From: Chloroflexota bacterium
GTDB taxonomy: Bacteria > Chloroflexota > Anaerolineae > Aggregatilineales > Phototrophicaceae
Assembly: GCA_016223085.1 (NCBI GenBank)
Contig: JACRPS010000020.1
Coordinates: 1 to 64,000, forward strand
Reading direction: 5' to 3'
DNA length: 64,000 nucleotides
In this document: positions 1 through 64,000 of the stretch, piece by piece
Position numbering within the stretch: the first letter of the stretch is position 1
Layout of the letters: each line of letters starts with the position of its first letter
The notes under the pieces: model-generated
Databases searched by the model: none
Told to the model about the DNA's origin: nothing
Seen by the model: only the letters and a program-made list of their open reading frames with translations
Translations under genes and position numbers: made by a program

Positions 1-1490
1 AAGATAGCCTGGGCGGCGGTGCGCTGGATACGGAAGCGGTGCGGGCTGCCGAGCCAGTTGCCGGGGATGAGGGTATTGGTACCGTCGCTGGTGCGGGCGT
101 AGAGGCTGGTAGTGGTGTTGAAGGTGCTGAAGATGGCCCAGGGGCTGTTGAAGTCGTTGTCCTTCGACCAGCCGACATGTTGCCAGGGGGTAGGCTGGAA
201 CGTCGCCACAAATTCCAGGGTTGTTCCAGCGCCGTAGCTATTGGACGTAGAAGCCCATGCGCCATTCACATTTAAGGCATTGCTGGCGACAGTTGTTCCG
301 CCACCGACATCCCACAGATCGGTTATCCAGCCAGCGGGTAAGGCAGTCCCGTCGAAGCGTTCACCGAGGAGCGGGCTGAGGCTGACGCTGCCGTTGTTGG
401 TCACGAACGTGCCGGCAGTGGTGCCGAGGCTGAAATCCGCCACCGTGTCGTCAATGAAGCAGCCAGCGACCGAAGGCGGAACGGGTGTGTTGGTTGGGGT
501 GGGTGACGGTGTTGTCGTTGGTGGTGGCAGCGGTGTGCTGGTTGGCAGGTTCGTTGAGGTCGGCGTAGGAAGCTGACCCGTGGACTGACTGCAGGCAAAG
601 CCAATGGCATTAAGCAGGGGAGAGGCAGCGGTGTCGGCAGTAGACAGCGCCAGCTGGTATTGCAGGTAACGCCCGGACAGACCAAGCGACGCACCGCTGG
701 CGGTGACGGGGGTGAAGGCTGACCAGGAGCCGTCTGGCGCGGGCGTGTTGCCGCTGCGGGCGGAGACGCTCACACTCGTGCCGCTGGCATCCCAGGTGAC
801 GGTGCTCCAGTCCATTGCTGCGCCAGCGTCGAAGACGCGGGAGGTGAAGCTGCCGGAAGCCGCATACGGCGTGATCGTCAGCCAGTCCAGCGACAGGCCG
901 AGGGCGTCAGCGGAGACATCGCTTGCAATCGGCTCCGTCAGATCGGAGTAGGCGAAGTTATGGGTGGCGACGATAGCGCCGTCAATGGCGAAGATAGCCT
1001 GGGCGGCGGTGCGCTGGATACGGAAGCGGTGCGGGCTGCCGAGCCAGTTGCCGGGGATGAGGGTATTGGTACCGTCGCTGGTGCGGGCGTAGAGGCTGGT
1101 AGTGGTGTTGAAGGTGCTGAAGATGGCCCAGTTCCAGGGTTGTTCCAGCGCCGTAGCCCGTGGTGGTATAGGCGCGGGTGCCATTTACGGTTAGCGCGCC
1201 GCCAGACACGGTTGTCGTGCCGCCGCCAACCCAGGGCGCTGCTGCCCAACCGTCGGGGAGGGAGCTACCGTCGAAGCGTTCACCGAGGAGCGGGCTGAGG
1301 CTGACGCTGCCGTCATTGGTCACAAACGTGCCGGCAGTGGTGCCAAGGCTGAAGTCCGCCACCGTGTCGTCAATGAAGCAGCCGGTGACCGGCGGCGGCG
1401 CCGGCGTGTTGGTGGGGGTGGGTGAAGCGGTGACAGAAGGATCCAATGTAGGTGTGACCGACGGCGTAATAGTCGGTGGGGTGATTGGCG
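1..1490 (-). repeat. Two diverged direct copies (~1..580 and ~991..1490) encoding the linker plus GCFIDDTVADFSLGTTAGTFV…LLGERFDG domain
   Basis: 1..141 matches 991..1131 essentially identically at an offset of 990; the match resumes at 213 versus 1132. Confidence 0.9.
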
Positions 1491-3405
1491 TATTCGTTGG
1501 CGTGCTGGTGGGTGTGCTGGTCGGTGTCGCTTCAAACGGCGGCCCCTGATAGACGGCGGACAGGCTGTGATTGCCCGCCGCTGTGGTCACAAACGCGACA
1601 TTAACGCCCTTGATGGTCTGAACAGTAAACCCCGCCGGTGAGCCGTCTACCGTTACCGACTGCAGGCCGTTGCCGCCGTAATTCAGCGGCAGAATGGTGG
1701 AGAGAGTCACTCCCGGCGTGGCCGGAGAGGCCAGGTTAAACGTTAAGGTGCTACTGGCTGCGTTCCAAGCGATATTGGAGTAGTTCGCATTGTAACGGGT
1801 TTCGGTAAAACCCAGCCAGCGGTCCGCATTCAGTACCGGCACGCCCCGGCTGTTGGCGTAGTCCAGTGTCCCGGTGACCCATCCGTTAATTTCACCCCAC
1901 GAGTCATAATCAATGTGGAACTGGGTCATCAGCGCGGCGTAATCTCCTGCCAGGCTGGAGTCAATCAATGCCTGGCTGACCGCCAAAGCGCCAGGGATGT
2001 TCAGGTTCTCAAAACCACCGGCGATGGGAAAGTACTGCTCATCAACCAACTGGGTTAACTGCTGGAAATAAGGCAGCACGGTGCCATCGGCCTTCATGAA
2101 CTTCATGGGTTGCCCGCTGCCGGTGATATAGCCGCGCGCCCAGGTTCCATCACCCTTTTGAAGCCAAGGCCCCCAGTGATAGAAGTTGGTGTCCATAGCC
2201 ATGCCGAACCCCGCCGCTATCTCGGCTGCGTCGGTCCAGCCCACCCAGGTGACCTGGTGGTTGCGCACGGTACGGGATGATGGTGAAGCATAACGATTGC
2301 GGAAGAAGCTGTCGGCGCTGGCGTAGCCGGTATACAATTTGGTGTAATCAGCCGGCTGCGGGCTGGCATAGGGGTGTATGCCAAATTCATGCCCCTGTGC
2401 CCGCCAGCCCTGCACGTCGTTGTTTGATGGGTTTCCAGCATACTCGGTCAGGTATACGGTCATGGTTCCGCCATGCGCGGTCACACTGCTCAACACGTCC
2501 TGAAAATAACTGTACGGATTGGCATGGGCATCGCCAGTGGGTACCAATACCGTTTTCGCAGTGCCGGGGAAATACCACAACTGCGGCATGGGCTGCGAGG
2601 CGTTGATCGCATTCTGGATGAGCCGCGCCAGAAAACGCATCTGCTCGTCGGCCTGGGGGATGGAGGTGCGGTTCAGGTCAACCCAGGGTTGGCCGCCGCC
2701 GCTGCCCTGGAACAGATCAATCGTACGCAGAACGCCATCACCGTCGGTATCCACGTTGGCATTAGCCGGGTTGCCCTGCCGCATCATAACGATGTTGTAG
2801 GCCAGATCATAGGTAAAGGCAATACCGCGACCGTTGGCGCTGCGCACCACTGCCGGGTAAGGGGTTGAGGTAGTGGCATTGCTGAAAAGCTGCGCCAGCG
2901 AGACCGCGCCGCTGGCAAGGGTATAACGGTCAACCGTGCCGTGAATTTGCAGGGTTGACGTAGCAAGTCCCTGGCTCGGCCCGGTGCCAGCCAACTGAAG
3001 ATAGCCGTTGGTCTGCGTTCCCTGCGCCGCGCCCAAACCCAGAATGCCGGCCAGTTGCGGGTCGGGCCGCATGGCGATGAGATAACCGCCGCCGTTGACA
3101 TAGCTGGTGAGCGCCGCTGCCTGGCCGCTGTTCAGCGTGGTCTCAGCCAGCAGGACCACCTTATACAGCGCCAGGTTCGGCATCGCGCTGATTGTCGCTG
3201 TGTCGTAGCTGTTTAAACCTTCGGCCCGCAGAATCTCGCCATAATAGCGGCCAAATTTATTGGACGCAGCATCATTCACCAGCACCAGAATCGGCGTTGT
3301 GCCGGACTGCGCGGCGGCAGGCGAGACCGTGCCAGCCATAAAAAGCGCCAGGGCCAGCAGGAGGCAAAGCAGGGCAAAGGGGAAACGCTTGTGTGTTGGT
3401 ATCAT
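1..3405 (-). CDS. Secreted polysaccharide-deacetylase-like protein with Thr/Pro-rich linkers and tandem LamG-like C-terminal repeats; runs off the left edge; reading frame broken near 1131
   Basis: The 982..3405 ORF (807 aa) has a signal peptide, NodB-like motifs (TGDAHANP, GHEFGIHPY) and PTSTPTSTPTNTP linkers. Reading the minus strand of 1..1130 in the shifted frame gives an uninterrupted protein continuing the repeat (…FNTTTSLYARTSDGTNTLIPGNWLGSPHRFRIQRTAAQAIFAIDG…). Confidence 0.75.
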
Positions 3406-3761
3406 ATACTCATCCCGGACTCTTGAAGTGGTGCTGCGTCGGCTAAAGTGCTCATCCCGGCCAGAAACAAACTTAAAACCTGTTAGGCAACTACAAGCTG
3501 CTGCCCTGCGGATAGCCCAAAATGGATCACTGGCAACGAGACAGGATATATCAAAGTGTAATTTATCACTGCGCCCTTACAACGGCCTATCAGTCATAGG
3601 TGTGGTATGAGAAGCTGTGGGCTTCACTGTTTCCGGTCTTAAGCCAGCCAGTCGCCACGTACCAGCGCCGGCCAGCCACCCGATGATTCCATGCTGGCAA
3701 GCGACAGGCCGTGCCACTATACTTATCCCGTTGTAGCAGCTAAAAGGGACAAGCAACCGCA

Positions 3762-5492
3762 ATGACCAGCAAGGATACTGAAACCACCCGCAGGGAAGCG
3801 GTGAACGGGGCAGCCGACGAAGCATCACGCTCCAACTTCATCCGCGACATCATTGACGAACACAACCGCACGGGGCGATTTGGCGGGCGGGTGCATACCC
3901 GCTTCCCCCCGGAACCCAACGGCTATCTGCACATCGGCCACGCGAAAGCCATTCTGCTGAACATGTCCATCGCCGAGGCATACGGCGGCAAGATGAATCT
4001 GCGCTTTGACGATACCAACCCGGTCAAGGAGGAGCAGGAATACGTTGACGGCATCATCCATGACATGCGCTGGCTGGGCGCGGACTGGGAAGACCGGCTG
4101 TTCTTCGCTTCCGATTACTTCGACCAACTGTATGCGTGGGCGGTGCAGCTCATCAAGGATGGCAAGGCATATGTGGACCACCTGAGCGGCGACGAAATCC
4201 GCGAGTATCGCGGGACGCTGACTGAGCCAGGCAAGGACAGCCCGTACCGCAACCGGTCGGTGGAAGAAAACCTGAAGCTGTTTGAGCAGATGCGGAACGG
4301 TGAATTCAAGGAAGGGGAATGCGTGCTGCGGGCGAAGATTGACATGGCATCGCCCAACCTCAACCTGCGCGACCCGGTGATGTACCGGATTCGGTTTGCC
4401 ACGCATCACCGCACGGGCGACAAGTGGTGCATTTACCCGATGTACGACTGGGCGCACGGGCAGTCGGATTCGATTGAGGGCATCACCCATTCGCTGTGTT
4501 CGCTGGAATACGAAGACCACCGTCCGCTGTATGACTGGTATCTTGACCAACTGGGCATCTACCATCCGCAGCAGATTGAGTTCGCGCGGCTGAACCTGAA
4601 CCATACCGTGATGAGCAAACGCAAGCTCATCAAGCTGGTGCAGGAAGGCCACGTGCGCGGCTGGGACGACCCGCGGATGCCGACGATTACCGGGATGCGG
4701 CGGCGCGGCTATACGCCGGAAGCGATCCGCCTGTTTTGCGACATGATCGGCGTGGCCAAGAGCAACAGCACGGTGGATATTGCCATGCTGGAATACTGTG
4801 TCCGGCAGGACTTAAACAAACGCGCGCCGCGCCGGATGGGCGTGCTGCGCCCGCTGAAGGTGGTGCTGACAAACTATCCCGAAGGCCAGACCGAACAACT
4901 GAATGCCATCAATAACCCGGAAGACCCGGACGCCGGCACGCGCACCGTGCCGTTCTCGCGCACGCTGTACATCGAGCAGGATGACTTCATGGAGAACCCG
5001 GCGCCGAAGTATTACCGGCTGGCGCCGGGGCGAGAAGTGCGGCTGCGCTACGGCTATTTCATCAAGTGCGAGGACGTGGTGAAGGACGCGCAGGGCAATA
5101 TCGTCGAACTGCGCTGCACCTACGACCCGGCCACGCGGGGCGGCGAAGCGCCGGATGGCCGCAAGGTGAAGGCAACGATTCACTGGGTGTCAGCGGGCCA
5201 TGCGAAAGCGGCGGAAGTCCGGCTGTACGACCATCTGTTCAGCGTGCCGAACCCCGGTGAAGACGAGGGGGTGGATTTCATCGAGCAGCTTAACCCGAAC
5301 TCGATGCAAATCATCACCAACGCCTTTGTTGAGCCAAGCCTGGCCGAGGTGAAACCGGGTGAGCGCTTCCAGTTCGAGCGGGTGGGTTACTTCTGCGTGG
5401 ACCCGGATACAACGCCGGAAAAGCGGGTATTTAACCGTACCGTTGGCCTTAAGGATGAGTGGGCGAAAATCCAGAAGCAGCAGGGGGCGTAA
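3762..5492 (+). CDS. glnS: Glutaminyl-tRNA synthetase
   Basis: 576 aa; [18 protein letters not shown] (HIGH motif), VMSKRKL (KMSKS-like), class Ic GlnRS C-terminal region. Confidence 0.97.
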
Positions 5493-5498
5493 GTTCTA

Positions 5499-5598
5499 AT
5501 GGATGACCGAAGACAGATTCATCGAATGGAGGGGCGAACCGGCGGTTCGCCCCGACGAAAAATCCATGTATCGGTTTTCATTTAACCATAAGCCAGTG
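5499..5598 (+). mobile_element. Type B nested palindromic element
   Basis: ATGGATGACCGAAGACAGATTCATCGAATG-GGGGCGAACCGGCGGTTCGCCCC-GACGAAAAATCCATGTATCGGTTTTCATTTAACCATAAG. Confidence 0.72.
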
Positions 5599-5627
5599 AT
5601 CGAATGTTTTCATAGACCTCACCCCCA

Positions 5628-5685
5628 CTCGCTATGCTCGTTTCCCCCTCTGCATCCAATGGAGAGGGGGTTAGGGGGTGAGGTT
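5628..5685. repeat. CCTCACCCCC…GGGGGTGAGG inverted repeat
   Basis: Imperfect ~58 bp inverted repeat; related copy at 35735..35830. Confidence 0.75.
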
Positions 5686-5756
5686 GTTGGTGGATTTTCT
5701 TCGACTTCTGGCTTAAGCAGGTTCTCGAAATAAATCAACGATAAAACGTGCACTCC

Positions 5757-5784
5757 GTAGGGGCAAGGCATGCCGTGCCCTATA
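5757..5784. repeat. GTAG…CTAC-family palindrome (GGCATGCC core, degenerate)
   Basis: gtaggggcaaggcatgccgtgccctata. Confidence 0.75.
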
Positions 5785-5985
5785 CGTACCAACTTAAGCC
5801 GTTTGCGCCGCCAGGGGTTCAAACCCCTGGCTGAACCCGGCAGCCTGAAGGCGGCTGAAAGCCCACTGAAGGGGCTGTTTAGCCGTTGGTTTGCGGGTTC
5901 CAACCCCTTTAGCGGGCGTGGCACTGTGGTAGCCGGACGCTTGAACGCCTGGTGACACAGGCCGTATCACTAAGTTACTGCATAT

Positions 5986-6007
5986 GGGGCACGGCATGCC
6001 GTGCCCC
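5986..6007. repeat. Palindrome GGGGCACGGCATGCCGTGCCCC
   Basis: Perfect 22 bp inverted repeat. Confidence 0.9.
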
Positions 6008-6092
6008 TACCAAAACATTCGATAACTCACTTTAGGTATAGGAACACGATCCCCTACGTTTTAACCGGAGTCAAAAGAGTTCACACGGCTTT

Positions 6093-6320
6093 ATGAGCAA
6101 CAGTCCATTGAAGCGGAGCAGTCTGTCGCGCGCGTCGGTCGCCGGCGCGGCGCTCGCCGTCGTTGGCATTATCCTCTTTATTGTCCTGTGGGTGGTGATG
6201 GGGCAACTTGGCGCGACCAATCTCGCCCGGCTGCTGGTGGCCCTGTGCCTGCCGCCCGTTGTGATCGCGGCGATGATCGGCGCGTACGTGCTGATTACCC
6301 GATCACGGAACGGCGGTTAA
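6093..6320 (+). CDS. Small two-TM membrane protein
   Basis: 75 aa ORF with two hydrophobic segments. Confidence 0.5.
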   Translation: MSNSPLKRSSLSRASVAGAALAVVGIILFIVLWVVMGQLGATNLARLLVALCLPPVVIAAMIGAYVLITRSRNGG

Positions 6321-6991
6321 CGGCTGGCCGGTTTCACGAGGCGAAAGACCATGACCACCGGTAGATGATGGCGCTGCGAGGGCGGGGTTCGGCGGGGTTC
6401 GGCCACGTCGTCAATGACCAGATTAGCCTGCCGCGCTGCCTGATGATAATCGCTGTACAGGTGGGGGTAATGTTCAACGGCGTAAGTCTGCCCATCGGGC
6501 GTGGTGAAGGTGCGCCGCCCGCCGCTTAAATACAGCAGTGGATGAAAATCGCTGATGAGCGCCCAGCCGCCGGATTTGAGAACGCGGCTGATCTCGGCCA
6601 GCGCGGGCATGAGACGCGGCAGATGGCCGAGCGCCAGCGCGCACACAATGCCGTCGAGCGAGGCGTCCGGCAGGGGAAGCGCTTCGGCGGTGGCAAGGGC
6701 GCGGCAGGGCAGGGGATTCCGCGCCAGCATGGCGGCGCTGTTATCCAGTTCGATCACCAGCCGCGCCCCGCGTTCCCGCGCAAGCAGACCGTAACGCCCG
6801 GTCCCACCGGCCAAATCCAGCACAACCGCGCCCGCTACCGGCGGCAGCAGATCAAGCATGGCGGCCTGTTCCGCCTGCATCAATGGATTATGCGCCTGCG
6901 GCGGGTAGCTGACTGCCCAGCGGGCGTAGGCATCCAGGCTCGACAGTGTGGACAACGCGGGCTGAAAGCGCCGGAGCAAGCGTTTAATCAC
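6317..6991 (-). CDS. Class I SAM-dependent methyltransferase (UbiE-like)
   Basis: VLDLAGGTGRYGLLARERGARLVIELDNS motif; likely GTG start at 6991. Confidence 0.85.
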   Translation of the reverse strand: MIKRLLRRFQPALSTLSSLDAYARWAVSYPPQAHNPLMQAEQAAMLDLLPPVAGAVVLDLAGGTGRYGLLARERGARLVIELDNSAAMLARNPLPCRALATAEALPLPDASLDGIVCALALGHLPRLMPALAEISRVLKSGGWALISDFHPLLYLSGGRRTFTTPDGQTYAVEHYPHLYSDYHQAARQANLVIDDVAEPRRTPPSQRHHLPVVMVFRLVKPASR

Positions 6992-7002
6992 GCGGGCACC
7001 GC

Positions 7003-7206
7003 TTAAAACAGGGCGCGCAGCAGCAGCGTGAAGCCAAGCAGCGCCAGCGGGACGCCGACCGGCGCGCCAACGATGGTGATGATGAGCAGGCCGCCGACCA
7101 GCAGCAGCGTCAGGCCGAGGACGATGGCGATCAGCCGTCCGACCATCTGCAAGATGAAGGCGGTGAAACTCCACACCAGCTTAAACGGCAGCAGCAGGAT
7201 TGCCAT
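7003..7206 (-). CDS. Small hydrophobic membrane protein
   Basis: MAILLLPFKLVWSFTAFILQMVGRLIAIVLG; start moved to the internal Met. Confidence 0.6.
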   Translation of the reverse strand: MAILLLPFKLVWSFTAFILQMVGRLIAIVLGLTLLLVGGLLIITIVGAPVGVPLALLGFTLLLRALF

Positions 7207-7469
7207 AGGCGGTACTCCTTTCAGCAGGATACAACCGGACACGCTATTGACGGTACAAAATATTCTGTCACTCCGTGGGGACGCAGCACGCTGCGCCCCA
7301 GATACAGCACAATAAAGTTACGGTCAGCGTCGCCGGACGCTGAAAGCCGTCCGGCTGAAGGTGGCTGGCAGGACGATACTGTGGGCTTCAGCCGCTGGCG
7401 GCACCAATCGTTTAACCTGTGACGCAGGGGATATGGCATACCTCGTCCCTGTAAAATTCAGTGCTGGAG

Positions 7470-7550
7470 ACCTATCCGTAAAGCTCTTTTATCTGTCGCC
7501 CGGGGCACGGCATGCCGTGCCCCTACGAAGGGTTTATGGATAGACACTTA
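7470..7550 (+). mobile_element. Type A nested palindromic element (MITE-like)
   Basis: ACCTATCCGTAAAgctc…GGGGCACGGCATGCCGTGCCCC…GGGTTTATGGATAGACACTTA; outer and core inverted repeats. Confidence 0.75.
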
Positions 7551-7611
7551 TTCTGAACGTTCAATTTTGCGTCCCTACGGATTTATACGCAGGCTGTCGC
7601 CGCAGGTTGCG

Positions 7612-8124
7612 TTACGGCACAGGCCGAAGCGCCTCGTCCTCCTCATCCAGCACCGTGCCCATGATGATAAAATCTGCCCAGATAAAAAAGGCACGGTCGT
7701 CACTGTTGTAGGTGAGCCGGGCACGCCAGGGCATCCGCAGCCAGGCATAAGCGATGCGCCGCCGTTCGTAACGGGTGGTGCGCTCACGCAGTTCGTGATA
7801 CCACTGCGGCAGGCGGAAAAAGCGGTAGTGCCACTTCACGGTGATTTCGTAGTTCTGGAAACTGAAGGCGGCAAACAGCATACTGAGAAAGCCCAGCCCG
7901 ACCAGCGGGTAGGAGAGATTCATGTAACTGACGGCCCACGTCCCCAGCGTGAAGGCCAGCAGCCCAGCCCAGAACACTAACGGCACCAGCGGCAGGTAGA
8001 GCGTTTCCTGCTCGCCGTACCGTTCAAAGGTGTGGATGATCGGCCCTTTCAGATAGCCGATCAGGATCAGCGTGCTCCGGGCAATCATGAGCAGGCAGAC
8101 CAGAAGGACAGGCAAAAAACACAT
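7612..8124 (-). CDS. Membrane protein of unknown function
   Basis: Hydrophobic N-terminus from MCFLPVLLVCLLMIARS; the upstream part of the ORF track call is read-through of the radical SAM gene. Confidence 0.6.
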   Translation of the reverse strand: MCFLPVLLVCLLMIARSTLILIGYLKGPIIHTFERYGEQETLYLPLVPLVFWAGLLAFTLGTWAVSYMNLSYPLVGLGFLSMLFAAFSFQNYEITVKWHYRFFRLPQWYHELRERTTRYERRRIAYAWLRMPWRARLTYNSDDRAFFIWADFIIMGTVLDEEDEALRPVP

Positions 8125-8137
8125 GGTACAGTCCCGA

Positions 8138-9253
8138 TTACAGCCGCAGCAGGGCACGCGGGCCTTTGTATAACGGACAGACGCAGCGTTCACATTCCGG
8201 TCGCTGGCCAGTGCGATAGGCGTGGCGCAGCGCCAGCGCGGCGGGATTGTTGATGATGTCGGACACGGCATGCCGTGTCCCCCGGTCTATTTTCCCAAAA
8301 GATGGCAGGAAATAACATGGTCGGAGCGTGCCATCCACTTCAACGACGAGGTTCAGGTGGGGCGCGTTACAGCGCGGGCGGGGAAAATCGGCCAGGCCGT
8401 TGAGCGCGGCGAAATAGTCTACCATACGCCGCATCTTTTGCGGCGATTCGGCCAGCAGGCCGGATGCAAAATCGGCACCGAAACGCTGCTCCACGTGGTC
8501 CAACACGGCTGCCAGTTCGCTCACCTCGTCCGGTGTCAGGGCACTGGCTGCCGGGCCGTGTTCGGCGGGACTGCCCGGGCCGGCGCTGGCGATCAGCGGA
8601 ATAATATCCTCACCCCTCCGCTCCAGTGCATGGAAAGGGGGAACCGAGCCGTTCCCGAAACGGGGGCCGAAGGCGAAAGCATTGCTCACGTCTACGGTCA
8701 GGAAGCTGATGCGGTTCACTCCGGCGGCTTTGGCGGTTTCGATAATCTGTGGGATGTCACGGAAGTTGGCGCGCTGCACGGTGGTGCGGGTGGCGACCGA
8801 CACGCCACCCGCACGGACAGCACGGATGCCCTCCAGCACCAGGTCAAACGCATCCACGCCGCGGATGGCGTGGTACGTTTCTGCTGTGCCACCGTCCAGG
8901 CTGACAATTACCTCGTCCACGCTGGCAATCACGTCCGCCGCCTGTTTTTTAAGCAGCAGGCCGTTGGTCAGCAGCATCACCGTCGCGCCGGCAGCGCGGA
9001 AGCGGCGGGCGATCTCCGGCCAGCGCGGATGCTGCATCGCTTCCCCGCCGCTGAGTAGCACCCAGCGCGTTTGCAGCACGTTCATGGCACCGGCAAGCGT
9101 TTCGACCAGTTCGGGCGACATGTTCCGCCGGGGGTTGCGCCAGATGTCACAGGTGACGCAGCGGCTGTTGCAGCCGTCGGTCAGGTACAGCACCAGCAGC
9201 GGCAGGGTGTGGAGGCGGTCACTGGCGAGGTTGAGGAGATGCCTGGCGCGCAT
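8138..9253 (-). CDS. Radical SAM/SPASM-domain protein
   Basis: CNSRCVTCDIW (CxxxCxxC), C-terminal CERCVCP cysteines. Confidence 0.9.
   Translation of the reverse strand: MRARHLLNLASDRLHTLPLLVLYLTDGCNSRCVTCDIWRNPRRNMSPELVETLAGAMNVLQTRWVLLSGGEAMQHPRWPEIARRFRAAGATVMLLTNGLLLKKQAADVIASVDEVIVSLDGGTAETYHAIRGVDAFDLVLEGIRAVRAGGVSVATRTTVQRANFRDIPQIIETAKAAGVNRISFLTVDVSNAFAFGPRFGNGSVPPFHALERRGEDIIPLIASAGPGSPAEHGPAASALTPDEVSELAAVLDHVEQRFGADFASGLLAESPQKMRRMVDYFAALNGLADFPRPRCNAPHLNLVVEVDGTLRPCYFLPSFGKIDRGTRHAVSDIINNPAALALRHAYRTGQRPECERCVCPLYKGPRALLRL
8261..8280. repeat. Palindrome GGACACGGCATGCCGTGTCC, in frame inside the radical SAM gene
   Basis: Perfect inverted repeat; encodes GTRHAVS. Confidence 0.88.
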
Positions 9254-9373
9254 GGCAGGTGCCCCGATGGGTAATTAAACACAAACGTTGTAAACCTATC
9301 GTTCGGTACAAACTATGCTAAAATCTCTACTATACTGCAAACCGAATCCGATTTCCTCAACGAATACAAACAA

Positions 9374-10747
9374 ATGCCGACATTAGATTTTGAAAAGCTC
9401 GAACCGGGGCCGCGCATGGCTTTTCTGGAAAAGCCAGAATCCAGCGCAATTGCAGAAACGCTGGTCGCGTTTGCCAATACCGAAGGTGGCACGATCATCT
9501 TTGGTTTGAAAGATGACGGCGAGCCGGCGACAAAAAAGATCGATTCGCAGGCGCTGGAAAAAGCGTTAAAAGACGCCGACACCGCCTGCAACCCGCCGGT
9601 TGTGGTGGGGACGTGGGAGCCGGTGGAGAGCGAAAGAGGCACGCTGTATACCCTGCGCGTGCCGCGCAGCATCGAACTGCACGCCATGAGCGATGGCCGC
9701 GTGCTGATCCGCAGCGGGGCGAAGAACCGCCCGCTGGGCGGGCAGGAAATCCTGAAGCTGGCAAGCGCCAAAAGCACCGGCGACTACGAGCAGGAAGCCG
9801 TGCCGGGCGCGACGATGGATGACTTCAGCAACAAGATCATCACCGAATACCTGACCAAACGCGCCGAACGCACCAAGCGCCCGTACAACGGCAAAGTGGC
9901 CGACCTGATGAAAGAGATCGGCGCGGTGAACGAGGAGGGCAAGGCGACCGTCAGCGGGATTCTGCTGTTTGCGGAGTATCCGCAGCACTGGCTGCCGCAG
10001 AGCAGCGTGGTGTTCGCCAAGTTCGTCGGCAAAACACCGCGCGGCGAAAACGGTCTGGCTGGCTACACCCGCCGCGAGGAACTAACCGGCCCGCTGCCCC
10101 GGCTGATCGAAAACGCCTGGAATCTGATCTGGAGCGAGATGGCGGTGAGCGCGGTCGTCAAGGGGCTGGAACGCGAGGAAACGACGGAGTACCCGCAGTT
10201 CGCCGTGCGCGAGGCGATTGTGAACGCGATCTGCCACCGCGATTACCGGCTGAAAGGGCGGCGCATCGAAATCCGCATGTATTCGGACCGGCTGGAAGTG
10301 ATTTCGCCCGGCGGCCTGCCGGGGTTCATCACCGTCGAGAACATCGTGGACGAACATTTCAGCCGCAATCCGCGCATCGTCAACGGCCTGTTCCAGTGGG
10401 GCTACATCGAGGAACTGGGGCTGGGCATTGACCGCATGATGGAAGTGATGCAGCAGGCCGGGCACAAGCCGCCGTATTTCGACGCGCGCCCGTACAGCTT
10501 CGCCGTGACGCTGTACAACGAGCGCGAACGGCAGAAACCGCCGGAGTGGGCGCGCAACACCAATCACCGGCAGGCGCGGGCGCTCCAGTACATCCGCGAT
10601 CATGGTTCGATCACCAACCGCGAATACCGCGCGCTGTGCCAGGGGGTATCGGCGGAAACGCTGCGGCTCGACCTGGCTGATATGGTTGAGCAAGGTATTC
10701 TGCTTAAAGTAGGCTCTAAAAAGGGCACGTATTACATCCTCAAATAG
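9374..10747 (+). CDS. AlbA_2/Schlafen-like N-terminus plus RecG-like ATP-binding C-terminus (putative transcriptional regulator)
   Basis: FANTEGGTIIFGLKDDG; VREAIVNAICHRDYRLKGRRIEIRMYSDRLEVISPGGLP. Confidence 0.85.
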   Translation: MPTLDFEKLEPGPRMAFLEKPESSAIAETLVAFANTEGGTIIFGLKDDGEPATKKIDSQALEKALKDADTACNPPVVVGTWEPVESERGTLYTLRVPRSIELHAMSDGRVLIRSGAKNRPLGGQEILKLASAKSTGDYEQEAVPGATMDDFSNKIITEYLTKRAERTKRPYNGKVADLMKEIGAVNEEGKATVSGILLFAEYPQHWLPQSSVVFAKFVGKTPRGENGLAGYTRREELTGPLPRLIENAWNLIWSEMAVSAVVKGLEREETTEYPQFAVREAIVNAICHRDYRLKGRRIEIRMYSDRLEVISPGGLPGFITVENIVDEHFSRNPRIVNGLFQWGYIEELGLGIDRMMEVMQQAGHKPPYFDARPYSFAVTLYNERERQKPPEWARNTNHRQARALQYIRDHGSITNREYRALCQGVSAETLRLDLADMVEQGILLKVGSKKGTYYILK

Positions 10748-10809
10748 ACCGTAGGGGTGGGATTTCAGACCCGCCCCGGCAACGGTATTTTGTAGGGAAT
10801 TTCTGGACG

Positions 10810-13092
10810 ATGGATTCATTACTCGGCGCGGTAACGCTTGCCAGCATCGGTATTCAGGCGCTGCTGCTCCTGTACGTGCAGGTGCGCCGGCAGCGGTTGC
10901 GCACCGGCTATCCCTGGCTGCTATCCACGCTGCTGCTGTCGCTGCTGGCGGCGCTGACGTTCCTCCTGCCGCCGGACGTACAAATCACGGGAAAATACGG
11001 ACGGAATTTCGCGCTGACGCTGGCGTTAGCCGCGCTGGTGATCGCCTTTGGCGCGGTGGTGGTCAGCGACACGCAGCGCCAACCGGCGACGGGCGGACGC
11101 CGCGCCTGGCTGCTGCTGGGCCTGCTGTGGCTGGGCGGATTAATCGCAGCAGGGCTGTTGAGTCCAACCATCAGCATCGCCGAGGGGGAATGGCTGGTGG
11201 CCGCCGTCAACGCGCGCGAACCGTTCAGCCTGATGGCGCTGGGCGGGCTGGGGGTGGTGGGGGCGGTGCTGCTCGGCATCTGCCTGTATGCCTTTTACAT
11301 CGCGCCGCTGCCGGAGATCGCCAATCGGGCGCTGTTCTGGATTATCAACACCGCCGTCATCGTGGTCGGCGTGATTCTGATGCTGAGCGGCAGCCAGACG
11401 CTGACGCTGCTGGGCGTGATTACGCTGCTGGTCGGCGTGGCGGGGGCGGTGTACGCGCAGCTCTCGTACCGCGTGTTTGACATCCGCAACGGCGTGAACC
11501 TGTCGCTGCGGACGGCACTGGTGGTGACGATGACGGCGCTGCTGCTGTTTGGCGCGCTGCAAGCGGTCAGCCGCCTGCCGGTGCGCAGCGGCATGGAAGC
11601 CAATGTGCTGCTGGCGCTGCTGGCGCTGGCGGTGGCGCTGCTGTACGTGCCGGTGCGGCAACTGGCGGACGCGGTCTTCAGGCCGATCATCCAGCGGGGA
11701 CAGGTGAACCCGACGATTGCCACGCGCCGGTACAGCCAGCGGGTCTCCGGCGCGGTGGAACTCGACCAACTGATTCGGGTGGCGACCGAAACGCTAAACG
11801 AATCGCTGCGGGTGCGGCGGTCAGGGCTGATTCTGGTCAACGACACCGGCGGCGAAAACGGGCAGATCGAACTGATGGTGATGCCGGGCGGCGGGTTCGC
11901 CGACTTCAAAAACATACGCGGTTACGTGGCGAAGGCCGGGCCGGTTTACCGGCAACTGGCGGTGAAGCAGTCGCCGCTGACGCAGTTCGACCTGGAATTC
12001 AGCCCGGATTACAAAACGCTGGCAGAGCCGGAGCGCCAGTTCTTCAACAGCCTGCGGATGAGCGCCTACGCGCCGGTGATTGTCGAAAACTCGCTGATCG
12101 GCATTCTGGCCTGCGGGCCGAAAATCAACGACGCGCCGTTCTATCCCCGCGATCTGGAAGTGCTGGCGACGATGGCAAACCAGACGGGCGTCGGCCTGCG
12201 TAACGCGCGGCTGGTGGCCGACCTGCGCCACCTGAACCGCAGCATGGAAGCACTCAACAAAGGGCTGGAAGAAGCCAACCAGCAAATGGAAAAGCTGGAC
12301 TCGGTCAAAACCGAGTTTGTGACAATCGCCAGCCACGAACTGCGGACGCCGCTGGCGCAGATTCGCGGTTATACCGACATCATGGACCAGCTCAACTCGG
12401 CGGGGATGCTGAACCAGGACCAGATCGGCAGCATGGTCGGCAACCTGCGCAAAGCGTCCGAGCGCATGGAAGAACTGATTACGGCCATGCTGGACGTGAG
12501 CCAGCTTGACGTAAACGCGATGGACTTACGCTTCTCGCAGACCACGCCGGAAGCGATCATCCGCATGGCGATTGAACCGCTGACGGACGCGATCAAACAG
12601 CGCAAGCTGACGCTGTCAGCGCGCGGGCTGCGCGGCCTGCCGACCATCGAAGCTGACATGCAGCGGCTGGTGCAGGCCTTCCGCAACATCGTCGTCAACG
12701 CGATCAAGTTCACGCCGGATGGCGGGCGCATCGAAATCAACGCCAGCCTGCAGCCGGCGGAGAAGCCGGGCGAGAAAGATCATATCCTGATCGCCATCAC
12801 CGACACGGGCGTGGGCATCGCCCGCGAAAACCTGGAACTGATCTTCCAGAAATTTTACCGCGCCTACGACCCCGGCCTCCATTCCACCGGCACGTATAAA
12901 TTTATGGGTGCCGGCCCCGGCCTGGGGCTGACGATTGCGAAGGGTGTCATCGAGGGGCACGGTGGGAAAATCTGGGCGGAAAGCCCCGGCCACAACATGG
13001 AGTCCTGCCCCGGCTCCACCTTCTTCGTGGAACTGCCGCTGGTGCCGCCGGCGAACGCGCGGCGCGTGCTGCCGATGGAGGGGGAGAAGTAG
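10810..13092 (+). CDS. Membrane sensor histidine kinase with GAF domain
   Basis: Multiple N-terminal TMs; TIASHELRTPLAQIRGY H-box; HATPase N/G boxes. Confidence 0.9.
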   Translation: MDSLLGAVTLASIGIQALLLLYVQVRRQRLRTGYPWLLSTLLLSLLAALTFLLPPDVQITGKYGRNFALTLALAALVIAFGAVVVSDTQRQPATGGRRAWLLLGLLWLGGLIAAGLLSPTISIAEGEWLVAAVNAREPFSLMALGGLGVVGAVLLGICLYAFYIAPLPEIANRALFWIINTAVIVVGVILMLSGSQTLTLLGVITLLVGVAGAVYAQLSYRVFDIRNGVNLSLRTALVVTMTALLLFGALQAVSRLPVRSGMEANVLLALLALAVALLYVPVRQLADAVFRPIIQRGQVNPTIATRRYSQRVSGAVELDQLIRVATETLNESLRVRRSGLILVNDTGGENGQIELMVMPGGGFADFKNIRGYVAKAGPVYRQLAVKQSPLTQFDLEFSPDYKTLAEPERQFFNSLRMSAYAPVIVENSLIGILACGPKINDAPFYPRDLEVLATMANQTGVGLRNARLVADLRHLNRSMEALNKGLEEANQQMEKLDSVKTEFVTIASHELRTPLAQIRGYTDIMDQLNSAGMLNQDQIGSMVGNLRKASERMEELITAMLDVSQLDVNAMDLRFSQTTPEAIIRMAIEPLTDAIKQRKLTLSARGLRGLPTIEADMQRLVQAFRNIVVNAIKFTPDGGRIEINASLQPAEKPGEKDHILIAITDTGVGIARENLELIFQKFYRAYDPGLHSTGTYKFMGAGPGLGLTIAKGVIEGHGGKIWAESPGHNMESCPGSTFFVELPLVPPANARRVLPMEGEK

Positions 13093-13141
13093 TTCCGAGT
13101 TGGCGAGTTCCGAGTTGAAGAGTTGGGAGTTGGGGGAGTTC
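13090..13141. repeat. AGTTCCGAGTT short-period repeat
   Basis: agttccgagttggcgagttccgagttgaagagttgggagttggggg; related copies at 32405..32445 and 60920..60958. Confidence 0.75.
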
Positions 13142-13264
13142 AGAAAGAAACAGCCGGATGATGAAGATGACGCCGGAGGGTGGCTGGCAAGGCTGAATAA
13201 GCGGTGGTGGTCAGCCCGCGGAAGCGGCGTACCAGGAAACATCAGGCAAGGGGGTATGCCAGGG

Positions 13265-13335
13265 TTGTGCCGCAAGCTGCGCCGGAGGGTGGAAGCCCTC
13301 CGGCTGGAGGGAGAAAGCCAGCTGGAAGGTGGCTG
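13265..13335. repeat. Covarying hairpin array left of the Y1 transposase
   Basis: GCCGGAGGGtggaagCCCTCCGGC followed by AGCCAgctggaaggTGGCT. Confidence 0.75.
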
Positions 13336-13348
13336 AAGGAAATGTTTG

Positions 13349-13428
13349 GTGTCTATCCATAAACCCTTCGTAAGGGGGCACGGCATGCCGTGCCCCTACA
13401 GGCAAATAAAAGAGGTTTACGGATAGGT
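13349..13428 (-). mobile_element. Type A nested palindromic element, opposite orientation, just upstream of the Y1 transposase
   Basis: Reverse complement of the 7470 and 53678 copies with few differences. Confidence 0.78.
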
Positions 13429-13462
13429 TCTTAATGATTCTGGACAGGGACAGGGGGATATT

Positions 13463-13873
13463 GTGCCTTTCTGGAAATGTTATTATCACATCGTGTGGAC
13501 AACCAAACATCGCCAACCGTGTATTACCCCTGCCTATGAGGCAGTCATTCAAGCTGCGATTCACGACAAATCGCTGGAATACCGTTGTTCGATTATGGCG
13601 ATCAATATGGTGACTGACCACATCCATGTTGCTGTGAGTATTCCGCCAGGTGTCGCTGTTTCCAAATGGGTGGGTGGGGTAAAGGGCGCATCGGCCAGGG
13701 CAATCAATACCGGTTTTGAACGTGAGGAGCGTTTTCACTGGCAAGCCGGATATGGAGTGATGTCCTTTGGTGAAAAGAACCTGCTGATGGTGCAAGACTA
13801 TATTGCCAGCCAAAAAGAGCATCATTCGACTGGGAGCGTTAATTCCTATCTCGAATGTGTTGAGGATGATTAG
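13463..13873 (+). CDS. Y1 (HUH) transposase, IS200/REP-associated type
   Basis: YYHIVWTTKHRQP; TDHIHVAVSIPP (HUH); VQDYIASQKEHH (catalytic Tyr region). No TnpB-like ORF adjacent. Confidence 0.9.
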   Translation: MPFWKCYYHIVWTTKHRQPCITPAYEAVIQAAIHDKSLEYRCSIMAINMVTDHIHVAVSIPPGVAVSKWVGGVKGASARAINTGFEREERFHWQAGYGVMSFGEKNLLMVQDYIASQKEHHSTGSVNSYLECVEDD

Positions 13874-13971
13874 CGTGATGCGTCGCCGTACGCTGAGAGG
13901 TGGCTGGGCGAAGTGGTTGAGGCTGGGTGAAGTTGTGTGATGTGCTGTAATGCAAGTGTGATCGTGAGGTA

Positions 13972-14130
13972 GCGCCGCCGGACGCTGAAAGCCGTCCGGC
14001 TGACAGTAAAAGCCACCTGGAAGGTGGCTGAAGAAAAAGCTTTGGCCTCTTCTTTATGAGCCTGCTTCCAGCAGGCTTGCCCAGACGATACAGCCAAGGG
14101 GCTTTCAGCCCCTGGCAGTTGGTAAGTCAA
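13972..14130. repeat. Covarying hairpin array right of the Y1 transposase
   Basis: GCCGGACGctgaaagCCGTCCGGC; AGCCACCtggaaGGTGGCT; CCTGCttccaGCAGG; CAGGGGctgaaaGCCCCTG type stems. Confidence 0.78.
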
Positions 14131-14210
14131 CAACCATTGTTAGCAAAGTCCCTAACGTCATTAATTTTCTATGATACAAAGCACTAATCTATAATTATAC
14201 TATTGTGCTA

Positions 14211-14307
14211 CCTTATGGTTAAATGAAAACCGATACATGGATTTTTCGTAGGGGTGAACCGCCGGTTCGCCCCTACATTCCATACATCTGTTTTCGGTCA
14301 TCCATTA
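14211..14307 (-). mobile_element. Type B nested palindromic element, opposite orientation
   Basis: CTTATGGTTAAATGAAAACCGATACATGGATTTTTCGTAGGGG…CATCTGTTTTCGGTCATCCAT. Confidence 0.72.
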
Positions 14308-14326
14308 GTCCAAAAAGGAACATCAC

Positions 14327-14548
14327 ATGTATGTATTCGGAGCGATTGTTTCTGCACTGTTCTATCTCGCTTCCATAGGCTGTGCAGGTTTTGGTTTCTT
14401 TACACTGCTTGGCGCTGAATTTCAGTCCTCCTATACCAATTCCATCCGAATTGACCCCACTTATGCCGTAGCATGGTTCCTGGGCGCAATTATTGTAGGA
14501 ATTTGGGGCAGGTATATCGAACAGGCAACAAGCGACAAACAGCGATAG
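14327..14548 (+). CDS. Small membrane protein
   Basis: 73 aa, two TM segments, plausible start context (aaaaggaacatcacATG). Confidence 0.6.
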   Translation: MYVFGAIVSALFYLASIGCAGFGFFTLLGAEFQSSYTNSIRIDPTYAVAWFLGAIIVGIWGRYIEQATSDKQR

Positions 14549-14584
14549 ACAGAACTGTTTATTCATAGGGCAGGGTAATCGTCT

Positions 14585-14612
14585 GTAGGGACACGATATA
14601 TCGTGTCCCTAC
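14585..14612. repeat. Palindrome GTAGGGACACGATATATCGTGTCCCTAC
   Basis: Perfect 28 bp inverted repeat. Confidence 0.9.
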
Positions 14613-15412
14613 CTTGTATTTCCCGATTCCATCACCCGTCGCACCACCGCCGCAAATCTATCCTTGTCCCCGCTCGTGAAATATTCGTGCGGCGCGGGGT
14701 GCGGCCTGAGGGCGGGCGGCCAGACGCGGGCGACCTGCCGCGCCACTGCCGGGGCGGGGTCAACCAGCGTGGCGTTGGGCGCGAATTCCCGAATCGTGTC
14801 GCTTAAAAACGGGAAGTGGGTGCAGGCCAGTACGATGTGGTCGGCGTTGGCGTTCACCAGCGGCTGCACGTAGCCGCGAATGATGGCGCGGCTCTCCGGC
14901 GTGTACTGGCTGCCGTCTTCGGCAATCTGCACCAGTTCCGGCGCGATCTGCGTTAGCACCTGCACGCCCGCCGCGTAACGTTCCAGGACGCGCTGGTACA
15001 GGTGGCCGTTGGCGGTCGTGCGCGTGGTCAGCACGCCGACCACACCGGTTTTGGTCGCTTCGGCGGCGGGCTTCACGGCGGGTTCCATGCCAACAAACGG
15101 CACAGTTGGGTACTTTTCGCGCAGGTCATACAGGCTGGCGGCGCTGGCAGCATTACAGGCCAGCACGATCACCGCCGCGCCGCGTTCCAGCAGAAAGCGG
15201 GTGATGGCTTCGACGTAGCCGCGCGTTTCTGCCGCCGGGCGCGGGCCGTAGGGGAGATGCGCCTGATCGGCATAATAGAGGGTGGGGTGATGTGGCAGCA
15301 GCCGGTGAATTTCCCGCAGCACCGACAGCCCGCCGATGCCGGAATCAAGCACGCCGATTTTCGGGCCGGGGAGGAGGTCAGGGGGCGGGGTTGCCACCGG
15401 CGGCCTCAACAA
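14609..15412 (-). CDS. murI: Glutamate racemase
   Basis: IGVLDSGIGGLSVLREI; VLACNAASAASL; VLACTHFPFL. Confidence 0.95.
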   Translation of the reverse strand: MLRPPVATPPPDLLPGPKIGVLDSGIGGLSVLREIHRLLPHHPTLYYADQAHLPYGPRPAAETRGYVEAITRFLLERGAAVIVLACNAASAASLYDLREKYPTVPFVGMEPAVKPAAEATKTGVVGVLTTRTTANGHLYQRVLERYAAGVQVLTQIAPELVQIAEDGSQYTPESRAIIRGYVQPLVNANADHIVLACTHFPFLSDTIREFAPNATLVDPAPAVARQVARVWPPALRPHPAPHEYFTSGDKDRFAAVVRRVMESGNTR

Positions 15413-16103
15413 AGGCCCGGAACAGCCGCCGCATCACGGCATAGTCGCGGAACAGGTCTTCCGGGTGCCACTGGACGCTGAGGACAAAGCGGCGGTCGGG
15501 CAGTTCCGCACCTTCGATGATACCGTCGGGGGCGAAGGCCGTGACGCACAGGTTCGGCGCAGGCACGTCTACGGCCTGATGGTGCAGGCTGTTGACCGGC
15601 ACGCGGGTCGCGCCCAGGATGGCGGCGAGACGGCTGCTGGAGTCAATCTCAACCTCGTGAATGAGCGCGTTGCGCTGCTCGGCGTCGTGGTTGATGGTCG
15701 TTCGCACCAGCGAGGGGATGTCCTGAAGCAACGTGCCGCCGAGCGCGACGTTCAGCAGTTGATGTCCCCGGCAGATACAGAACAGCGGGCGGTCGTCAGC
15801 GACCGACCAGCGTGCCAGTTCCAGTTCAGCGCGGTCGCGGTCGGGGTCGGTACGGCCCAGCGCAGGGTGCGGCTCTGCTCCATACAAGGCCGGGGTTACG
15901 TCCTCGCCGCCAGTCAGCAAAACGCCGTCCAGACGGTCGTAAAGCTGACGGCGGGTTTCGCTGTTGATGCTGACCGGGATCAGCACCGGCAGACCGCCGG
16001 CGTCGGTGATCGCCTGGATGCAGCCGACGTAAGTCCGGTTATAGGCCCAGCCGGTGGCCGGCGCGATGAAGCTGGAGGTGGTAATCCCGATCAGGGGTGG
16101 CAA
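15378..16103 (-). CDS. Gamma-glutamyl-gamma-aminobutyrate hydrolase family protein (peptidase C26)
   Basis: LLTGGEDVTPALYG; PLFCICRGHQLLNVALGGTLLQDI; VQWHPE. Confidence 0.9.
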   Translation of the reverse strand: MPPLIGITTSSFIAPATGWAYNRTYVGCIQAITDAGGLPVLIPVSINSETRRQLYDRLDGVLLTGGEDVTPALYGAEPHPALGRTDPDRDRAELELARWSVADDRPLFCICRGHQLLNVALGGTLLQDIPSLVRTTINHDAEQRNALIHEVEIDSSSRLAAILGATRVPVNSLHHQAVDVPAPNLCVTAFAPDGIIEGAELPDRRFVLSVQWHPEDLFRDYAVMRRLFRAFVEAAGGNPAP

Positions 16104-16106
16104 GGG

Positions 16107-16448
16107 CTACCGGCGCTCCTTCAGGCGGGCGGCCTTGCCACGCACGTCACGCAGGTAATAGAGCTGCGCGCGGCGAACTTTGGCGCGGCGCAGGATTTCG
16201 ATCTTCTCGATGCGCGGGCTGCGCAGCAGGAAAGTCCGCTCGACGCCGACGCCGTGACTGGCGATACGGCGCACGGTGAAGTTCTTTTCGTTGCCGCCGC
16301 CGCGCACGCGGATGACGACCCCCTGGAATACCTGGACGCGCTCACGGTCGCCTTCGACGATGCGGACGTGGACCTTGACTGTATCGCCGGACTGGACATC
16401 CGGGTGATCGCGGTCTGGCGCTTGCACTGCCTGCAGTAATTCGTTCAC
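16107..16448 (-). CDS. rplS: 50S ribosomal protein L19
   Basis: [36 protein letters not shown] start. Confidence 0.97.
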
Positions 16449-16470
16449 GATGGTTTGCCCTTCCGAAGAA

Positions 16471-16490
16471 AATACGCCCGCAGGCGTATT
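16471..16490. promoter_or_regulatory. Perfect hairpin in the rplS 5' leader (AATACGCCtgcgGGCGTATT on the gene strand)
   Basis: 8 bp perfect stem, 22 nt upstream of the rplS start; T-run on one side. Confidence 0.45.
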
Positions 16491-16671
16491 CCGCTTTTTG
16501 ACAATAAGGGGGAATTATAGCATCGTCCGGCGCGGTGGAAAAGGCTGTTTCTTGGCTGGCAGCCGGCAGCTTTTAGCCTGTAGCCTGAAAGCATAACCAG
16601 ACGTTCAGGCAGAAGGGCAGAACGTTGTTCATGCTCAGTTCCCTAAAAGAGAGGTTTAAAAACCCGCTTGC

Positions 16672-17202
16672 TCACAGTCCCAGGCGGCGGGCGACTCGCA
16701 GCAGACCGACCAGCGTTTTGCCGTCGGTGATGGCGCCGCGCTCGATCAGCGCCAGCGCCTCGGCAAACGGCAGGCGCAGCAGTTCAATAAATTCGTCCGC
16801 GTCGCCGGTCAACCTTGCTTCGCTCAAGCCGGTTGCCAGGTAGAGGTGAATGTATTCGGTGGTGTAGCCGGGGGTGGGATGAAGGCCGCCGAGGTGTTCC
16901 AGCCGGGCGGGTTTGAAGCCGGTTTCCTCCTGGAGTTCGCGCGCGGCACAGACCTCCGGCGCCTCGCCGGGTTCCAGCAGGCCGGCGGGGATTTCCAGCA
17001 TGGTCTGCTGCGCGCCGCTGCGGTACTGCCGCACCAGCAGCACATTCTGCTGCTCGTCGAGCGCGACCAGCGCGACCGCGCCCTGATGGCGCACCACCTC
17101 GCGCTGCTGCTCCTGCCCATCCGGCAGGCGTACGCGCCGTACGTCCAGCGTCACCACGCGACCCTGATAAACCGTTTTGGTCGTCAGAATGGTTTCGTGC
17201 AT
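16672..17202 (-). CDS. NUDIX hydrolase (ADP-ribose pyrophosphatase-like)
   Basis: GLLEPGEAPEVCAARELQEETGF Nudix box. Confidence 0.93.
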   Translation of the reverse strand: MHETILTTKTVYQGRVVTLDVRRVRLPDGQEQQREVVRHQGAVALVALDEQQNVLLVRQYRSGAQQTMLEIPAGLLEPGEAPEVCAARELQEETGFKPARLEHLGGLHPTPGYTTEYIHLYLATGLSEARLTGDADEFIELLRLPFAEALALIERGAITDGKTLVGLLRVARRLGL

Positions 17203-17227
17203 GGGGCTTATCCTTGTGACAGACGCA

Positions 17228-17250
17228 GGGGCGAACCGCCGGTTCGCCCC
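17228..17250. repeat. Palindrome GGGGCGAACCGCCGGTTCGCCCC
   Basis: Inverted repeat, type B core without the outer arms. Confidence 0.85.
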
Positions 17251-17280
17251 TACAGGAAATAGTGAGATTGTCCGGTGATG

Positions 17281-18237
17281 TTAGCCGGGCGGGATGGTCA
17301 ACTGCTGGTTAATCAGAATCAGGTTGATGTTCTGGATGCCGTTGGCCGCCGCGATGGACATAACCGGCACGCCGCAGCGCACCGAAATCTTAAACAGCGT
17401 GTCGCCCTGCTGCACCGTGTAGGGCGAGGCGCAGCCCGTGCCGCCCGTCACCGGCGGGACGGTGGTGACAACCGTACCCGGAGTCTGGCCGCCGCAGTTG
17501 GGAATCGTAATCTGCTGGCCGACGAGAATGATACTCGGATTGGCGATGTTGTTGTAACTCGCCAGCGTCTGCAAATCCACGTTGTAGTTCCGGGAAATGC
17601 GGAACAGGTTATCGCCGCGCTGGACGGTATAGGTACAGTTCGTTCCCGTTCCGGGAAGGGGAGTCTGGCCGATGACAAAGGTCGTCGGGCTGGGGGTAGG
17701 GGTAAAGGTTGGAACGCCGATGCCAAAGCCCTGCGCGGTGGCGGTCAGGTTATAGGACTCGGTCGCGGTCGCGCCGGCGATAATGGCGGTGGCCGTCAGA
17801 AACACCGGGTCAATGGGCGGCGGCTGCACCGGCTGCTGTTCCTGGAACAGCGGATTGTCGGTTGGCACCTGCGCGAGGCCCGGATTGAGCAGATCAGTGG
17901 TTGGCACGGCAGCCACCCCACCAAGCGGGTCGGTGGTTGGTACACCGAAACTCAAATCGGTGGTTGGGAAAGCGTCTACCGGCGCGGAAATGTCCGTCGT
18001 GGGCGCCTGGTCAATAAACGTATCCTGGGTGGGAACTTCGGCTACCGTCGTCGGTTCGATGGGTTCAGGGGTGGGGAAGGGTGTGTCGGTCGGCGGCAGG
18101 GTATTGGTGGGGCCGGGCTGGAGCGGCGCGAGCGGCTCCGGGTTGGTCTGGCTGCCCTGCTGGTAACAGCCAGCGGCGAGCAGCAGGACGAGCATCGCAG
18201 CAGTCAGCCAGCGCCAGTGATGTTGATCCGCGCGCAT
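17281..18237 (-). CDS. Lipoprotein with two LysM domains and a PTTD-rich linker
   Basis: Lipobox LLAAGC; YTVQRGDNLFRISRNYNV and YTVQQGDTLFKISVRCGV. Confidence 0.9.
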   Translation of the reverse strand: MRADQHHWRWLTAAMLVLLLAAGCYQQGSQTNPEPLAPLQPGPTNTLPPTDTPFPTPEPIEPTTVAEVPTQDTFIDQAPTTDISAPVDAFPTTDLSFGVPTTDPLGGVAAVPTTDLLNPGLAQVPTDNPLFQEQQPVQPPPIDPVFLTATAIIAGATATESYNLTATAQGFGIGVPTFTPTPSPTTFVIGQTPLPGTGTNCTYTVQRGDNLFRISRNYNVDLQTLASYNNIANPSIILVGQQITIPNCGGQTPGTVVTTVPPVTGGTGCASPYTVQQGDTLFKISVRCGVPVMSIAAANGIQNINLILINQQLTIPPG

Positions 18238-18341
18238 GTTTCTCGTCCTCCCGACCGGTAAGCGTGAATGCACAACCGCAACTAGTGCCAGTCTACCATC
18301 AGGCCGGTTTCTCGACAAGCGGAAACCTGGCCGGTTTTGGG

Positions 18342-19436
18342 CTAGGCCAGTGGCAGGGTTACGGTAATCCGGGTGTACTGGTCCGGCACACTTTCGATGG
18401 TCGTGTCGCCGCCGTACAGTTCGGACAGGCGGCGGGTGATGATAAGCCCCAATCCCAGCCCCTGCTGCTCGAACCACTTGCGGCCAAACTGCATGTAGGC
18501 GCCAACCGCCGCGATCTGCTCCGGGGTCATGCCCCGGCCCTGATCCCTGACGATGATACGATATTTCGTCTGGTCAACCCGCGTGGATACCTGCACCGGC
18601 GTCCCCCAGTGGGAGAACTTAAAGGCGTTGTCGGTCAGTTCTTCCACCATCTTTTTTAAATGGTCGGACAGGACACGGACGGTGGCGTTGGCCTCTACAT
18701 CCAGCACCAGATCGTTGTTGCGGTGGACTTCCTGGGCTTTTTGCAGCGCGGCGTCGTGGACCACCACGCGCGGGTCGGCGGTGGTGTAGGTGTGCAGCAG
18801 GTCAGCCCACTTGGACTGGGTCATCATAACTTCCAGTTGGGCGTAGGCGAGGTAGTTTTCGGTCAGGCGGTACAGCCGCGTGCCGGCGTCGTTGATGTAC
18901 TGCGCCATCTCCGCGATCTGCTGCGGGTCGCGGTCGCCGCTGTCGGCAGCGATGATGTCCGAGAAACCGAGGATACTGGTGAGGGGCGTGCGGATTTCAT
19001 GCGGCAGGGCCAGGAGGATATTTTCGCGCAGGTCTTCCAGCCGTTTTTCCGACAGCTGTTTGATGACATTGCGGCGGTCAAGCTGCGTATGCACCGCCGC
19101 GATCAGTTCCGAGGCGGAGAAGGGCTTGGTGAGATAGTCATAGGCGCCCATCTCCATGCCCTTACGCATGTCGCTTTTGTCGGCCTTAGCCGTCAGAAAC
19201 ACGAAGGGGATGGTGGACATGGCGGCGTCTTTTTTGAGTTCCGCCAGAACGCCGTAACCGTCGAGTCCTGGCATCAGGATGTCACAGATAATCAGATCGG
19301 GCTGGAACTGATAAGCGGCCTGCACGCCTGCGATGCCATCCTCCGCGCCGCGCACCTCAAAACCCTCAAAGCTGAGCATTTCGAGGATGTCCTTGCGTAA
19401 GGAGTGGGTATCTTCAACAACCAGAATTTTCGCCAT
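18342..19436 (-). CDS. Response regulator receiver fused to histidine kinase
   Basis: MAKILVVEDTHSLRKDI…LIICDILMPGLDG; LPHEIRTPLTSILGFSD. Confidence 0.9.
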   Translation of the reverse strand: MAKILVVEDTHSLRKDILEMLSFEGFEVRGAEDGIAGVQAAYQFQPDLIICDILMPGLDGYGVLAELKKDAAMSTIPFVFLTAKADKSDMRKGMEMGAYDYLTKPFSASELIAAVHTQLDRRNVIKQLSEKRLEDLRENILLALPHEIRTPLTSILGFSDIIAADSGDRDPQQIAEMAQYINDAGTRLYRLTENYLAYAQLEVMMTQSKWADLLHTYTTADPRVVVHDAALQKAQEVHRNNDLVLDVEANATVRVLSDHLKKMVEELTDNAFKFSHWGTPVQVSTRVDQTKYRIIVRDQGRGMTPEQIAAVGAYMQFGRKWFEQQGLGLGLIITRRLSELYGGDTTIESVPDQYTRITVTLPLA

Positions 19437-21540
19437 GCGTATTATTCTCCCGCGCCGGCTGGGGCAGGATAACGGTGAAGGTCGAACCAACGCCCGTCTG
19501 CGTGCTGACTGAAACCGTTCCGCCATGCAGGTCTGCCGCCTGTTTGACGATGGTTAGTCCCAGCCCCGTGCCGGACACGGCCCCGACATTGCTGGCACGG
19601 TAGAAGGCTTCGAACAGGTGACGCCGGTCAGCTTCCGGGATGCCAATGCCTTCATCGGTCACACAGATCACAGCCTGGGTATCGGTCAGGCTGATTGCCA
19701 GTGTAATTGTACTACCGGAGGGAGAATATTTAACAGCGTTGGATAGCAAATTGGTCAGGATATTCTGCGTGTGTTTCTGGTCCAGCCAGACCAGCGGGTT
19801 CGTGCCGGAAGTCAGCAAACGGAACTCGTGGCAGCCTTTGTCCTCGGCGCGGGCGTCGTCCAGCAGCTTCTGGCCGAACTGGAACAGATCAAACCGGGTC
19901 GGGGCAAAATCCTGCGCGCTGCCTTCCACACCCCGGTTGACCGTCAGCACGTCCTGCAGCAGCCGGGTCATTTCCCTGATTTCCGTTTGAATCTGGGTCA
20001 GATGTTTGAGGCGCTGTTCCTCCGTCATGCGGTGGCTGTAATTCTTCAGTAGATCGCTGGCGGTCAGCATCACGGCCAGCGGCGTGCGGAACTCGTGCGA
20101 GGCAACCGTGATGAAGCGGGATTTAAGGCCGCTCAATTCCCGCTCCCGGTCGAGGGCACGGCGCAATTCGACGGTGCGCGCCTCAACGCGCTGTTCCAGT
20201 TCCGCCGCATAACGCAGATTGTCCTGATAGAGCGCGTTCAGGCGGTCGTAAAGCTGGGCGTTATTGACGGCAATGGCGACCTGGCCGGCAAAAAGCTGGA
20301 GTGTAGCCGCGTCGTCATCGGTGAAAGCGTTCGGCGTGAAGCGGTCAAGATGGATAAAACCCAGCACTTCGTCCCGGAAGATAATTGGCGCGGCGACGTG
20401 CGACCGGACGCGGGCCGTTGCGCGGAAGTTGATCCAGCCGGGATAGGTGTGGGTATCCGGGATGATGACGGGCGCACGGGTGGCGAGCATCTGCCGGTGA
20501 TTGGGGGTCTGCCTGACGTTAAACTCGATTTTGAGCACGCTGGCCTCGTCCTCGAAGCCACGACAGCGCACCACCCGCGCCACGTCCCCCTTGAGCATGG
20601 CAATGCTGGCCGCGTTGTACGACATCACCCGTTCCGCCTGAAGCAGAATCAGATCGAGTACGTCGTCGAGTTTCAGCGTACTGTTCAGGGCGGCGCCAGT
20701 ATCACGCAGGGCTTCGGCCAGGGCGCGCTGACGCCGTTCGCTGGTTTCTGCCTGTTTGCGCCCGGTGATGTCGCGGTCAATGCTGAGGATAATTTCCCGG
20801 CTGCCCAGCGTCACCAATCCCAGCACGACCTCAACCGGGTAAATCGTGCCATCCTTGCGGTAACGGCGGCTTTCCATCTGGATGTGGCCGCGCTGGCGCA
20901 GCCGCTGCCTGAGTGATTGTTCCGCGTGCGGGCTGGGTTGAGCCGGGTTTAGAAGGGCGAAGGGCTGCCCGATGAGTTCATCCCACGAGTAGCCGTTCAG
21001 GTCGCAGGCGCGTTTGTTGCAGTCCAGAATCACAATCTGGCCGACTTCCTCGTCGTAATCCAGCAGAAAGATGGCATCGGGCGAGTGCTCAAACAGGGAG
21101 CGGAAACGGGCGTTGCTTTCCTCCAGGGCGCACTGGGTGGCTTCCAGCCGCCGCCGGGCTTCGTAGGCGTTCAGCAGGCGGTGCGTCCGCCGGCGCAGCA
21201 GCCCGGCGTGAACCGGTTTAGGAAGGCAGTCATCCGCGCCGGCCTGCAGGCAGCCATCCACCTGGGCCAGCGATTCAATCAGCAGGATGAGATGCGGCGG
21301 ATGCTCCAGCCGCGTTTGAAGCTCGGTGCAGACGGTGTATGCCCCCGGCAGGGCCGTATCCAGCAGGACAAGGCCGGGATGGCGGTCTTCACACAGTGGG
21401 ATGGCCGTATCGGCGCTTAGGCTTTCGACCACCTGATACAGGTCGGCCAGCGCCGTCCTGATGGCGTGGCGGGTGGCGTCATCGGCGCTGATAACGGCGA
21501 CAAGCGGCGCGGTAGCGGATAGTGTCATAGGTTCAGGCAA
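19414..21540 (-). CDS. REC-PAS-GAF-histidine kinase
   Basis: PAS (RFRSLFEHSPDAIFLLDYD), GAF, VASHEFRTPLAVML H-box, HATPase; 3' end overlaps the start of the 18342..19436 gene. Confidence 0.9.
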   Translation of the reverse strand: MPEPMTLSATAPLVAVISADDATRHAIRTALADLYQVVESLSADTAIPLCEDRHPGLVLLDTALPGAYTVCTELQTRLEHPPHLILLIESLAQVDGCLQAGADDCLPKPVHAGLLRRRTHRLLNAYEARRRLEATQCALEESNARFRSLFEHSPDAIFLLDYDEEVGQIVILDCNKRACDLNGYSWDELIGQPFALLNPAQPSPHAEQSLRQRLRQRGHIQMESRRYRKDGTIYPVEVVLGLVTLGSREIILSIDRDITGRKQAETSERRQRALAEALRDTGAALNSTLKLDDVLDLILLQAERVMSYNAASIAMLKGDVARVVRCRGFEDEASVLKIEFNVRQTPNHRQMLATRAPVIIPDTHTYPGWINFRATARVRSHVAAPIIFRDEVLGFIHLDRFTPNAFTDDDAATLQLFAGQVAIAVNNAQLYDRLNALYQDNLRYAAELEQRVEARTVELRRALDRERELSGLKSRFITVASHEFRTPLAVMLTASDLLKNYSHRMTEEQRLKHLTQIQTEIREMTRLLQDVLTVNRGVEGSAQDFAPTRFDLFQFGQKLLDDARAEDKGCHEFRLLTSGTNPLVWLDQKHTQNILTNLLSNAVKYSPSGSTITLAISLTDTQAVICVTDEGIGIPEADRRHLFEAFYRASNVGAVSGTGLGLTIVKQAADLHGGTVSVSTQTGVGSTFTVILPQPARENNTHGENSGC

Positions 21541-21671
21541 CCTTCAGCACGTTTCTTCCAGTGTATCACAGCCTGCCGGAGTGATACGTAACGTTATGCA
21601 GAAATGGGGAAAATTACGGTCAAGCCGGGACACGGCAGCGCCATGTCCCATATGCACCAAGACAAGGTTTC

Positions 21672-21960
21672 GGTCGGCGTCGCCGGACGCTGAAAGCCGT
21701 CCGGCTGAACGACAAAAGCCGCCTGTTGATGGTTTTGGAAATAATCCGACAACAGTAGGGGCGACCTACCAGGTCGCCCACGGGCGTCAAGTTAAGCCGC
21801 TGTGTGCGCCGCCAGAGGCTAAAGCCGTCTGGCTGAATGGGTAGCCTGCGGCTGCTGAAAGCCCACTAAAGGGGCTATTCAGAAATCGGTTGTGTGCTTC
21901 TTAGCCCTTTCAGTGGGCCTGGTTTTTCGGTCAGCCCTGGGTTTGAACCCAGGGCGTGCA
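21672..21960. repeat. Covarying hairpin array
   Basis: GCCGGACGctgaaagCCGTCCGGC; GCCAGAGGctaaagCCGTCTGGC; AGCCCactaaaGGGGCT; GCCCTGGGtttgaaCCCAGGGC. Confidence 0.78.
21755..21779. repeat. Palindrome GTAGGGGCGACCTACCAGGTCGCCC
   Basis: Further core variant; related copies near 21987..22011 and 61216..61243. Confidence 0.8.
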
Positions 21961-22202
21961 AACCGCAACGTTCAATTGATGCGAATGGGCGACCTACCAG
22001 GTCACCCCTACGTTACCCAATGTCGGTTTAATTCTTGAACGTTCAAAAGGCGGCTGGTAGCAGGCTGACTGACGGGATCAGCCAGGGGGCTTTCTCCCGA
22101 ACAGGGACGCATGACCCCTGAGTGAAGACCGCTGGCGGCGACAGGTGCCCGGTTATACCAGATGGTATGACGTACCCCGCCGTACCGGTTTCGGCACAGG
22201 GG

Positions 22203-23009
22203 CTAAGTCAGCGGCAGGCCGGCGGCGATCAGCGCGAGAATGACGAGGCCCGCGAGAATGCGGTAGTAGCCGAAGACGCGGAAGCTGTTGCGGGACACGT
22301 AACGCAGCAACCAGCCCATCGCGCCCCAGGACACCACCGCGACCACAACCGCGCCGACCGCCATCTGAGCCAGTTCGACGGACGAGAGCTGGCTTAGGTT
22401 GGTCAGCAGCGAATAGACAGTGGCGATGCCCAGCGTCGGCAGGGCGAGGTAAAACGAAAACCGGGTAGCAGTCTGGCGGTCGAGACCCGCCAGCATGCCG
22501 CCAACGATGGACGCGCCGGAGCGCGAGACACCGGGGATGAGCGCGACCATCTGGGCGATGCCGACGATGAGCGCCTGCAGGGGGCGGATGGCAGTGATTT
22601 CGGTGGTGCGCGATTCCAGTTTGATGCGCTCAACAATGAGGAACACGATGCCGCCGATGATGAGCGAAACGGCCACGACCGCCGGCGAATACAGCCGGTC
22701 AATCCAGTCGCGCAGCAGGAACGCGACCGCGCCCGCCGGGATAAAGGCGATGATGACGCCGAGCCAGAAGCGCTGCACGCCCCGGTCCGTGGGGACGGCA
22801 CGAAGCTGATGCAGGATGTCGGCGCGGTAGAAAATCAGCACGGCCACAACCGAGCCAATCTGGATAAAAATCTCGAAGGTACTGCTCATACGCTGGCCGA
22901 AGTTGAGCAGCGCGTCGGCGACGATGAGATGTCCGGTGGAGGAAACGGGCAAAAATTCGGTGATGCCCTGGACGAAACCGAGGATAATAACCTTCAACCA
23001 TTCCAGCAT
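22203..23009 (-). CDS. uppP: Undecaprenyl-diphosphate phosphatase
   Basis: GFVQGITEFLPVSSTGHLIV; VALIPGVSRSGASI. Confidence 0.96.
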   Translation of the reverse strand: MLEWLKVIILGFVQGITEFLPVSSTGHLIVADALLNFGQRMSSTFEIFIQIGSVVAVLIFYRADILHQLRAVPTDRGVQRFWLGVIIAFIPAGAVAFLLRDWIDRLYSPAVVAVSLIIGGIVFLIVERIKLESRTTEITAIRPLQALIVGIAQMVALIPGVSRSGASIVGGMLAGLDRQTATRFSFYLALPTLGIATVYSLLTNLSQLSSVELAQMAVGAVVVAVVSWGAMGWLLRYVSRNSFRVFGYYRILAGLVILALIAAGLPLT

Positions 23010-23147
23010 GAGTGTGCCTTTGTGGGTGCAGCCGCTACCGGCGGGCAATCATAGTCGCGGGCGGGCGGCGTGTCAACGGCTGCGCCCGGTCTGGCCGATG
23101 GTACAAGGCATAAACGCGACAGCGCGTGGTATTATTGGTAATGTTGG

Positions 23148-23175
23148 GTAGGGACACGGCATGCCGTGTCCCTAC
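23148..23175. repeat. Palindrome GTAGGGACACGGCATGCCGTGTCCCTAC upstream of the MFS gene
   Basis: Perfect 28 bp inverted repeat. Confidence 0.9.
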
Positions 23176-23203
23176 GGTTGTGTCAACACCCGTGAGGTTA
23201 TCC

Positions 23204-24463
23204 GTGTCTGCATACATCCGGCTGCTGCGAAGAAATCCCGATTTTGCCAATCTGTGGCTGGCCCAGGTCATCAGCCTGCTAGGCGACTGGTTTAACGTGA
23301 TCGCGCTATCGGCGCTAGTATCGCAGTACAGCGGCGGCTCTGGCCTGGCGGTCAGCGGGCTGCTGCTGGCGCGGTTTCTGCCGCCGCTGGTGGTGGGGCC
23401 GGTGGCCGGCGTGCTGATTGACCGCTTCAACCGCAAGCGCCTGCTCATTATCAGCGACGTGCTGCGGGCGATCATCGTGATGCTGCTGCTGTTCGCGGCC
23501 ACGCCCGACCGGCTGTGGCTGATTTACGTGCTGACGGTGCTGCAATTCTGTCTGTCGGCGCTGTTTGAGCCGGGGCGCTCCGCCATCATGCCGAGTCTGG
23601 TGCAGGGGGATGATCTGCTGCTTGCCAACACGCTGGGAAACGTCACGTGGTCGGTGATGCTGGCGATTGGCGCGGCGGTTGGCGGCGTGATGGCAGCGCT
23701 GTTTGGCACGGCGACGGCGCTGGTGCTGGACGCGCTGAGCTTCCTGCTATCGGCGTGGTTCATCATGCAGATTAAAACCGCGCAGGAGCGTCCGGCTGGA
23801 CAGCAGGAAAGCCGGAGCCGTGACAACTTCCGCGAGGGGGTGCGGTTTCTGGTTCACAATCCGGCGATTGCCGCCCTGTTGTTTGTGAAGCTGGGGTTAA
23901 GCATCGGCAGCGTGGACGCGCTGCTCATCTCGTATGGCACGGTGCTGTTTGTGCTGGGCGAAAACGGCACGGGGTCGCTGGGGATTCTCTACAGCGCGTT
24001 TGGCCTGGGGGCGATCCTCGGCCCGCTGCTGCTCAACCGACTGAGCGACGGCACCGTGCGGACGATGCGGCGGCTGGTGGTTGTGGGTTTTGCGATGGCG
24101 GTCGCCGGCTGGATGGTGTTTGGCCTGGCTTCCGGGCTGCTGCTGGCGGCGCTGGGGCTGCTGGTGCGGGCGATGGGTGGCTCGGTCAACTGGACGTACA
24201 GCTCCACGATGATTCAGATGACGACACCGGATAAGCTGCTAGGGCGGGTCTTTTCGCTGGATTGGGTCGGTTTTTCGCTGGCGCAGACGATCAGCACGCT
24301 GGTGATCGGCGCGCTGATTGATACACTCGGCAAACAGAACGCGCCGGTGATCGCGCTGGGCACGGGCATGGTGAGCCTGCTGCCGCTGGCGGTATGGGCG
24401 GTCATCGTTTACCGGCTGGAACACAGCGCGCCGACAGTGATGCCGACTGTCGTGGAAGGATAG
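23204..24463 (+). CDS. MFS transporter
   Basis: 12-TM pattern; likely GTG start at 23204 (VSAYIRLLRRNPDFANLWLAQVIS). Confidence 0.9.
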   Translation: MSAYIRLLRRNPDFANLWLAQVISLLGDWFNVIALSALVSQYSGGSGLAVSGLLLARFLPPLVVGPVAGVLIDRFNRKRLLIISDVLRAIIVMLLLFAATPDRLWLIYVLTVLQFCLSALFEPGRSAIMPSLVQGDDLLLANTLGNVTWSVMLAIGAAVGGVMAALFGTATALVLDALSFLLSAWFIMQIKTAQERPAGQQESRSRDNFREGVRFLVHNPAIAALLFVKLGLSIGSVDALLISYGTVLFVLGENGTGSLGILYSAFGLGAILGPLLLNRLSDGTVRTMRRLVVVGFAMAVAGWMVFGLASGLLLAALGLLVRAMGGSVNWTYSSTMIQMTTPDKLLGRVFSLDWVGFSLAQTISTLVIGALIDTLGKQNAPVIALGTGMVSLLPLAVWAVIVYRLEHSAPTVMPTVVEG

Positions 24464-24472
24464 TCGCGCTGC

Positions 24473-25423
24473 TTATTCCAGGCGGATGCGCGGATTCAGC
24501 ACGGCGTAGAGCACGTCGGCGGTCAGGTTCGCCAGGGCGAAGAAAAAGATCGTCACCATGACAACGGCCTGCAACACAAACAGGTTCTTCTGCCTGACGG
24601 CCTCAACCATGAGCGCACCCAGGCCGGGGTAGTTGTAGACGTTTTCGATCACAACCAGGCCGCCGATCAGCCAGCCAAAGCTGATGGCGATGACGGTAAT
24701 CGTCGGCAGCAGCGCGTTGCGCAGCACGTGCTTGAAGATCACCACGCGGCGCGGCAGCCCCTTGAGCGTGGCCGTTCGGACGTAGGGCTTTTTCAGTTCG
24801 TCCAGCACGCCGGCGCGGGTGAGGCGCGAGACGTAGCCGATCAGCACAAAGGTGGCAGTGATGGCGGGCAGAAGCAACTGGCGTATCCAGTCGGCCAGCG
24901 TGTTATCCGGCACGGTAGAAGTTGCGGGCAGGCCGAGCGACCGCGCGCCTAGCGCCAGGCCGTTGATGAGCACCAGTCCCGTCACAAACTCCGGCAGGCC
25001 AACCACCGACAGCGAGAGCAGTGAAATGGCGCTGTCTATCCAGGTGTTTTCGTACAGCGCGGCCAGCACACCGAGCAGCACCGATACCGGCACGGCGATC
25101 AGCAGGGTCATCAGCGCCAGCCGCATCGAATTGCCCAGGCGGTCGAGCACCAGCGGGCGCACCGGCCCCTGCGTCCCGGTGAAGGAACGCCCCCAATCAC
25201 CCGATATGAAGCCCGCCAGCCAGTTGACGTACTGCACGGGCGCGGGGTCGTTGAGGCCAAATTCGGCGCGGAACTGCTGAAGCGCTTCCGGCGACGCCTC
25301 GCGCCCCAGAATCAGACGCGCCACGTCGCCGGGCACAAGCTGCGTCAGCGCGAAGATGATGGCGGACGTGATGAGCATGGTCACGATGAGCAGCAAAAAC
25401 CGGCGCAGAATGTAGCGGAGCAT
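24473..25423 (-). CDS. Peptide/nickel ABC transporter permease (DppB/OppB type)
   Basis: RYILRRFLLLIVTMLITSAIIFALTQLVPGD; permease EAA region. Confidence 0.93.
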   Translation of the reverse strand: MLRYILRRFLLLIVTMLITSAIIFALTQLVPGDVARLILGREASPEALQQFRAEFGLNDPAPVQYVNWLAGFISGDWGRSFTGTQGPVRPLVLDRLGNSMRLALMTLLIAVPVSVLLGVLAALYENTWIDSAISLLSLSVVGLPEFVTGLVLINGLALGARSLGLPATSTVPDNTLADWIRQLLLPAITATFVLIGYVSRLTRAGVLDELKKPYVRTATLKGLPRRVVIFKHVLRNALLPTITVIAISFGWLIGGLVVIENVYNYPGLGALMVEAVRQKNLFVLQAVVMVTIFFFALANLTADVLYAVLNPRIRLE

Positions 25424-25426
25424 AAT

Positions 25427-27526
25427 TTATTCCTGTTCCGGCACAGACGCCTGAAGCGCCGTTAATTCGTCAAGCGGGATGTGGCAGCGAATCCGGTGGC
25501 CGTCACCCGCGTCCTGCCAGGGCGGGTCCTGCTGCTCGCAGATCGCGCCGAGTTTGCGCGGGCAGCGGGTGTGAAAGCGGCAGCCGCGCGGGATGTCCGC
25601 CGGGCTGGGGACGTGGCCGTCCAGCCGGATACGCCCGCGCTTTACACGCGGGTCAGGCGCGGGGATGGACGAAAGAAGCGCCTCGGTGTAAGGGTGTGAC
25701 GGCGGGTTGTACACCTGCTCGACCGTACCCTCCTCAACAAGCTGTCCCAGGTACATCACGGCAATCCAGTCCGCCAGATAGGCAATCGCCGCCAGATCGT
25801 GCGAAATGACGAGGTACGACGCGCCTTCCCGCGCCCGTAAATCCTTGAGCAAATTCAGGATGACAGCCTGCACCGAGACATCCAGCGCCGAAGTGGGTTC
25901 GTCGGCGACAACCAGCGCCGGGTTGGCGGCAAAGGCGCGGGCAATCGCCACACGCTGCTTTTCGCCGCCGCTGAGTTCGGCGGGGTAACGCCCGGCATAG
26001 TCCGGCGTGAGGCGGACGGCGGCCAGCAGGTCCAGCACCCGCGCCTGAAGCTGCTGCCGCGTCATTGGTTCGGTGGATAAGCGGTGGATGGTGCGCGTCA
26101 GGGCCTGTTCAACGGTCTGGTAGGGGTTAAGGGTGTCGTTCGGGTTCTGGAACACCATCTGGAGTTCGCGCAGAAAGCCCCGCGCCCGGTCGCGCAGCGC
26201 GTGGGGCAGCGCCACATCCAGCAGCAGGATTTCACCGGCGTCGGCGGTTTCCAGCCCGACGATACAGCGCGCCAGGGTCGTTTTGCCGCTGCCGCTTTCA
26301 CCGACCAGCCCCAGTGTGGAGCGTGTCCGCACCCGCACCGACACGTCGTCCACCGCCTGCACGATCTTCGACGGCGCGCCGGTCAGCCGCCCGAACAGCG
26401 ATTGCGTCCCGTAGTGTTTGCTCAGGTCGCGGGCATCGAGGACGTAGGAGGCGCTTTCGCCATTCTGTAGGGACACGATATATCGTGTCCCTACGGACGC
26501 GGTCTTGTCTGATTTCCGTTCGGGTGATGTTTCCACCTGCAATTCCCCACCGGCGATCTCCTGCCAGCGGTGGCACTTGACCAGCCGACCGGGCGCGATT
26601 TCCTCCAGCGGCGGTTTTTCGGTAAAACACAGCGGCAGCGCCACCGGGCAGCGCGGCGAAAAAACACACGCACGCGGGCGCTCCGCCAACGAGGGCGCGA
26701 CGCCGGGAATGGTCGGCAGGCGGGTTTCGATGCCGGGCAGCGGGCGCGGGATGCTGGCAAGCAGGCTGATGGTATAGGGATGCACCGGGCGGAGGTAGAT
26801 GTCGTCTACCGGGCCGCTTTCCATCACCTCGCCAGCGTAGAGCACCGTCACGCGGTCGCACATCTGCGCGATCACACCGAGGTTGTGGGAGACGTACAGC
26901 GCGGCGGCGCGATTGTCGCGGATGAGATCACGGAACAGGTCGAGGATGACAGCCTCGGTCGTCACATCCAGCGCGGTCGTCGGCTCGTCCAGCACCAGCA
27001 GCCGGGGCTGCGTGCTTAAGGCCATCGCAATCGTCACACGCTGCTGCATCCCGCCGCTGAGCTGGTGCGGATACTGACGGGCGACGGCTGCCGGGTCGGC
27101 AATGCGAACCCGCGCCAGCATCTCAACCGCACGTTGGGCGGCGTCGCGCCGCGACAACCCTTCGTGCAGCCGCGTGATTTCGGCGATCTGCTCGCCAATC
27201 GAATAGGACGGATTGAGCGAGGCCAGCGGGTCCTGCGGCACGAGGCTCATCTGTTTGCCCCAGATTTGCCGCATGTCGTCGTCGGTTTTCGCCAGCAGAT
27301 TATCGCCGTTAAACCGCACCTCGCCCGATTCAATCCGCGCGTTGGCTGCCAGGTAGCGCATCAAGGCCAGCGCCAGCGTAGATTTGCCGCTGCCGCTTTC
27401 CCCGACGAGGCCGTGAGTCTCGTTGGCGCCAATCGTCAGCGACACGCCGTTAACGGCGTTGACCCACGTTTTGCCAAGCTGGTAATCAATACACAGATCG
27501 CGGGCGTCAATGACGGGCGTTGTCAT
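25427..27526 (-). CDS. Fused dual-ATPase peptide ABC transporter subunit (DppD-DppF type)
   Basis: Two Walker A (GESGSGKS, GESGSGKT), two LSGG motifs and two oligopeptide C-terminal Cys clusters. Confidence 0.95.
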   Translation of the reverse strand: MTTPVIDARDLCIDYQLGKTWVNAVNGVSLTIGANETHGLVGESGSGKSTLALALMRYLAANARIESGEVRFNGDNLLAKTDDDMRQIWGKQMSLVPQDPLASLNPSYSIGEQIAEITRLHEGLSRRDAAQRAVEMLARVRIADPAAVARQYPHQLSGGMQQRVTIAMALSTQPRLLVLDEPTTALDVTTEAVILDLFRDLIRDNRAAALYVSHNLGVIAQMCDRVTVLYAGEVMESGPVDDIYLRPVHPYTISLLASIPRPLPGIETRLPTIPGVAPSLAERPRACVFSPRCPVALPLCFTEKPPLEEIAPGRLVKCHRWQEIAGGELQVETSPERKSDKTASVGTRYIVSLQNGESASYVLDARDLSKHYGTQSLFGRLTGAPSKIVQAVDDVSVRVRTRSTLGLVGESGSGKTTLARCIVGLETADAGEILLLDVALPHALRDRARGFLRELQMVFQNPNDTLNPYQTVEQALTRTIHRLSTEPMTRQQLQARVLDLLAAVRLTPDYAGRYPAELSGGEKQRVAIARAFAANPALVVADEPTSALDVSVQAVILNLLKDLRAREGASYLVISHDLAAIAYLADWIAVMYLGQLVEEGTVEQVYNPPSHPYTEALLSSIPAPDPRVKRGRIRLDGHVPSPADIPRGCRFHTRCPRKLGAICEQQDPPWQDAGDGHRIRCHIPLDELTALQASVPEQE
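26467..26494. repeat. Palindrome GTAGGGACACGATATATCGTGTCCCTAC, in frame inside the fused ABC ATPase
   Basis: Perfect 28 bp inverted repeat; encodes VGTRYIVSL. Confidence 0.92.
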
Positions 27527-27694
27527 CCTCGTTTTCTCCTGTGGTAAGGGGGAGGGATGCATAGCGCCGGGGGTTAAAACCGCCCGGCGGATTGAAGAAA
27601 GCCCACTGAAGGGGCTGAAAATTCAACCTCATTGCCGGTTCAATTCGTAATTCTGGCGGGAAAGATTGACATTATCCTTTTAACCGATGCGCCT

Positions 27695-28573
27695 TTATCC
27701 CTCATACCTGAAGACACGCCGCAGGCCGTCGGCCATGAGGTTGACGCCGATGACCAGCGCGGCAATCGCGCCTGCCGGGAACCAGAGCGCCCAGGGGGTG
27801 CGGGCGTAGCCGTCACGCGCTTCGTTAACCATGCGTCCCCAGTCCGGCGAGGGCGGCTGCACGCCGAGGCCGAGGAAGCCAAGCGAGGCGGTCAGGAAGA
27901 TGGCGTAGGAAAAGCGGAGCGCGGCTTCGACCGCCAGCGCCGGCAGCACACTCGGCAGGATTTCGCGGAACAGGATGTAGGCGGCTGATTCGCCCCGCAG
28001 CCGCGCCGCTTCGATATAGCCGCTGGCGCGCACGTTGAGCGTGGCGCTGCGGATGACACGCGTCACAATCGGCACGTAGAGCAGCACAATGACGATCACA
28101 ATGCCCAGCGGCGACGGGCCAATCGTGCCCAGCATAACCAGCGCCAGCAGCAGCGCGGGAATCGCCAGCAGGCTGTCCAGCGCGCGTGAAATCAGTTCGT
28201 CCACCCAGCCGCCGATATAGCCGATGAACAGGCCGAGGCACGTCCCCAGAAAAACGGCCAGCGTCGTCGCCAGGCCGGGGATGCCGATGATCTCCCGCGC
28301 GCCCCATAAGACGCGGCTGAACACGTCGCGCCCCAGCCGGTCGGTGCCAAAGGGATGCTCGACCGACGGCGGCTGCCGCGCTGCGCCGCGAATAATGGCG
28401 TCGAAGTCATAGGGCGCGATGGCCGGCCCGATCAGCGCCAGCAGCAGGAACAGCGCCACAATCAGCGTGCCAAGAAGCGCCAGTGGCCGCGCTGCCAGCC
28501 GCCGCAGGATAGTGCCAGCGGTGTGGAGCGGGCTGGAGCGGGGGCGCGGGGCGGTCAAGGGGGTATCGGTCAT
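27695..28573 (-). CDS. Peptide ABC transporter permease (DppC/OppC type)
   Basis: HPFGTDRLGRDVFSRVLWGAR; SLGFLGLGVQPPSPDWG. Confidence 0.95.
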   Translation of the reverse strand: MTDTPLTAPRPRSSPLHTAGTILRRLAARPLALLGTLIVALFLLLALIGPAIAPYDFDAIIRGAARQPPSVEHPFGTDRLGRDVFSRVLWGAREIIGIPGLATTLAVFLGTCLGLFIGYIGGWVDELISRALDSLLAIPALLLALVMLGTIGPSPLGIVIVIVLLYVPIVTRVIRSATLNVRASGYIEAARLRGESAAYILFREILPSVLPALAVEAALRFSYAIFLTASLGFLGLGVQPPSPDWGRMVNEARDGYARTPWALWFPAGAIAALVIGVNLMADGLRRVFRYEG

Positions 28574-28672
28574 CGGCTGCCAGCCTTATAGCAGAAGCAG
28601 GGACACGGCGTCGCCGTATCCCTGTGGAGTATACCGCACAGGCGTTCCAATCGAAACGACATGAAGGTAGAC

Positions 28673-28700
28673 GTAGGGGCACGGCATGCCGTGCCCCTAC
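28673..28700. repeat. Palindrome GTAGGGGCACGGCATGCCGTGCCCCTAC
   Basis: Perfect 28 bp inverted repeat; a degenerate relative lies at 28600..28622. Confidence 0.9.
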
Positions 28701-28725
28701 AAGGTTCCTGTTTCCGCTAAACAGC

Positions 28726-30327
28726 TTAACCGCCGCTGACCGAAACCGTCCGCAAGTCGGTCAGACCGGGGAAGGGGGCCATCGTCAAACCCTGCACGTT
28801 GTCCCGCACCGCGCCGAAAATGGGCGCAAACCAGGGCACGATGATCGGGCCACGCGCCGCGAAGATGTCCGCAATCTGGTGGTAAATGTCGGCGCGGGCG
28901 GCCTGGTCGGTGGTGATACCGGCCTGCGCGACCAGTTCGTCCAGTTCGGGGTCGGACCAGTGGGTTTCGTTGTAAATGCCGCCCGTGATATACGCCTGCG
29001 TCAGGTAGCCCTGCGGCACGGGCCGGTCGCCCCAGCCGGTGATGCCCAGTTCGGCCTGTAGCCAGTTGTTCGGGTTATCGTCGCTGTAGTAGAAGCCTTC
29101 TTCGTTCACCTGAATATCAACATTGATGCAGCCTTCCGCCCACTGCTGTTGCAACACCGTCGCCAACTGGTCATAACCCAGCACGTTAATCGTTTGCAGG
29201 GTCATGGTCAGGCCGTCAGGATAACCGGCTTCAACCAGCAGGGCGCAAGCCGCTGCCGGGTCATAACCCGGTTCTTCGGTATCCTCGCTGTAAAACGTGC
29301 CGAAGCCCGGGCCAATCGGGTTGTTGTTGCCGATGATGCCGCGCCCTTCCAGCACCAGTTCATTCAACTGCTCGCGGTCGGTCGCCAGCTTAAACGCCCG
29401 CCGCACGCGCTCGTCCTGGCCCGGCCCCTGGTCCACCCGCAGCCGGACGACCGGGTGCTGGTTGGTCGCCTGCTGCAGGACGGTGATGCCGGATTCACCT
29501 TCCAGCACGGCCACCTGTTCCGGGCTGATCTTGAAGATAAAATCCACCTGTCCGCTGCGGAGCGCATCTACCTGCGTGATGGGGTCGTTGATGAAGATCA
29601 ATTCCAGGCCATCGAGCGCCGGCTGGCCGGCTTTCCAGTAGTTTTCGTTGCGGGTCAGCGTGGCGCGTTCACCCTCGCGGTAGTCGGTCAGCACAAACGG
29701 CCCGGTGCCCACAAATGGCCCGGTGCTGTTCACGTCGCCGTCGCTGCCGGGCGCGTCCGGGGCAAGGCTGGCATCGCGCACGATCAGGGCGAAGCGGTCA
29801 GCCACGCCATACAGGAAGTCGGCGTTAGGGAAGGCTTCGGTCATCAGAACCGGGTCTTCGGTCGGGAAGCAGGGTTCGGTCGTTAGCGTAAAAACAGCCG
29901 TGCGGTCATCCGGGGCGCTGACGGCAAAGTAACCGCCGTTGAGCAGCGCCAGCGCCGGTGAGTTCAAGGCGCACAGCCGGTTGAAGGTGTAGACCACGTC
30001 TGCCGCCGTAAAGGGCGCGCCGTCGGTGAAGGTGACACCGTCGGCCAGTGTAAAGGTGTAGGTCAGACCATCGTCGCTGATCGTCCAGTCGGTCGCCAGA
30101 TTGGGCGCGAGGCTTTTGTCCGGCAGCACATCAACCAGATAGTCATACTGGGCACGATTCAACAGCACTTCCGGGTCGTTCGAACCCAAGGCCGGGTCAA
30201 GCACCTGCGGCGCCACCATGCCCACGCGCAGTGTGCCGCCACCCTGGGCCTGCGCCGCGAACAGGCTGCCAAGCAGCAGAACCATCACCGCCAGAATTAC
30301 CAGACCGCGCGGTATATGCCGGTACAT
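28726..30327 (-). CDS. Peptide ABC transporter substrate-binding protein (SBP_bac_5)
   Basis: Signal peptide; LRVGMVAPQVLDPALG…TYTFTLADGVTFTDGAPFTAADVVYTFNR. Confidence 0.94.
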   Translation of the reverse strand: MYRHIPRGLVILAVMVLLLGSLFAAQAQGGGTLRVGMVAPQVLDPALGSNDPEVLLNRAQYDYLVDVLPDKSLAPNLATDWTISDDGLTYTFTLADGVTFTDGAPFTAADVVYTFNRLCALNSPALALLNGGYFAVSAPDDRTAVFTLTTEPCFPTEDPVLMTEAFPNADFLYGVADRFALIVRDASLAPDAPGSDGDVNSTGPFVGTGPFVLTDYREGERATLTRNENYWKAGQPALDGLELIFINDPITQVDALRSGQVDFIFKISPEQVAVLEGESGITVLQQATNQHPVVRLRVDQGPGQDERVRRAFKLATDREQLNELVLEGRGIIGNNNPIGPGFGTFYSEDTEEPGYDPAAACALLVEAGYPDGLTMTLQTINVLGYDQLATVLQQQWAEGCINVDIQVNEEGFYYSDDNPNNWLQAELGITGWGDRPVPQGYLTQAYITGGIYNETHWSDPELDELVAQAGITTDQAARADIYHQIADIFAARGPIIVPWFAPIFGAVRDNVQGLTMAPFPGLTDLRTVSVSGG

Positions 30328-30436
30328 TCGTCACTCCTTAGGCTGAGTTTCCGATAAAATGTTCTACTCCTGCACGAATATAGTACCGCAAATGGCAGCA
30401 ACGTTACACCCGTTGAGATAAAACCTTAACCGAACT

Positions 30437-32395
<1,959 letters not shown>

Positions 32396-32458
32396 GGTTG
32401 CCAGTTTCCAGTTATCAGTTCCGAGTTCCGAGTAAAAAACTACCTGAAAGTATCCGTT

Positions 32459-33469
32459 TTATTCGGCCAGCACGGCGTCAATGGCGCGCAGTTCGTCGGC
32501 GCTAAAGTCAAGATGGTGAATCGCCGCCGCGCTGTCCTCGACCTGGCTGACCTTGCTCGTGCCGATGAGCGCGGACGTAGACGCATTGTGCCGCAGCACC
32601 CAGGCCAGTGCCATCTGCGCCAGCGTTTGACCGCGCTTCCGGGCGATGTCGTTCAGCCGGCGGACTTTGGCAACGTTTTGCTCGGTAACATGCTCCGGTC
32701 GCAGGAACGTGTTCGGTTTGCCAGCGCGGGAGTCTTCGGGAATACCGTTCAGATAGCGGTTGGTCAGCAAGCCCTGCGCCAGCGGCGAGAAGAAAATCAG
32801 CCCGATGCCGTTTTCCTCGCAGGCCGCCAGCAAGTCCGGCTCGACCCAGCGATTGAACATATGGTAAACGACCTGATTAATCAGCAGTGGCGTGCCCAGT
32901 TGGCGCAGAATCCGTGCCGCCGCGCGCGTCTGTTCGGCGTTGTAGTTGGAGATGCCGACGTACAGCGCCTTACCCTGCCGCACGATCTGGTCGAGCGCCA
33001 GCATCGTTTCTTCCAGCGGCGTGTCCGGGTCAGGGCGGTGGTGGTAGAAGATGTCCACGTAGTCCAGCCCCATACGCTGCAAACTCTGGTCGAGGCTGGC
33101 GATCAGGTACTTGCGCGTGCCCCATTCGCCATACGGCCCCGGCCACATGTAATAGCCGGCTTTGGTCGAGATCATCAGTTCGTCACGGAAAGGGCGGAAG
33201 TCCTTCACCAAAATGCGGCCAAAGTTCTCCTCGGCAGACCCGGGTGGCGGGCCGTAGTTGTTGGCAAGATCAAAGTGGGTGATGCCCAGATCGAAGGCGC
33301 GGCGCAGCATGGCGCGCTGGTTCTCCAGCGTATCCACGCCGCCGAAGTTGTGCCACAGGCCGAGCGCGATCAGCGGCAGTTGCAGGCCGCTGTTCCCGCT
33401 GCGGCGGTACAACATCTGCTGGTAGCGGTTCTCCGCCGGGAGATAGTAGGGGGGAACGGGTGAGACCAT
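32459..33469 (-). CDS. Aldo/keto reductase (YghZ-like)
   Basis: SGLQLPLIALGLWHNFG; FDLANNYGPPPGSAEENFG; start reset to MVSPVPPY at 33469. Confidence 0.9.
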   Translation of the reverse strand: MVSPVPPYYLPAENRYQQMLYRRSGNSGLQLPLIALGLWHNFGGVDTLENQRAMLRRAFDLGITHFDLANNYGPPPGSAEENFGRILVKDFRPFRDELMISTKAGYYMWPGPYGEWGTRKYLIASLDQSLQRMGLDYVDIFYHHRPDPDTPLEETMLALDQIVRQGKALYVGISNYNAEQTRAAARILRQLGTPLLINQVVYHMFNRWVEPDLLAACEENGIGLIFFSPLAQGLLTNRYLNGIPEDSRAGKPNTFLRPEHVTEQNVAKVRRLNDIARKRGQTLAQMALAWVLRHNASTSALIGTSKVSQVEDSAAAIHHLDFSADELRAIDAVLAE

Positions 33470-33492
33470 TGTGGGTTGCTCCTGTAAACCGT

Positions 33493-33870
33493 TGACGCCG
33501 AGGGTTTTGAACCTTCGGCTAACAATGGCAGCCTGAAGGCTGCTGTAAGCCCCTGATGGGGCTGGATAAACGCATTTATACCTGAAATCTTTGCGCCTTT
33601 GCCCCTGTGCGTTGGTGGCGCCGCAGGCTAAAGCCGTGCGGCTGTCAGAAACCAAGCCCACTAAAGGGGCTGGAAAATGCAATTTATACCCTCAATCTTT
33701 GCGTTGAATCTCTTGCGTTTCCTCTATGCGTTGGTGGCGCCGCAGACTAAAGCCGATAGACCGTGTCCCCTCTGTACCAAATAAGCCTTTGACGCCGCCA
33801 GAGGTTCAAAACCTCTGGCTGAGCAGTGCAGCCTCCGGCTACTGTAAGCCCCTGAAGGGGCTGGAGAAGG
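33493..33870. repeat. Cluster of covarying hairpins interleaved with CTTTGCGCCTTTGC-type repeats
   Basis: GCCGAGGGttttgaACCTTCGGC; GCCGCAGGctaaagCCGTGCGGC; GCCAGAGGTTcaaaACCTCTGGC. Confidence 0.78.
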
Positions 33871-33964
33871 TAATTTGTACCTAATTCCTTGCGCCTTTGC
33901 CTCTTTGCACCTTTGCGTTGAATCTCCTGCTTTTCCTCTGTGCCTCTGCGCATGTGTTACGCTG

Positions 33965-34768
33965 TTACTCGGCCCAGCGCGGCTTGCGTTTCTGCACAAA
34001 CGCCATCATCCCTTCCATGCCGTCGTCGCTGCGGCGCAGTTCGGCCAGCAGGTCGGTGCGGAACTGGAGGGTTTCCTCGAGCGGCTTATCCATCACGGCG
34101 AACAGCAGGCGCTTGCAGGCGGCCAGCGCGTTTGGGCTGCACTGGCGAATCTGTTCCAGCAGGTCGTTAATGCGCGCGTCAAGGTCGTTCACGTCGCAGA
34201 ACTCATGCACGAGGCCGTAGCTTTCGGCTTCCTGCGCGCCGAAGCGCCGACCCGTGAGCATCAGTTCGCGGGCGCGGGTTAAGCCTAAACGTTGAATCAC
34301 GTAAGGCGAAATCAGCGCCGGAACGAGGCCGAGCCGCACTTCCGGCAGGCCCAGTTTGGCGTCGCTGCTGGCGATGGCAATGTCCGACACACACACCAGC
34401 CCAAAGCCGCCGCCCATCGCCGCGCCCTGGATTTTGGCGATGACGACCTGCGGCGCGGTATTCACCAGTTGCAGCAGATGGTCGAGCGCGGAGGCGTCGC
34501 CCAACGCTTCGGGATGGCCGCTCTGGAAGGCCGCCGCCAGTTCCCTGATGTCGCCGCCGGCGCAGAACGTGCCCTCCGCGCCGGACAGCACCACCGCGCG
34601 CACGTCGCGCCGGTCGCGCAGCGCCTCGAACGCGGCGATCAGGTCGCGCACCATCTGCGCGTTCATGGCGTTTTTCACGTCCGGGCGATTCAGAGTCACC
34701 GATGTGAACGGCGGGGTGATGGCAACGGTGAGGGTGTCAAAATGTTCATTTGTTTTTGTCATCAACAT
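33965..34768 (-). CDS. Enoyl-CoA hydratase/isomerase
   Basis: VLSGAEGTFCAGGDIRELA; IQGAAMGGGFGLVCVSDIAIA. Confidence 0.93.
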   Translation of the reverse strand: MLMTKTNEHFDTLTVAITPPFTSVTLNRPDVKNAMNAQMVRDLIAAFEALRDRRDVRAVVLSGAEGTFCAGGDIRELAAAFQSGHPEALGDASALDHLLQLVNTAPQVVIAKIQGAAMGGGFGLVCVSDIAIASSDAKLGLPEVRLGLVPALISPYVIQRLGLTRARELMLTGRRFGAQEAESYGLVHEFCDVNDLDARINDLLEQIRQCSPNALAACKRLLFAVMDKPLEETLQFRTDLLAELRRSDDGMEGMMAFVQKRKPRWAE

Positions 34769-34772
34769 GGCC

Positions 34773-35006
34773 TTATGAGGCTAACAACCGTGCATGAGCG
34801 ATTTCACGGCTGCTAATGGTTCGCACCTGCGATGGCGCAACCGGCACAACGGCTACGGTGTCGCCGTCGAAATTGAAGAACTCCAGGGTATACTGTTTCC
34901 CGTTCGGGGTAATGTCTACAACCGTTCCCACATCGCCTGCCTTCAGATGAAAGTCGGGCAAGTCTACGGTCAAAGCAACCTGGTCAAATTCCTTTATCAT
35001 GCTCAA
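34773..35006 (-). CDS. DUF4926-like small protein
   Basis: FDQVALTVDLPDFHLKAGDVGTVVDI…YTLEFFNFDGDTVAVVPV. Confidence 0.75.
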   Translation of the reverse strand: MSMIKEFDQVALTVDLPDFHLKAGDVGTVVDITPNGKQYTLEFFNFDGDTVAVVPVAPSQVRTISSREIAHARLLAS

Positions 35007-35350
35007 CTCCTGACCGACTTAAGCGGATAAGCTGTAATTAAGCGAGGTGACTCACTGCCTGTATCAATCGCCCACACGGAACGAATCGCTGGATTTCTGC
35101 CATCCGGTGTCTGCAACACACCTTCAACCGCATAGTGAACGCCTTCTGGTGTGTCTAACGTGCTGGCAATTTCGTGCGTTGCTGCGTGTGCTCGTAGTGC
35201 CTCTGCCATCACTTCCCATTGTGTCACAGAAAAACCAAAACGCAGAAAGAATGCCGCTTTCGGTCCGCCTGCCGTATGGCCCTCTTTTAATAAATATCTG
35301 ACTATTTTTGCTTCAGGGACAACCGCCCGTTCGCAGTTCGGTAGCTTCAT
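35003..35350 (-). CDS. DUF6883-like small protein
   Basis: MKLPNCERAVVPEAKIVRYLLKEGHTAGGPKAAFFLRFGF; overlaps the next gene by 4 bp. Confidence 0.7.
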   Translation of the reverse strand: MKLPNCERAVVPEAKIVRYLLKEGHTAGGPKAAFFLRFGFSVTQWEVMAEALRAHAATHEIASTLDTPEGVHYAVEGVLQTPDGRNPAIRSVWAIDTGSESPRLITAYPLKSVRS

Positions 35351-35408
35351 TTTACCTGCACACCTTTGCGCTAAATCTTGTCTCTTGGCGTTCCTGGCGT
35401 CGTGGCGG

Positions 35409-35723
35409 TTAATCTTCCCATTCCATATACAGCAGCGCGCCGGCCAGCGACTTGCCAAGCGGGTCAATGCGCAGCGAACGAGTCGCGCCGCCGTCGAGAG
35501 ACTCGTAACACACAAAGTTCAGCGCCTCGATGTTGTCCAGTTCGTAGCGCACCACGCGGCCTTTGACCAGATTGCCTAAATGCGCTTTCACGCGGTCGGC
35601 GGTTAGCTTCGCCCTGATTTCGCGGTACGCTTCCGGTGAGCGCGCAATCACGCTGATGTTGGCGATGTTGCCTTTATCGCCAGCGCGACCGTAGGCGAGG
35701 TCGTAGAGTCGTTTGGTCATCAT
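35409..35723 (-). CDS. AtuA C-terminal ferredoxin-fold-like subunit
   Basis: YDLAYGRAGDKGNIANISVIAR motif. Confidence 0.8.
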   Translation of the reverse strand: MMTKRLYDLAYGRAGDKGNIANISVIARSPEAYREIRAKLTADRVKAHLGNLVKGRVVRYELDNIEALNFVCYESLDGGATRSLRIDPLGKSLAGALLYMEWED

Positions 35724-35831
35724 AGCCTCTCTAATCCTGACCCCCTCCCGGCCTCCCCCGAATTCGGGGGAGGTGTTACGTCCTTTGTATTTCCCCCTCC
35801 TTGAATTCGGGGAGGGGGTTAGGGGGTGGGG

Positions 35832-36551
35832 TTATTTAGGTTTCCGATACACCCCCACCAGATGCACGCGCCCGCGCGGCCAGATGGCATCCAGCACGCG
35901 CTCCGCCAGCACGCTCAGGTGGAACAGGCTTTCGTTCACCGCCAGATAGGACGGGTCGCTGACGTGTTCGAAGCGTTCTTCCTGCAAGCCCGCGCCAGTC
36001 AGCAGGCGGTGTAAATCGTTGTAGCTGTTAGCGCGATACCAGGTCGGGTTGATAAACTCCTCGTCGCGCCCGTAGATTTTGTACACAATGCGTTTAGCCG
36101 GGCGGTTGGGTATAACCCGCCGCAACCAGACCACGTAATTGTTCTTGTTCGGCGTAATGAACAGGAAGCGCCCACCGGGTTTCAGCACACGCGCCACTTC
36201 CGCGAAGGTGTGCGCCGGTTGTTGCAGATGTTCCAGCACCCAGGAGCAGGTGACGAGATCGAAGGTATTGGCGGGGTAGGGGAGTGCTTCGAGACTCGCT
36301 TCCACCAGCGTCGGGATTTCCGCCAGATGGGTGAACGTCGTGGCATAACGGTCAGTCCCCACAACCAGCTTTGCCAGCCCGACGTGCTCCTTGACCAGCC
36401 CGCCCGGCCCGCAGCCGGCATCCAGCAGCCGCGTGTTTTCGCTCACGAGGCCGTCCATCAGTTCCTTGTAGATTTCCAGCGCGGGGCGATAGCCGGGCTT
36501 CATCGCCTTGTATCGCTGCCGCACGCGCTCCTGCCGGTCAAGGGTGAACAT
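35832..36551 (-). CDS. Class I SAM-dependent methyltransferase
   Basis: LLDAGCGPGGLVKEHVG; SWVLEHLQQPAHTFAEVARVLKPGG. Confidence 0.88.
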   Translation of the reverse strand: MFTLDRQERVRQRYKAMKPGYRPALEIYKELMDGLVSENTRLLDAGCGPGGLVKEHVGLAKLVVGTDRYATTFTHLAEIPTLVEASLEALPYPANTFDLVTCSWVLEHLQQPAHTFAEVARVLKPGGRFLFITPNKNNYVVWLRRVIPNRPAKRIVYKIYGRDEEFINPTWYRANSYNDLHRLLTGAGLQEERFEHVSDPSYLAVNESLFHLSVLAERVLDAIWPRGRVHLVGVYRKPK

Positions 36552-36572
36552 CAGGGTTCGTATCCATTTGGT

Positions 36573-36600
36573 GTAGGGACACGATATATCGTGTCCCTAC
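36573..36600. repeat. Palindrome GTAGGGACACGATATATCGTGTCCCTAC
   Basis: Perfect 28 bp inverted repeat between the AtuA-like and methyltransferase genes. Confidence 0.9.
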
Positions 36601-36606
36601 GGACGA

Positions 36607-37971
36607 TTACACGACGAAATATTCAATCACCGGCTGCACCTTGTTCCGCCCCATCAGTGTCGGCCACAGGCCAATCACGTAGCGCGGCTCGGCGCCCACC
36701 GTCGTGCCGCTGACGCTCATGCCCGCCGGGCCGCTGAGGCCAGTGGTCATAATCTGGCGCACCGCGTTCCTGAGCGTATCCATATCTCCCGCCGTGAACA
36801 TCACCCGCACGATGATTTCCAGCGGGTCATCCGGCAGCGCCGCAAGCGAACCATACAGGCTGTTCATACCGAGATAGCTGTACTCGACGCGCTCAATACC
36901 TGGCATCTGGTGGAAAAGTTCGTTCAGCATCGCTTTCATCTGCTCGACCTTGCGCCAGGCTTCCGGCCAGCCGACCGTAAAAATCAACTCGCGCATGAAA
37001 CCTTCCAGCCGCCCAGCGTTCAGTTTGAGCGTATCCGGGCGCGGTTTGCCGGTGACGCCGGACACGCGCACCTGATTGTCGCCAACCTGTTCCAGCCGCA
37101 GCGTCGTGAAGTTCGCCACGACGTCCGGCGTGATGTAACTGGCCGGGTCGTGAACCTCGTACAACAACTGCTCTTTCACGGTTTCGAGCGTCACGCAGCC
37201 GGGGGTGTCCGGCGTTTTGGTGACGATGAAGCTGCCGTTGGCTTCAACATGGGCGATGGGATAGCCTAAGTAGGGTAATTCTGCCGCGTTGGTGCGATCA
37301 ATCAGCGCCAGGCTGTTGCCACCAACCACCTGCCCGGTGCATTCCAGCAGATGGCCGCAGACAATGCCCGCCGCCAGTTTGTCCCAATCATCCCACGCCC
37401 AGCCATAACGCGCCACCAGCGGCGCGAGATACAGGCACGGGTCGGCCACACGCCCGGTAATCACGATGTCCGCGCCGTTGTTGAGCGCCTCAACAATCGG
37501 TGCAGCGCCAAGATAGACGTTGGCTGTGACGAAATTCTGGTTGCCAGCGTCCGCCAGACGTTCGCCCGTTTCGATGTTGGTGAGGTCTTCACCTGCCGCC
37601 TGCAACTCGGCCAGCCGCGCCAACACGTCATCGCCGCTGACCGCCGCCACCTTCAAACCGGCCAGCCCCATTTGCGCCGCCGTTTCGCGCACCATCTCCG
37701 CCGCCGCCTGGGGATTGAGGCCGCCGCCGTTGGTAATCAGTGGGATTTTGCGCCTGAACGCTTCCGGCAGAATCTGCTGCGCGATGATGCGCAGGTCAAA
37801 GGTATAACCGCGCTTCGGGTTCGCCAGCCTGTCTTTTTGCAGAATCGCCAGCGTCAGTTCCGACAGCGCCTCGAAGCAGACAACATCCACGTGGCCGCCG
37901 GTAATCATCGGCAGCGCCTTCGTCACGTCGTCGCCGTAAAATCCCTGTGCCGAGCCGATTCGATAGGTCAT
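36607..37971 (-). CDS. AtuA family protein (DUF1446)
   Basis: MTYRIGSAQGFYGDDVTKALPM; ITNGGGLNPQAAAEMV; DIVITGRVADPCLYLAPL. Confidence 0.88.
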   Translation of the reverse strand: MTYRIGSAQGFYGDDVTKALPMITGGHVDVVCFEALSELTLAILQKDRLANPKRGYTFDLRIIAQQILPEAFRRKIPLITNGGGLNPQAAAEMVRETAAQMGLAGLKVAAVSGDDVLARLAELQAAGEDLTNIETGERLADAGNQNFVTANVYLGAAPIVEALNNGADIVITGRVADPCLYLAPLVARYGWAWDDWDKLAAGIVCGHLLECTGQVVGGNSLALIDRTNAAELPYLGYPIAHVEANGSFIVTKTPDTPGCVTLETVKEQLLYEVHDPASYITPDVVANFTTLRLEQVGDNQVRVSGVTGKPRPDTLKLNAGRLEGFMRELIFTVGWPEAWRKVEQMKAMLNELFHQMPGIERVEYSYLGMNSLYGSLAALPDDPLEIIVRVMFTAGDMDTLRNAVRQIMTTGLSGPAGMSVSGTTVGAEPRYVIGLWPTLMGRNKVQPVIEYFVV

Positions 37972-37980
37972 AAAAATACT

Positions 37981-38056
37981 TTCTAACCGCCAAGACGCCA
38001 GGTACGCCAAGATTTTAAGAATAGTTTCCTGGCGTTCTCTGCGTCCTGGTGGTTCA
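37981..38056. repeat. CCGCCAAGACGCCAAG…TGGCGTTC-type dispersed intergenic repeat
   Basis: ttctaaccgccaagacgccaggtacgccaagatttt; related copies at 38493..38615, 35355..35412, 33880..33960 and 40950..41045. Confidence 0.75.
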
Positions 38057-38488
38057 ATCTGCTACAACGGAAATCGCTTTTGCAGAATCCAGCCGAACGG
38101 AGACGCCCTGCCGCAGCGTGTTCTGAATTTCGGCGACGGTATCGGTGTGGCGCATCAGGTCGAGGATGGCGGCTTCGCTGGCTTCCGCTTCGACAATCGC
38201 TTTATAAGTGATGTTTTCGGCGCAGCTTCCCGGTGCGTCGCTGAACTCACCGGAAACTTCGACCTGCACGTTTCGAACATTAATATTGCGCTTCGCCGCC
38301 TCGCGGTAGACGTCGTTGCAGTAACAGGTAGCCAGTGCCAGGAACAGCAGTTCGCCGCCGTTCGCGCTGGAACCGAAGCCGTTGGCCTTCGGCGGGATGT
38401 CAATCGAATGGGCCTGATCGTTCGTTCTTAAATAAACTTCGTGACTGCCTTCACTGCTTTTCACCTGCGCGCTAATCTTCATCATCAC
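38054..38488 (-). CDS. OsmC family protein
   Basis: NGGELLFLALATCYCNDVYREAAKRNI. Confidence 0.88.
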   Translation of the reverse strand: MMMKISAQVKSSEGSHEVYLRTNDQAHSIDIPPKANGFGSSANGGELLFLALATCYCNDVYREAAKRNINVRNVQVEVSGEFSDAPGSCAENITYKAIVEAEASEAAILDLMRHTDTVAEIQNTLRQGVSVRLDSAKAISVVAD

Positions 38489-38614
38489 CCCTGCTTTCTA
38501 ACCGCCAAGACGCCAAGCGCGCCAAGATTTAAAATGAGTTTCTTTGCGCCTTTGCCTCTTCGCGTTCTTTGCGTTGAATCTTTCTTCTTCCCTCTGTGCC
38601 TCTGCGTTATGCTT

Positions 38615-39829
38615 TTAGCTTTCCGCCTTCTTCCGGCTCGGCATCATGCCTTCCAGCTTGGCGATAATGCCCATCATCACCTCGTCCGCGCCGCCGCCAA
38701 TGGAGAGCAGGCGCGCGTCCCGGTAATAACGCGAAATCCAGGTTTCCTCCATATAGCCCATGCCGCCGTAGAATTGCAGGCAGGTGTCGCCCACCTCGCG
38801 CGCCAGCCGCCCGGCTTTCAGCTTGCACATGCTGGCGATGCGTGTGACTTCGGTCGGGTCGGCCTGCGCCTGCATCAGCGCCGCGCAGTGATAATTCAGG
38901 TGGCGCAGGGCTTCGATCTCGGTCAGCAGTTCCACCAGCTTAAACTGAATCCACTGGTTGTGTATCAGGGGCTGCCCAAACGTCTCGCGCTCCGAGCAGT
39001 ATTTCATGGTTTCGCGCACGGCCAGTTCCATGCCGGAGGTGGCCGAAATCGAGCCGACGAGGCGCTCCATCTGGAACTGTTCCATCTGCAGGTAGAATCC
39101 CATGCCTTCCGCGCCGATCAGGTTTGACTGTGGCACGCGCACATTTTCAAACGTCAGTACGGCGGTATCGCTGCTGCGGTTGCCCAGTTTCACCAGTTTG
39201 CGGCTGACGCTGAAGCCCGGCGTGCTGGTGGGCACCATGATGAGCGACAGCCCTTTGTAACCGCGTCCCGGCGTGGTGCGCGCCAACAAACAGACCCAAT
39301 CGGCCTGCGTGCCGTTGGTGATATACATCTTGCTGCCGTTAATCACGTAGTCGTCGCCGTCCGGTTCGGCGCGGGTGATGATGGCGGCCACGTCGCTGCC
39401 TGTGCCCGGTTCGGTCACGCCGATGCAACCGACCATCTCGCCTTTGATGGCCGGTTCAAGGAACTGCTTTTTGAGTTCGGGCGAGCCGTATTTCGCCAGC
39501 GCCGGAGTGCACATATCGGTATGGACGAGGATGCCCATTGGCACGCCGGCGCAGTGGCAGCGCCCCAGTTCTTCCGCCAGCACAACGGTGAACCAGATGT
39601 CGGCGTTCGCGCCGCCGTATTCCTCGTCGTAGTTGAGGCCGAGGAAGCCGAGTTTGCCCATTTTCCGCAGCACGTCATGGGCCGGCCACGTGCCGGCCTC
39701 TTCCCACTCGTCACAATGGGGATTGAGTTCTTTTTCGACAAAACTCCGCACGGCTTTACGGAACATCTCATGTTCGTCGGTGAAGGGGGAGGCAACGTTT
39801 AAGGTGGGGCGGGTGGAGTCTAAGACCAT
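38615..39829 (-). CDS. Acyl-CoA dehydrogenase (isovaleryl/citronellyl-CoA dehydrogenase-like)
   Basis: GCIGVTEPGTGSDVAAI; QFYGGMGYMEE. Confidence 0.93.
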   Translation of the reverse strand: MVLDSTRPTLNVASPFTDEHEMFRKAVRSFVEKELNPHCDEWEEAGTWPAHDVLRKMGKLGFLGLNYDEEYGGANADIWFTVVLAEELGRCHCAGVPMGILVHTDMCTPALAKYGSPELKKQFLEPAIKGEMVGCIGVTEPGTGSDVAAIITRAEPDGDDYVINGSKMYITNGTQADWVCLLARTTPGRGYKGLSLIMVPTSTPGFSVSRKLVKLGNRSSDTAVLTFENVRVPQSNLIGAEGMGFYLQMEQFQMERLVGSISATSGMELAVRETMKYCSERETFGQPLIHNQWIQFKLVELLTEIEALRHLNYHCAALMQAQADPTEVTRIASMCKLKAGRLAREVGDTCLQFYGGMGYMEETWISRYYRDARLLSIGGGADEVMMGIIAKLEGMMPSRKKAES

Positions 39830-39849
39830 CAGGAAACCTCACAAATTTT

Positions 39850-40272
39850 CTATTTTACGGGTGTTAGCTCAAAAACAATTACTTTGCGTTCATTGCCGTT
39901 GATGTCCCGTCCTTTTCGATATTGAAAACCCCGATACATCATTTGCCCTATGTAGCGAACATATCCCCGGTTTACGTATTCAAAGAGGTGCAGTTCCTTT
40001 TCAAGTTGGAGATGATCCCTTATTACGCGGTTACCGCGCGTAAATGTCATATCTCCAACTTGGCCTTCGCCCGTGTAGAGAAAAACTCGTTCAGCAGTCC
40101 AACCATCTTTATAACCATATTGTTCGCCTGTCTGACTTGTAAAAAGCAGGATGATATTATGCTGTGATGGGGTGCTTATACCGCCCTGCATTTGCCCACC
40201 GTAGCGGTCATGTAATTCTGTTCGTTTATATATTTCGTCTTTTATGAATTGATGCCTTGTTTGTTGTTTCAT
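39850..40272 (-). CDS. Standalone McrA-like N-terminal (modified-DNA-recognition-type) domain protein
   Basis: RTELHDRYGGQMQGGISTPS…GEQYGYKDGWTAERVFLYTGEGQVGDMTFTRGNRVIRDH…; no HNH motif before the stop. Confidence 0.65.
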   Translation of the reverse strand: MKQQTRHQFIKDEIYKRTELHDRYGGQMQGGISTPSQHNIILLFTSQTGEQYGYKDGWTAERVFLYTGEGQVGDMTFTRGNRVIRDHLQLEKELHLFEYVNRGYVRYIGQMMYRGFQYRKGRDINGNERKVIVFELTPVK

Positions 40273-40304
40273 GTTTACCTCGTTTTTGGAAATAAACGAG
40301 AATT

Positions 40305-40442
40305 CCTGCCCGCTTCAAGCGGGTTTTTGCCTTCAGCCGCAGGGCTTCCAGCCTGCGGCGCGCCTTCAGCTTTCTGTCCCTTTAGTGGACATGGTTTTTC
40401 GGCAGCCAGAGGTTTAAACCTCTGGCGGAGCAATGGCAGGCG
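40305..40442. repeat. Covarying hairpin array
   Basis: CCGCttcaaGCGG; GCCGCAGGgcttccagCCTGCGGC; GCCAGAGGTTTAAACCTCTGGC. Confidence 0.75.
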
Positions 40443-40448
40443 TTTGTT

Positions 40449-40667
40449 TTATTCGGACAATCCTTTAGTCTTTCCCATATCCTCAGCGTATTCGATAGCC
40501 GCTTGAATATCTTCCGCTGTCAATCGCGGATGTGCGTCTATAATTTCCTCAATAGACATCCCCGCGCGAACCTTCTCCACGATGGATTCAACTGTTATTC
40601 GCGTCCCTTTGATGACCGGCTTGCCAACCATAACGCCGGGGTCTATGCTAATGCGTTCATGTTTCAT
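40449..40667 (-). CDS. DUF433 family antitoxin-like protein
   Basis: ISIDPGVMVGKPVIKGTRITVESIVEKVRAGMSIEEII. Confidence 0.9.
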   Translation of the reverse strand: MKHERISIDPGVMVGKPVIKGTRITVESIVEKVRAGMSIEEIIDAHPRLTAEDIQAAIEYAEDMGKTKGLSE

Positions 40668-40921
40668 GCGCTTTTTAGCTCTGCCGGTTCAGGGATTGTT
40701 ATCCCCGCCTCAATCGCTGTCTCCAGCCATAAGGTTTTAGCCTCGTCAATCATCTCAAGGGCTTCCGCCCGCGAACGGCCTTGAGTCATACAGCCCGGCA
40801 GCAGCGGAATTTCGGCAAACCAGTAACCGTCTTCGTCGGGTGTAAGTTCAATGGTGTATGGCAGCGAGAGATAATAGTCGAGCGTTTTATTCGTCTTCGT
40901 TTTCATCGGCTTCACTTTCAT
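40664..40921 (-). CDS. HicB family antitoxin-like protein
   Basis: YTIELTPDEDGYWFAEIPLLPGCMTQGRSRAEALEMIDEA; 4 bp overlap with the DUF433 gene; start may be the later Met (40906). Confidence 0.88.
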   Translation of the reverse strand: MKVKPMKTKTNKTLDYYLSLPYTIELTPDEDGYWFAEIPLLPGCMTQGRSRAEALEMIDEAKTLWLETAIEAGITIPEPAELKSA

Positions 40922-40923
40922 AC

Positions 40924-40947
40924 GGACACGATATATCGTGTCCCTAC
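40924..40947. repeat. Palindrome GGACACGATATATCGTGTCC abutting the HicB start codon
   Basis: Inverted repeat followed by CTAC. Confidence 0.88.
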
Positions 40948-41052
40948 AAAAGGCAATCTTTGCGGCTTTGCCCCTTTGCATCTTTGCGTTAAATCTCTCA
41001 TCTTTTTCTCTGTGCCTCTGAGTCTCCGTGCCTCCGTGTTATGCTTTTTCTT

Positions 41053-42663
41053 CTACATCCGAAACACGCCGTAGCGCGGCGTGCCGGCGCTCACCCAGTC
41101 GCGGTTGTAACTCATCGAAAGGCCGACGGTCAGCGCCATGCGCGTGTCGCGCGGGTCAATCAGCCCGTCGTCCCACAGGCGCGCCGTGCCGTAATAGGGG
41201 TCGCTTTCCTCGTCAAACTTGTGTTTAACCATCAGCTTCATCATCTCGATCTGTTGCAGGTCGGGTTCTTCGCCCTTGCGCCGCGCCGAGTCGGTCTGCA
41301 CGATGCCGAGCACACCCGCCGCCTGCTCGCCACCCATGACCGCCGTCCGGCTGGTCGGCCAGGCCAGGAGCAGGCGCGGGTCGTAGGCGCGCCCGCACAT
41401 GGCGTAATAACCCGCGCCGTAAGCCCCGCCGATCAGGACGGTGAATTGAGGCACGGTGCTGTTCGCTACCGCGTTAATCATCTGCGCGCCGTGTTTGATG
41501 ATGCCGCCGGCTTCGTACTTCTGCCCGACCATAAAGCCGGTGATGTTCTGGAAATAAATCAGGGGAGTCCGGCTGTGGTTGCACAGTTGGATGAACTGCG
41601 CCGCCTTGTTGGCCGACTCCGAAAACAGGATGCCATTGTTCGCCAGAATGCCAACCGGGAAGCCATTGATGTGGGTGTAGCCGGTGACCAGCGTGCTGCC
41701 GTAGTCCGGCTTAAATTCCACGAAGCGCGAGCCGTCCACGAGACGCGCCAGGATTTCGCGCATGTCCAGCGGTTGGCGAATGGTGTCAATCGGGACAATG
41801 CCGAGCAGTTCGTCGGGGTCGTACAGCGGCGGTTCGGGGGATTGTCGGTTGGGGACAGGTGTTTTGCGCCAGTTCAGCCGCGCCACAATCTCGCGGCCAA
41901 TGCGAATTGCGTCGGCGTCGTCCTCGGCTACGAAGTCGGCCAGTCCAGACACGCGGGCGTGCATGTCGGTCCCGCCGAGCGATTCCTCGTCCACTTCTTC
42001 GCCAGTCGCCATTTTGACCAGCGGCGGCCCACCGAGGAACGCGAGTCCCTGTTTGCGAACGAACACGGTGTAATCGCTGAGGCCGGGGATGTACGCGCCG
42101 CCCGCCGTGCTGTTGCCAAACACCAGCGAAATCTGGGGAATGCCTATCGCGCTCATGCGCGCCTGGTTGCAAAAGCCTCGCCCGCCGTCCACAAAAATGT
42201 CGGCCTGGTGGGGCAGGTTCGCGCCGCCGGACTCGACCAGATAAACGCAGGGCAGATGATTCTCCAGGGCGATCTGTTGAGCGCGCAGCGTCTTCTTGAG
42301 TGTGATTGGGTAGACCGTGCCGCCCTTCACGGTCGCTTCGTTCGCGCCAATCATACATTCGACGCCGTTCACCACGCCGATGCCGTTGACGCTGCCGGCA
42401 CCGGGCGTTTCATCGTTGTACATATCCCAGGCCGCCAACGTGCTCAGTTCAAGGAAGGGCGTGCCGGGGTCGAGCAGCAGTTCCACACGTTCGCGCGGCA
42501 GCAGTTTGCCGGCGTCCAGATGGCGCTTCACGGCGCGGTCGCTGCCACCCTGCCGAACTTTCGCCTGGCGGTCGGCAAGCGTCTGCACCAGTTGGCAATT
42601 ATGGTCGTAATTCCGGCGGAAATCGTCGCTGTGGGTGTCAATCCGGGTTTGGATAATTGGCAT
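41053..42663 (-). CDS. Acyl-CoA carboxylase carboxyltransferase subunit (methylcrotonyl-CoA carboxylase beta-like)
   Basis: LLDPGTPFLELSTLAAWDMY; FGNSTAGGAYIPGLSDYTVFVRKQG. Confidence 0.94.
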   Translation of the reverse strand: MPIIQTRIDTHSDDFRRNYDHNCQLVQTLADRQAKVRQGGSDRAVKRHLDAGKLLPRERVELLLDPGTPFLELSTLAAWDMYNDETPGAGSVNGIGVVNGVECMIGANEATVKGGTVYPITLKKTLRAQQIALENHLPCVYLVESGGANLPHQADIFVDGGRGFCNQARMSAIGIPQISLVFGNSTAGGAYIPGLSDYTVFVRKQGLAFLGGPPLVKMATGEEVDEESLGGTDMHARVSGLADFVAEDDADAIRIGREIVARLNWRKTPVPNRQSPEPPLYDPDELLGIVPIDTIRQPLDMREILARLVDGSRFVEFKPDYGSTLVTGYTHINGFPVGILANNGILFSESANKAAQFIQLCNHSRTPLIYFQNITGFMVGQKYEAGGIIKHGAQMINAVANSTVPQFTVLIGGAYGAGYYAMCGRAYDPRLLLAWPTSRTAVMGGEQAAGVLGIVQTDSARRKGEEPDLQQIEMMKLMVKHKFDEESDPYYGTARLWDDGLIDPRDTRMALTVGLSMSYNRDWVSAGTPRYGVFRM

Positions 42664-42991
42664 AACTTTAATTCGACTAATTTAACAACGGTTTGATTGT
42701 CCCATCATAACCATGACTGATGGATGCAGTCAACAATTCACACGCGGTATTCACAATTCACGCCTGGTGCAATCCATACAATATTAAGGAAAGTAAATTC
42801 GTCCGAGACAGACTACCCATTCCAGCAGGATTGTGATATATTTCTCTCGATGGTGTGCATTTGTTCACAATTCCGCTGAGTATGTTGAGGTATCCGTGCG
42901 GCTGTCGCCACCCCAATCTCCTACTGTCCACCCGATTTCCGATGCTTCTGCTATCCGTTTGACGTTCAACGATTAAATTCAAAGGAAACCG

Positions 42992-45007
42992 ATGAACATC
43001 CGTCGTATGATCGTGGGGCGGCCTTTAGCCAGCAGCGAGGCCATTCACCAACGGCTGTCCAAAGTTAAAGCCCTGGCCGTATTCTCGTCCGACGCGCTGT
43101 CGTCCAGCACCTATGCGACCGAAGCGATTCTGCTGGTGCTGATCGCGGCGGGCACGGCGGCGCTGGGCGTGTCGTGGTGGGTGGCGCTGGGCATCGCCGC
43201 GCTGATGGTGATCGTCGCCTTTTCGTACTACCAGACCATTCATGCCTATCCCAACGGGGGTGGGGCGTATATTGTATCGAAAGATAACCTCGGCACGTGG
43301 CCCGGTTTAACCGCCGCCGCCGCGCTGCTGATTGACTACATCCTGACGGTGGCGGTGAGCGTATCGGCAGGGACGGCGGCGCTGTCGTCGGCGTTCCCGG
43401 AACTCGCACCGTACCGCGTTGACGCGGCGCTGCTGATCGTGGCCTTCATCACGGTCATGAACCTGCGGGGTGTCCGGGAAAGCGGCACATTTTTTGCCAT
43501 TCCCACCTACCTGTTTGTCATCGGTATGCTGCTGATGATCGTGGTTGGCGTGGCACGCGCGCTAACCGGCAGCATCACCCCCGTACCGCCGCCGGCGCCG
43601 GAAGTACTAGCGGAAGAACTGAAATTCACCGGCGGCCTGACGCTGTTCCTGGTGCTGCGCGCGTTCGCGGCGGGCTGTACCGCGCTGACCGGCATCGAAG
43701 CGATCTCCAACGGCATCCCGGCGTTTAAGCCGCCGGAGAGCCGCAACGCCAGCCAGACGCTGATGGTGATGGTGGCGCTGCTGTGCACCATGTTCGTCGG
43801 CACAACGTTTCTGGCGAACCAGTATCAGGTGGTAGCCGTGCATCATACGGATACAACCGTGCTGTCGCAGATCGCCCGGGCGGTGTTTGGGGACGGCAGC
43901 ATCCTGTTTTACTACCTGCAATTCACGACGCTGCTGATTCTGTCTCTGGCGGCGAACACGGCTTATGCCGACTTCCCACGGCTGGCGGCGATCATCTCAC
44001 GCGACCGTTTCCTGCCGCGCCAGTTGACCAACCTGGGCGACCGGCTGGTGTTCAGCAATGGTATCATCACGCTGGCGGTGGCCGCCGGCGTTCTGATTGT
44101 CCTGTTCGACGCGCGCGAGCATAACCTGCTGCCGCTGTACGCGGTGGGCGTGTTCCTCAGCTTCACGCTGTCGCAGTCCGGCATGGTTGTTCACTGGCTG
44201 AAGGAGCGCAAGCTGCCAAACTTCAAACCCAACTGGAGCTGGCGTCTCCACATCGGCATCAACGGCTTTGGCGCGGTGTGCACCTTCATCGTGATGATCG
44301 TGCTGATGGTGACGAAGTTCGCCGAAGGCGCCTGGATTGTCATGCTGGCAATCCCGGTGATGATGGCGCTGTTTATCTTCATCCGCCGGCATTACGAAAG
44401 CGTGGCCCGGTCGCTGACGCTGGACGGCATCGAACCCGGCCCGCTGGCGGACCGGTTTAAGGTCTACAGCGACCGCAACCATACGCGGGTCGTGGTGCTG
44501 ATGAACAGCCTCAACCGCGCATCGTTGCAGGCGCTGGAATACGCGCTGCGGATTTCCGACAAGGTGCGGGTGTGCGCGATTGAGGTAGAACCAGAGGCGA
44601 CCGAACGGTTGCAGCAGCGGTGGAAAGAATGGCGGCTGACGATCCCGCTGGACATCGTACCGTCGCAGTACCGCGAAATCGGCAGGCCATTGATCGAATA
44701 TCTGCACCGGCTAGACGAAGAATGTGACGAAGTGATTCCGACGGTGGTGGTGATGCCGGAATTTGTGGTGTCGCGCTGGTGGGAACGTTACCTGCATAAC
44801 CAGACTACCCGCGCCATCCGCGCCGCGCTGTACCGCGACCAGATCGAACGCGGGCGCGGGCGACCTGTGATTGATGTGCCGTACCGGATTGGCGACGAGC
44901 TGTATGAGCCAGTGGCGCTGAAATCCAACCCGCCGGCGCTTAACGGTAACGGTACTGCGCCGGAAGCCGTCGAGCCGGTTGAAGGAACCGAAGCAAAACA
45001 GGCATGA
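42992..45007 (+). CDS. APC-superfamily permease, KimA-like (putative K+ importer)
   Basis: VGRPLASSEAIHQRLSKVKALAVFSSDALSSSTYATEAIL; YQTIHAYPNGGGAYIVSKDNLG; cytosolic USP-like C-terminus. Confidence 0.85.
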   Translation: MNIRRMIVGRPLASSEAIHQRLSKVKALAVFSSDALSSSTYATEAILLVLIAAGTAALGVSWWVALGIAALMVIVAFSYYQTIHAYPNGGGAYIVSKDNLGTWPGLTAAAALLIDYILTVAVSVSAGTAALSSAFPELAPYRVDAALLIVAFITVMNLRGVRESGTFFAIPTYLFVIGMLLMIVVGVARALTGSITPVPPPAPEVLAEELKFTGGLTLFLVLRAFAAGCTALTGIEAISNGIPAFKPPESRNASQTLMVMVALLCTMFVGTTFLANQYQVVAVHHTDTTVLSQIARAVFGDGSILFYYLQFTTLLILSLAANTAYADFPRLAAIISRDRFLPRQLTNLGDRLVFSNGIITLAVAAGVLIVLFDAREHNLLPLYAVGVFLSFTLSQSGMVVHWLKERKLPNFKPNWSWRLHIGINGFGAVCTFIVMIVLMVTKFAEGAWIVMLAIPVMMALFIFIRRHYESVARSLTLDGIEPGPLADRFKVYSDRNHTRVVVLMNSLNRASLQALEYALRISDKVRVCAIEVEPEATERLQQRWKEWRLTIPLDIVPSQYREIGRPLIEYLHRLDEECDEVIPTVVVMPEFVVSRWWERYLHNQTTRAIRAALYRDQIERGRGRPVIDVPYRIGDELYEPVALKSNPPALNGNGTAPEAVEPVEGTEAKQA

Positions 45008-45014
45008 TAATGGG

Positions 45015-45043
45015 GTCGGGACACGGCAGCGCCGTGTCCCGAC
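45015..45043. repeat. Palindrome GTCGGGACACGGCAGCGCCGTGTCCCGAC
   Basis: Related inverted repeat with compensating GTCGG/CCGAC ends; similar degenerate copy near 21625..21650. Confidence 0.8.
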
Positions 45044-45120
45044 TTTCTTGACAGCGATGAGGTTTACCTGTAATCTAACGTAAGTTTTCGCAATAAAAAG
45101 TGGAAGATAAATCTCCATGC

Positions 45121-45141
45121 AAGCCGTAACGCGGCTTTTTT
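45121..45141 (+). terminator. Candidate intrinsic terminator (AAGCCGtaacgCGGCTTTTTT)
   Basis: Short GC stem followed by a T-run, downstream of the first KimA-like gene. Confidence 0.5.
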
Positions 45142-45353
45142 GCTGCACTGCTTACCTGCTCCAACTACGGGCGGAAGCCGCCGCCGGAATGCTGCCACAA
45201 CCACACGTCAACGTGTGGAGTCTGCCCCCTCCAACTGCGCTCTAACGGCTGTCTAGCAATTCTGCGACAGAATACTATTCCAGACGCGGGTCGTCGCTCG
45301 CGTTCCGTTTGGGTTTCGGTTATGTGTTCCTAAAGAAAGCTGAGGAATCAGCA

Positions 45354-47333
45354 ATGGATAAATTAAACCTGGGACGCCTGTTGATTGGCAGGCCGCTGGC
45401 AACCAAGGAACTGCCCCACCAAGCGATCAGCCGTCCGGTGGGGTTAGCCGTGTTTGCTTCGGATGCGCTATCGTCCACCGCGTATGCTACCGAAGAAATC
45501 CTGATTACCCTGGCGTCGGCAGTGGCGGTTGGCGCAACGGCCAGCGCCGCCGGTTCGATTTTTGGGTTGTCGATTCCGATTGCCATTGCGATTTCGATCC
45601 TGCTGGTGATCGTAACCATCTCTTACCGGCAGACGATTTATGCCTACCCCAACGGTGGCGGGGCGTACATCGTCGCCCGCGATAATCTGGGCGAAGTACC
45701 GGCGCAAATCGCCGGCGCGGCGCTGCTCACCGACTACATCCTGACCGTTGCCGTGAGCATCTCGTCCGGTGTCGCGCAAATTACGTCGTTCCCGGCGTTT
45801 CGCGGCCTGCAACCGTACCGGGTATACATGGCTGTTGCCGTAATCATCCTGATTACCGTTGTCAATCTGCGCGGCGTGAAGGAAAGCGGGCGTATCTTCG
45901 CCGTGCCAACCTACTTCTTCCTGACGATGATGTTCCTGACGCTGGGCGCCGGCCTGATCCAGTTCTTTACGGGGGCGTTGGGAACAGTTGACCCGGAAAG
46001 CGTGGCGATGTTCCACCAGGAAACCCTGCACAACCTGGGGCTGTTCCTGATTTTAAGCGCGTTTTCACGCGGGTGTACCGCGCTGACCGGCATTGAAGCG
46101 ATTTCCAACGGCATCCAGGCCTTCAAACAGCCCCGCAGCCATAATGCCGCCGTCACGCTGATCTGGATGAGTTCAACGCTAATCGTCCTGTTTCTCGGTA
46201 TCACCTTCCTGGCGCACCAGGTTGTTGCCATTCCCAGCCATTCGGAAACGATCATCTCGCAAATGGCGCGCACCATTCATGGTGATTCGAGTATTTTTTA
46301 CGCACTGACGCTGGCCGGGACGGCGCTGATCCTGCTGATGGCCGCGAATACGAGCTACGCCGACTTCCCCCGGCTGGCGGCGCTGGCAGCGGCGGATGGC
46401 TTTTTGCCGCGCCAGTTAACCTATCGCGGGGGCCGACTGGTGTTCTCCTGGGGCATTATGCTGCTGGCGGTGTTTGCCATCACGCTGGTGGTTCTCTTTA
46501 ACGCCAGCACCACCAATCTGATTCCGTTGTATGCCATCGGCGTTTTCCTCAGCTTTACCATTTCACAAACCGGCATGGTGATTCATGCCCGCCGCACCGG
46601 GAAACTGAAGCCGGGCGAAAGCGTGCAGGGCCTGGAAACGGTCATGGAATATGACCCGCACTGGCGCAAGCATATGCTGATTAGCGGCTTTGGCGCGCTG
46701 TGCACCTTCGTTGTGATGCTGGTGTTTGCCATTACCAAATTCACCGAAGGCGCGTGGTTTATCCTGGTGCTGCTGCCGACGCTGGTCTACATCTTCTTCC
46801 GCATTCACCGCCACTACAAGGATGTGGCGAAGGCGCTGAGCTGGGAAAGCGTGCCGCCGGACCCCGAACCGCGCGTGGTGCAGACGCTGATTCTGGTGGA
46901 TGACGTTCACGCAGAAACGGTGCGGCTGGTAAACTTCGCCAAGTCGCTGGGCCATCCGTGGCGCGCCATCCATGTGGGTGTGAACCCGGAGAAAGCCGAA
47001 AAGGTCAAGGAGAAATGGCAGAAGCGCATTGGTGAAGGGGAATTAATTGTGCTGCCGTCCCCGTATCGTCTACTGGCTGAACCGATACAGGAGTACATCG
47101 AGCAAATACAGGAAGAACATCCCGGCTGTTTCGTCCATGTCATTATGGGTCATCTGGCGATGGACACCTTCTGGGCGCAGGCGCTGCACCAGAACACGGC
47201 GTTTATCTTTAACCTGACCTTTGCGCAGATGGAAAACGTGGCGGTGACCACCGTGCCCTACCAGATTCACAAGCGCGACCTGCAAGAAGCCGAGCGCCAC
47301 AAGGACGATGAGCAAATCATCGTCAGCCAGTAG
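45354..47333 (+). CDS. APC-superfamily permease, KimA-like, paralog of the preceding gene
   Basis: IGRPLATKELPHQAISRPVGLAVFASDALSSTAYATEEIL; YRQTIYAYPNGGGAYIVARDNLG. Confidence 0.85.
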   Translation: MDKLNLGRLLIGRPLATKELPHQAISRPVGLAVFASDALSSTAYATEEILITLASAVAVGATASAAGSIFGLSIPIAIAISILLVIVTISYRQTIYAYPNGGGAYIVARDNLGEVPAQIAGAALLTDYILTVAVSISSGVAQITSFPAFRGLQPYRVYMAVAVIILITVVNLRGVKESGRIFAVPTYFFLTMMFLTLGAGLIQFFTGALGTVDPESVAMFHQETLHNLGLFLILSAFSRGCTALTGIEAISNGIQAFKQPRSHNAAVTLIWMSSTLIVLFLGITFLAHQVVAIPSHSETIISQMARTIHGDSSIFYALTLAGTALILLMAANTSYADFPRLAALAAADGFLPRQLTYRGGRLVFSWGIMLLAVFAITLVVLFNASTTNLIPLYAIGVFLSFTISQTGMVIHARRTGKLKPGESVQGLETVMEYDPHWRKHMLISGFGALCTFVVMLVFAITKFTEGAWFILVLLPTLVYIFFRIHRHYKDVAKALSWESVPPDPEPRVVQTLILVDDVHAETVRLVNFAKSLGHPWRAIHVGVNPEKAEKVKEKWQKRIGEGELIVLPSPYRLLAEPIQEYIEQIQEEHPGCFVHVIMGHLAMDTFWAQALHQNTAFIFNLTFAQMENVAVTTVPYQIHKRDLQEAERHKDDEQIIVSQ

Positions 47334-47414
47334 GTATTACGACGCCGGAGGCTGGAAGCCATCCGGCTGAATGAAAAAAGCCACCTGGAAGGTGGCTGCG
47401 GGGGAGGAGGCCTA

Positions 47415-47486
47415 TTGGATAACCGAAACAGATTCATGGAATGCGGGGGCGAAGCAGCGGTTCGCCCCTACGAAAAAATCATAAGT
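47415..47486 (+). mobile_element. Type B element with shortened right arm
   Basis: GGATAACCGAAACAGATTCATGGAATGCGGGGGCGAAGCAGCGGTTCGCCCCTACGAAAAAATCATAAG. Confidence 0.6.
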
Positions 47487-47531
47487 GTGGAAGTATGTCC
47501 GGGGCGACCCTGCGTGGTCGCCCCGTCGGCG

Positions 47532-49640
47532 TCAGGGAGTGATGGGTGTTTCAGCCAGGGGCAGGGTGATGTAAAAGGTTGAACCCTCACCCAGGCGGCT
47601 TTCCACGCCAATCTGCCCTTTGTGCGCTTCCACCAGGCTCTTGACAATCGCCAGCCCCAGCCCGGTGCCTTCGATGCTGTCGGTTTCCGGTCGGCGCACG
47701 CGGTAGAAGCGGTCAAACACGTGAATCTGGTCTTCCGGACTGATGCCCAGACCGTTATCCTGCACCGACACACGCAGCAGCGCGCCGCGCTGCTCGGCGC
47801 GGACTTTGACCGACCCTTCCGGCGGCGTGTATTTGACGGCATTGCCAATCAGGTTCATGAGCACCTGCCGCAGCCGGGCGTAATCGCCGGTCACACAGGG
47901 CAGATGATCGTCCGTTTCGATGGTGATGGTCATGGATTTGTTCTGGGCGGCAGGGCGCAGCGAGTCCACGCAGTCGTGAACGACGGTATTGATCTGCACT
48001 GGCTCCAACTGAAGCTGGATGCCGGACTCGATCTTCGCCAGGTCAAGCAGGTCATCAATTAGCTGGCGCATGTTGGTGATCGAACGGCGGATCATCTGGA
48101 CGGAGTGCATGCCCTGCTGGGCGACCGACTGCTGCATCAGCATCAGTTCGATGTAGCCATTCATCACGCTCAACGGCTGCTTGAGGTCGTGCGACACGGT
48201 GGCGATCAATTCGCCCTTCAGTTTGTCCATCTCCTTAAAGGGCGTGATGTCGTGCATGACGATAATCCAGCCGACGCTGGCATTGTATTTGAAGTTGGCA
48301 TGGAAGATGCGGCCATTGGGCATGGGCAGTTCTTCAATGATGTTTTCACCCAGGGTTTTGGCGCGCCGGTATACGTCCAGCAAGGGGGTGTGGTCAATGG
48401 CATCGAAGATGACGCGCCCAACATACGAGTCATTCAGGTAAAGCTGGAGCGCGGCCAGCGCCGACTGGTTAAGCAAAATCAGGCGGTCGTCGGCACCAAC
48501 GGCCATCACCACATCGGCGGTATTACTGAGGATGTGCGAGATTTTTTCGCGTTCGCGCACCGCCTCATCGTAAAGGCGGGCGTTGTCAATGGCAACGCCG
48601 GCGCGGGTTGCCAGCGCCTCCACAAACGCGAGGTGGGATTCAGTGAAGCCGTTCAGCCGCCGGCTTTCCACCGTAATCACCGCAACCACGCGGTCTTCCC
48701 GCATGACCGGCACGGACAACTGCGACCGGGTGCTGGTGGAGATGGGCACAAAGTCCTTGTCCAGCGAGACATCCGGCACAATTTCCGCATGGCCGGAACG
48801 CGCCACGCGCAGCGCCATACCGGGGCCGTATTCCCGCCGCAGCATGGCAAGCTGCTCGCGGGAGACATCGTAGCCATATTCGGCCATGTAGCGGAGTTCG
48901 TCGTCATCCTGATTGTACAGCGCCAGCGACGCGGCGCTGGCATTAGTGAAGCGCAGCGCCCAGTCCAGCGTCATCTGAAAGACCGAGTTAAGTTCAATCG
49001 TATCGTTCAGTTCCCGGTCAATCTGGTTGAGGATGGACATTTCCTTCACCGTGTCCGCCAGTTGCCGCACGATGTGGCGGTGCGCCTGGGCGCTGTGCAG
49101 CAGGGGGGCGGCATGGCGCGCAATCGCCTCCAGCTTCTCCTGATGGAGAGGTGTCAACGGCATGCCACTGACGTTATTGTCCGCCAGCGCCACGCCCAGC
49201 AGCATCGTGTCCAGCAGAAGGGGCGCGCTGTAAAAGCCGGTGGCCTGCATGACCTGCGCCAACCGGCCTGTGATGGAGGCGGATGAAACCAGATCGGCCT
49301 GCGCCATCATCCCGCGACCGGCCTGCCAGGCTACGATCAGGTTGTCCTGGGCGGCGCTGTGCAGCGGCAGGGCCTGGGCTTCCAGTTCGCGCTGGCGGTC
49401 GGGCGAGGGGAGGTGGTAGTTACTGGCGCTGAATTCGAGCGCCATTCCTTCTTCGTTGGTCAGCAGCAGGATGGCGCGGTCACAGCGCACGTAGCCAACG
49501 ATGCTGGCAAGCAGCTCTTTCAGGAACAGGTCGAAATCGAGCAGGGTGGCACTCAGCCGGGTGATGGCGGCATTGATCGCGCTGAGGTCGTCGAGCTGGG
49601 CCTGAAGGTCACGGGTGGAGGTACCAGGTTGTTCGATCAT
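47532..49640 (-). CDS. GAF-GAF-PAS sensor histidine kinase
   Basis: TVSHDLKQPLSVMNGYIEL H-box; HATPase DNGLGISPEDQIHVFDRFYRV. Confidence 0.9.
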   Translation of the reverse strand: MIEQPGTSTRDLQAQLDDLSAINAAITRLSATLLDFDLFLKELLASIVGYVRCDRAILLLTNEEGMALEFSASNYHLPSPDRQRELEAQALPLHSAAQDNLIVAWQAGRGMMAQADLVSSASITGRLAQVMQATGFYSAPLLLDTMLLGVALADNNVSGMPLTPLHQEKLEAIARHAAPLLHSAQAHRHIVRQLADTVKEMSILNQIDRELNDTIELNSVFQMTLDWALRFTNASAASLALYNQDDDELRYMAEYGYDVSREQLAMLRREYGPGMALRVARSGHAEIVPDVSLDKDFVPISTSTRSQLSVPVMREDRVVAVITVESRRLNGFTESHLAFVEALATRAGVAIDNARLYDEAVREREKISHILSNTADVVMAVGADDRLILLNQSALAALQLYLNDSYVGRVIFDAIDHTPLLDVYRRAKTLGENIIEELPMPNGRIFHANFKYNASVGWIIVMHDITPFKEMDKLKGELIATVSHDLKQPLSVMNGYIELMLMQQSVAQQGMHSVQMIRRSITNMRQLIDDLLDLAKIESGIQLQLEPVQINTVVHDCVDSLRPAAQNKSMTITIETDDHLPCVTGDYARLRQVLMNLIGNAVKYTPPEGSVKVRAEQRGALLRVSVQDNGLGISPEDQIHVFDRFYRVRRPETDSIEGTGLGLAIVKSLVEAHKGQIGVESRLGEGSTFYITLPLAETPITP

Positions 49641-49820
49641 TGTTTATCAAAGCAGGATTCATTATTTCAATACCATCCATTATAGCTCTTATTGCTTTAT
49701 CAATGCATCAAGGGTTTATAATCAATCCAGAACGTGCCCATCAGACCCGACGGTTTGCCAGTGCGAAGGTCGCGTTTTATAATGCGGGTACGGAAGGCAC
49801 TTGCGGCGCGGAGGACAGAC

Positions 49821-50567
49821 ATGGATTTTAGAGAGGCGTCAGCCCGGTTCAAACAGCGACAGAAAGGCCAGGAGGAACAGGCGCAGCCGGCTCCTAACCC
49901 CGCCGAGGCGTACCGCATTCGCGGCAAGATGATCGGGGTGCTGCTGCGAGACGCCCGCCTGCACGCCGCCCGCAGCGTGGAAGAATGCGCCAACCTGCTG
50001 AAGGTGACGCCGCACGACGTGGAAGCCTGGGAACTGGGCGAGAGTGTGCCCAGCCTGCCGCAGTTGGAACTGCTGGCCTATTACCTGGGCGTGCCGATCA
50101 GCCACTTCTGGGGCACGGATACGCTGGAAGCAACCCAGGGGCGGCACGTGGACATCCAGACGGAATATATGGCGCTGCGCGACCGGATGGTTGGAGCGCT
50201 GCTGCGGCAGGCGCGGGAAGACGCGGGTCTGACGGTCGAGGCGCTGGCGGAGGCGAGCGCGGTCGCCGCCGATGACATCCGCCGCTATGAAGTGGGGGAA
50301 AGCCCCGCGCCGATGCACGAACTGAGCGTGATGGCCGGTGTGCTGAAAAAGAGCCTGTCGTATTTTCTGGAAAGCAGCGGGCACATCGGTAACTGGCTGG
50401 CGATCCGCGAGGAGTGGAAACACTTCAGCAGTCTGCCGGACGATCTGCGGCAGTTTGCCGCCAAGCCGGTGAATATCGGTTTTATCGAGATTGCGTTGAT
50501 GCTGAGCCAGATGCCGACCGAAAAACTGCGGCGCATCGGCGAAAGCGTGCTGGACATCACCCGGTAA
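49821..50567 (+). CDS. XRE-type regulator with two HTH domains
   Basis: Two copies of a GxLLRxAR…VxAWELGES/IRRYEVGES pattern; start at MDFREASARF. Confidence 0.85.
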   Translation: MDFREASARFKQRQKGQEEQAQPAPNPAEAYRIRGKMIGVLLRDARLHAARSVEECANLLKVTPHDVEAWELGESVPSLPQLELLAYYLGVPISHFWGTDTLEATQGRHVDIQTEYMALRDRMVGALLRQAREDAGLTVEALAEASAVAADDIRRYEVGESPAPMHELSVMAGVLKKSLSYFLESSGHIGNWLAIREEWKHFSSLPDDLRQFAAKPVNIGFIEIALMLSQMPTEKLRRIGESVLDITR

Positions 50568-50591
50568 GTGTCCGGTTTCAACGATTTTTGC

Positions 50592-50618
50592 AGGGGCGAA
50601 CCGCCGGTTCGCCCCTAC
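50592..50618. repeat. Palindrome AGGGGCGAACCGCCGGTTCGCCCCT
   Basis: Inverted repeat, type B core. Confidence 0.85.
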
Positions 50619-50653
50619 GTCTGAAAACCAAAAGGGAGTGACAAGGGGGTACT

Positions 50654-51193
50654 ATGACCATGGCTCAGGATTATCAGGCGCGCGGGGTCAAGCTGTTCCA
50701 GCAGAAGGATTTTGAGGCCGCCGCGCAGCAGTTCCACCAGGCGCAGGAAGCCTACGAGGCGGAAGGCCGCCGGGACCTGGCCGCCGAGATGCGCGTCAAC
50801 ATCGGTCTGGTACACCGCGCGCTGGGCGAAAACCAGCAGGCGCTGGATGAAATGCAGGCGGCGCTGGCCGTGTTCCAGGAGATGAACGACGACGTGCGCT
50901 GCGCGAAGGTGCTGGGCAACATGGGCGGCGTATACGTGGAACTCAATGACCACGAACAGGCCTACACCTGCTACCGCACGGCGGCGGACATTTTTGAGGC
51001 GCACGGCGAAAAGAAGCTGTACGGCGAAACGCTGATGGCGATTGGCGCGCTGCAGGTGGATGAACGCAAGCTGGCGCAGGGCGCGGCGACCTACGAGGTC
51101 GGCCTGGAGCAGATGGACGAGCTGAACGCCCGGCAGAAGGTCATCAAGGGGTTACTGGGGATTCGGAACAAAATCACCGGTGGCAGCAAGTAG
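50654..51193 (+). CDS. Tetratricopeptide repeat protein
   Basis: QARGVKLFQQKDFEAAAQQFHQAQEAYEAEG; repeated TPR spacing. Confidence 0.85.
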   Translation: MTMAQDYQARGVKLFQQKDFEAAAQQFHQAQEAYEAEGRRDLAAEMRVNIGLVHRALGENQQALDEMQAALAVFQEMNDDVRCAKVLGNMGGVYVELNDHEQAYTCYRTAADIFEAHGEKKLYGETLMAIGALQVDERKLAQGAATYEVGLEQMDELNARQKVIKGLLGIRNKITGGSK

Positions 51194-51201
51194 GATCAGG
51201 T

Positions 51202-53598
51202 TTGACTCTCCGGCGCGTCGGCCTGCTGGTGGCGCTGTATACGCTGCTGGCCGCTGTTTACCTGTTCAGCTACAGCGGTCGGATTGAAAGCGGCGATACG
51301 CTGGCGCTGTTTGATACAACCAGCAGCCTTATCTACTTTGGCGACAACCTGTTTGACCAGTCTGCCTCGGCGCATCCGCCGCCGCCCGGCGCGGATGCCC
51401 GTCTGTATCCGCTGCTGGGTGCGGAGGTTGAGCCGCTGCACAGCCTGCTGGCCGGGGCGCTGGTCTGGCTGGCGGACCGTTGGCCGGGGGTGGGGCTGGT
51501 ACATGCGGCCTGGCTGCTGAACAGCTTCATCAGCGCGGCGGCGGTGGGCACGCTGCTGGTCTACGCGCTGGCGCTGGGGTACAGCACACAAACCGCGACG
51601 CTGGCGGCGCTGCTGCTGGGGCTGGCGACGGCACTGTGGCCGTACAGCAAAACCTTCTTCCGCGAACCGCTGGCGCTGTGGCTGATTCTGCTGGCGGCGC
51701 TGCTGCTGGACCGGTGGCGCGCCGCGCGCTACCGGTCGCTGCCACTGCTGCTGGGCAGCGGGCTGGCGCTGGCGAGCGCGTATCTGGCGAAGGAAGCGGT
51801 GGTGTTTGCGCTGCCGGCGCTGGCGTTGATCGCCGCGCCGGAACTGCCACTGCCGCCCGAACGGGCACGGCGGCTGGCGCGCTGGTCGCTGATTGTACTG
51901 CTGCTGGCGCTGGTGGCCTTTGTCGTTATCACTCTGTTATCCCATGTCATTAATCTGATGTGGCTGTACCAGATGCTTGCTCCAGTACTGGGTTATCCGC
52001 CCTGGCAAGTACGGTTGGCACATTATGCCTTACATGGCTATCTGCTGAGCATCGGCGGCAGCGTGTGGGGCACGTCGCCGGTGGTGCTGCTGGCACTGCC
52101 CGGCATGTGGCTGCTATACCGGCGTGGACAGTACCGGTATAGCGGCGCGGCGGCTGCGATGACGCTGGCGTTCGCTTTGGGCTATGCCGTGCTGCGCGGG
52201 GTACACTGGTTTGGCGGGCTGTCGTGGCCGCCGCGCTTCCTGCTGCCGGTCCTCCCCTTCCTGCTGCTGGCGGCGCTGCCGGCGCTGGACCGGCTGACAC
52301 GGCGGCCTGTCCGCACCTGGATGATCGCAGGCGCGGGGATATTGATCGCCTACAGTCTGTGGATACAGCTTAGCGGCGTGACGCTGCCCTGGGGGGCGTA
52401 CACCGCCGCGCTGCCGCCGGAGGCGGGCGGCCTGAGCGAATGGGGCGGCGGGCTGAACCTGATACGCTACCTGCGCTGGGTGGTCATCCCGCCGCTGTGG
52501 GCGACCACGCCGCTGGACTTCGCCTGGGTGCGGGTGAACGCGCCGCTGTGGCCGCTGCTGCTAATCGCGCTGGCGGTGTATTCCGGCTGGCAGGTGGTGG
52601 CACTGCTGCGCGGCGTCCCGGTACGTGGGCTGCGGCTGCGCCTCGTGCTGCTGCCGCTGGCGCTGGCGGTGACGGTATACACCGGGCTGCGGCTGATCTA
52701 TGCCGACCCGCTGTACCTGCTGCCGGAACATGAGGCGTTAGCGCAGGCGGTTGCCCATGTCGAAGGCGAGAGCGTCCGCGGCGACGTGCTGCTGCTGAGC
52801 GACGATACCTTCGAGCCGTACTTCCTGAACTACGGCAGGCTGCGCGTGCCGCGCGTGATCTCGCTGCCCGACCAGCCGGGCGACCAGCCCAGCCCGGAGC
52901 AGCCGGCGGCGGTGGTTTCGGATAACCCGGACGCGCTGCTGACGAAGGAAACCATCCCGCTGCTATTTAACCTGGCGAGCCAGCGCGACCGGCTGTGGCT
53001 GCTGGAGGACGCCGGCCCCTGGCTGGCGTGGAGCACGCGCCCGGTCGAACGGTTTTTAGCCGCGCATTATTACCCGGTGCAGGTGATTGAATTCGCGCCA
53101 ACGGTGCGGCTGATCGAGTACAATACTACCGACGCGCCCAACCCCTACGCCTTTCGCGGGCCGGACCGGTTGGCGGGGCTGGTGTTTGGCGATCAGATGC
53201 GGCTGGCGGGGTTCTCGCTGCCACGCGGCGACCGCTACGCGCCGGGCGAGGTGCTGCCGGTGTCGCTGTACTGGCAGGCGGAGCAACCGCCAGAGCGTGA
53301 TTACACCGTCGCGCTGTTTCTGGCGAGTGCGGACGGGACACGCGTGGTGCAGGGGATGGACACGCCGCCGGGGGGCGGTTTCGAGCGCACCAGCCAGTGG
53401 CGTCCGGGTGTGCCGGTGTGGGACAACCGGGCGCTGCGGCTGCCGGCTGATCTGCCGCCGGGGGATTACCGGCTGTGGGTGAAGGTATACGCGTGGGAGG
53501 CGGGGGCAATTGATCTCGTGCCGGTTACGGACGGCGACCGGGCGGATGACAGCACCGGCGTGCTGCCCGCCACCATCGAAATTCAGTCTTATGGATGA
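51202..53598 (+). CDS. Multi-TM membrane glycosyltransferase-like protein
   Basis: ~10 TM segments, DTTSSLIYFGDNLF; large C-terminal soluble domain; TTG start. Confidence 0.7.
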   Translation: MTLRRVGLLVALYTLLAAVYLFSYSGRIESGDTLALFDTTSSLIYFGDNLFDQSASAHPPPPGADARLYPLLGAEVEPLHSLLAGALVWLADRWPGVGLVHAAWLLNSFISAAAVGTLLVYALALGYSTQTATLAALLLGLATALWPYSKTFFREPLALWLILLAALLLDRWRAARYRSLPLLLGSGLALASAYLAKEAVVFALPALALIAAPELPLPPERARRLARWSLIVLLLALVAFVVITLLSHVINLMWLYQMLAPVLGYPPWQVRLAHYALHGYLLSIGGSVWGTSPVVLLALPGMWLLYRRGQYRYSGAAAAMTLAFALGYAVLRGVHWFGGLSWPPRFLLPVLPFLLLAALPALDRLTRRPVRTWMIAGAGILIAYSLWIQLSGVTLPWGAYTAALPPEAGGLSEWGGGLNLIRYLRWVVIPPLWATTPLDFAWVRVNAPLWPLLLIALAVYSGWQVVALLRGVPVRGLRLRLVLLPLALAVTVYTGLRLIYADPLYLLPEHEALAQAVAHVEGESVRGDVLLLSDDTFEPYFLNYGRLRVPRVISLPDQPGDQPSPEQPAAVVSDNPDALLTKETIPLLFNLASQRDRLWLLEDAGPWLAWSTRPVERFLAAHYYPVQVIEFAPTVRLIEYNTTDAPNPYAFRGPDRLAGLVFGDQMRLAGFSLPRGDRYAPGEVLPVSLYWQAEQPPERDYTVALFLASADGTRVVQGMDTPPGGGFERTSQWRPGVPVWDNRALRLPADLPPGDYRLWVKVYAWEAGAIDLVPVTDGDRADDSTGVLPATIEIQSYG

Positions 53599-53676
53599 CC
53601 GAAAACAGATTCATAGAATGTAGGGCGAACCGGCGGTTCGCGCCTACGAAAAATCCATGTATCGGTTTTCATTTAG
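53591..53676 (+). mobile_element. Type B element, right end interrupted by a type A element
   Basis: ATGGATGACCGAAAACAGATTCATAGAATG…AAAAATCCATGTATCGGTTTTCATTTA. Confidence 0.72.
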
Positions 53677-53758
53677 AACCTATCCGTAAACCTCTTTTAT
53701 TTGTCGGTAGGGGCACGGCATGCCGTGCCCCTACGAAGGGTTTATGGATAGACACTTA
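53677..53758 (+). mobile_element. Type A nested palindromic element inserted within a type B element
   Basis: Near-identical to the 7470 copy; flanks match the B element end. Confidence 0.78.
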
Positions 53759-53780
53759 ACCATTAGTCAGGGAAAACAAG

Positions 53781-54734
53781 ATGCCTTCCTTATCCGTCAT
53801 CATTCCTGTGTATAACGGCGCGCTCAGCCTGCCGGAACTGACGGCGCAACTGGCGGAGGAACTGCCGAAGCTGGCCGACCAGTACGAGATCATCTTCGTT
53901 GAGGACGACGGCAGGGATAACAGTTGGGATGTTATCAAAGGGCTGGCGCGGCAGTATCCCTGGGTGCGCGGCTTCAAACACATGCGGAATTACGGCCAGC
54001 ACAACGCGCTGCTGTGCGGCATCCGCGCGGCACGCCATGACATCATCGTCACGATGGACGATGATCTCCAGCACCCGCCGGTGGAAATCCGCAAGCTGCT
54101 GGATAAGCTGAACGAGGGCTATGACGTGGTGTACGGCAAGCCGCAGCAGGAGCAGCACGGCCTGCTGCGCGATTTTGCCTCGCAAATAACCAAGCTGGCG
54201 CTGCAAAGCGCAATGGGCGTGGACGTGGCGCGCAGCGTCAGCGCCTTCCGCGTCTTTCGCACCCAGCTACGGGATGCCTTCACCAGCTATCAAAGCCCGT
54301 ATGTTTCGATTGACGTGCTGCTGACATGGGGGACAAAACGCTTTGCCGCCATTCCCGTCCGGCACGACCCGCGCACGCTGGGTGTTTCCAACTACACGCT
54401 GCGCAAGCTGGTGCGCCACGCGCTGAACATGATGACCGGCTTCAGCACGCTGCCGCTGCAAGTCGCCAGTCTGGTCGGCTTCGGACTAACGATGTTTGGT
54501 GTCGTCGTGCTGGTATACGTGATCGGACGAGCGCTGATCGAACGTGCCGCGCCGGCAGGCTTCCCGTTTCTGGCGTCCACAATTGCAATTTTCTCCGGCG
54601 CACAGTTGTTCGCGCTGGGCATCATGGGGGAATATCTGGCGCGGATGCACGTCCGGATTATGGGGCAGCCGTCGAGCGTGGTGCGCGAGGCGGTGGAGCA
54701 CCAGCCGGAACCAGAACAGGCAGGCCAGCCGTGA
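53781..54734 (+). CDS. GT2 family glycosyltransferase (polyprenol-phosphate sugar synthase type)
   Basis: LSVIIPVYNGALSLPELTAQL; VTMDDDLQHPP; two C-terminal TM helices. Confidence 0.93.
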   Translation: MPSLSVIIPVYNGALSLPELTAQLAEELPKLADQYEIIFVEDDGRDNSWDVIKGLARQYPWVRGFKHMRNYGQHNALLCGIRAARHDIIVTMDDDLQHPPVEIRKLLDKLNEGYDVVYGKPQQEQHGLLRDFASQITKLALQSAMGVDVARSVSAFRVFRTQLRDAFTSYQSPYVSIDVLLTWGTKRFAAIPVRHDPRTLGVSNYTLRKLVRHALNMMTGFSTLPLQVASLVGFGLTMFGVVVLVYVIGRALIERAAPAGFPFLASTIAIFSGAQLFALGIMGEYLARMHVRIMGQPSSVVREAVEHQPEPEQAGQP

Positions 54735-55480
54735 CGCTGGACGTGGCGCTGTCGGCCCTGGACGAGGCGCGCTGGGGGGTTCGCTCGGCGCGGGCGCTGG
54801 GGGTGACGGCGGACAATCTGGCGCAGGCGCTGGACTTCTGCCGCGCCCACGACGTGGTGTTTCTGGTGGCGCGCTGCCCGGTGAGCGATCTGCGCGGCGC
54901 ACAGGCGATGGAACAGCACGGCTTTCTGCTGATGGATACGCTGCTGTATTTCACCCGCGATCTGACGATGGATACGCTGCCCTCACCTCCTTTGAGAGAG
55001 GGGGGGCTAAACCGCGTAGTCGTGCGCCCGGCACGCGCCGACGAAGCGGAAACGGTGGGCGAACTGGCGGCGCGGGCGTTTGCGGGGTACAACGGCCACT
55101 ACCATGCCGATACACGGCTGGACCGGGCCGCCTGCGATGCGGTCTACCGCGATTGGGCGGTTCGGTCGTGTTTATCGCAGCAGGTCGCGGATAAAGTACT
55201 GGTGGCGGAAGCCGATGGGCGGATGGCCGGCTTTGTCACCATCAAAAAGCGCGGCGACCTGGGCGAAGGGCCGCTGTACGGTGTTGAGCCGGCGGCGCAC
55301 GGGCGGGGTATCGGCGGGGCGCTGATGGCTGCCGCGATGATGTGGCTGAAGCAGCGCGGCGCGCGGCGTATGGAGATGTCCACGCAGGTGACCAACGTGC
55401 CGTCGCAAAAAGTGTGGGTACGGCTGGGTTTCGAGCCAGCGCACGCGGAATATACGTTTCACAAGTGGTTTGACGAGTGA
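54731..55480 (+). CDS. GNAT family N-acetyltransferase with N-terminal extra domain
   Basis: VEPAAHGRGIGGALMAAAMMWLKQRGARRMEM; GTG start overlapping the GT2 stop. Confidence 0.85.
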   Translation: MTLDVALSALDEARWGVRSARALGVTADNLAQALDFCRAHDVVFLVARCPVSDLRGAQAMEQHGFLLMDTLLYFTRDLTMDTLPSPPLREGGLNRVVVRPARADEAETVGELAARAFAGYNGHYHADTRLDRAACDAVYRDWAVRSCLSQQVADKVLVAEADGRMAGFVTIKKRGDLGEGPLYGVEPAAHGRGIGGALMAAAMMWLKQRGARRMEMSTQVTNVPSQKVWVRLGFEPAHAEYTFHKWFDE

Positions 55481-55508
55481 GACTGGTGGCATGAGGTTGA
55501 TCTGACGG

Positions 55509-56624
55509 ATGTTTGAATTATCCCCCGACGACCTGCGCGCACTGCGAACCCACGCCCAATGTCTTGACCGGAAGCAGCCGCGCGGCGCGCTGGCTGACGT
55601 GGTTCGCGGGCTGGTCGGCGTGCAGGCGCAGCTTGCCCCGGCGATGCTGCTGGCGCTGCGGGCGCGGATCGGCGGCCTGGAAGCGGGCGACGTGGAAGCG
55701 GCGTTGACTCAACAGCACAGCCTGGCACGGACCTGGGTGATGCGGGGGACGCTGCATCTGGTCGCAGCCGACGATATTCACTGGCTGACCGGACTGCTGG
55801 GGCCGGTGTTTGCCGCCAAAGACCAGCGGCGGCGGCAGCAACTGGGGATTGACGAGAAGCTATCAAAAGCTGGTTTAAGCGCCATCCGAGAGATACTTGC
55901 TGATGGCAGCGCCCTGACGCGCCACGAGCTGGTGGCGAAACTGGCCGAGCGCGGCGTGCAGATCGAACCGAAAGGGCAGGCGCCGATTCATCTGATTGCA
56001 CAGGCAGCACTGGAGGGGATTGTCTGCCTCGGCCCGGACCGTCCGGGCGGGAAAGCCAGCTACGTGCTGCTGGATAAGTGGATAACGCCACGCGAGGCGC
56101 TGCCGCGACAGGCCGCGCTGGCGGAACTAGCGCGCCGGTATCTCGCCGGTTACGGCCCGGCAGAGGTGAAGGATTTTGCAGGCTGGTCGGGGCTGTCACT
56201 GGCGGATGCCCACGCGGGCTGGCAGGGATTGTCCGAAACCGACAAACTGATCGAGGTGCGGGTGGAAGGCCGCAGCCTGTGGACGCTGACCGAACCGGAC
56301 AGCCACCGGTCAACCGCGCCGGTGGTGCGGCTGCTGCCCGCCTTTGATACTTATGTGCTGGGTTACGCCAACCGAGACGACCTCATTCTACCGCAGCAGC
56401 AGCGCGAGGTGTATCACGGCGGCCAGACGGTGCCGGTGGTGCTGGTAGATGGGCTGGCGGCGGGCGTGTGGCGCTATGACCGGCAGGGCAAGCGGCTGAA
56501 AATCACCGTCCGTACCTTTGACACGTTTAGTTCTTCGTTTCGTGATTTGATCGCCGAAGAAGCGATAGACATCGGACGCTTCTGGGATGTGCCGGTGTCG
56601 GTGACGATGGACGCCGGTGAGTAG
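55509..56624 (+). CDS. Winged-helix DNA-binding protein (HTH_42/AlkZ-like)
   Basis: GVQAQLAPAMLLALRARI; ARTWVMRGTLHLVAADDIHWL; RLLPAFDTYVLGYANRD. Confidence 0.85.
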   Translation: MFELSPDDLRALRTHAQCLDRKQPRGALADVVRGLVGVQAQLAPAMLLALRARIGGLEAGDVEAALTQQHSLARTWVMRGTLHLVAADDIHWLTGLLGPVFAAKDQRRRQQLGIDEKLSKAGLSAIREILADGSALTRHELVAKLAERGVQIEPKGQAPIHLIAQAALEGIVCLGPDRPGGKASYVLLDKWITPREALPRQAALAELARRYLAGYGPAEVKDFAGWSGLSLADAHAGWQGLSETDKLIEVRVEGRSLWTLTEPDSHRSTAPVVRLLPAFDTYVLGYANRDDLILPQQQREVYHGGQTVPVVLVDGLAAGVWRYDRQGKRLKITVRTFDTFSSSFRDLIAEEAIDIGRFWDVPVSVTMDAGE

Positions 56625-56676
56625 GGACATGGCAGGCCGCGCCCCATGAGTACCAAGATCAGGCTATGGCTGGCGG

Positions 56677-56790
56677 CGCCGGACGCTGGAAGCCGGACGG
56701 CTGAACAAAGAAGCCACCTGCAAGGTGGCTGGACAGAGGAGCAAGCCGTGTTCGCCAGCCCGCTTCCAGCGGGTTTTCTTCCGAATGGAG
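56677..56790. repeat. Covarying hairpin array
   Basis: GCCGGACGCTGGAAGCCGGACGGC; AGCCACCtgcaaGGTGGCT; CCCGCttccaGCGGG. Confidence 0.72.
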
Positions 56791-56806
56791 AACCCTACCC
56801 AACACC

Positions 56807-58363
56807 CTACCTGCCGTTTAACACAATGGCACGCTTTTCGGCATCGCCCATGAGCGGGTTGCGCAGAATTTCGCGTTTGTAATCCACTGCAATCCAGGCG
56901 TTGTACAGCGCCAGCAGCACCAGCACCGCCATAACGGGCACGAGGATGCGGGGCTGCCACTGACGCGGCAGTTTATCCCACAGGTCAGCCAGCCACCCTC
57001 CGGCCAGCACCGCCAGCAGCGGCAAAAACAGCAGCAGAAAGCGCGGGTCGTAGCTGACCAGCAGCCACCAGACCGCAAAAAACGGCAGCGTCCACAGCAG
57101 CAGGAACAAGTGCATATAAAAGCGGTGGGTATCCGGTACGGATGCTGCGGAACGATGTTGTAGGGACACGGCATGCCGTGTCCCTACCGACCCGGCGCGG
57201 TTGTCTTGTAGGGGCGCACCGCCGTGCGTCCCTACGGATGTGATGATGCTCCACACCGCATTCACTATCCCGCCGACGATCAGCCAGCCGGTGAGCGCGA
57301 AGTTATCCGGCAGCGTGATATAAATCAGCAGGTTCGATAACGAAGGTTCGGCCTGTTCCACCCAGGCGGTCGGGGGGACGAGCAGGCGCGCTTCCAGCCA
57401 GTTGCGAACGTACCAGGGCGCGGCGATAACGGCGCAGGCCGCCAGCGCCAGAAGTACCAAACGCCAACCGAAGCGCCGTTTGAGCCAGCCATAAGCCAGC
57501 CAGGCGGCCAGAAACAGCACACCGAGCAGCGCGGCGTTTTTCGTCCATGCTGCCAGTCCCATCGTCAGGCCGGCGAGCAGCGCGTCCAGCGGGCGGCCAT
57601 CACGCCACAGCCGCCAGGCGAAGACGGCGGACAGCGCGTACAGGAAGGCCATCGGCAAATCCACATAGCCGGACGATGCCCAGCGCGCGACGGTCGGCAT
57701 GGTCGCCAGCAGCAGCGCGGCCAGCCAGCCGGCGCGGTCGCTAAACAGCAGCCGGCCCAGCACGAAGGCCGCCGGGATGCATCCCAAGCTGAACAGCGCC
57801 GGAATCACCCGTGCCAGATAGTCGTTGAGCCAGCCCGACGCGAGATAGGTGTAGGTGTAGGCCAGCGGCATCTGGATGGGGTAGGCCTGGTAAAAGGCAT
57901 CGTCACGCCCGGCGAACGGGACAAGCGTACCCGTTTCAGCCATCAATTTCGCATAGCGAGCGTAGATGCCGAGCGTGTCATCCCGGTAAAACGGCCAGTA
58001 GGCGGCGTTGAGCAGCACGGCGGCGCTGACCAGCGCCATCAGGCCAAGCGCCAGCCGCGCCAGCCGGGAAGCGGGCAGTCGTGGTAATATCACACCAAGA
58101 CGGTCGCGCCGCCACAACCACCAGCCGGGCAGCATCAGCAGGAAGTAAGGGAGCGTGATCGCCCACAGGTTGAATGGCAGACCGACAACTGCCTGCCAGA
58201 ACATCAGCAGCGTGAGCGCGCCCACACTGAGCGCCAGCGCCAGCAGAATCGGCAGCCACGCGCTGTCCTGCTGTGAAGCGCGCGCCAGCAGCCACGCCGC
58301 CCAGGGATAAGCCGCTACGAGGATTGCCACCACCAGCAGCCAGGCGAAAAGGGTCTGTGCCAT
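56807..58363 (-). CDS. PMT/ArnT-like membrane glycosyltransferase
   Basis: RDDTLGIYARYAKLMAETGTLVPF; multi-TM. Confidence 0.8.
   Translation of the reverse strand: MAQTLFAWLLVVAILVAAYPWAAWLLARASQQDSAWLPILLALALSVGALTLLMFWQAVVGLPFNLWAITLPYFLLMLPGWWLWRRDRLGVILPRLPASRLARLALGLMALVSAAVLLNAAYWPFYRDDTLGIYARYAKLMAETGTLVPFAGRDDAFYQAYPIQMPLAYTYTYLASGWLNDYLARVIPALFSLGCIPAAFVLGRLLFSDRAGWLAALLLATMPTVARWASSGYVDLPMAFLYALSAVFAWRLWRDGRPLDALLAGLTMGLAAWTKNAALLGVLFLAAWLAYGWLKRRFGWRLVLLALAACAVIAAPWYVRNWLEARLLVPPTAWVEQAEPSLSNLLIYITLPDNFALTGWLIVGGIVNAVWSIITSVGTHGGAPLQDNRAGSVGTRHAVSLQHRSAASVPDTHRFYMHLFLLLWTLPFFAVWWLLVSYDPRFLLLFLPLLAVLAGGWLADLWDKLPRQWQPRILVPVMAVLVLLALYNAWIAVDYKREILRNPLMGDAEKRAIVLNGR
57160..57187. repeat. 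Palindrome GTAGGGACACGGCATGCCGTGTCCCTAC, in frame inside the PMT-like gene
   Basis: Perfect inverted repeat; encodes VGTRHAVSL. Confidence 0.92.
57208..57235. repeat. Palindrome GTAGGGGCGCACCGCCGTGCGTCCCTAC, second in-frame copy inside the PMT-like gene
   Basis: Near-perfect inverted repeat; encodes VGTHGGAPL. Confidence 0.88.
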
Positions 58364-58369
58364 ACAGGC

Positions 58370-59338
58370 TCACGGTTTTGGGACGGCGTGGGGCAGCGGT
58401 TCCCCCCGCACGCCGGCGATCAGGTTACGCGCTGCCATCAGCGCCATCTGGTCGCGCGTCCAGACGCTGGCGCTACCGATGTGCGGCACAACCAGCAGAT
58501 TCGGCAGCGTGAGCAGCGGGCTGTCTGGCGGCAGGGGTTCGGGGTCGGTTACATCGAGCGCCGCCGCCGCGATCACGCCGTTTTTGAGCGCGTCGTATAA
58601 GGCGCGCGAGTCAACCACCGGGCCACGCGCCGTGTTAACGAGGATAGCCGTCCGTTTCATCTTCGCCAGCGCCGCGCTATTGATGAGGCCGCGCGTTTGC
58701 GGGGTCAGCGGGGTGTGAATCGAGATGAAATCCGATTCGCGCAGCAGAATGTCGAAATCCACCAGCCGGGCGTTAACCGCAGCAGCTTCTTCCGGGGCGA
58801 GGCCGGGATTGTAAGCCAGTAGCGACAGGTTAAAACCGGCAGCCCGCCGGGCAACGGCCTTGCCAATCCGCCCCAGGCCGATGATACCCAGCGTCGCGCC
58901 GTTGAGGTCGGCACCGAGCAGCGCCTTCGGCTCCCAGGTGCGCCACCGCCCCGCACGGATGTACTCGACACCTTCCAGCAGCCGCCGCGCCGCCGCCAGC
59001 AGCAGCGCGAAGGCCAAGTCGGCGGTCGCTTCGGTCAGTACACCGGGGGTATGACCGACCGGAATCCCACGCACCCGCGCCGCGTTCAGGTCAATGTTGT
59101 CCACACCGACGGCCATCTGGCTGATAACCTTCAACTGCGGCCCGGCGGCGTCCATCACGGCAGCGTCCACGCGGTCGGTAATCATACACAGCAGACCATC
59201 CACCCCGCGCGACCGTTCCTTCAGGACAGCATAGGGTGGCGGCATCACATCGGGCCAGATGTCGGCGTTGCAGGCTTCCTGCACCAGCTTTAACCCGGCG
59301 TCCGGGAAAACGCGCGTGACAAATACTTTCGGTTTCAC
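58370..59338 (-). CDS. D-2-hydroxyacid dehydrogenase (glyoxylate/glycerate type)
   Basis: GATLGIIGLGRIGKAVARRAAGF; TARGPVVDSRALYDAL; GTG start at 59338. Confidence 0.93.
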   Translation of the reverse strand: MKPKVFVTRVFPDAGLKLVQEACNADIWPDVMPPPYAVLKERSRGVDGLLCMITDRVDAAVMDAAGPQLKVISQMAVGVDNIDLNAARVRGIPVGHTPGVLTEATADLAFALLLAAARRLLEGVEYIRAGRWRTWEPKALLGADLNGATLGIIGLGRIGKAVARRAAGFNLSLLAYNPGLAPEEAAAVNARLVDFDILLRESDFISIHTPLTPQTRGLINSAALAKMKRTAILVNTARGPVVDSRALYDALKNGVIAAAALDVTDPEPLPPDSPLLTLPNLLVVPHIGSASVWTRDQMALMAARNLIAGVRGEPLPHAVPKP

Positions 59339-59453
59339 GATCCATTCCCGTTTCTGTTTGATAACTGCGCCACGATTGTAGCCCATTCCCTTGAATTTGA
59401 CTGTCGAAGGCATTAGGATTTGGAGACACAACCGCACAACGGGAATTTGCTTC

Positions 59454-60941
59454 ATGTCTGCTGTTTTTCGCCGCTTCTGGCCGGCGGCCACGATCTCACC
59501 CGAAACCTCTGCCCGTGTTGACCGCGAAGGACGCGTCTGGCTGGTTGGCCTGCTGGCGCTGTTTGCGATCGCGGTGTTCCTCGTCGTCGGCATCCGCCTC
59601 ACCTACCTGTACCCGGACGAGTACCTGGTTTATCGTTTCACCCGCGACGATCTGGGGTATACGGTGACGTACCTCGCGGAACACGACATTCAGGGGCCGC
59701 TGTGGTTTGCCCTCTTCTGGGGCTGGCGGCAACTGGCCGGCACAAGCGAGTTTGCAGGCCGGATGCTGGCGCTGCTGTTCAGTCTGCTGACACTGGCGGT
59801 GCTGTATCAGATCGGACGCAACTGGTTTGGCGCGGCGCGGGCTGGCGTTTATGCCATGCTGGCGCTGACCGGGATGAACCTGTTTTTCCAGTTTGCGCTG
59901 GGAATTCGCCCGTATGCGCTGGCGCTGCTGCTGGCGAGCCTGTCCATGTTCAGCTTTTACCGCTGGGTGAAAGCGGGAAAGGTGCGCTGGGGGGTGGGCT
60001 ACGCGGTCACGGTGGCGGCGATGCTGTACGTCCATTACTTCCTGTCCCTGCTGGTTTTGATTCAAGCGCTGGTATTTGCTGCCCTGTTCGTGCGGCAGCC
60101 ATCGCGCCGGCTGTTCCGGCAAGCGCTCGGCCTGATGCTGCTGGTGTTGTTGTTATGGTCACCCTGGCTGCCCAGTTTTCTATACCAGATCAGGAACTTA
60201 CGGGAAGCGGAGCTGATCGGTGGTAACGCCCGTGGCGTGCTGGGTGTGGGGACAACGACGGTGGCAACATCACTGGACGCCATATGGGGGCTGATACAGG
60301 CCGCCACCAACGGACAGGCGTGGTTGTATGCGATTGTCCTGCTGGCGGGCGTGGTGCTGCTATGGCGCAGGACGGCGTACCGCCTCGCGCTGGCGTGGGC
60401 GCTCGGTCTGCCGGCGGTTGCCTTCCTGATAAACACGGTGGTGGCGGTCTACGCCCCGCGTTATATCCTGAGCTTCATCCTGGGGCTGGCGCTGGCGCTG
60501 GGCGCGGCGCTGGCGGCACTGCCGCTGCGCGTGCGCTGGCTGGCTCTGGTGGTCTTCACGGCGATCAGCCTGTGGGCGCTGCCCTCGCAGCTTCCCAAAG
60601 ACCGCATCCCGTACCGCGATATTGTGGCAACCTTTGCGGCGGCGGCGCGGGCGGGGGACGCACTGTTTTATGACCGGGCCAACGAGAGTGACGACGTGTG
60701 GAAGTGGGAAGTGGGGCGGCAGTTCGCCCCCAACTGGGGCGGCTATCGCGTCAAAACGGTGGAGGAGGCGATTGCGGCGGAGCGGGTGTGGTTCATCACG
60801 GCGGACTGGTTGAACCCGGCGGTGCAGGCCAACTTTTACGCGATTGAAGCGACACATCCGTTACAGCAGGTGATCGGGGATTGCAACCGCTACTGGTGTT
60901 TTATCATCCAACTGCTGGAGAAAGTTCCGAGTTCCGAGTGA
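59454..60941 (+). CDS. GT39-like membrane glycosyltransferase
   Basis: YPDEYLVYRFTRDDLGYTVTYLAEHDIQGPLWFALFWGW; multi-TM. Confidence 0.8.
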   Translation: MSAVFRRFWPAATISPETSARVDREGRVWLVGLLALFAIAVFLVVGIRLTYLYPDEYLVYRFTRDDLGYTVTYLAEHDIQGPLWFALFWGWRQLAGTSEFAGRMLALLFSLLTLAVLYQIGRNWFGAARAGVYAMLALTGMNLFFQFALGIRPYALALLLASLSMFSFYRWVKAGKVRWGVGYAVTVAAMLYVHYFLSLLVLIQALVFAALFVRQPSRRLFRQALGLMLLVLLLWSPWLPSFLYQIRNLREAELIGGNARGVLGVGTTTVATSLDAIWGLIQAATNGQAWLYAIVLLAGVVLLWRRTAYRLALAWALGLPAVAFLINTVVAVYAPRYILSFILGLALALGAALAALPLRVRWLALVVFTAISLWALPSQLPKDRIPYRDIVATFAAAARAGDALFYDRANESDDVWKWEVGRQFAPNWGGYRVKTVEEAIAAERVWFITADWLNPAVQANFYAIEATHPLQQVIGDCNRYWCFIIQLLEKVPSSE

Positions 60942-61261
60942 GCGAGTTCCGAGTTAAAAGCCAAGGGGCAGGGTTTGGGCTTCGTCCGGTAAATTCCTGA
61001 TATTGTTTTCCGCAGGGGCGCAAGGCCCCCCTACAAATGTCGGTGGCGTTACGTGAAACAGTTGCCAGACAGAGCAGTTAGAAAGATGAGGACACCGGGT
61101 TCCGGTTAAGAAGAAAAGTTACATACTCTTCTGTAATCCCGATTGAGTCCAATTTCCAATATTGGTTTTATTTGGGCGGTATAACCTTTGTGCTACCATT
61201 CCGTATAGACGTTGCCGGGGGCGACCCACCAGGTCGCCCCTACTGTTGAACAGGTACAGGT

Positions 61262-63037
61262 ATGGCTTCAGAGTTTGTCGCGCGCGTGGGCTTCAAAACC
61301 GATCACTCCAGCCCGGTCAGGTTTATCTGGTCACACATCATCCGGCATCCAGTTGTTGCTGTATTGATGGTTATTGGCGCGTTCAGCAACGCGGCGCTGG
61401 CGGGGGCTGTGCCAGTATTCATCGGGCAGGCGTTTAACGCCGTGATCGCGGGGCAGGGCAGCGAGGCGATTATCAGCATGGCCCTAGCGATTGTGGCATC
61501 ACAGCTTTTGCGCGCGGGTTTGCAACTGGTGCGGAACTTCTCGTCGGAGATTTTCGCGCAGCGTATCGAACGCGACGTGCGCGACGAACTGTATGCCAGC
61601 CTGCTGGGCAAGAGCATGACGTTTCATGATATGCAGCCGGTCGGTGAGATTATGGCACGGGTGACCAACGACGTGCGCGAAATGAACCTGATGATGAATC
61701 CCGGTTTTAACCTCATCATCGGGTCCGGGATGTTTTTGCTCGTGCCGCTGCTGACCTCACCAACCATTTACCCGTCGCTGATTCTGGTGCCGGCGGCATT
61801 CCTGACACTGTACATCTGGGCGCAGTACCGCTTCATCACCTCGCTGCACCCGATTGCCGAGGCGGTGCGGGCCGGGTTTGGCCGGATGAACGCCCGGCTG
61901 GCAGAAACGATTGAAGGGTTGCAGGTGGTGAAGGGCGCGGCGCGGGAGCAGCAGGAGATTGACGCCTTCGCGGACAAGGCCGACGAGGTTCGTGATTATT
62001 TCATCCAGCAGGGCGACATCGAAGCGCGCTATCTGCCGTACCTGATGCTGGGGCTGTCCATCTTCGCCGGTCTGCTTCACGCCGTGTATCTGTACCAGCT
62101 TGGGTTGATTGACACCGGCAAAATTGTTGCGTTCATGGGGCAGATTTTCCTGTTTGGCTTCCCGGTATTCACGTCCATGCGGTCGCTATCGCAGGTAGCG
62201 CTGGGGTACGCCAGCGCGAGCCGCATCCTGAACATAATCAACACCGAAACCGACCTTGACCAGAACCGCAGCGGCCACAACCAGCCGATACAGGGCGCGG
62301 TGGAATTTAAACATGTGACGTTCGGCTATGTGGAAGGCAACCCGGTGCTGCACGACGTGTCGTTTAAGATCGAACCGGGGCAGACGGTCGCTATCGTGGG
62401 GCAGACCGGCGCGGGCAAAAGCACCGTCACCAAACTGCTGAATCGTATCTATGATGTAGACGCCGGGCAGGTATGCGTGGACGACGTGGACGTGCGTGAC
62501 TGGAATCTGGCCGGGCTGCGATCGCAGATCAGCGTCATCGAGCAAGATATTTTCCTGTTCAGCCGGACGATTGCGGAGAACATCGCGTTCAGCAAGCCGG
62601 ACGCGACGCAGGAACAGATCGAAGACGCGGCGCGGAAGGCCCAGGCGCACGAGTTCATTACGAGCTTTGCCGACGGTTACCAGACGGTCGTCGGGCAACG
62701 CGGCGTCACGTTAAGCGGCGGGCAGCGCCAGCGGCTGGCGATTGCGCGCGCGTTCCTGAGCGACCCGCCGATTCTGGTACTGGACGACAGCACCAGCGCG
62801 ATTGACAGCGCCACCGAAGACCTGATTCAGCGGGCGATCTGGGCGGCCTCGCGGGGCCGGACGACGATTCTCATCACACACCGTCTGTCGCAAATTCGGT
62901 GGGCGGACCACATCATCGTGCTGCGGCAGGGGCGGGTGGTGGCGCAGGGCAAACACGACGACCTGCTGCGCACGTCGGAAGCCTACCGCCGTATCTTCGC
63001 GCGGTATGAGAAGCCGGTGGAGAAGGTGGTTTCGTAA
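61262..63037 (+). CDS. ABC exporter half-transporter (TMD-NBD)
   Basis: GQTGAGKSTVTKLLNRIYD Walker A; LSGGQRQRLAIARAFL signature; ILVLDDSTSAID. Confidence 0.95.
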   Translation: MASEFVARVGFKTDHSSPVRFIWSHIIRHPVVAVLMVIGAFSNAALAGAVPVFIGQAFNAVIAGQGSEAIISMALAIVASQLLRAGLQLVRNFSSEIFAQRIERDVRDELYASLLGKSMTFHDMQPVGEIMARVTNDVREMNLMMNPGFNLIIGSGMFLLVPLLTSPTIYPSLILVPAAFLTLYIWAQYRFITSLHPIAEAVRAGFGRMNARLAETIEGLQVVKGAAREQQEIDAFADKADEVRDYFIQQGDIEARYLPYLMLGLSIFAGLLHAVYLYQLGLIDTGKIVAFMGQIFLFGFPVFTSMRSLSQVALGYASASRILNIINTETDLDQNRSGHNQPIQGAVEFKHVTFGYVEGNPVLHDVSFKIEPGQTVAIVGQTGAGKSTVTKLLNRIYDVDAGQVCVDDVDVRDWNLAGLRSQISVIEQDIFLFSRTIAENIAFSKPDATQEQIEDAARKAQAHEFITSFADGYQTVVGQRGVTLSGGQRQRLAIARAFLSDPPILVLDDSTSAIDSATEDLIQRAIWAASRGRTTILITHRLSQIRWADHIIVLRQGRVVAQGKHDDLLRTSEAYRRIFARYEKPVEKVVS

Positions 63038-63039
63038 AG

Positions 63040-63182
63040 TCGCCGGACGCTGAAAGCCGGACGGCTGAATGAAGAAAGCCACCTGAAGGTGGCTGGACAG
63101 ACTGTGTGCAAGGGTGTACAGCCCGTTGAAAGCAGGCTTACCAAAGTGGTTCAACCAGGGAGCTTCCAGCCCTGGCGGTGCA
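63040..63182. repeat. Covarying hairpin array between the two ABC half-transporters
   Basis: GCCGGACGCTGAAAGCCGGACGGC; AGCCACCtgaaGGTGGCT; CCAGGGagcttccagCCCTGG. Confidence 0.72.
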
Positions 63183-63273
63183 AACGGTTAGTCCGGTTCA
63201 TATGGGGCGCACGGCGGAGCGCCCTATAAAAAACCGTCACCGAAATTGAAGATCAGCACGAAACGGAATGGGT

Positions 63274-64000
63274 ATGGGTTTCTTTGGCTCGCTTGAACAG
63301 GAAAAATACGACCGGCAGTACGGCGACGCCTATCTGCTGAAGCGCATCGGGCAGTATCTGTTCCAGTACCGCCGCTGGCTGCTGACCATGATCGGGGCGT
63401 TGATTGGCATCTCGTTTATCGGTTCGCTGTACCCGATTCTCGTTTCTGCGACGGTGGACGCACTGGAAGCGGACAACGCCGCGCAAATCGTCCCGCTGCT
63501 GCTAGGGGCGCTGCTGCTCACGGCGCTGTTCGACTACGCGCTGGCCTGGACGCGCCGCGCGGCGACCAGCCGGTTAATCGGCCACGCGGTCAGCCAGATG
63601 CGTAAGGATGCGTTCGCCGCCGCCGTTAACCGCGATCTGGCGTTTTACGATGAGGAGAAGTCCGGCAAGGTGGTCAGCCGCATCACCAGCGACACGCAGG
63701 AATTTGGGCAGGTGCTGGTGCTGACGGGCGACATTCTGACCCAGTTTATTGAACTGATCGTGCTGGTGGTGGTGCTGTTCACCCGTGACTGGCGGCTGAC
63801 GCTGCTGCTGATGCTGTGGATCCCGGTATTTCTGGGGCTGTCGCTGTTCTTCCGCTGGCTGGCGCGCAAGGCCGGACGGCAGGGGGCGCGGGCGATGGCC
63901 GCCGTCAACGACAACATTCAGGAGAGTGTGTCCGGCATCAGCGTTGCCAAAAACTTCCGCCGCGAGGCGATGATCTACGACGAATTTACGGAGATCAACC
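63274..64000 (+). CDS. Second ABC exporter half-transporter, truncated by the window edge
   Basis: ATG at 63274 opens MGFFGSLEQEKYDRQYGDAYLLKRIGQYLFQYRRWLLTMIGALIG… through to the edge. Confidence 0.9.
   Translation, partial: MGFFGSLEQEKYDRQYGDAYLLKRIGQYLFQYRRWLLTMIGALIGISFIGSLYPILVSATVDALEADNAAQIVPLLLGALLLTALFDYALAWTRRAATSRLIGHAVSQMRKDAFAAAVNRDLAFYDEEKSGKVVSRITSDTQEFGQVLVLTGDILTQFIELIVLVVVLFTRDWRLTLLLMLWIPVFLGLSLFFRWLARKAGRQGARAMAAVNDNIQESVSGISVAKNFRREAMIYDEFTEIN

Follow-up and report, generated by a model that had tools for sequence, protein, structure and literature searches.

ISLrh, which belongs to the IS1031 subgroup of the IS5 family, is 857 bp long, has the end GAACCTGTCTAGTATCT, starts with GAACCTGTC and is associated with a 3-bp TNA duplication (PMC12016507). 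Element A and its likely partner IS resemble such insertion sequences in the size class of the IS, the transposase family, the end starting with GAACCT and the 3-bp TNA duplication, but A itself comprises 80 bp and is gene-free. With bacterial MITEs (PMC10969869), element A and its host element B share that they are short and non-coding, have inverted-repeat ends and a target duplication, are mostly intergenic and occur in dozens of copies. Unlike those, the two families A and B are superimposed at one recurring position, and their central palindromes also occur alone.

The locus was found in the window, the whole stretch of 64,000 nucleotides that was analysed, which is part of contig C8 of an assembly of 6.03 Mb in 37 contigs. 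We consider it highly probable that two MITE families are stacked here, that B entered a CTTAG site and A later the TTA of B, that A was moved by an IS1031-type transposase, and that such landings were repeated and mostly independent.

Architecture of the nested site and its flanking genes

The earlier note had described an A element nested in a B element at 53591-53775, and the sequence indeed reads in this way, with the empty B ends aligning to it; its readings of the two uninterrupted B ends, at 5571 and 14211, are likewise correct. The insertion into the B end stands, but A measures exactly 80 bp (53676-53755) instead of the proposed ~81-84 bp, and the boundaries of B had to be corrected, as it runs from TGG (53592) to CCA (53762). 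The features are as follows.

51202-53598, plus strand: upstream open reading frame, stop TGA now inside B, no Pfam match
53589-53591: left copy of the B target duplication, TTA in CTTAG; joining of the flanks gives CAGTCTTAGTCAGGG
53592-53675, plus strand: left 84 bp of the B element (TGGATGACCG...GGTTTTCATTTA) with palindromic core GCGAACCGGCGGTTCGC
53673-53675: left copy of the A target duplication (TTA)
53676-53755, plus strand: A element, 80 bp, with terminal inverted repeats GAACCTATCCGTAAACC / GTGTCTATCCATAAACC and palindromic core GTAGGGGCACGGCATGCCGTGCCCCTAC
53756-53758: right copy of the A target duplication (TTA)
53759-53762, plus strand: terminal remainder of B (ACCA), from comparison with empty B copies
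53763-53765: right copy of the B target duplication (TTA)
53781-54734, plus strand: downstream gene, family 2 glycosyltransferase (Pfam PF00535)
5500-5588, plus strand: empty B copy with TAA/TAA duplication
14216-14304, minus strand: empty B copy with TAA/TAA duplication
7468-7547, plus strand: second A copy of the window, outside any B
13349-13430, minus strand: third A copy of the window, outside any B

With A in braces and B in square brackets, the site near 53589 reads ...CAGTC-TTA-[TGGATGACCG...GGTTTTCATTTA-{GAACCTATCC...GGATAGACAC}-TTAACCA]-TTA-GTCAGGG, so that A and B each possess a 3-bp duplication of their own. If A is excised in silico, exactly the empty B end of the copies at 5500-5588 and 14216-14304 results. 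Excision of both elements gives ...AATTCAGTCTTAGTCAGGGAAAACA, and the flanks joined without A and B read ...CAGTCTTAG(stop)TCAGGG. The A element folds into a single long hairpin (z = -7.6), and the complete insert, as RNA, also folds strongly (z -7.3). Neither a rho-independent terminator nor a sigma-70 promoter was called in the insert, and Rfam gave no match within the window.

The insert stretches the intergenic spacer from ~14 bp to 182 bp. It was observed that B struck the TAG stop of the upstream gene and supplied a new TGA two codons further on (53589-53598). The C-terminus of the upstream protein thereby changed from EIQS* to EIQSYG*, a gain of two residues. The gene pair is conserved in four sister species (G005, G006, G007 and G013), where neither A nor B lies between the genes and 13 to ~126 bp separate the upstream stop from the downstream start; relatives of the downstream glycosyltransferase are found in 16 of the 16 other genus members that were searched. 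Among 60 relatives, a full-length A relative occurs in a single sister species, G013, where it is 85% identical and flanked by TTA/TTA, and B ends were not found outside the source genome in this set, where only the central palindrome matched. Elsewhere in the window, a perfect 141-bp direct repeat is present (1-141 and 991-1131, 990 bp apart), which is followed by a 294-bp repeat pair of 79% identity.

Ends, target duplications and a likely partner transposase

The copies were surveyed in 2.43 Mb, which comprised all of C12, C17, C18 and C27, most of C8 and the first 20 kb each of C22 and C33. The TTA duplication, which the earlier note had called ambiguous, turned out to be real, as 33 of the 52 near-full A copies in this part have identical 3-bp flanks (TAA in 17, TTA in 16). 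Outside B, the A target is YTTAR, mostly with C or T at the next position and C at the one after it. The main A subfamily ends at GAACCTATCC...GATAGACAC, in agreement with the proposed ends, and variants such as GGACC/GGGCC/ATACC...GATAC exist. Simple duplication fails to explain the other 19 copies with non-identical flanks, four of which are TAA/TTA or TTA/TAA; recombination between copies is our guess as to the cause. Flanks that pair TAA with TTA, in place of a direct duplication, were seen at L183 and at the A copies C12:318362, C27:171275, C12:1404147 and C12:1240050, and IS copies from other genomes show such mixed flanks too (L276, L279).

B copies start with TGG and end with CCA (or CCG), and most of them are flanked on both sides by TNA in CTNAG, with the pairs TAA, TTA, TGA and TCA. 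From their ends and 3-bp duplications, both A and B therefore behave as if moved by TNA-duplicating transposases of the IS5/IS1031 type. REP or BIME elements, which are moved by RAYT transposases and have single-strand palindrome ends and no target duplication, were considered and rejected, as A and B possess inverted-repeat ends and 3-bp duplications. Several A elements occupy, or directly adjoin, the TNA duplication flanking a B (C8:68643, C18:124073, C27:77759 and C18:105658), so that the two families are also found clustered where they are not nested. Lone copies of the A and B central palindromes (of the GTAGGGGC...GCCCCTAC types) number 275 in the 2.43 Mb, those within A or B not counted, and they carry several inner sequences; their positions in the window include 5753, 5979, 13368, 23144, 26463, 28669, 30978, 36569 and 57156. 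It seems that A and B either captured a third class of repeat or were assembled around one.

A likely partner of A is the 888-bp IS in which contig C1 ends and whose two termini both read GTACCTATCCGTAA. Its protein matches the IS5 family model NF033580 (E 3e-46) as well as PF13340 (DUF4096) and PF01609 (DDE_Tnp_1), both above cut-off. A stretch of ~53 bp is missing from this copy immediately ahead of its conserved VERTLGW motif, where the frame is broken, and it is therefore probably inactive. It is the sole complete copy of this IS in the assembly, in which no intact form of the transposase was seen. Fragments of this IS also terminate the contigs C21, C22 and C30, so that it is probably multicopy, and as C22 starts exactly at the deletion junction, a second form of the IS may exist. 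Full-size relatives of 938-944 bp are present in Anaerolineae and other Chloroflexi assemblies; most of these have the ends GAACCTATCCGTAA or GAACCTATCCGAAA and TTA or TAA duplications, and in five of the relatives one frame of about 285-305 aa encodes the transposase; ISLrh, by contrast, relies on a -1 frameshift (PMC12016507).

The 14-bp end of A, GAACCTATCCGTAA, exactly matches the two IS ends of L267 and one of those of L271, and it has one mismatch to the IS end of its own genome (GTACC). The TNA duplication as in A also occurs at the IS copies L264, L266, L267, L270 and L271. Judged from these sequence features, A is likely a MITE of the IS5 family, its placement in the IS1031 subgroup being based on the end and the duplication.

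As partner of B, no IS with TGGATGACCGAAAAC ends was found in the 2.43 Mb or by searching the rest of the genome with two transposase families. A full-size partner with B-like ends 350-2600 bp apart was also sought, but the sole pair that emerged consisted of two complete B copies at a distance of 1.5 kb. Besides the IS on C1, another IS5-type element (DUF4096), with the end GGTTCTGTTGACA beside CTAG, was noticed at G000 C36:1-300 and at the end of C20 and is probably multicopy; its transposase was rejected as the B partner, since its flanks carry no B-like end.

Filled and empty B right ends

A pattern scan of the whole genome identified 42 empty B right ends with at most 2 mismatches and eight clean filled junctions with at most 1 mismatch. 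Together with two degraded ones, ~10 B right ends are filled, all at the same base. In the orientation of the window, filled junctions are located at C8:53664, C18:141731, C27:72620, C34:11337, C12:279323 and C20:2498. At C12:703337 the A element is reversed, at C22:131 the B is filled by a full-size IS, at C18:76425 the host B is degraded, and at C12:692645 the filled copy has a small deletion at the junction. The contig ends C30 and C22 read GGTTAA-IS-TAAATG, which places a full IS at the same B base as A, if the two contigs are continuous across the IS, as we infer. A control with reversed patterns gave 0 versus 11 matches for the filled junction and 2 versus 45 for the empty junction, and the counts are thus far beyond chance.

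It might be argued that B natively contains A, that is, that both form one composite that was amplified as a unit and that all nested copies descend from a single insertion. The 42 empty right ends beside the ~10 filled ones, the two orientations of A and the three kinds of insert, as an A of a different subfamily (in the B at C20:2430) and the full IS occupy the same base, rule this out as a general account. Five A copies in B are identical over 80/80 positions (C8, C18:141743, C12:703267, C18:76355 and C34), while between their B hosts 5 to 39 alignment columns disagree (gaps counted), except for C8 and C18:141659, which differ at 2 columns. This exceptional pair, C8:53592 and C18:141659, shares a one-base B deletion, the same A and the same orientation, with B duplications that differ (TTA and TGA), and it alone could have moved as a unit, but the deletion is also found in the empty B C27:77842. 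Among the nested copies, a common history is plausible for this pair alone. For 6 of the 8 filled copies the nearest neighbour is an empty B, and the remaining two are this pair. In a tree of 37 B copies the 8 filled ones need 7 state changes, equal to shuffled labels, although this tree is built on ~85 columns and lacks support for most branches. A single composite is thus very improbable. Marginally less probable still is that A spread among B copies by gene conversion or homologous recombination instead of transposition. The frequent 100% identity of A copies in B would fit this, but the A copies outside B are equally identical and have the same ends and duplications, the homology to the right of the insert amounts to only about 7-11 bp, one A is reversed, the B hosts retain their own differences near the insertion, and long shared tracts were not seen. 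As the A copies are identical while most of their hosts differ, the insertions of A into B were mostly independent. The claim that A elements have moved and have defined ends is thereby borne out, as A inserted into a pre-existing B and its ends and target duplication are established.

In the history that we favor, with two stacked MITE families, B first entered a CTTAG that contained the TAG stop of the upstream gene, with duplication of TTA, as shown by the joined flanks and the insert-free relatives. Later, A entered the TTA of the right end of B (TTTAACCA), again with duplication of TTA. A transposase of the IS5 family and IS1031 type would move A in trans, recognizing GAACCTATCCGTAA and cutting YTWAR; here the matches of end and target are observed, and the enzymatic step is deduced from them. 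A and its full-size relative landed repeatedly and mostly independently at B right ends because these offer a near-ideal A target in about 50 copies.

Concerning the last point, the hotspot at the B end results from the sequence preference of A. By a target matrix built from 28 A insertions outside B, which is a small matrix, the B site ranks 194 of 6,684 intergenic TTA sites (top 3%). The chances are about even that the recurrent insertions need just this ordinary preference together with the neutral intergenic position of B, which would then not be special. On the other hand, the score-weighted expectation for B is ~3.4% of the insertions, or 1.4 of 41, whereas 5 to 8 are observed, an excess of ~4-6 times the prediction (P about 0.005 to 6e-5, assuming independence). 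Given the small matrix, this further several-fold excess is suggestive. It is conceivable, but rather unlikely, that the B right end attracts the A/IS lineage as a landing pad in ways that go past sequence preference, for example through the B palindrome or a bound protein that exposes the subterminal TTTAACC. If so, one mobile family would systematically disrupt the end of another and limit its spread.

Comparison with known systems

A and B are apparently undescribed MITE families of a known type, namely nested IS5-family MITEs, and literature searches within an open-access library yielded no description of the A/B palindrome or of Anaerolineae MITEs. Two MITE families are thus described in an uncultured bacterium, probably of the Anaerolineae (Chloroflexota) to judge from its IS relatives, and one of these families can be assigned a likely enzyme family. 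Nesting as such is familiar from plants, where Tourist-type MITEs often insert into other MITEs. Plant PIF/Harbinger and Tourist-type elements also share with A the 3-bp TTA/TAA duplication and an IS5-related transposase (PMC2213677), but PIF/Harbinger is a eukaryotic superfamily, and the likeness noted here concerns these features.

Repeated extragenic elements as recurrent landing sites are known from ISPpu9, ISPpu10, ISPsy8 and ISRm22, which target REP palindromes (PMC1525189), and from IS1111 in QMITE2 of Coxiella (PMC10969869). In contrast to these, the target here is the transposon end of B rather than its palindrome, and the element that mostly lands there is a MITE in its own right. 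Sites with and without an insert, all at one recurring base, form a rare set that makes both insertion order and target preference readable, and they raise the testable question of whether one mini-transposon family can act as a sink for another. It is the clean series of empty, A-filled and full-IS-filled ends at one B base that sets the nesting of A in B apart.
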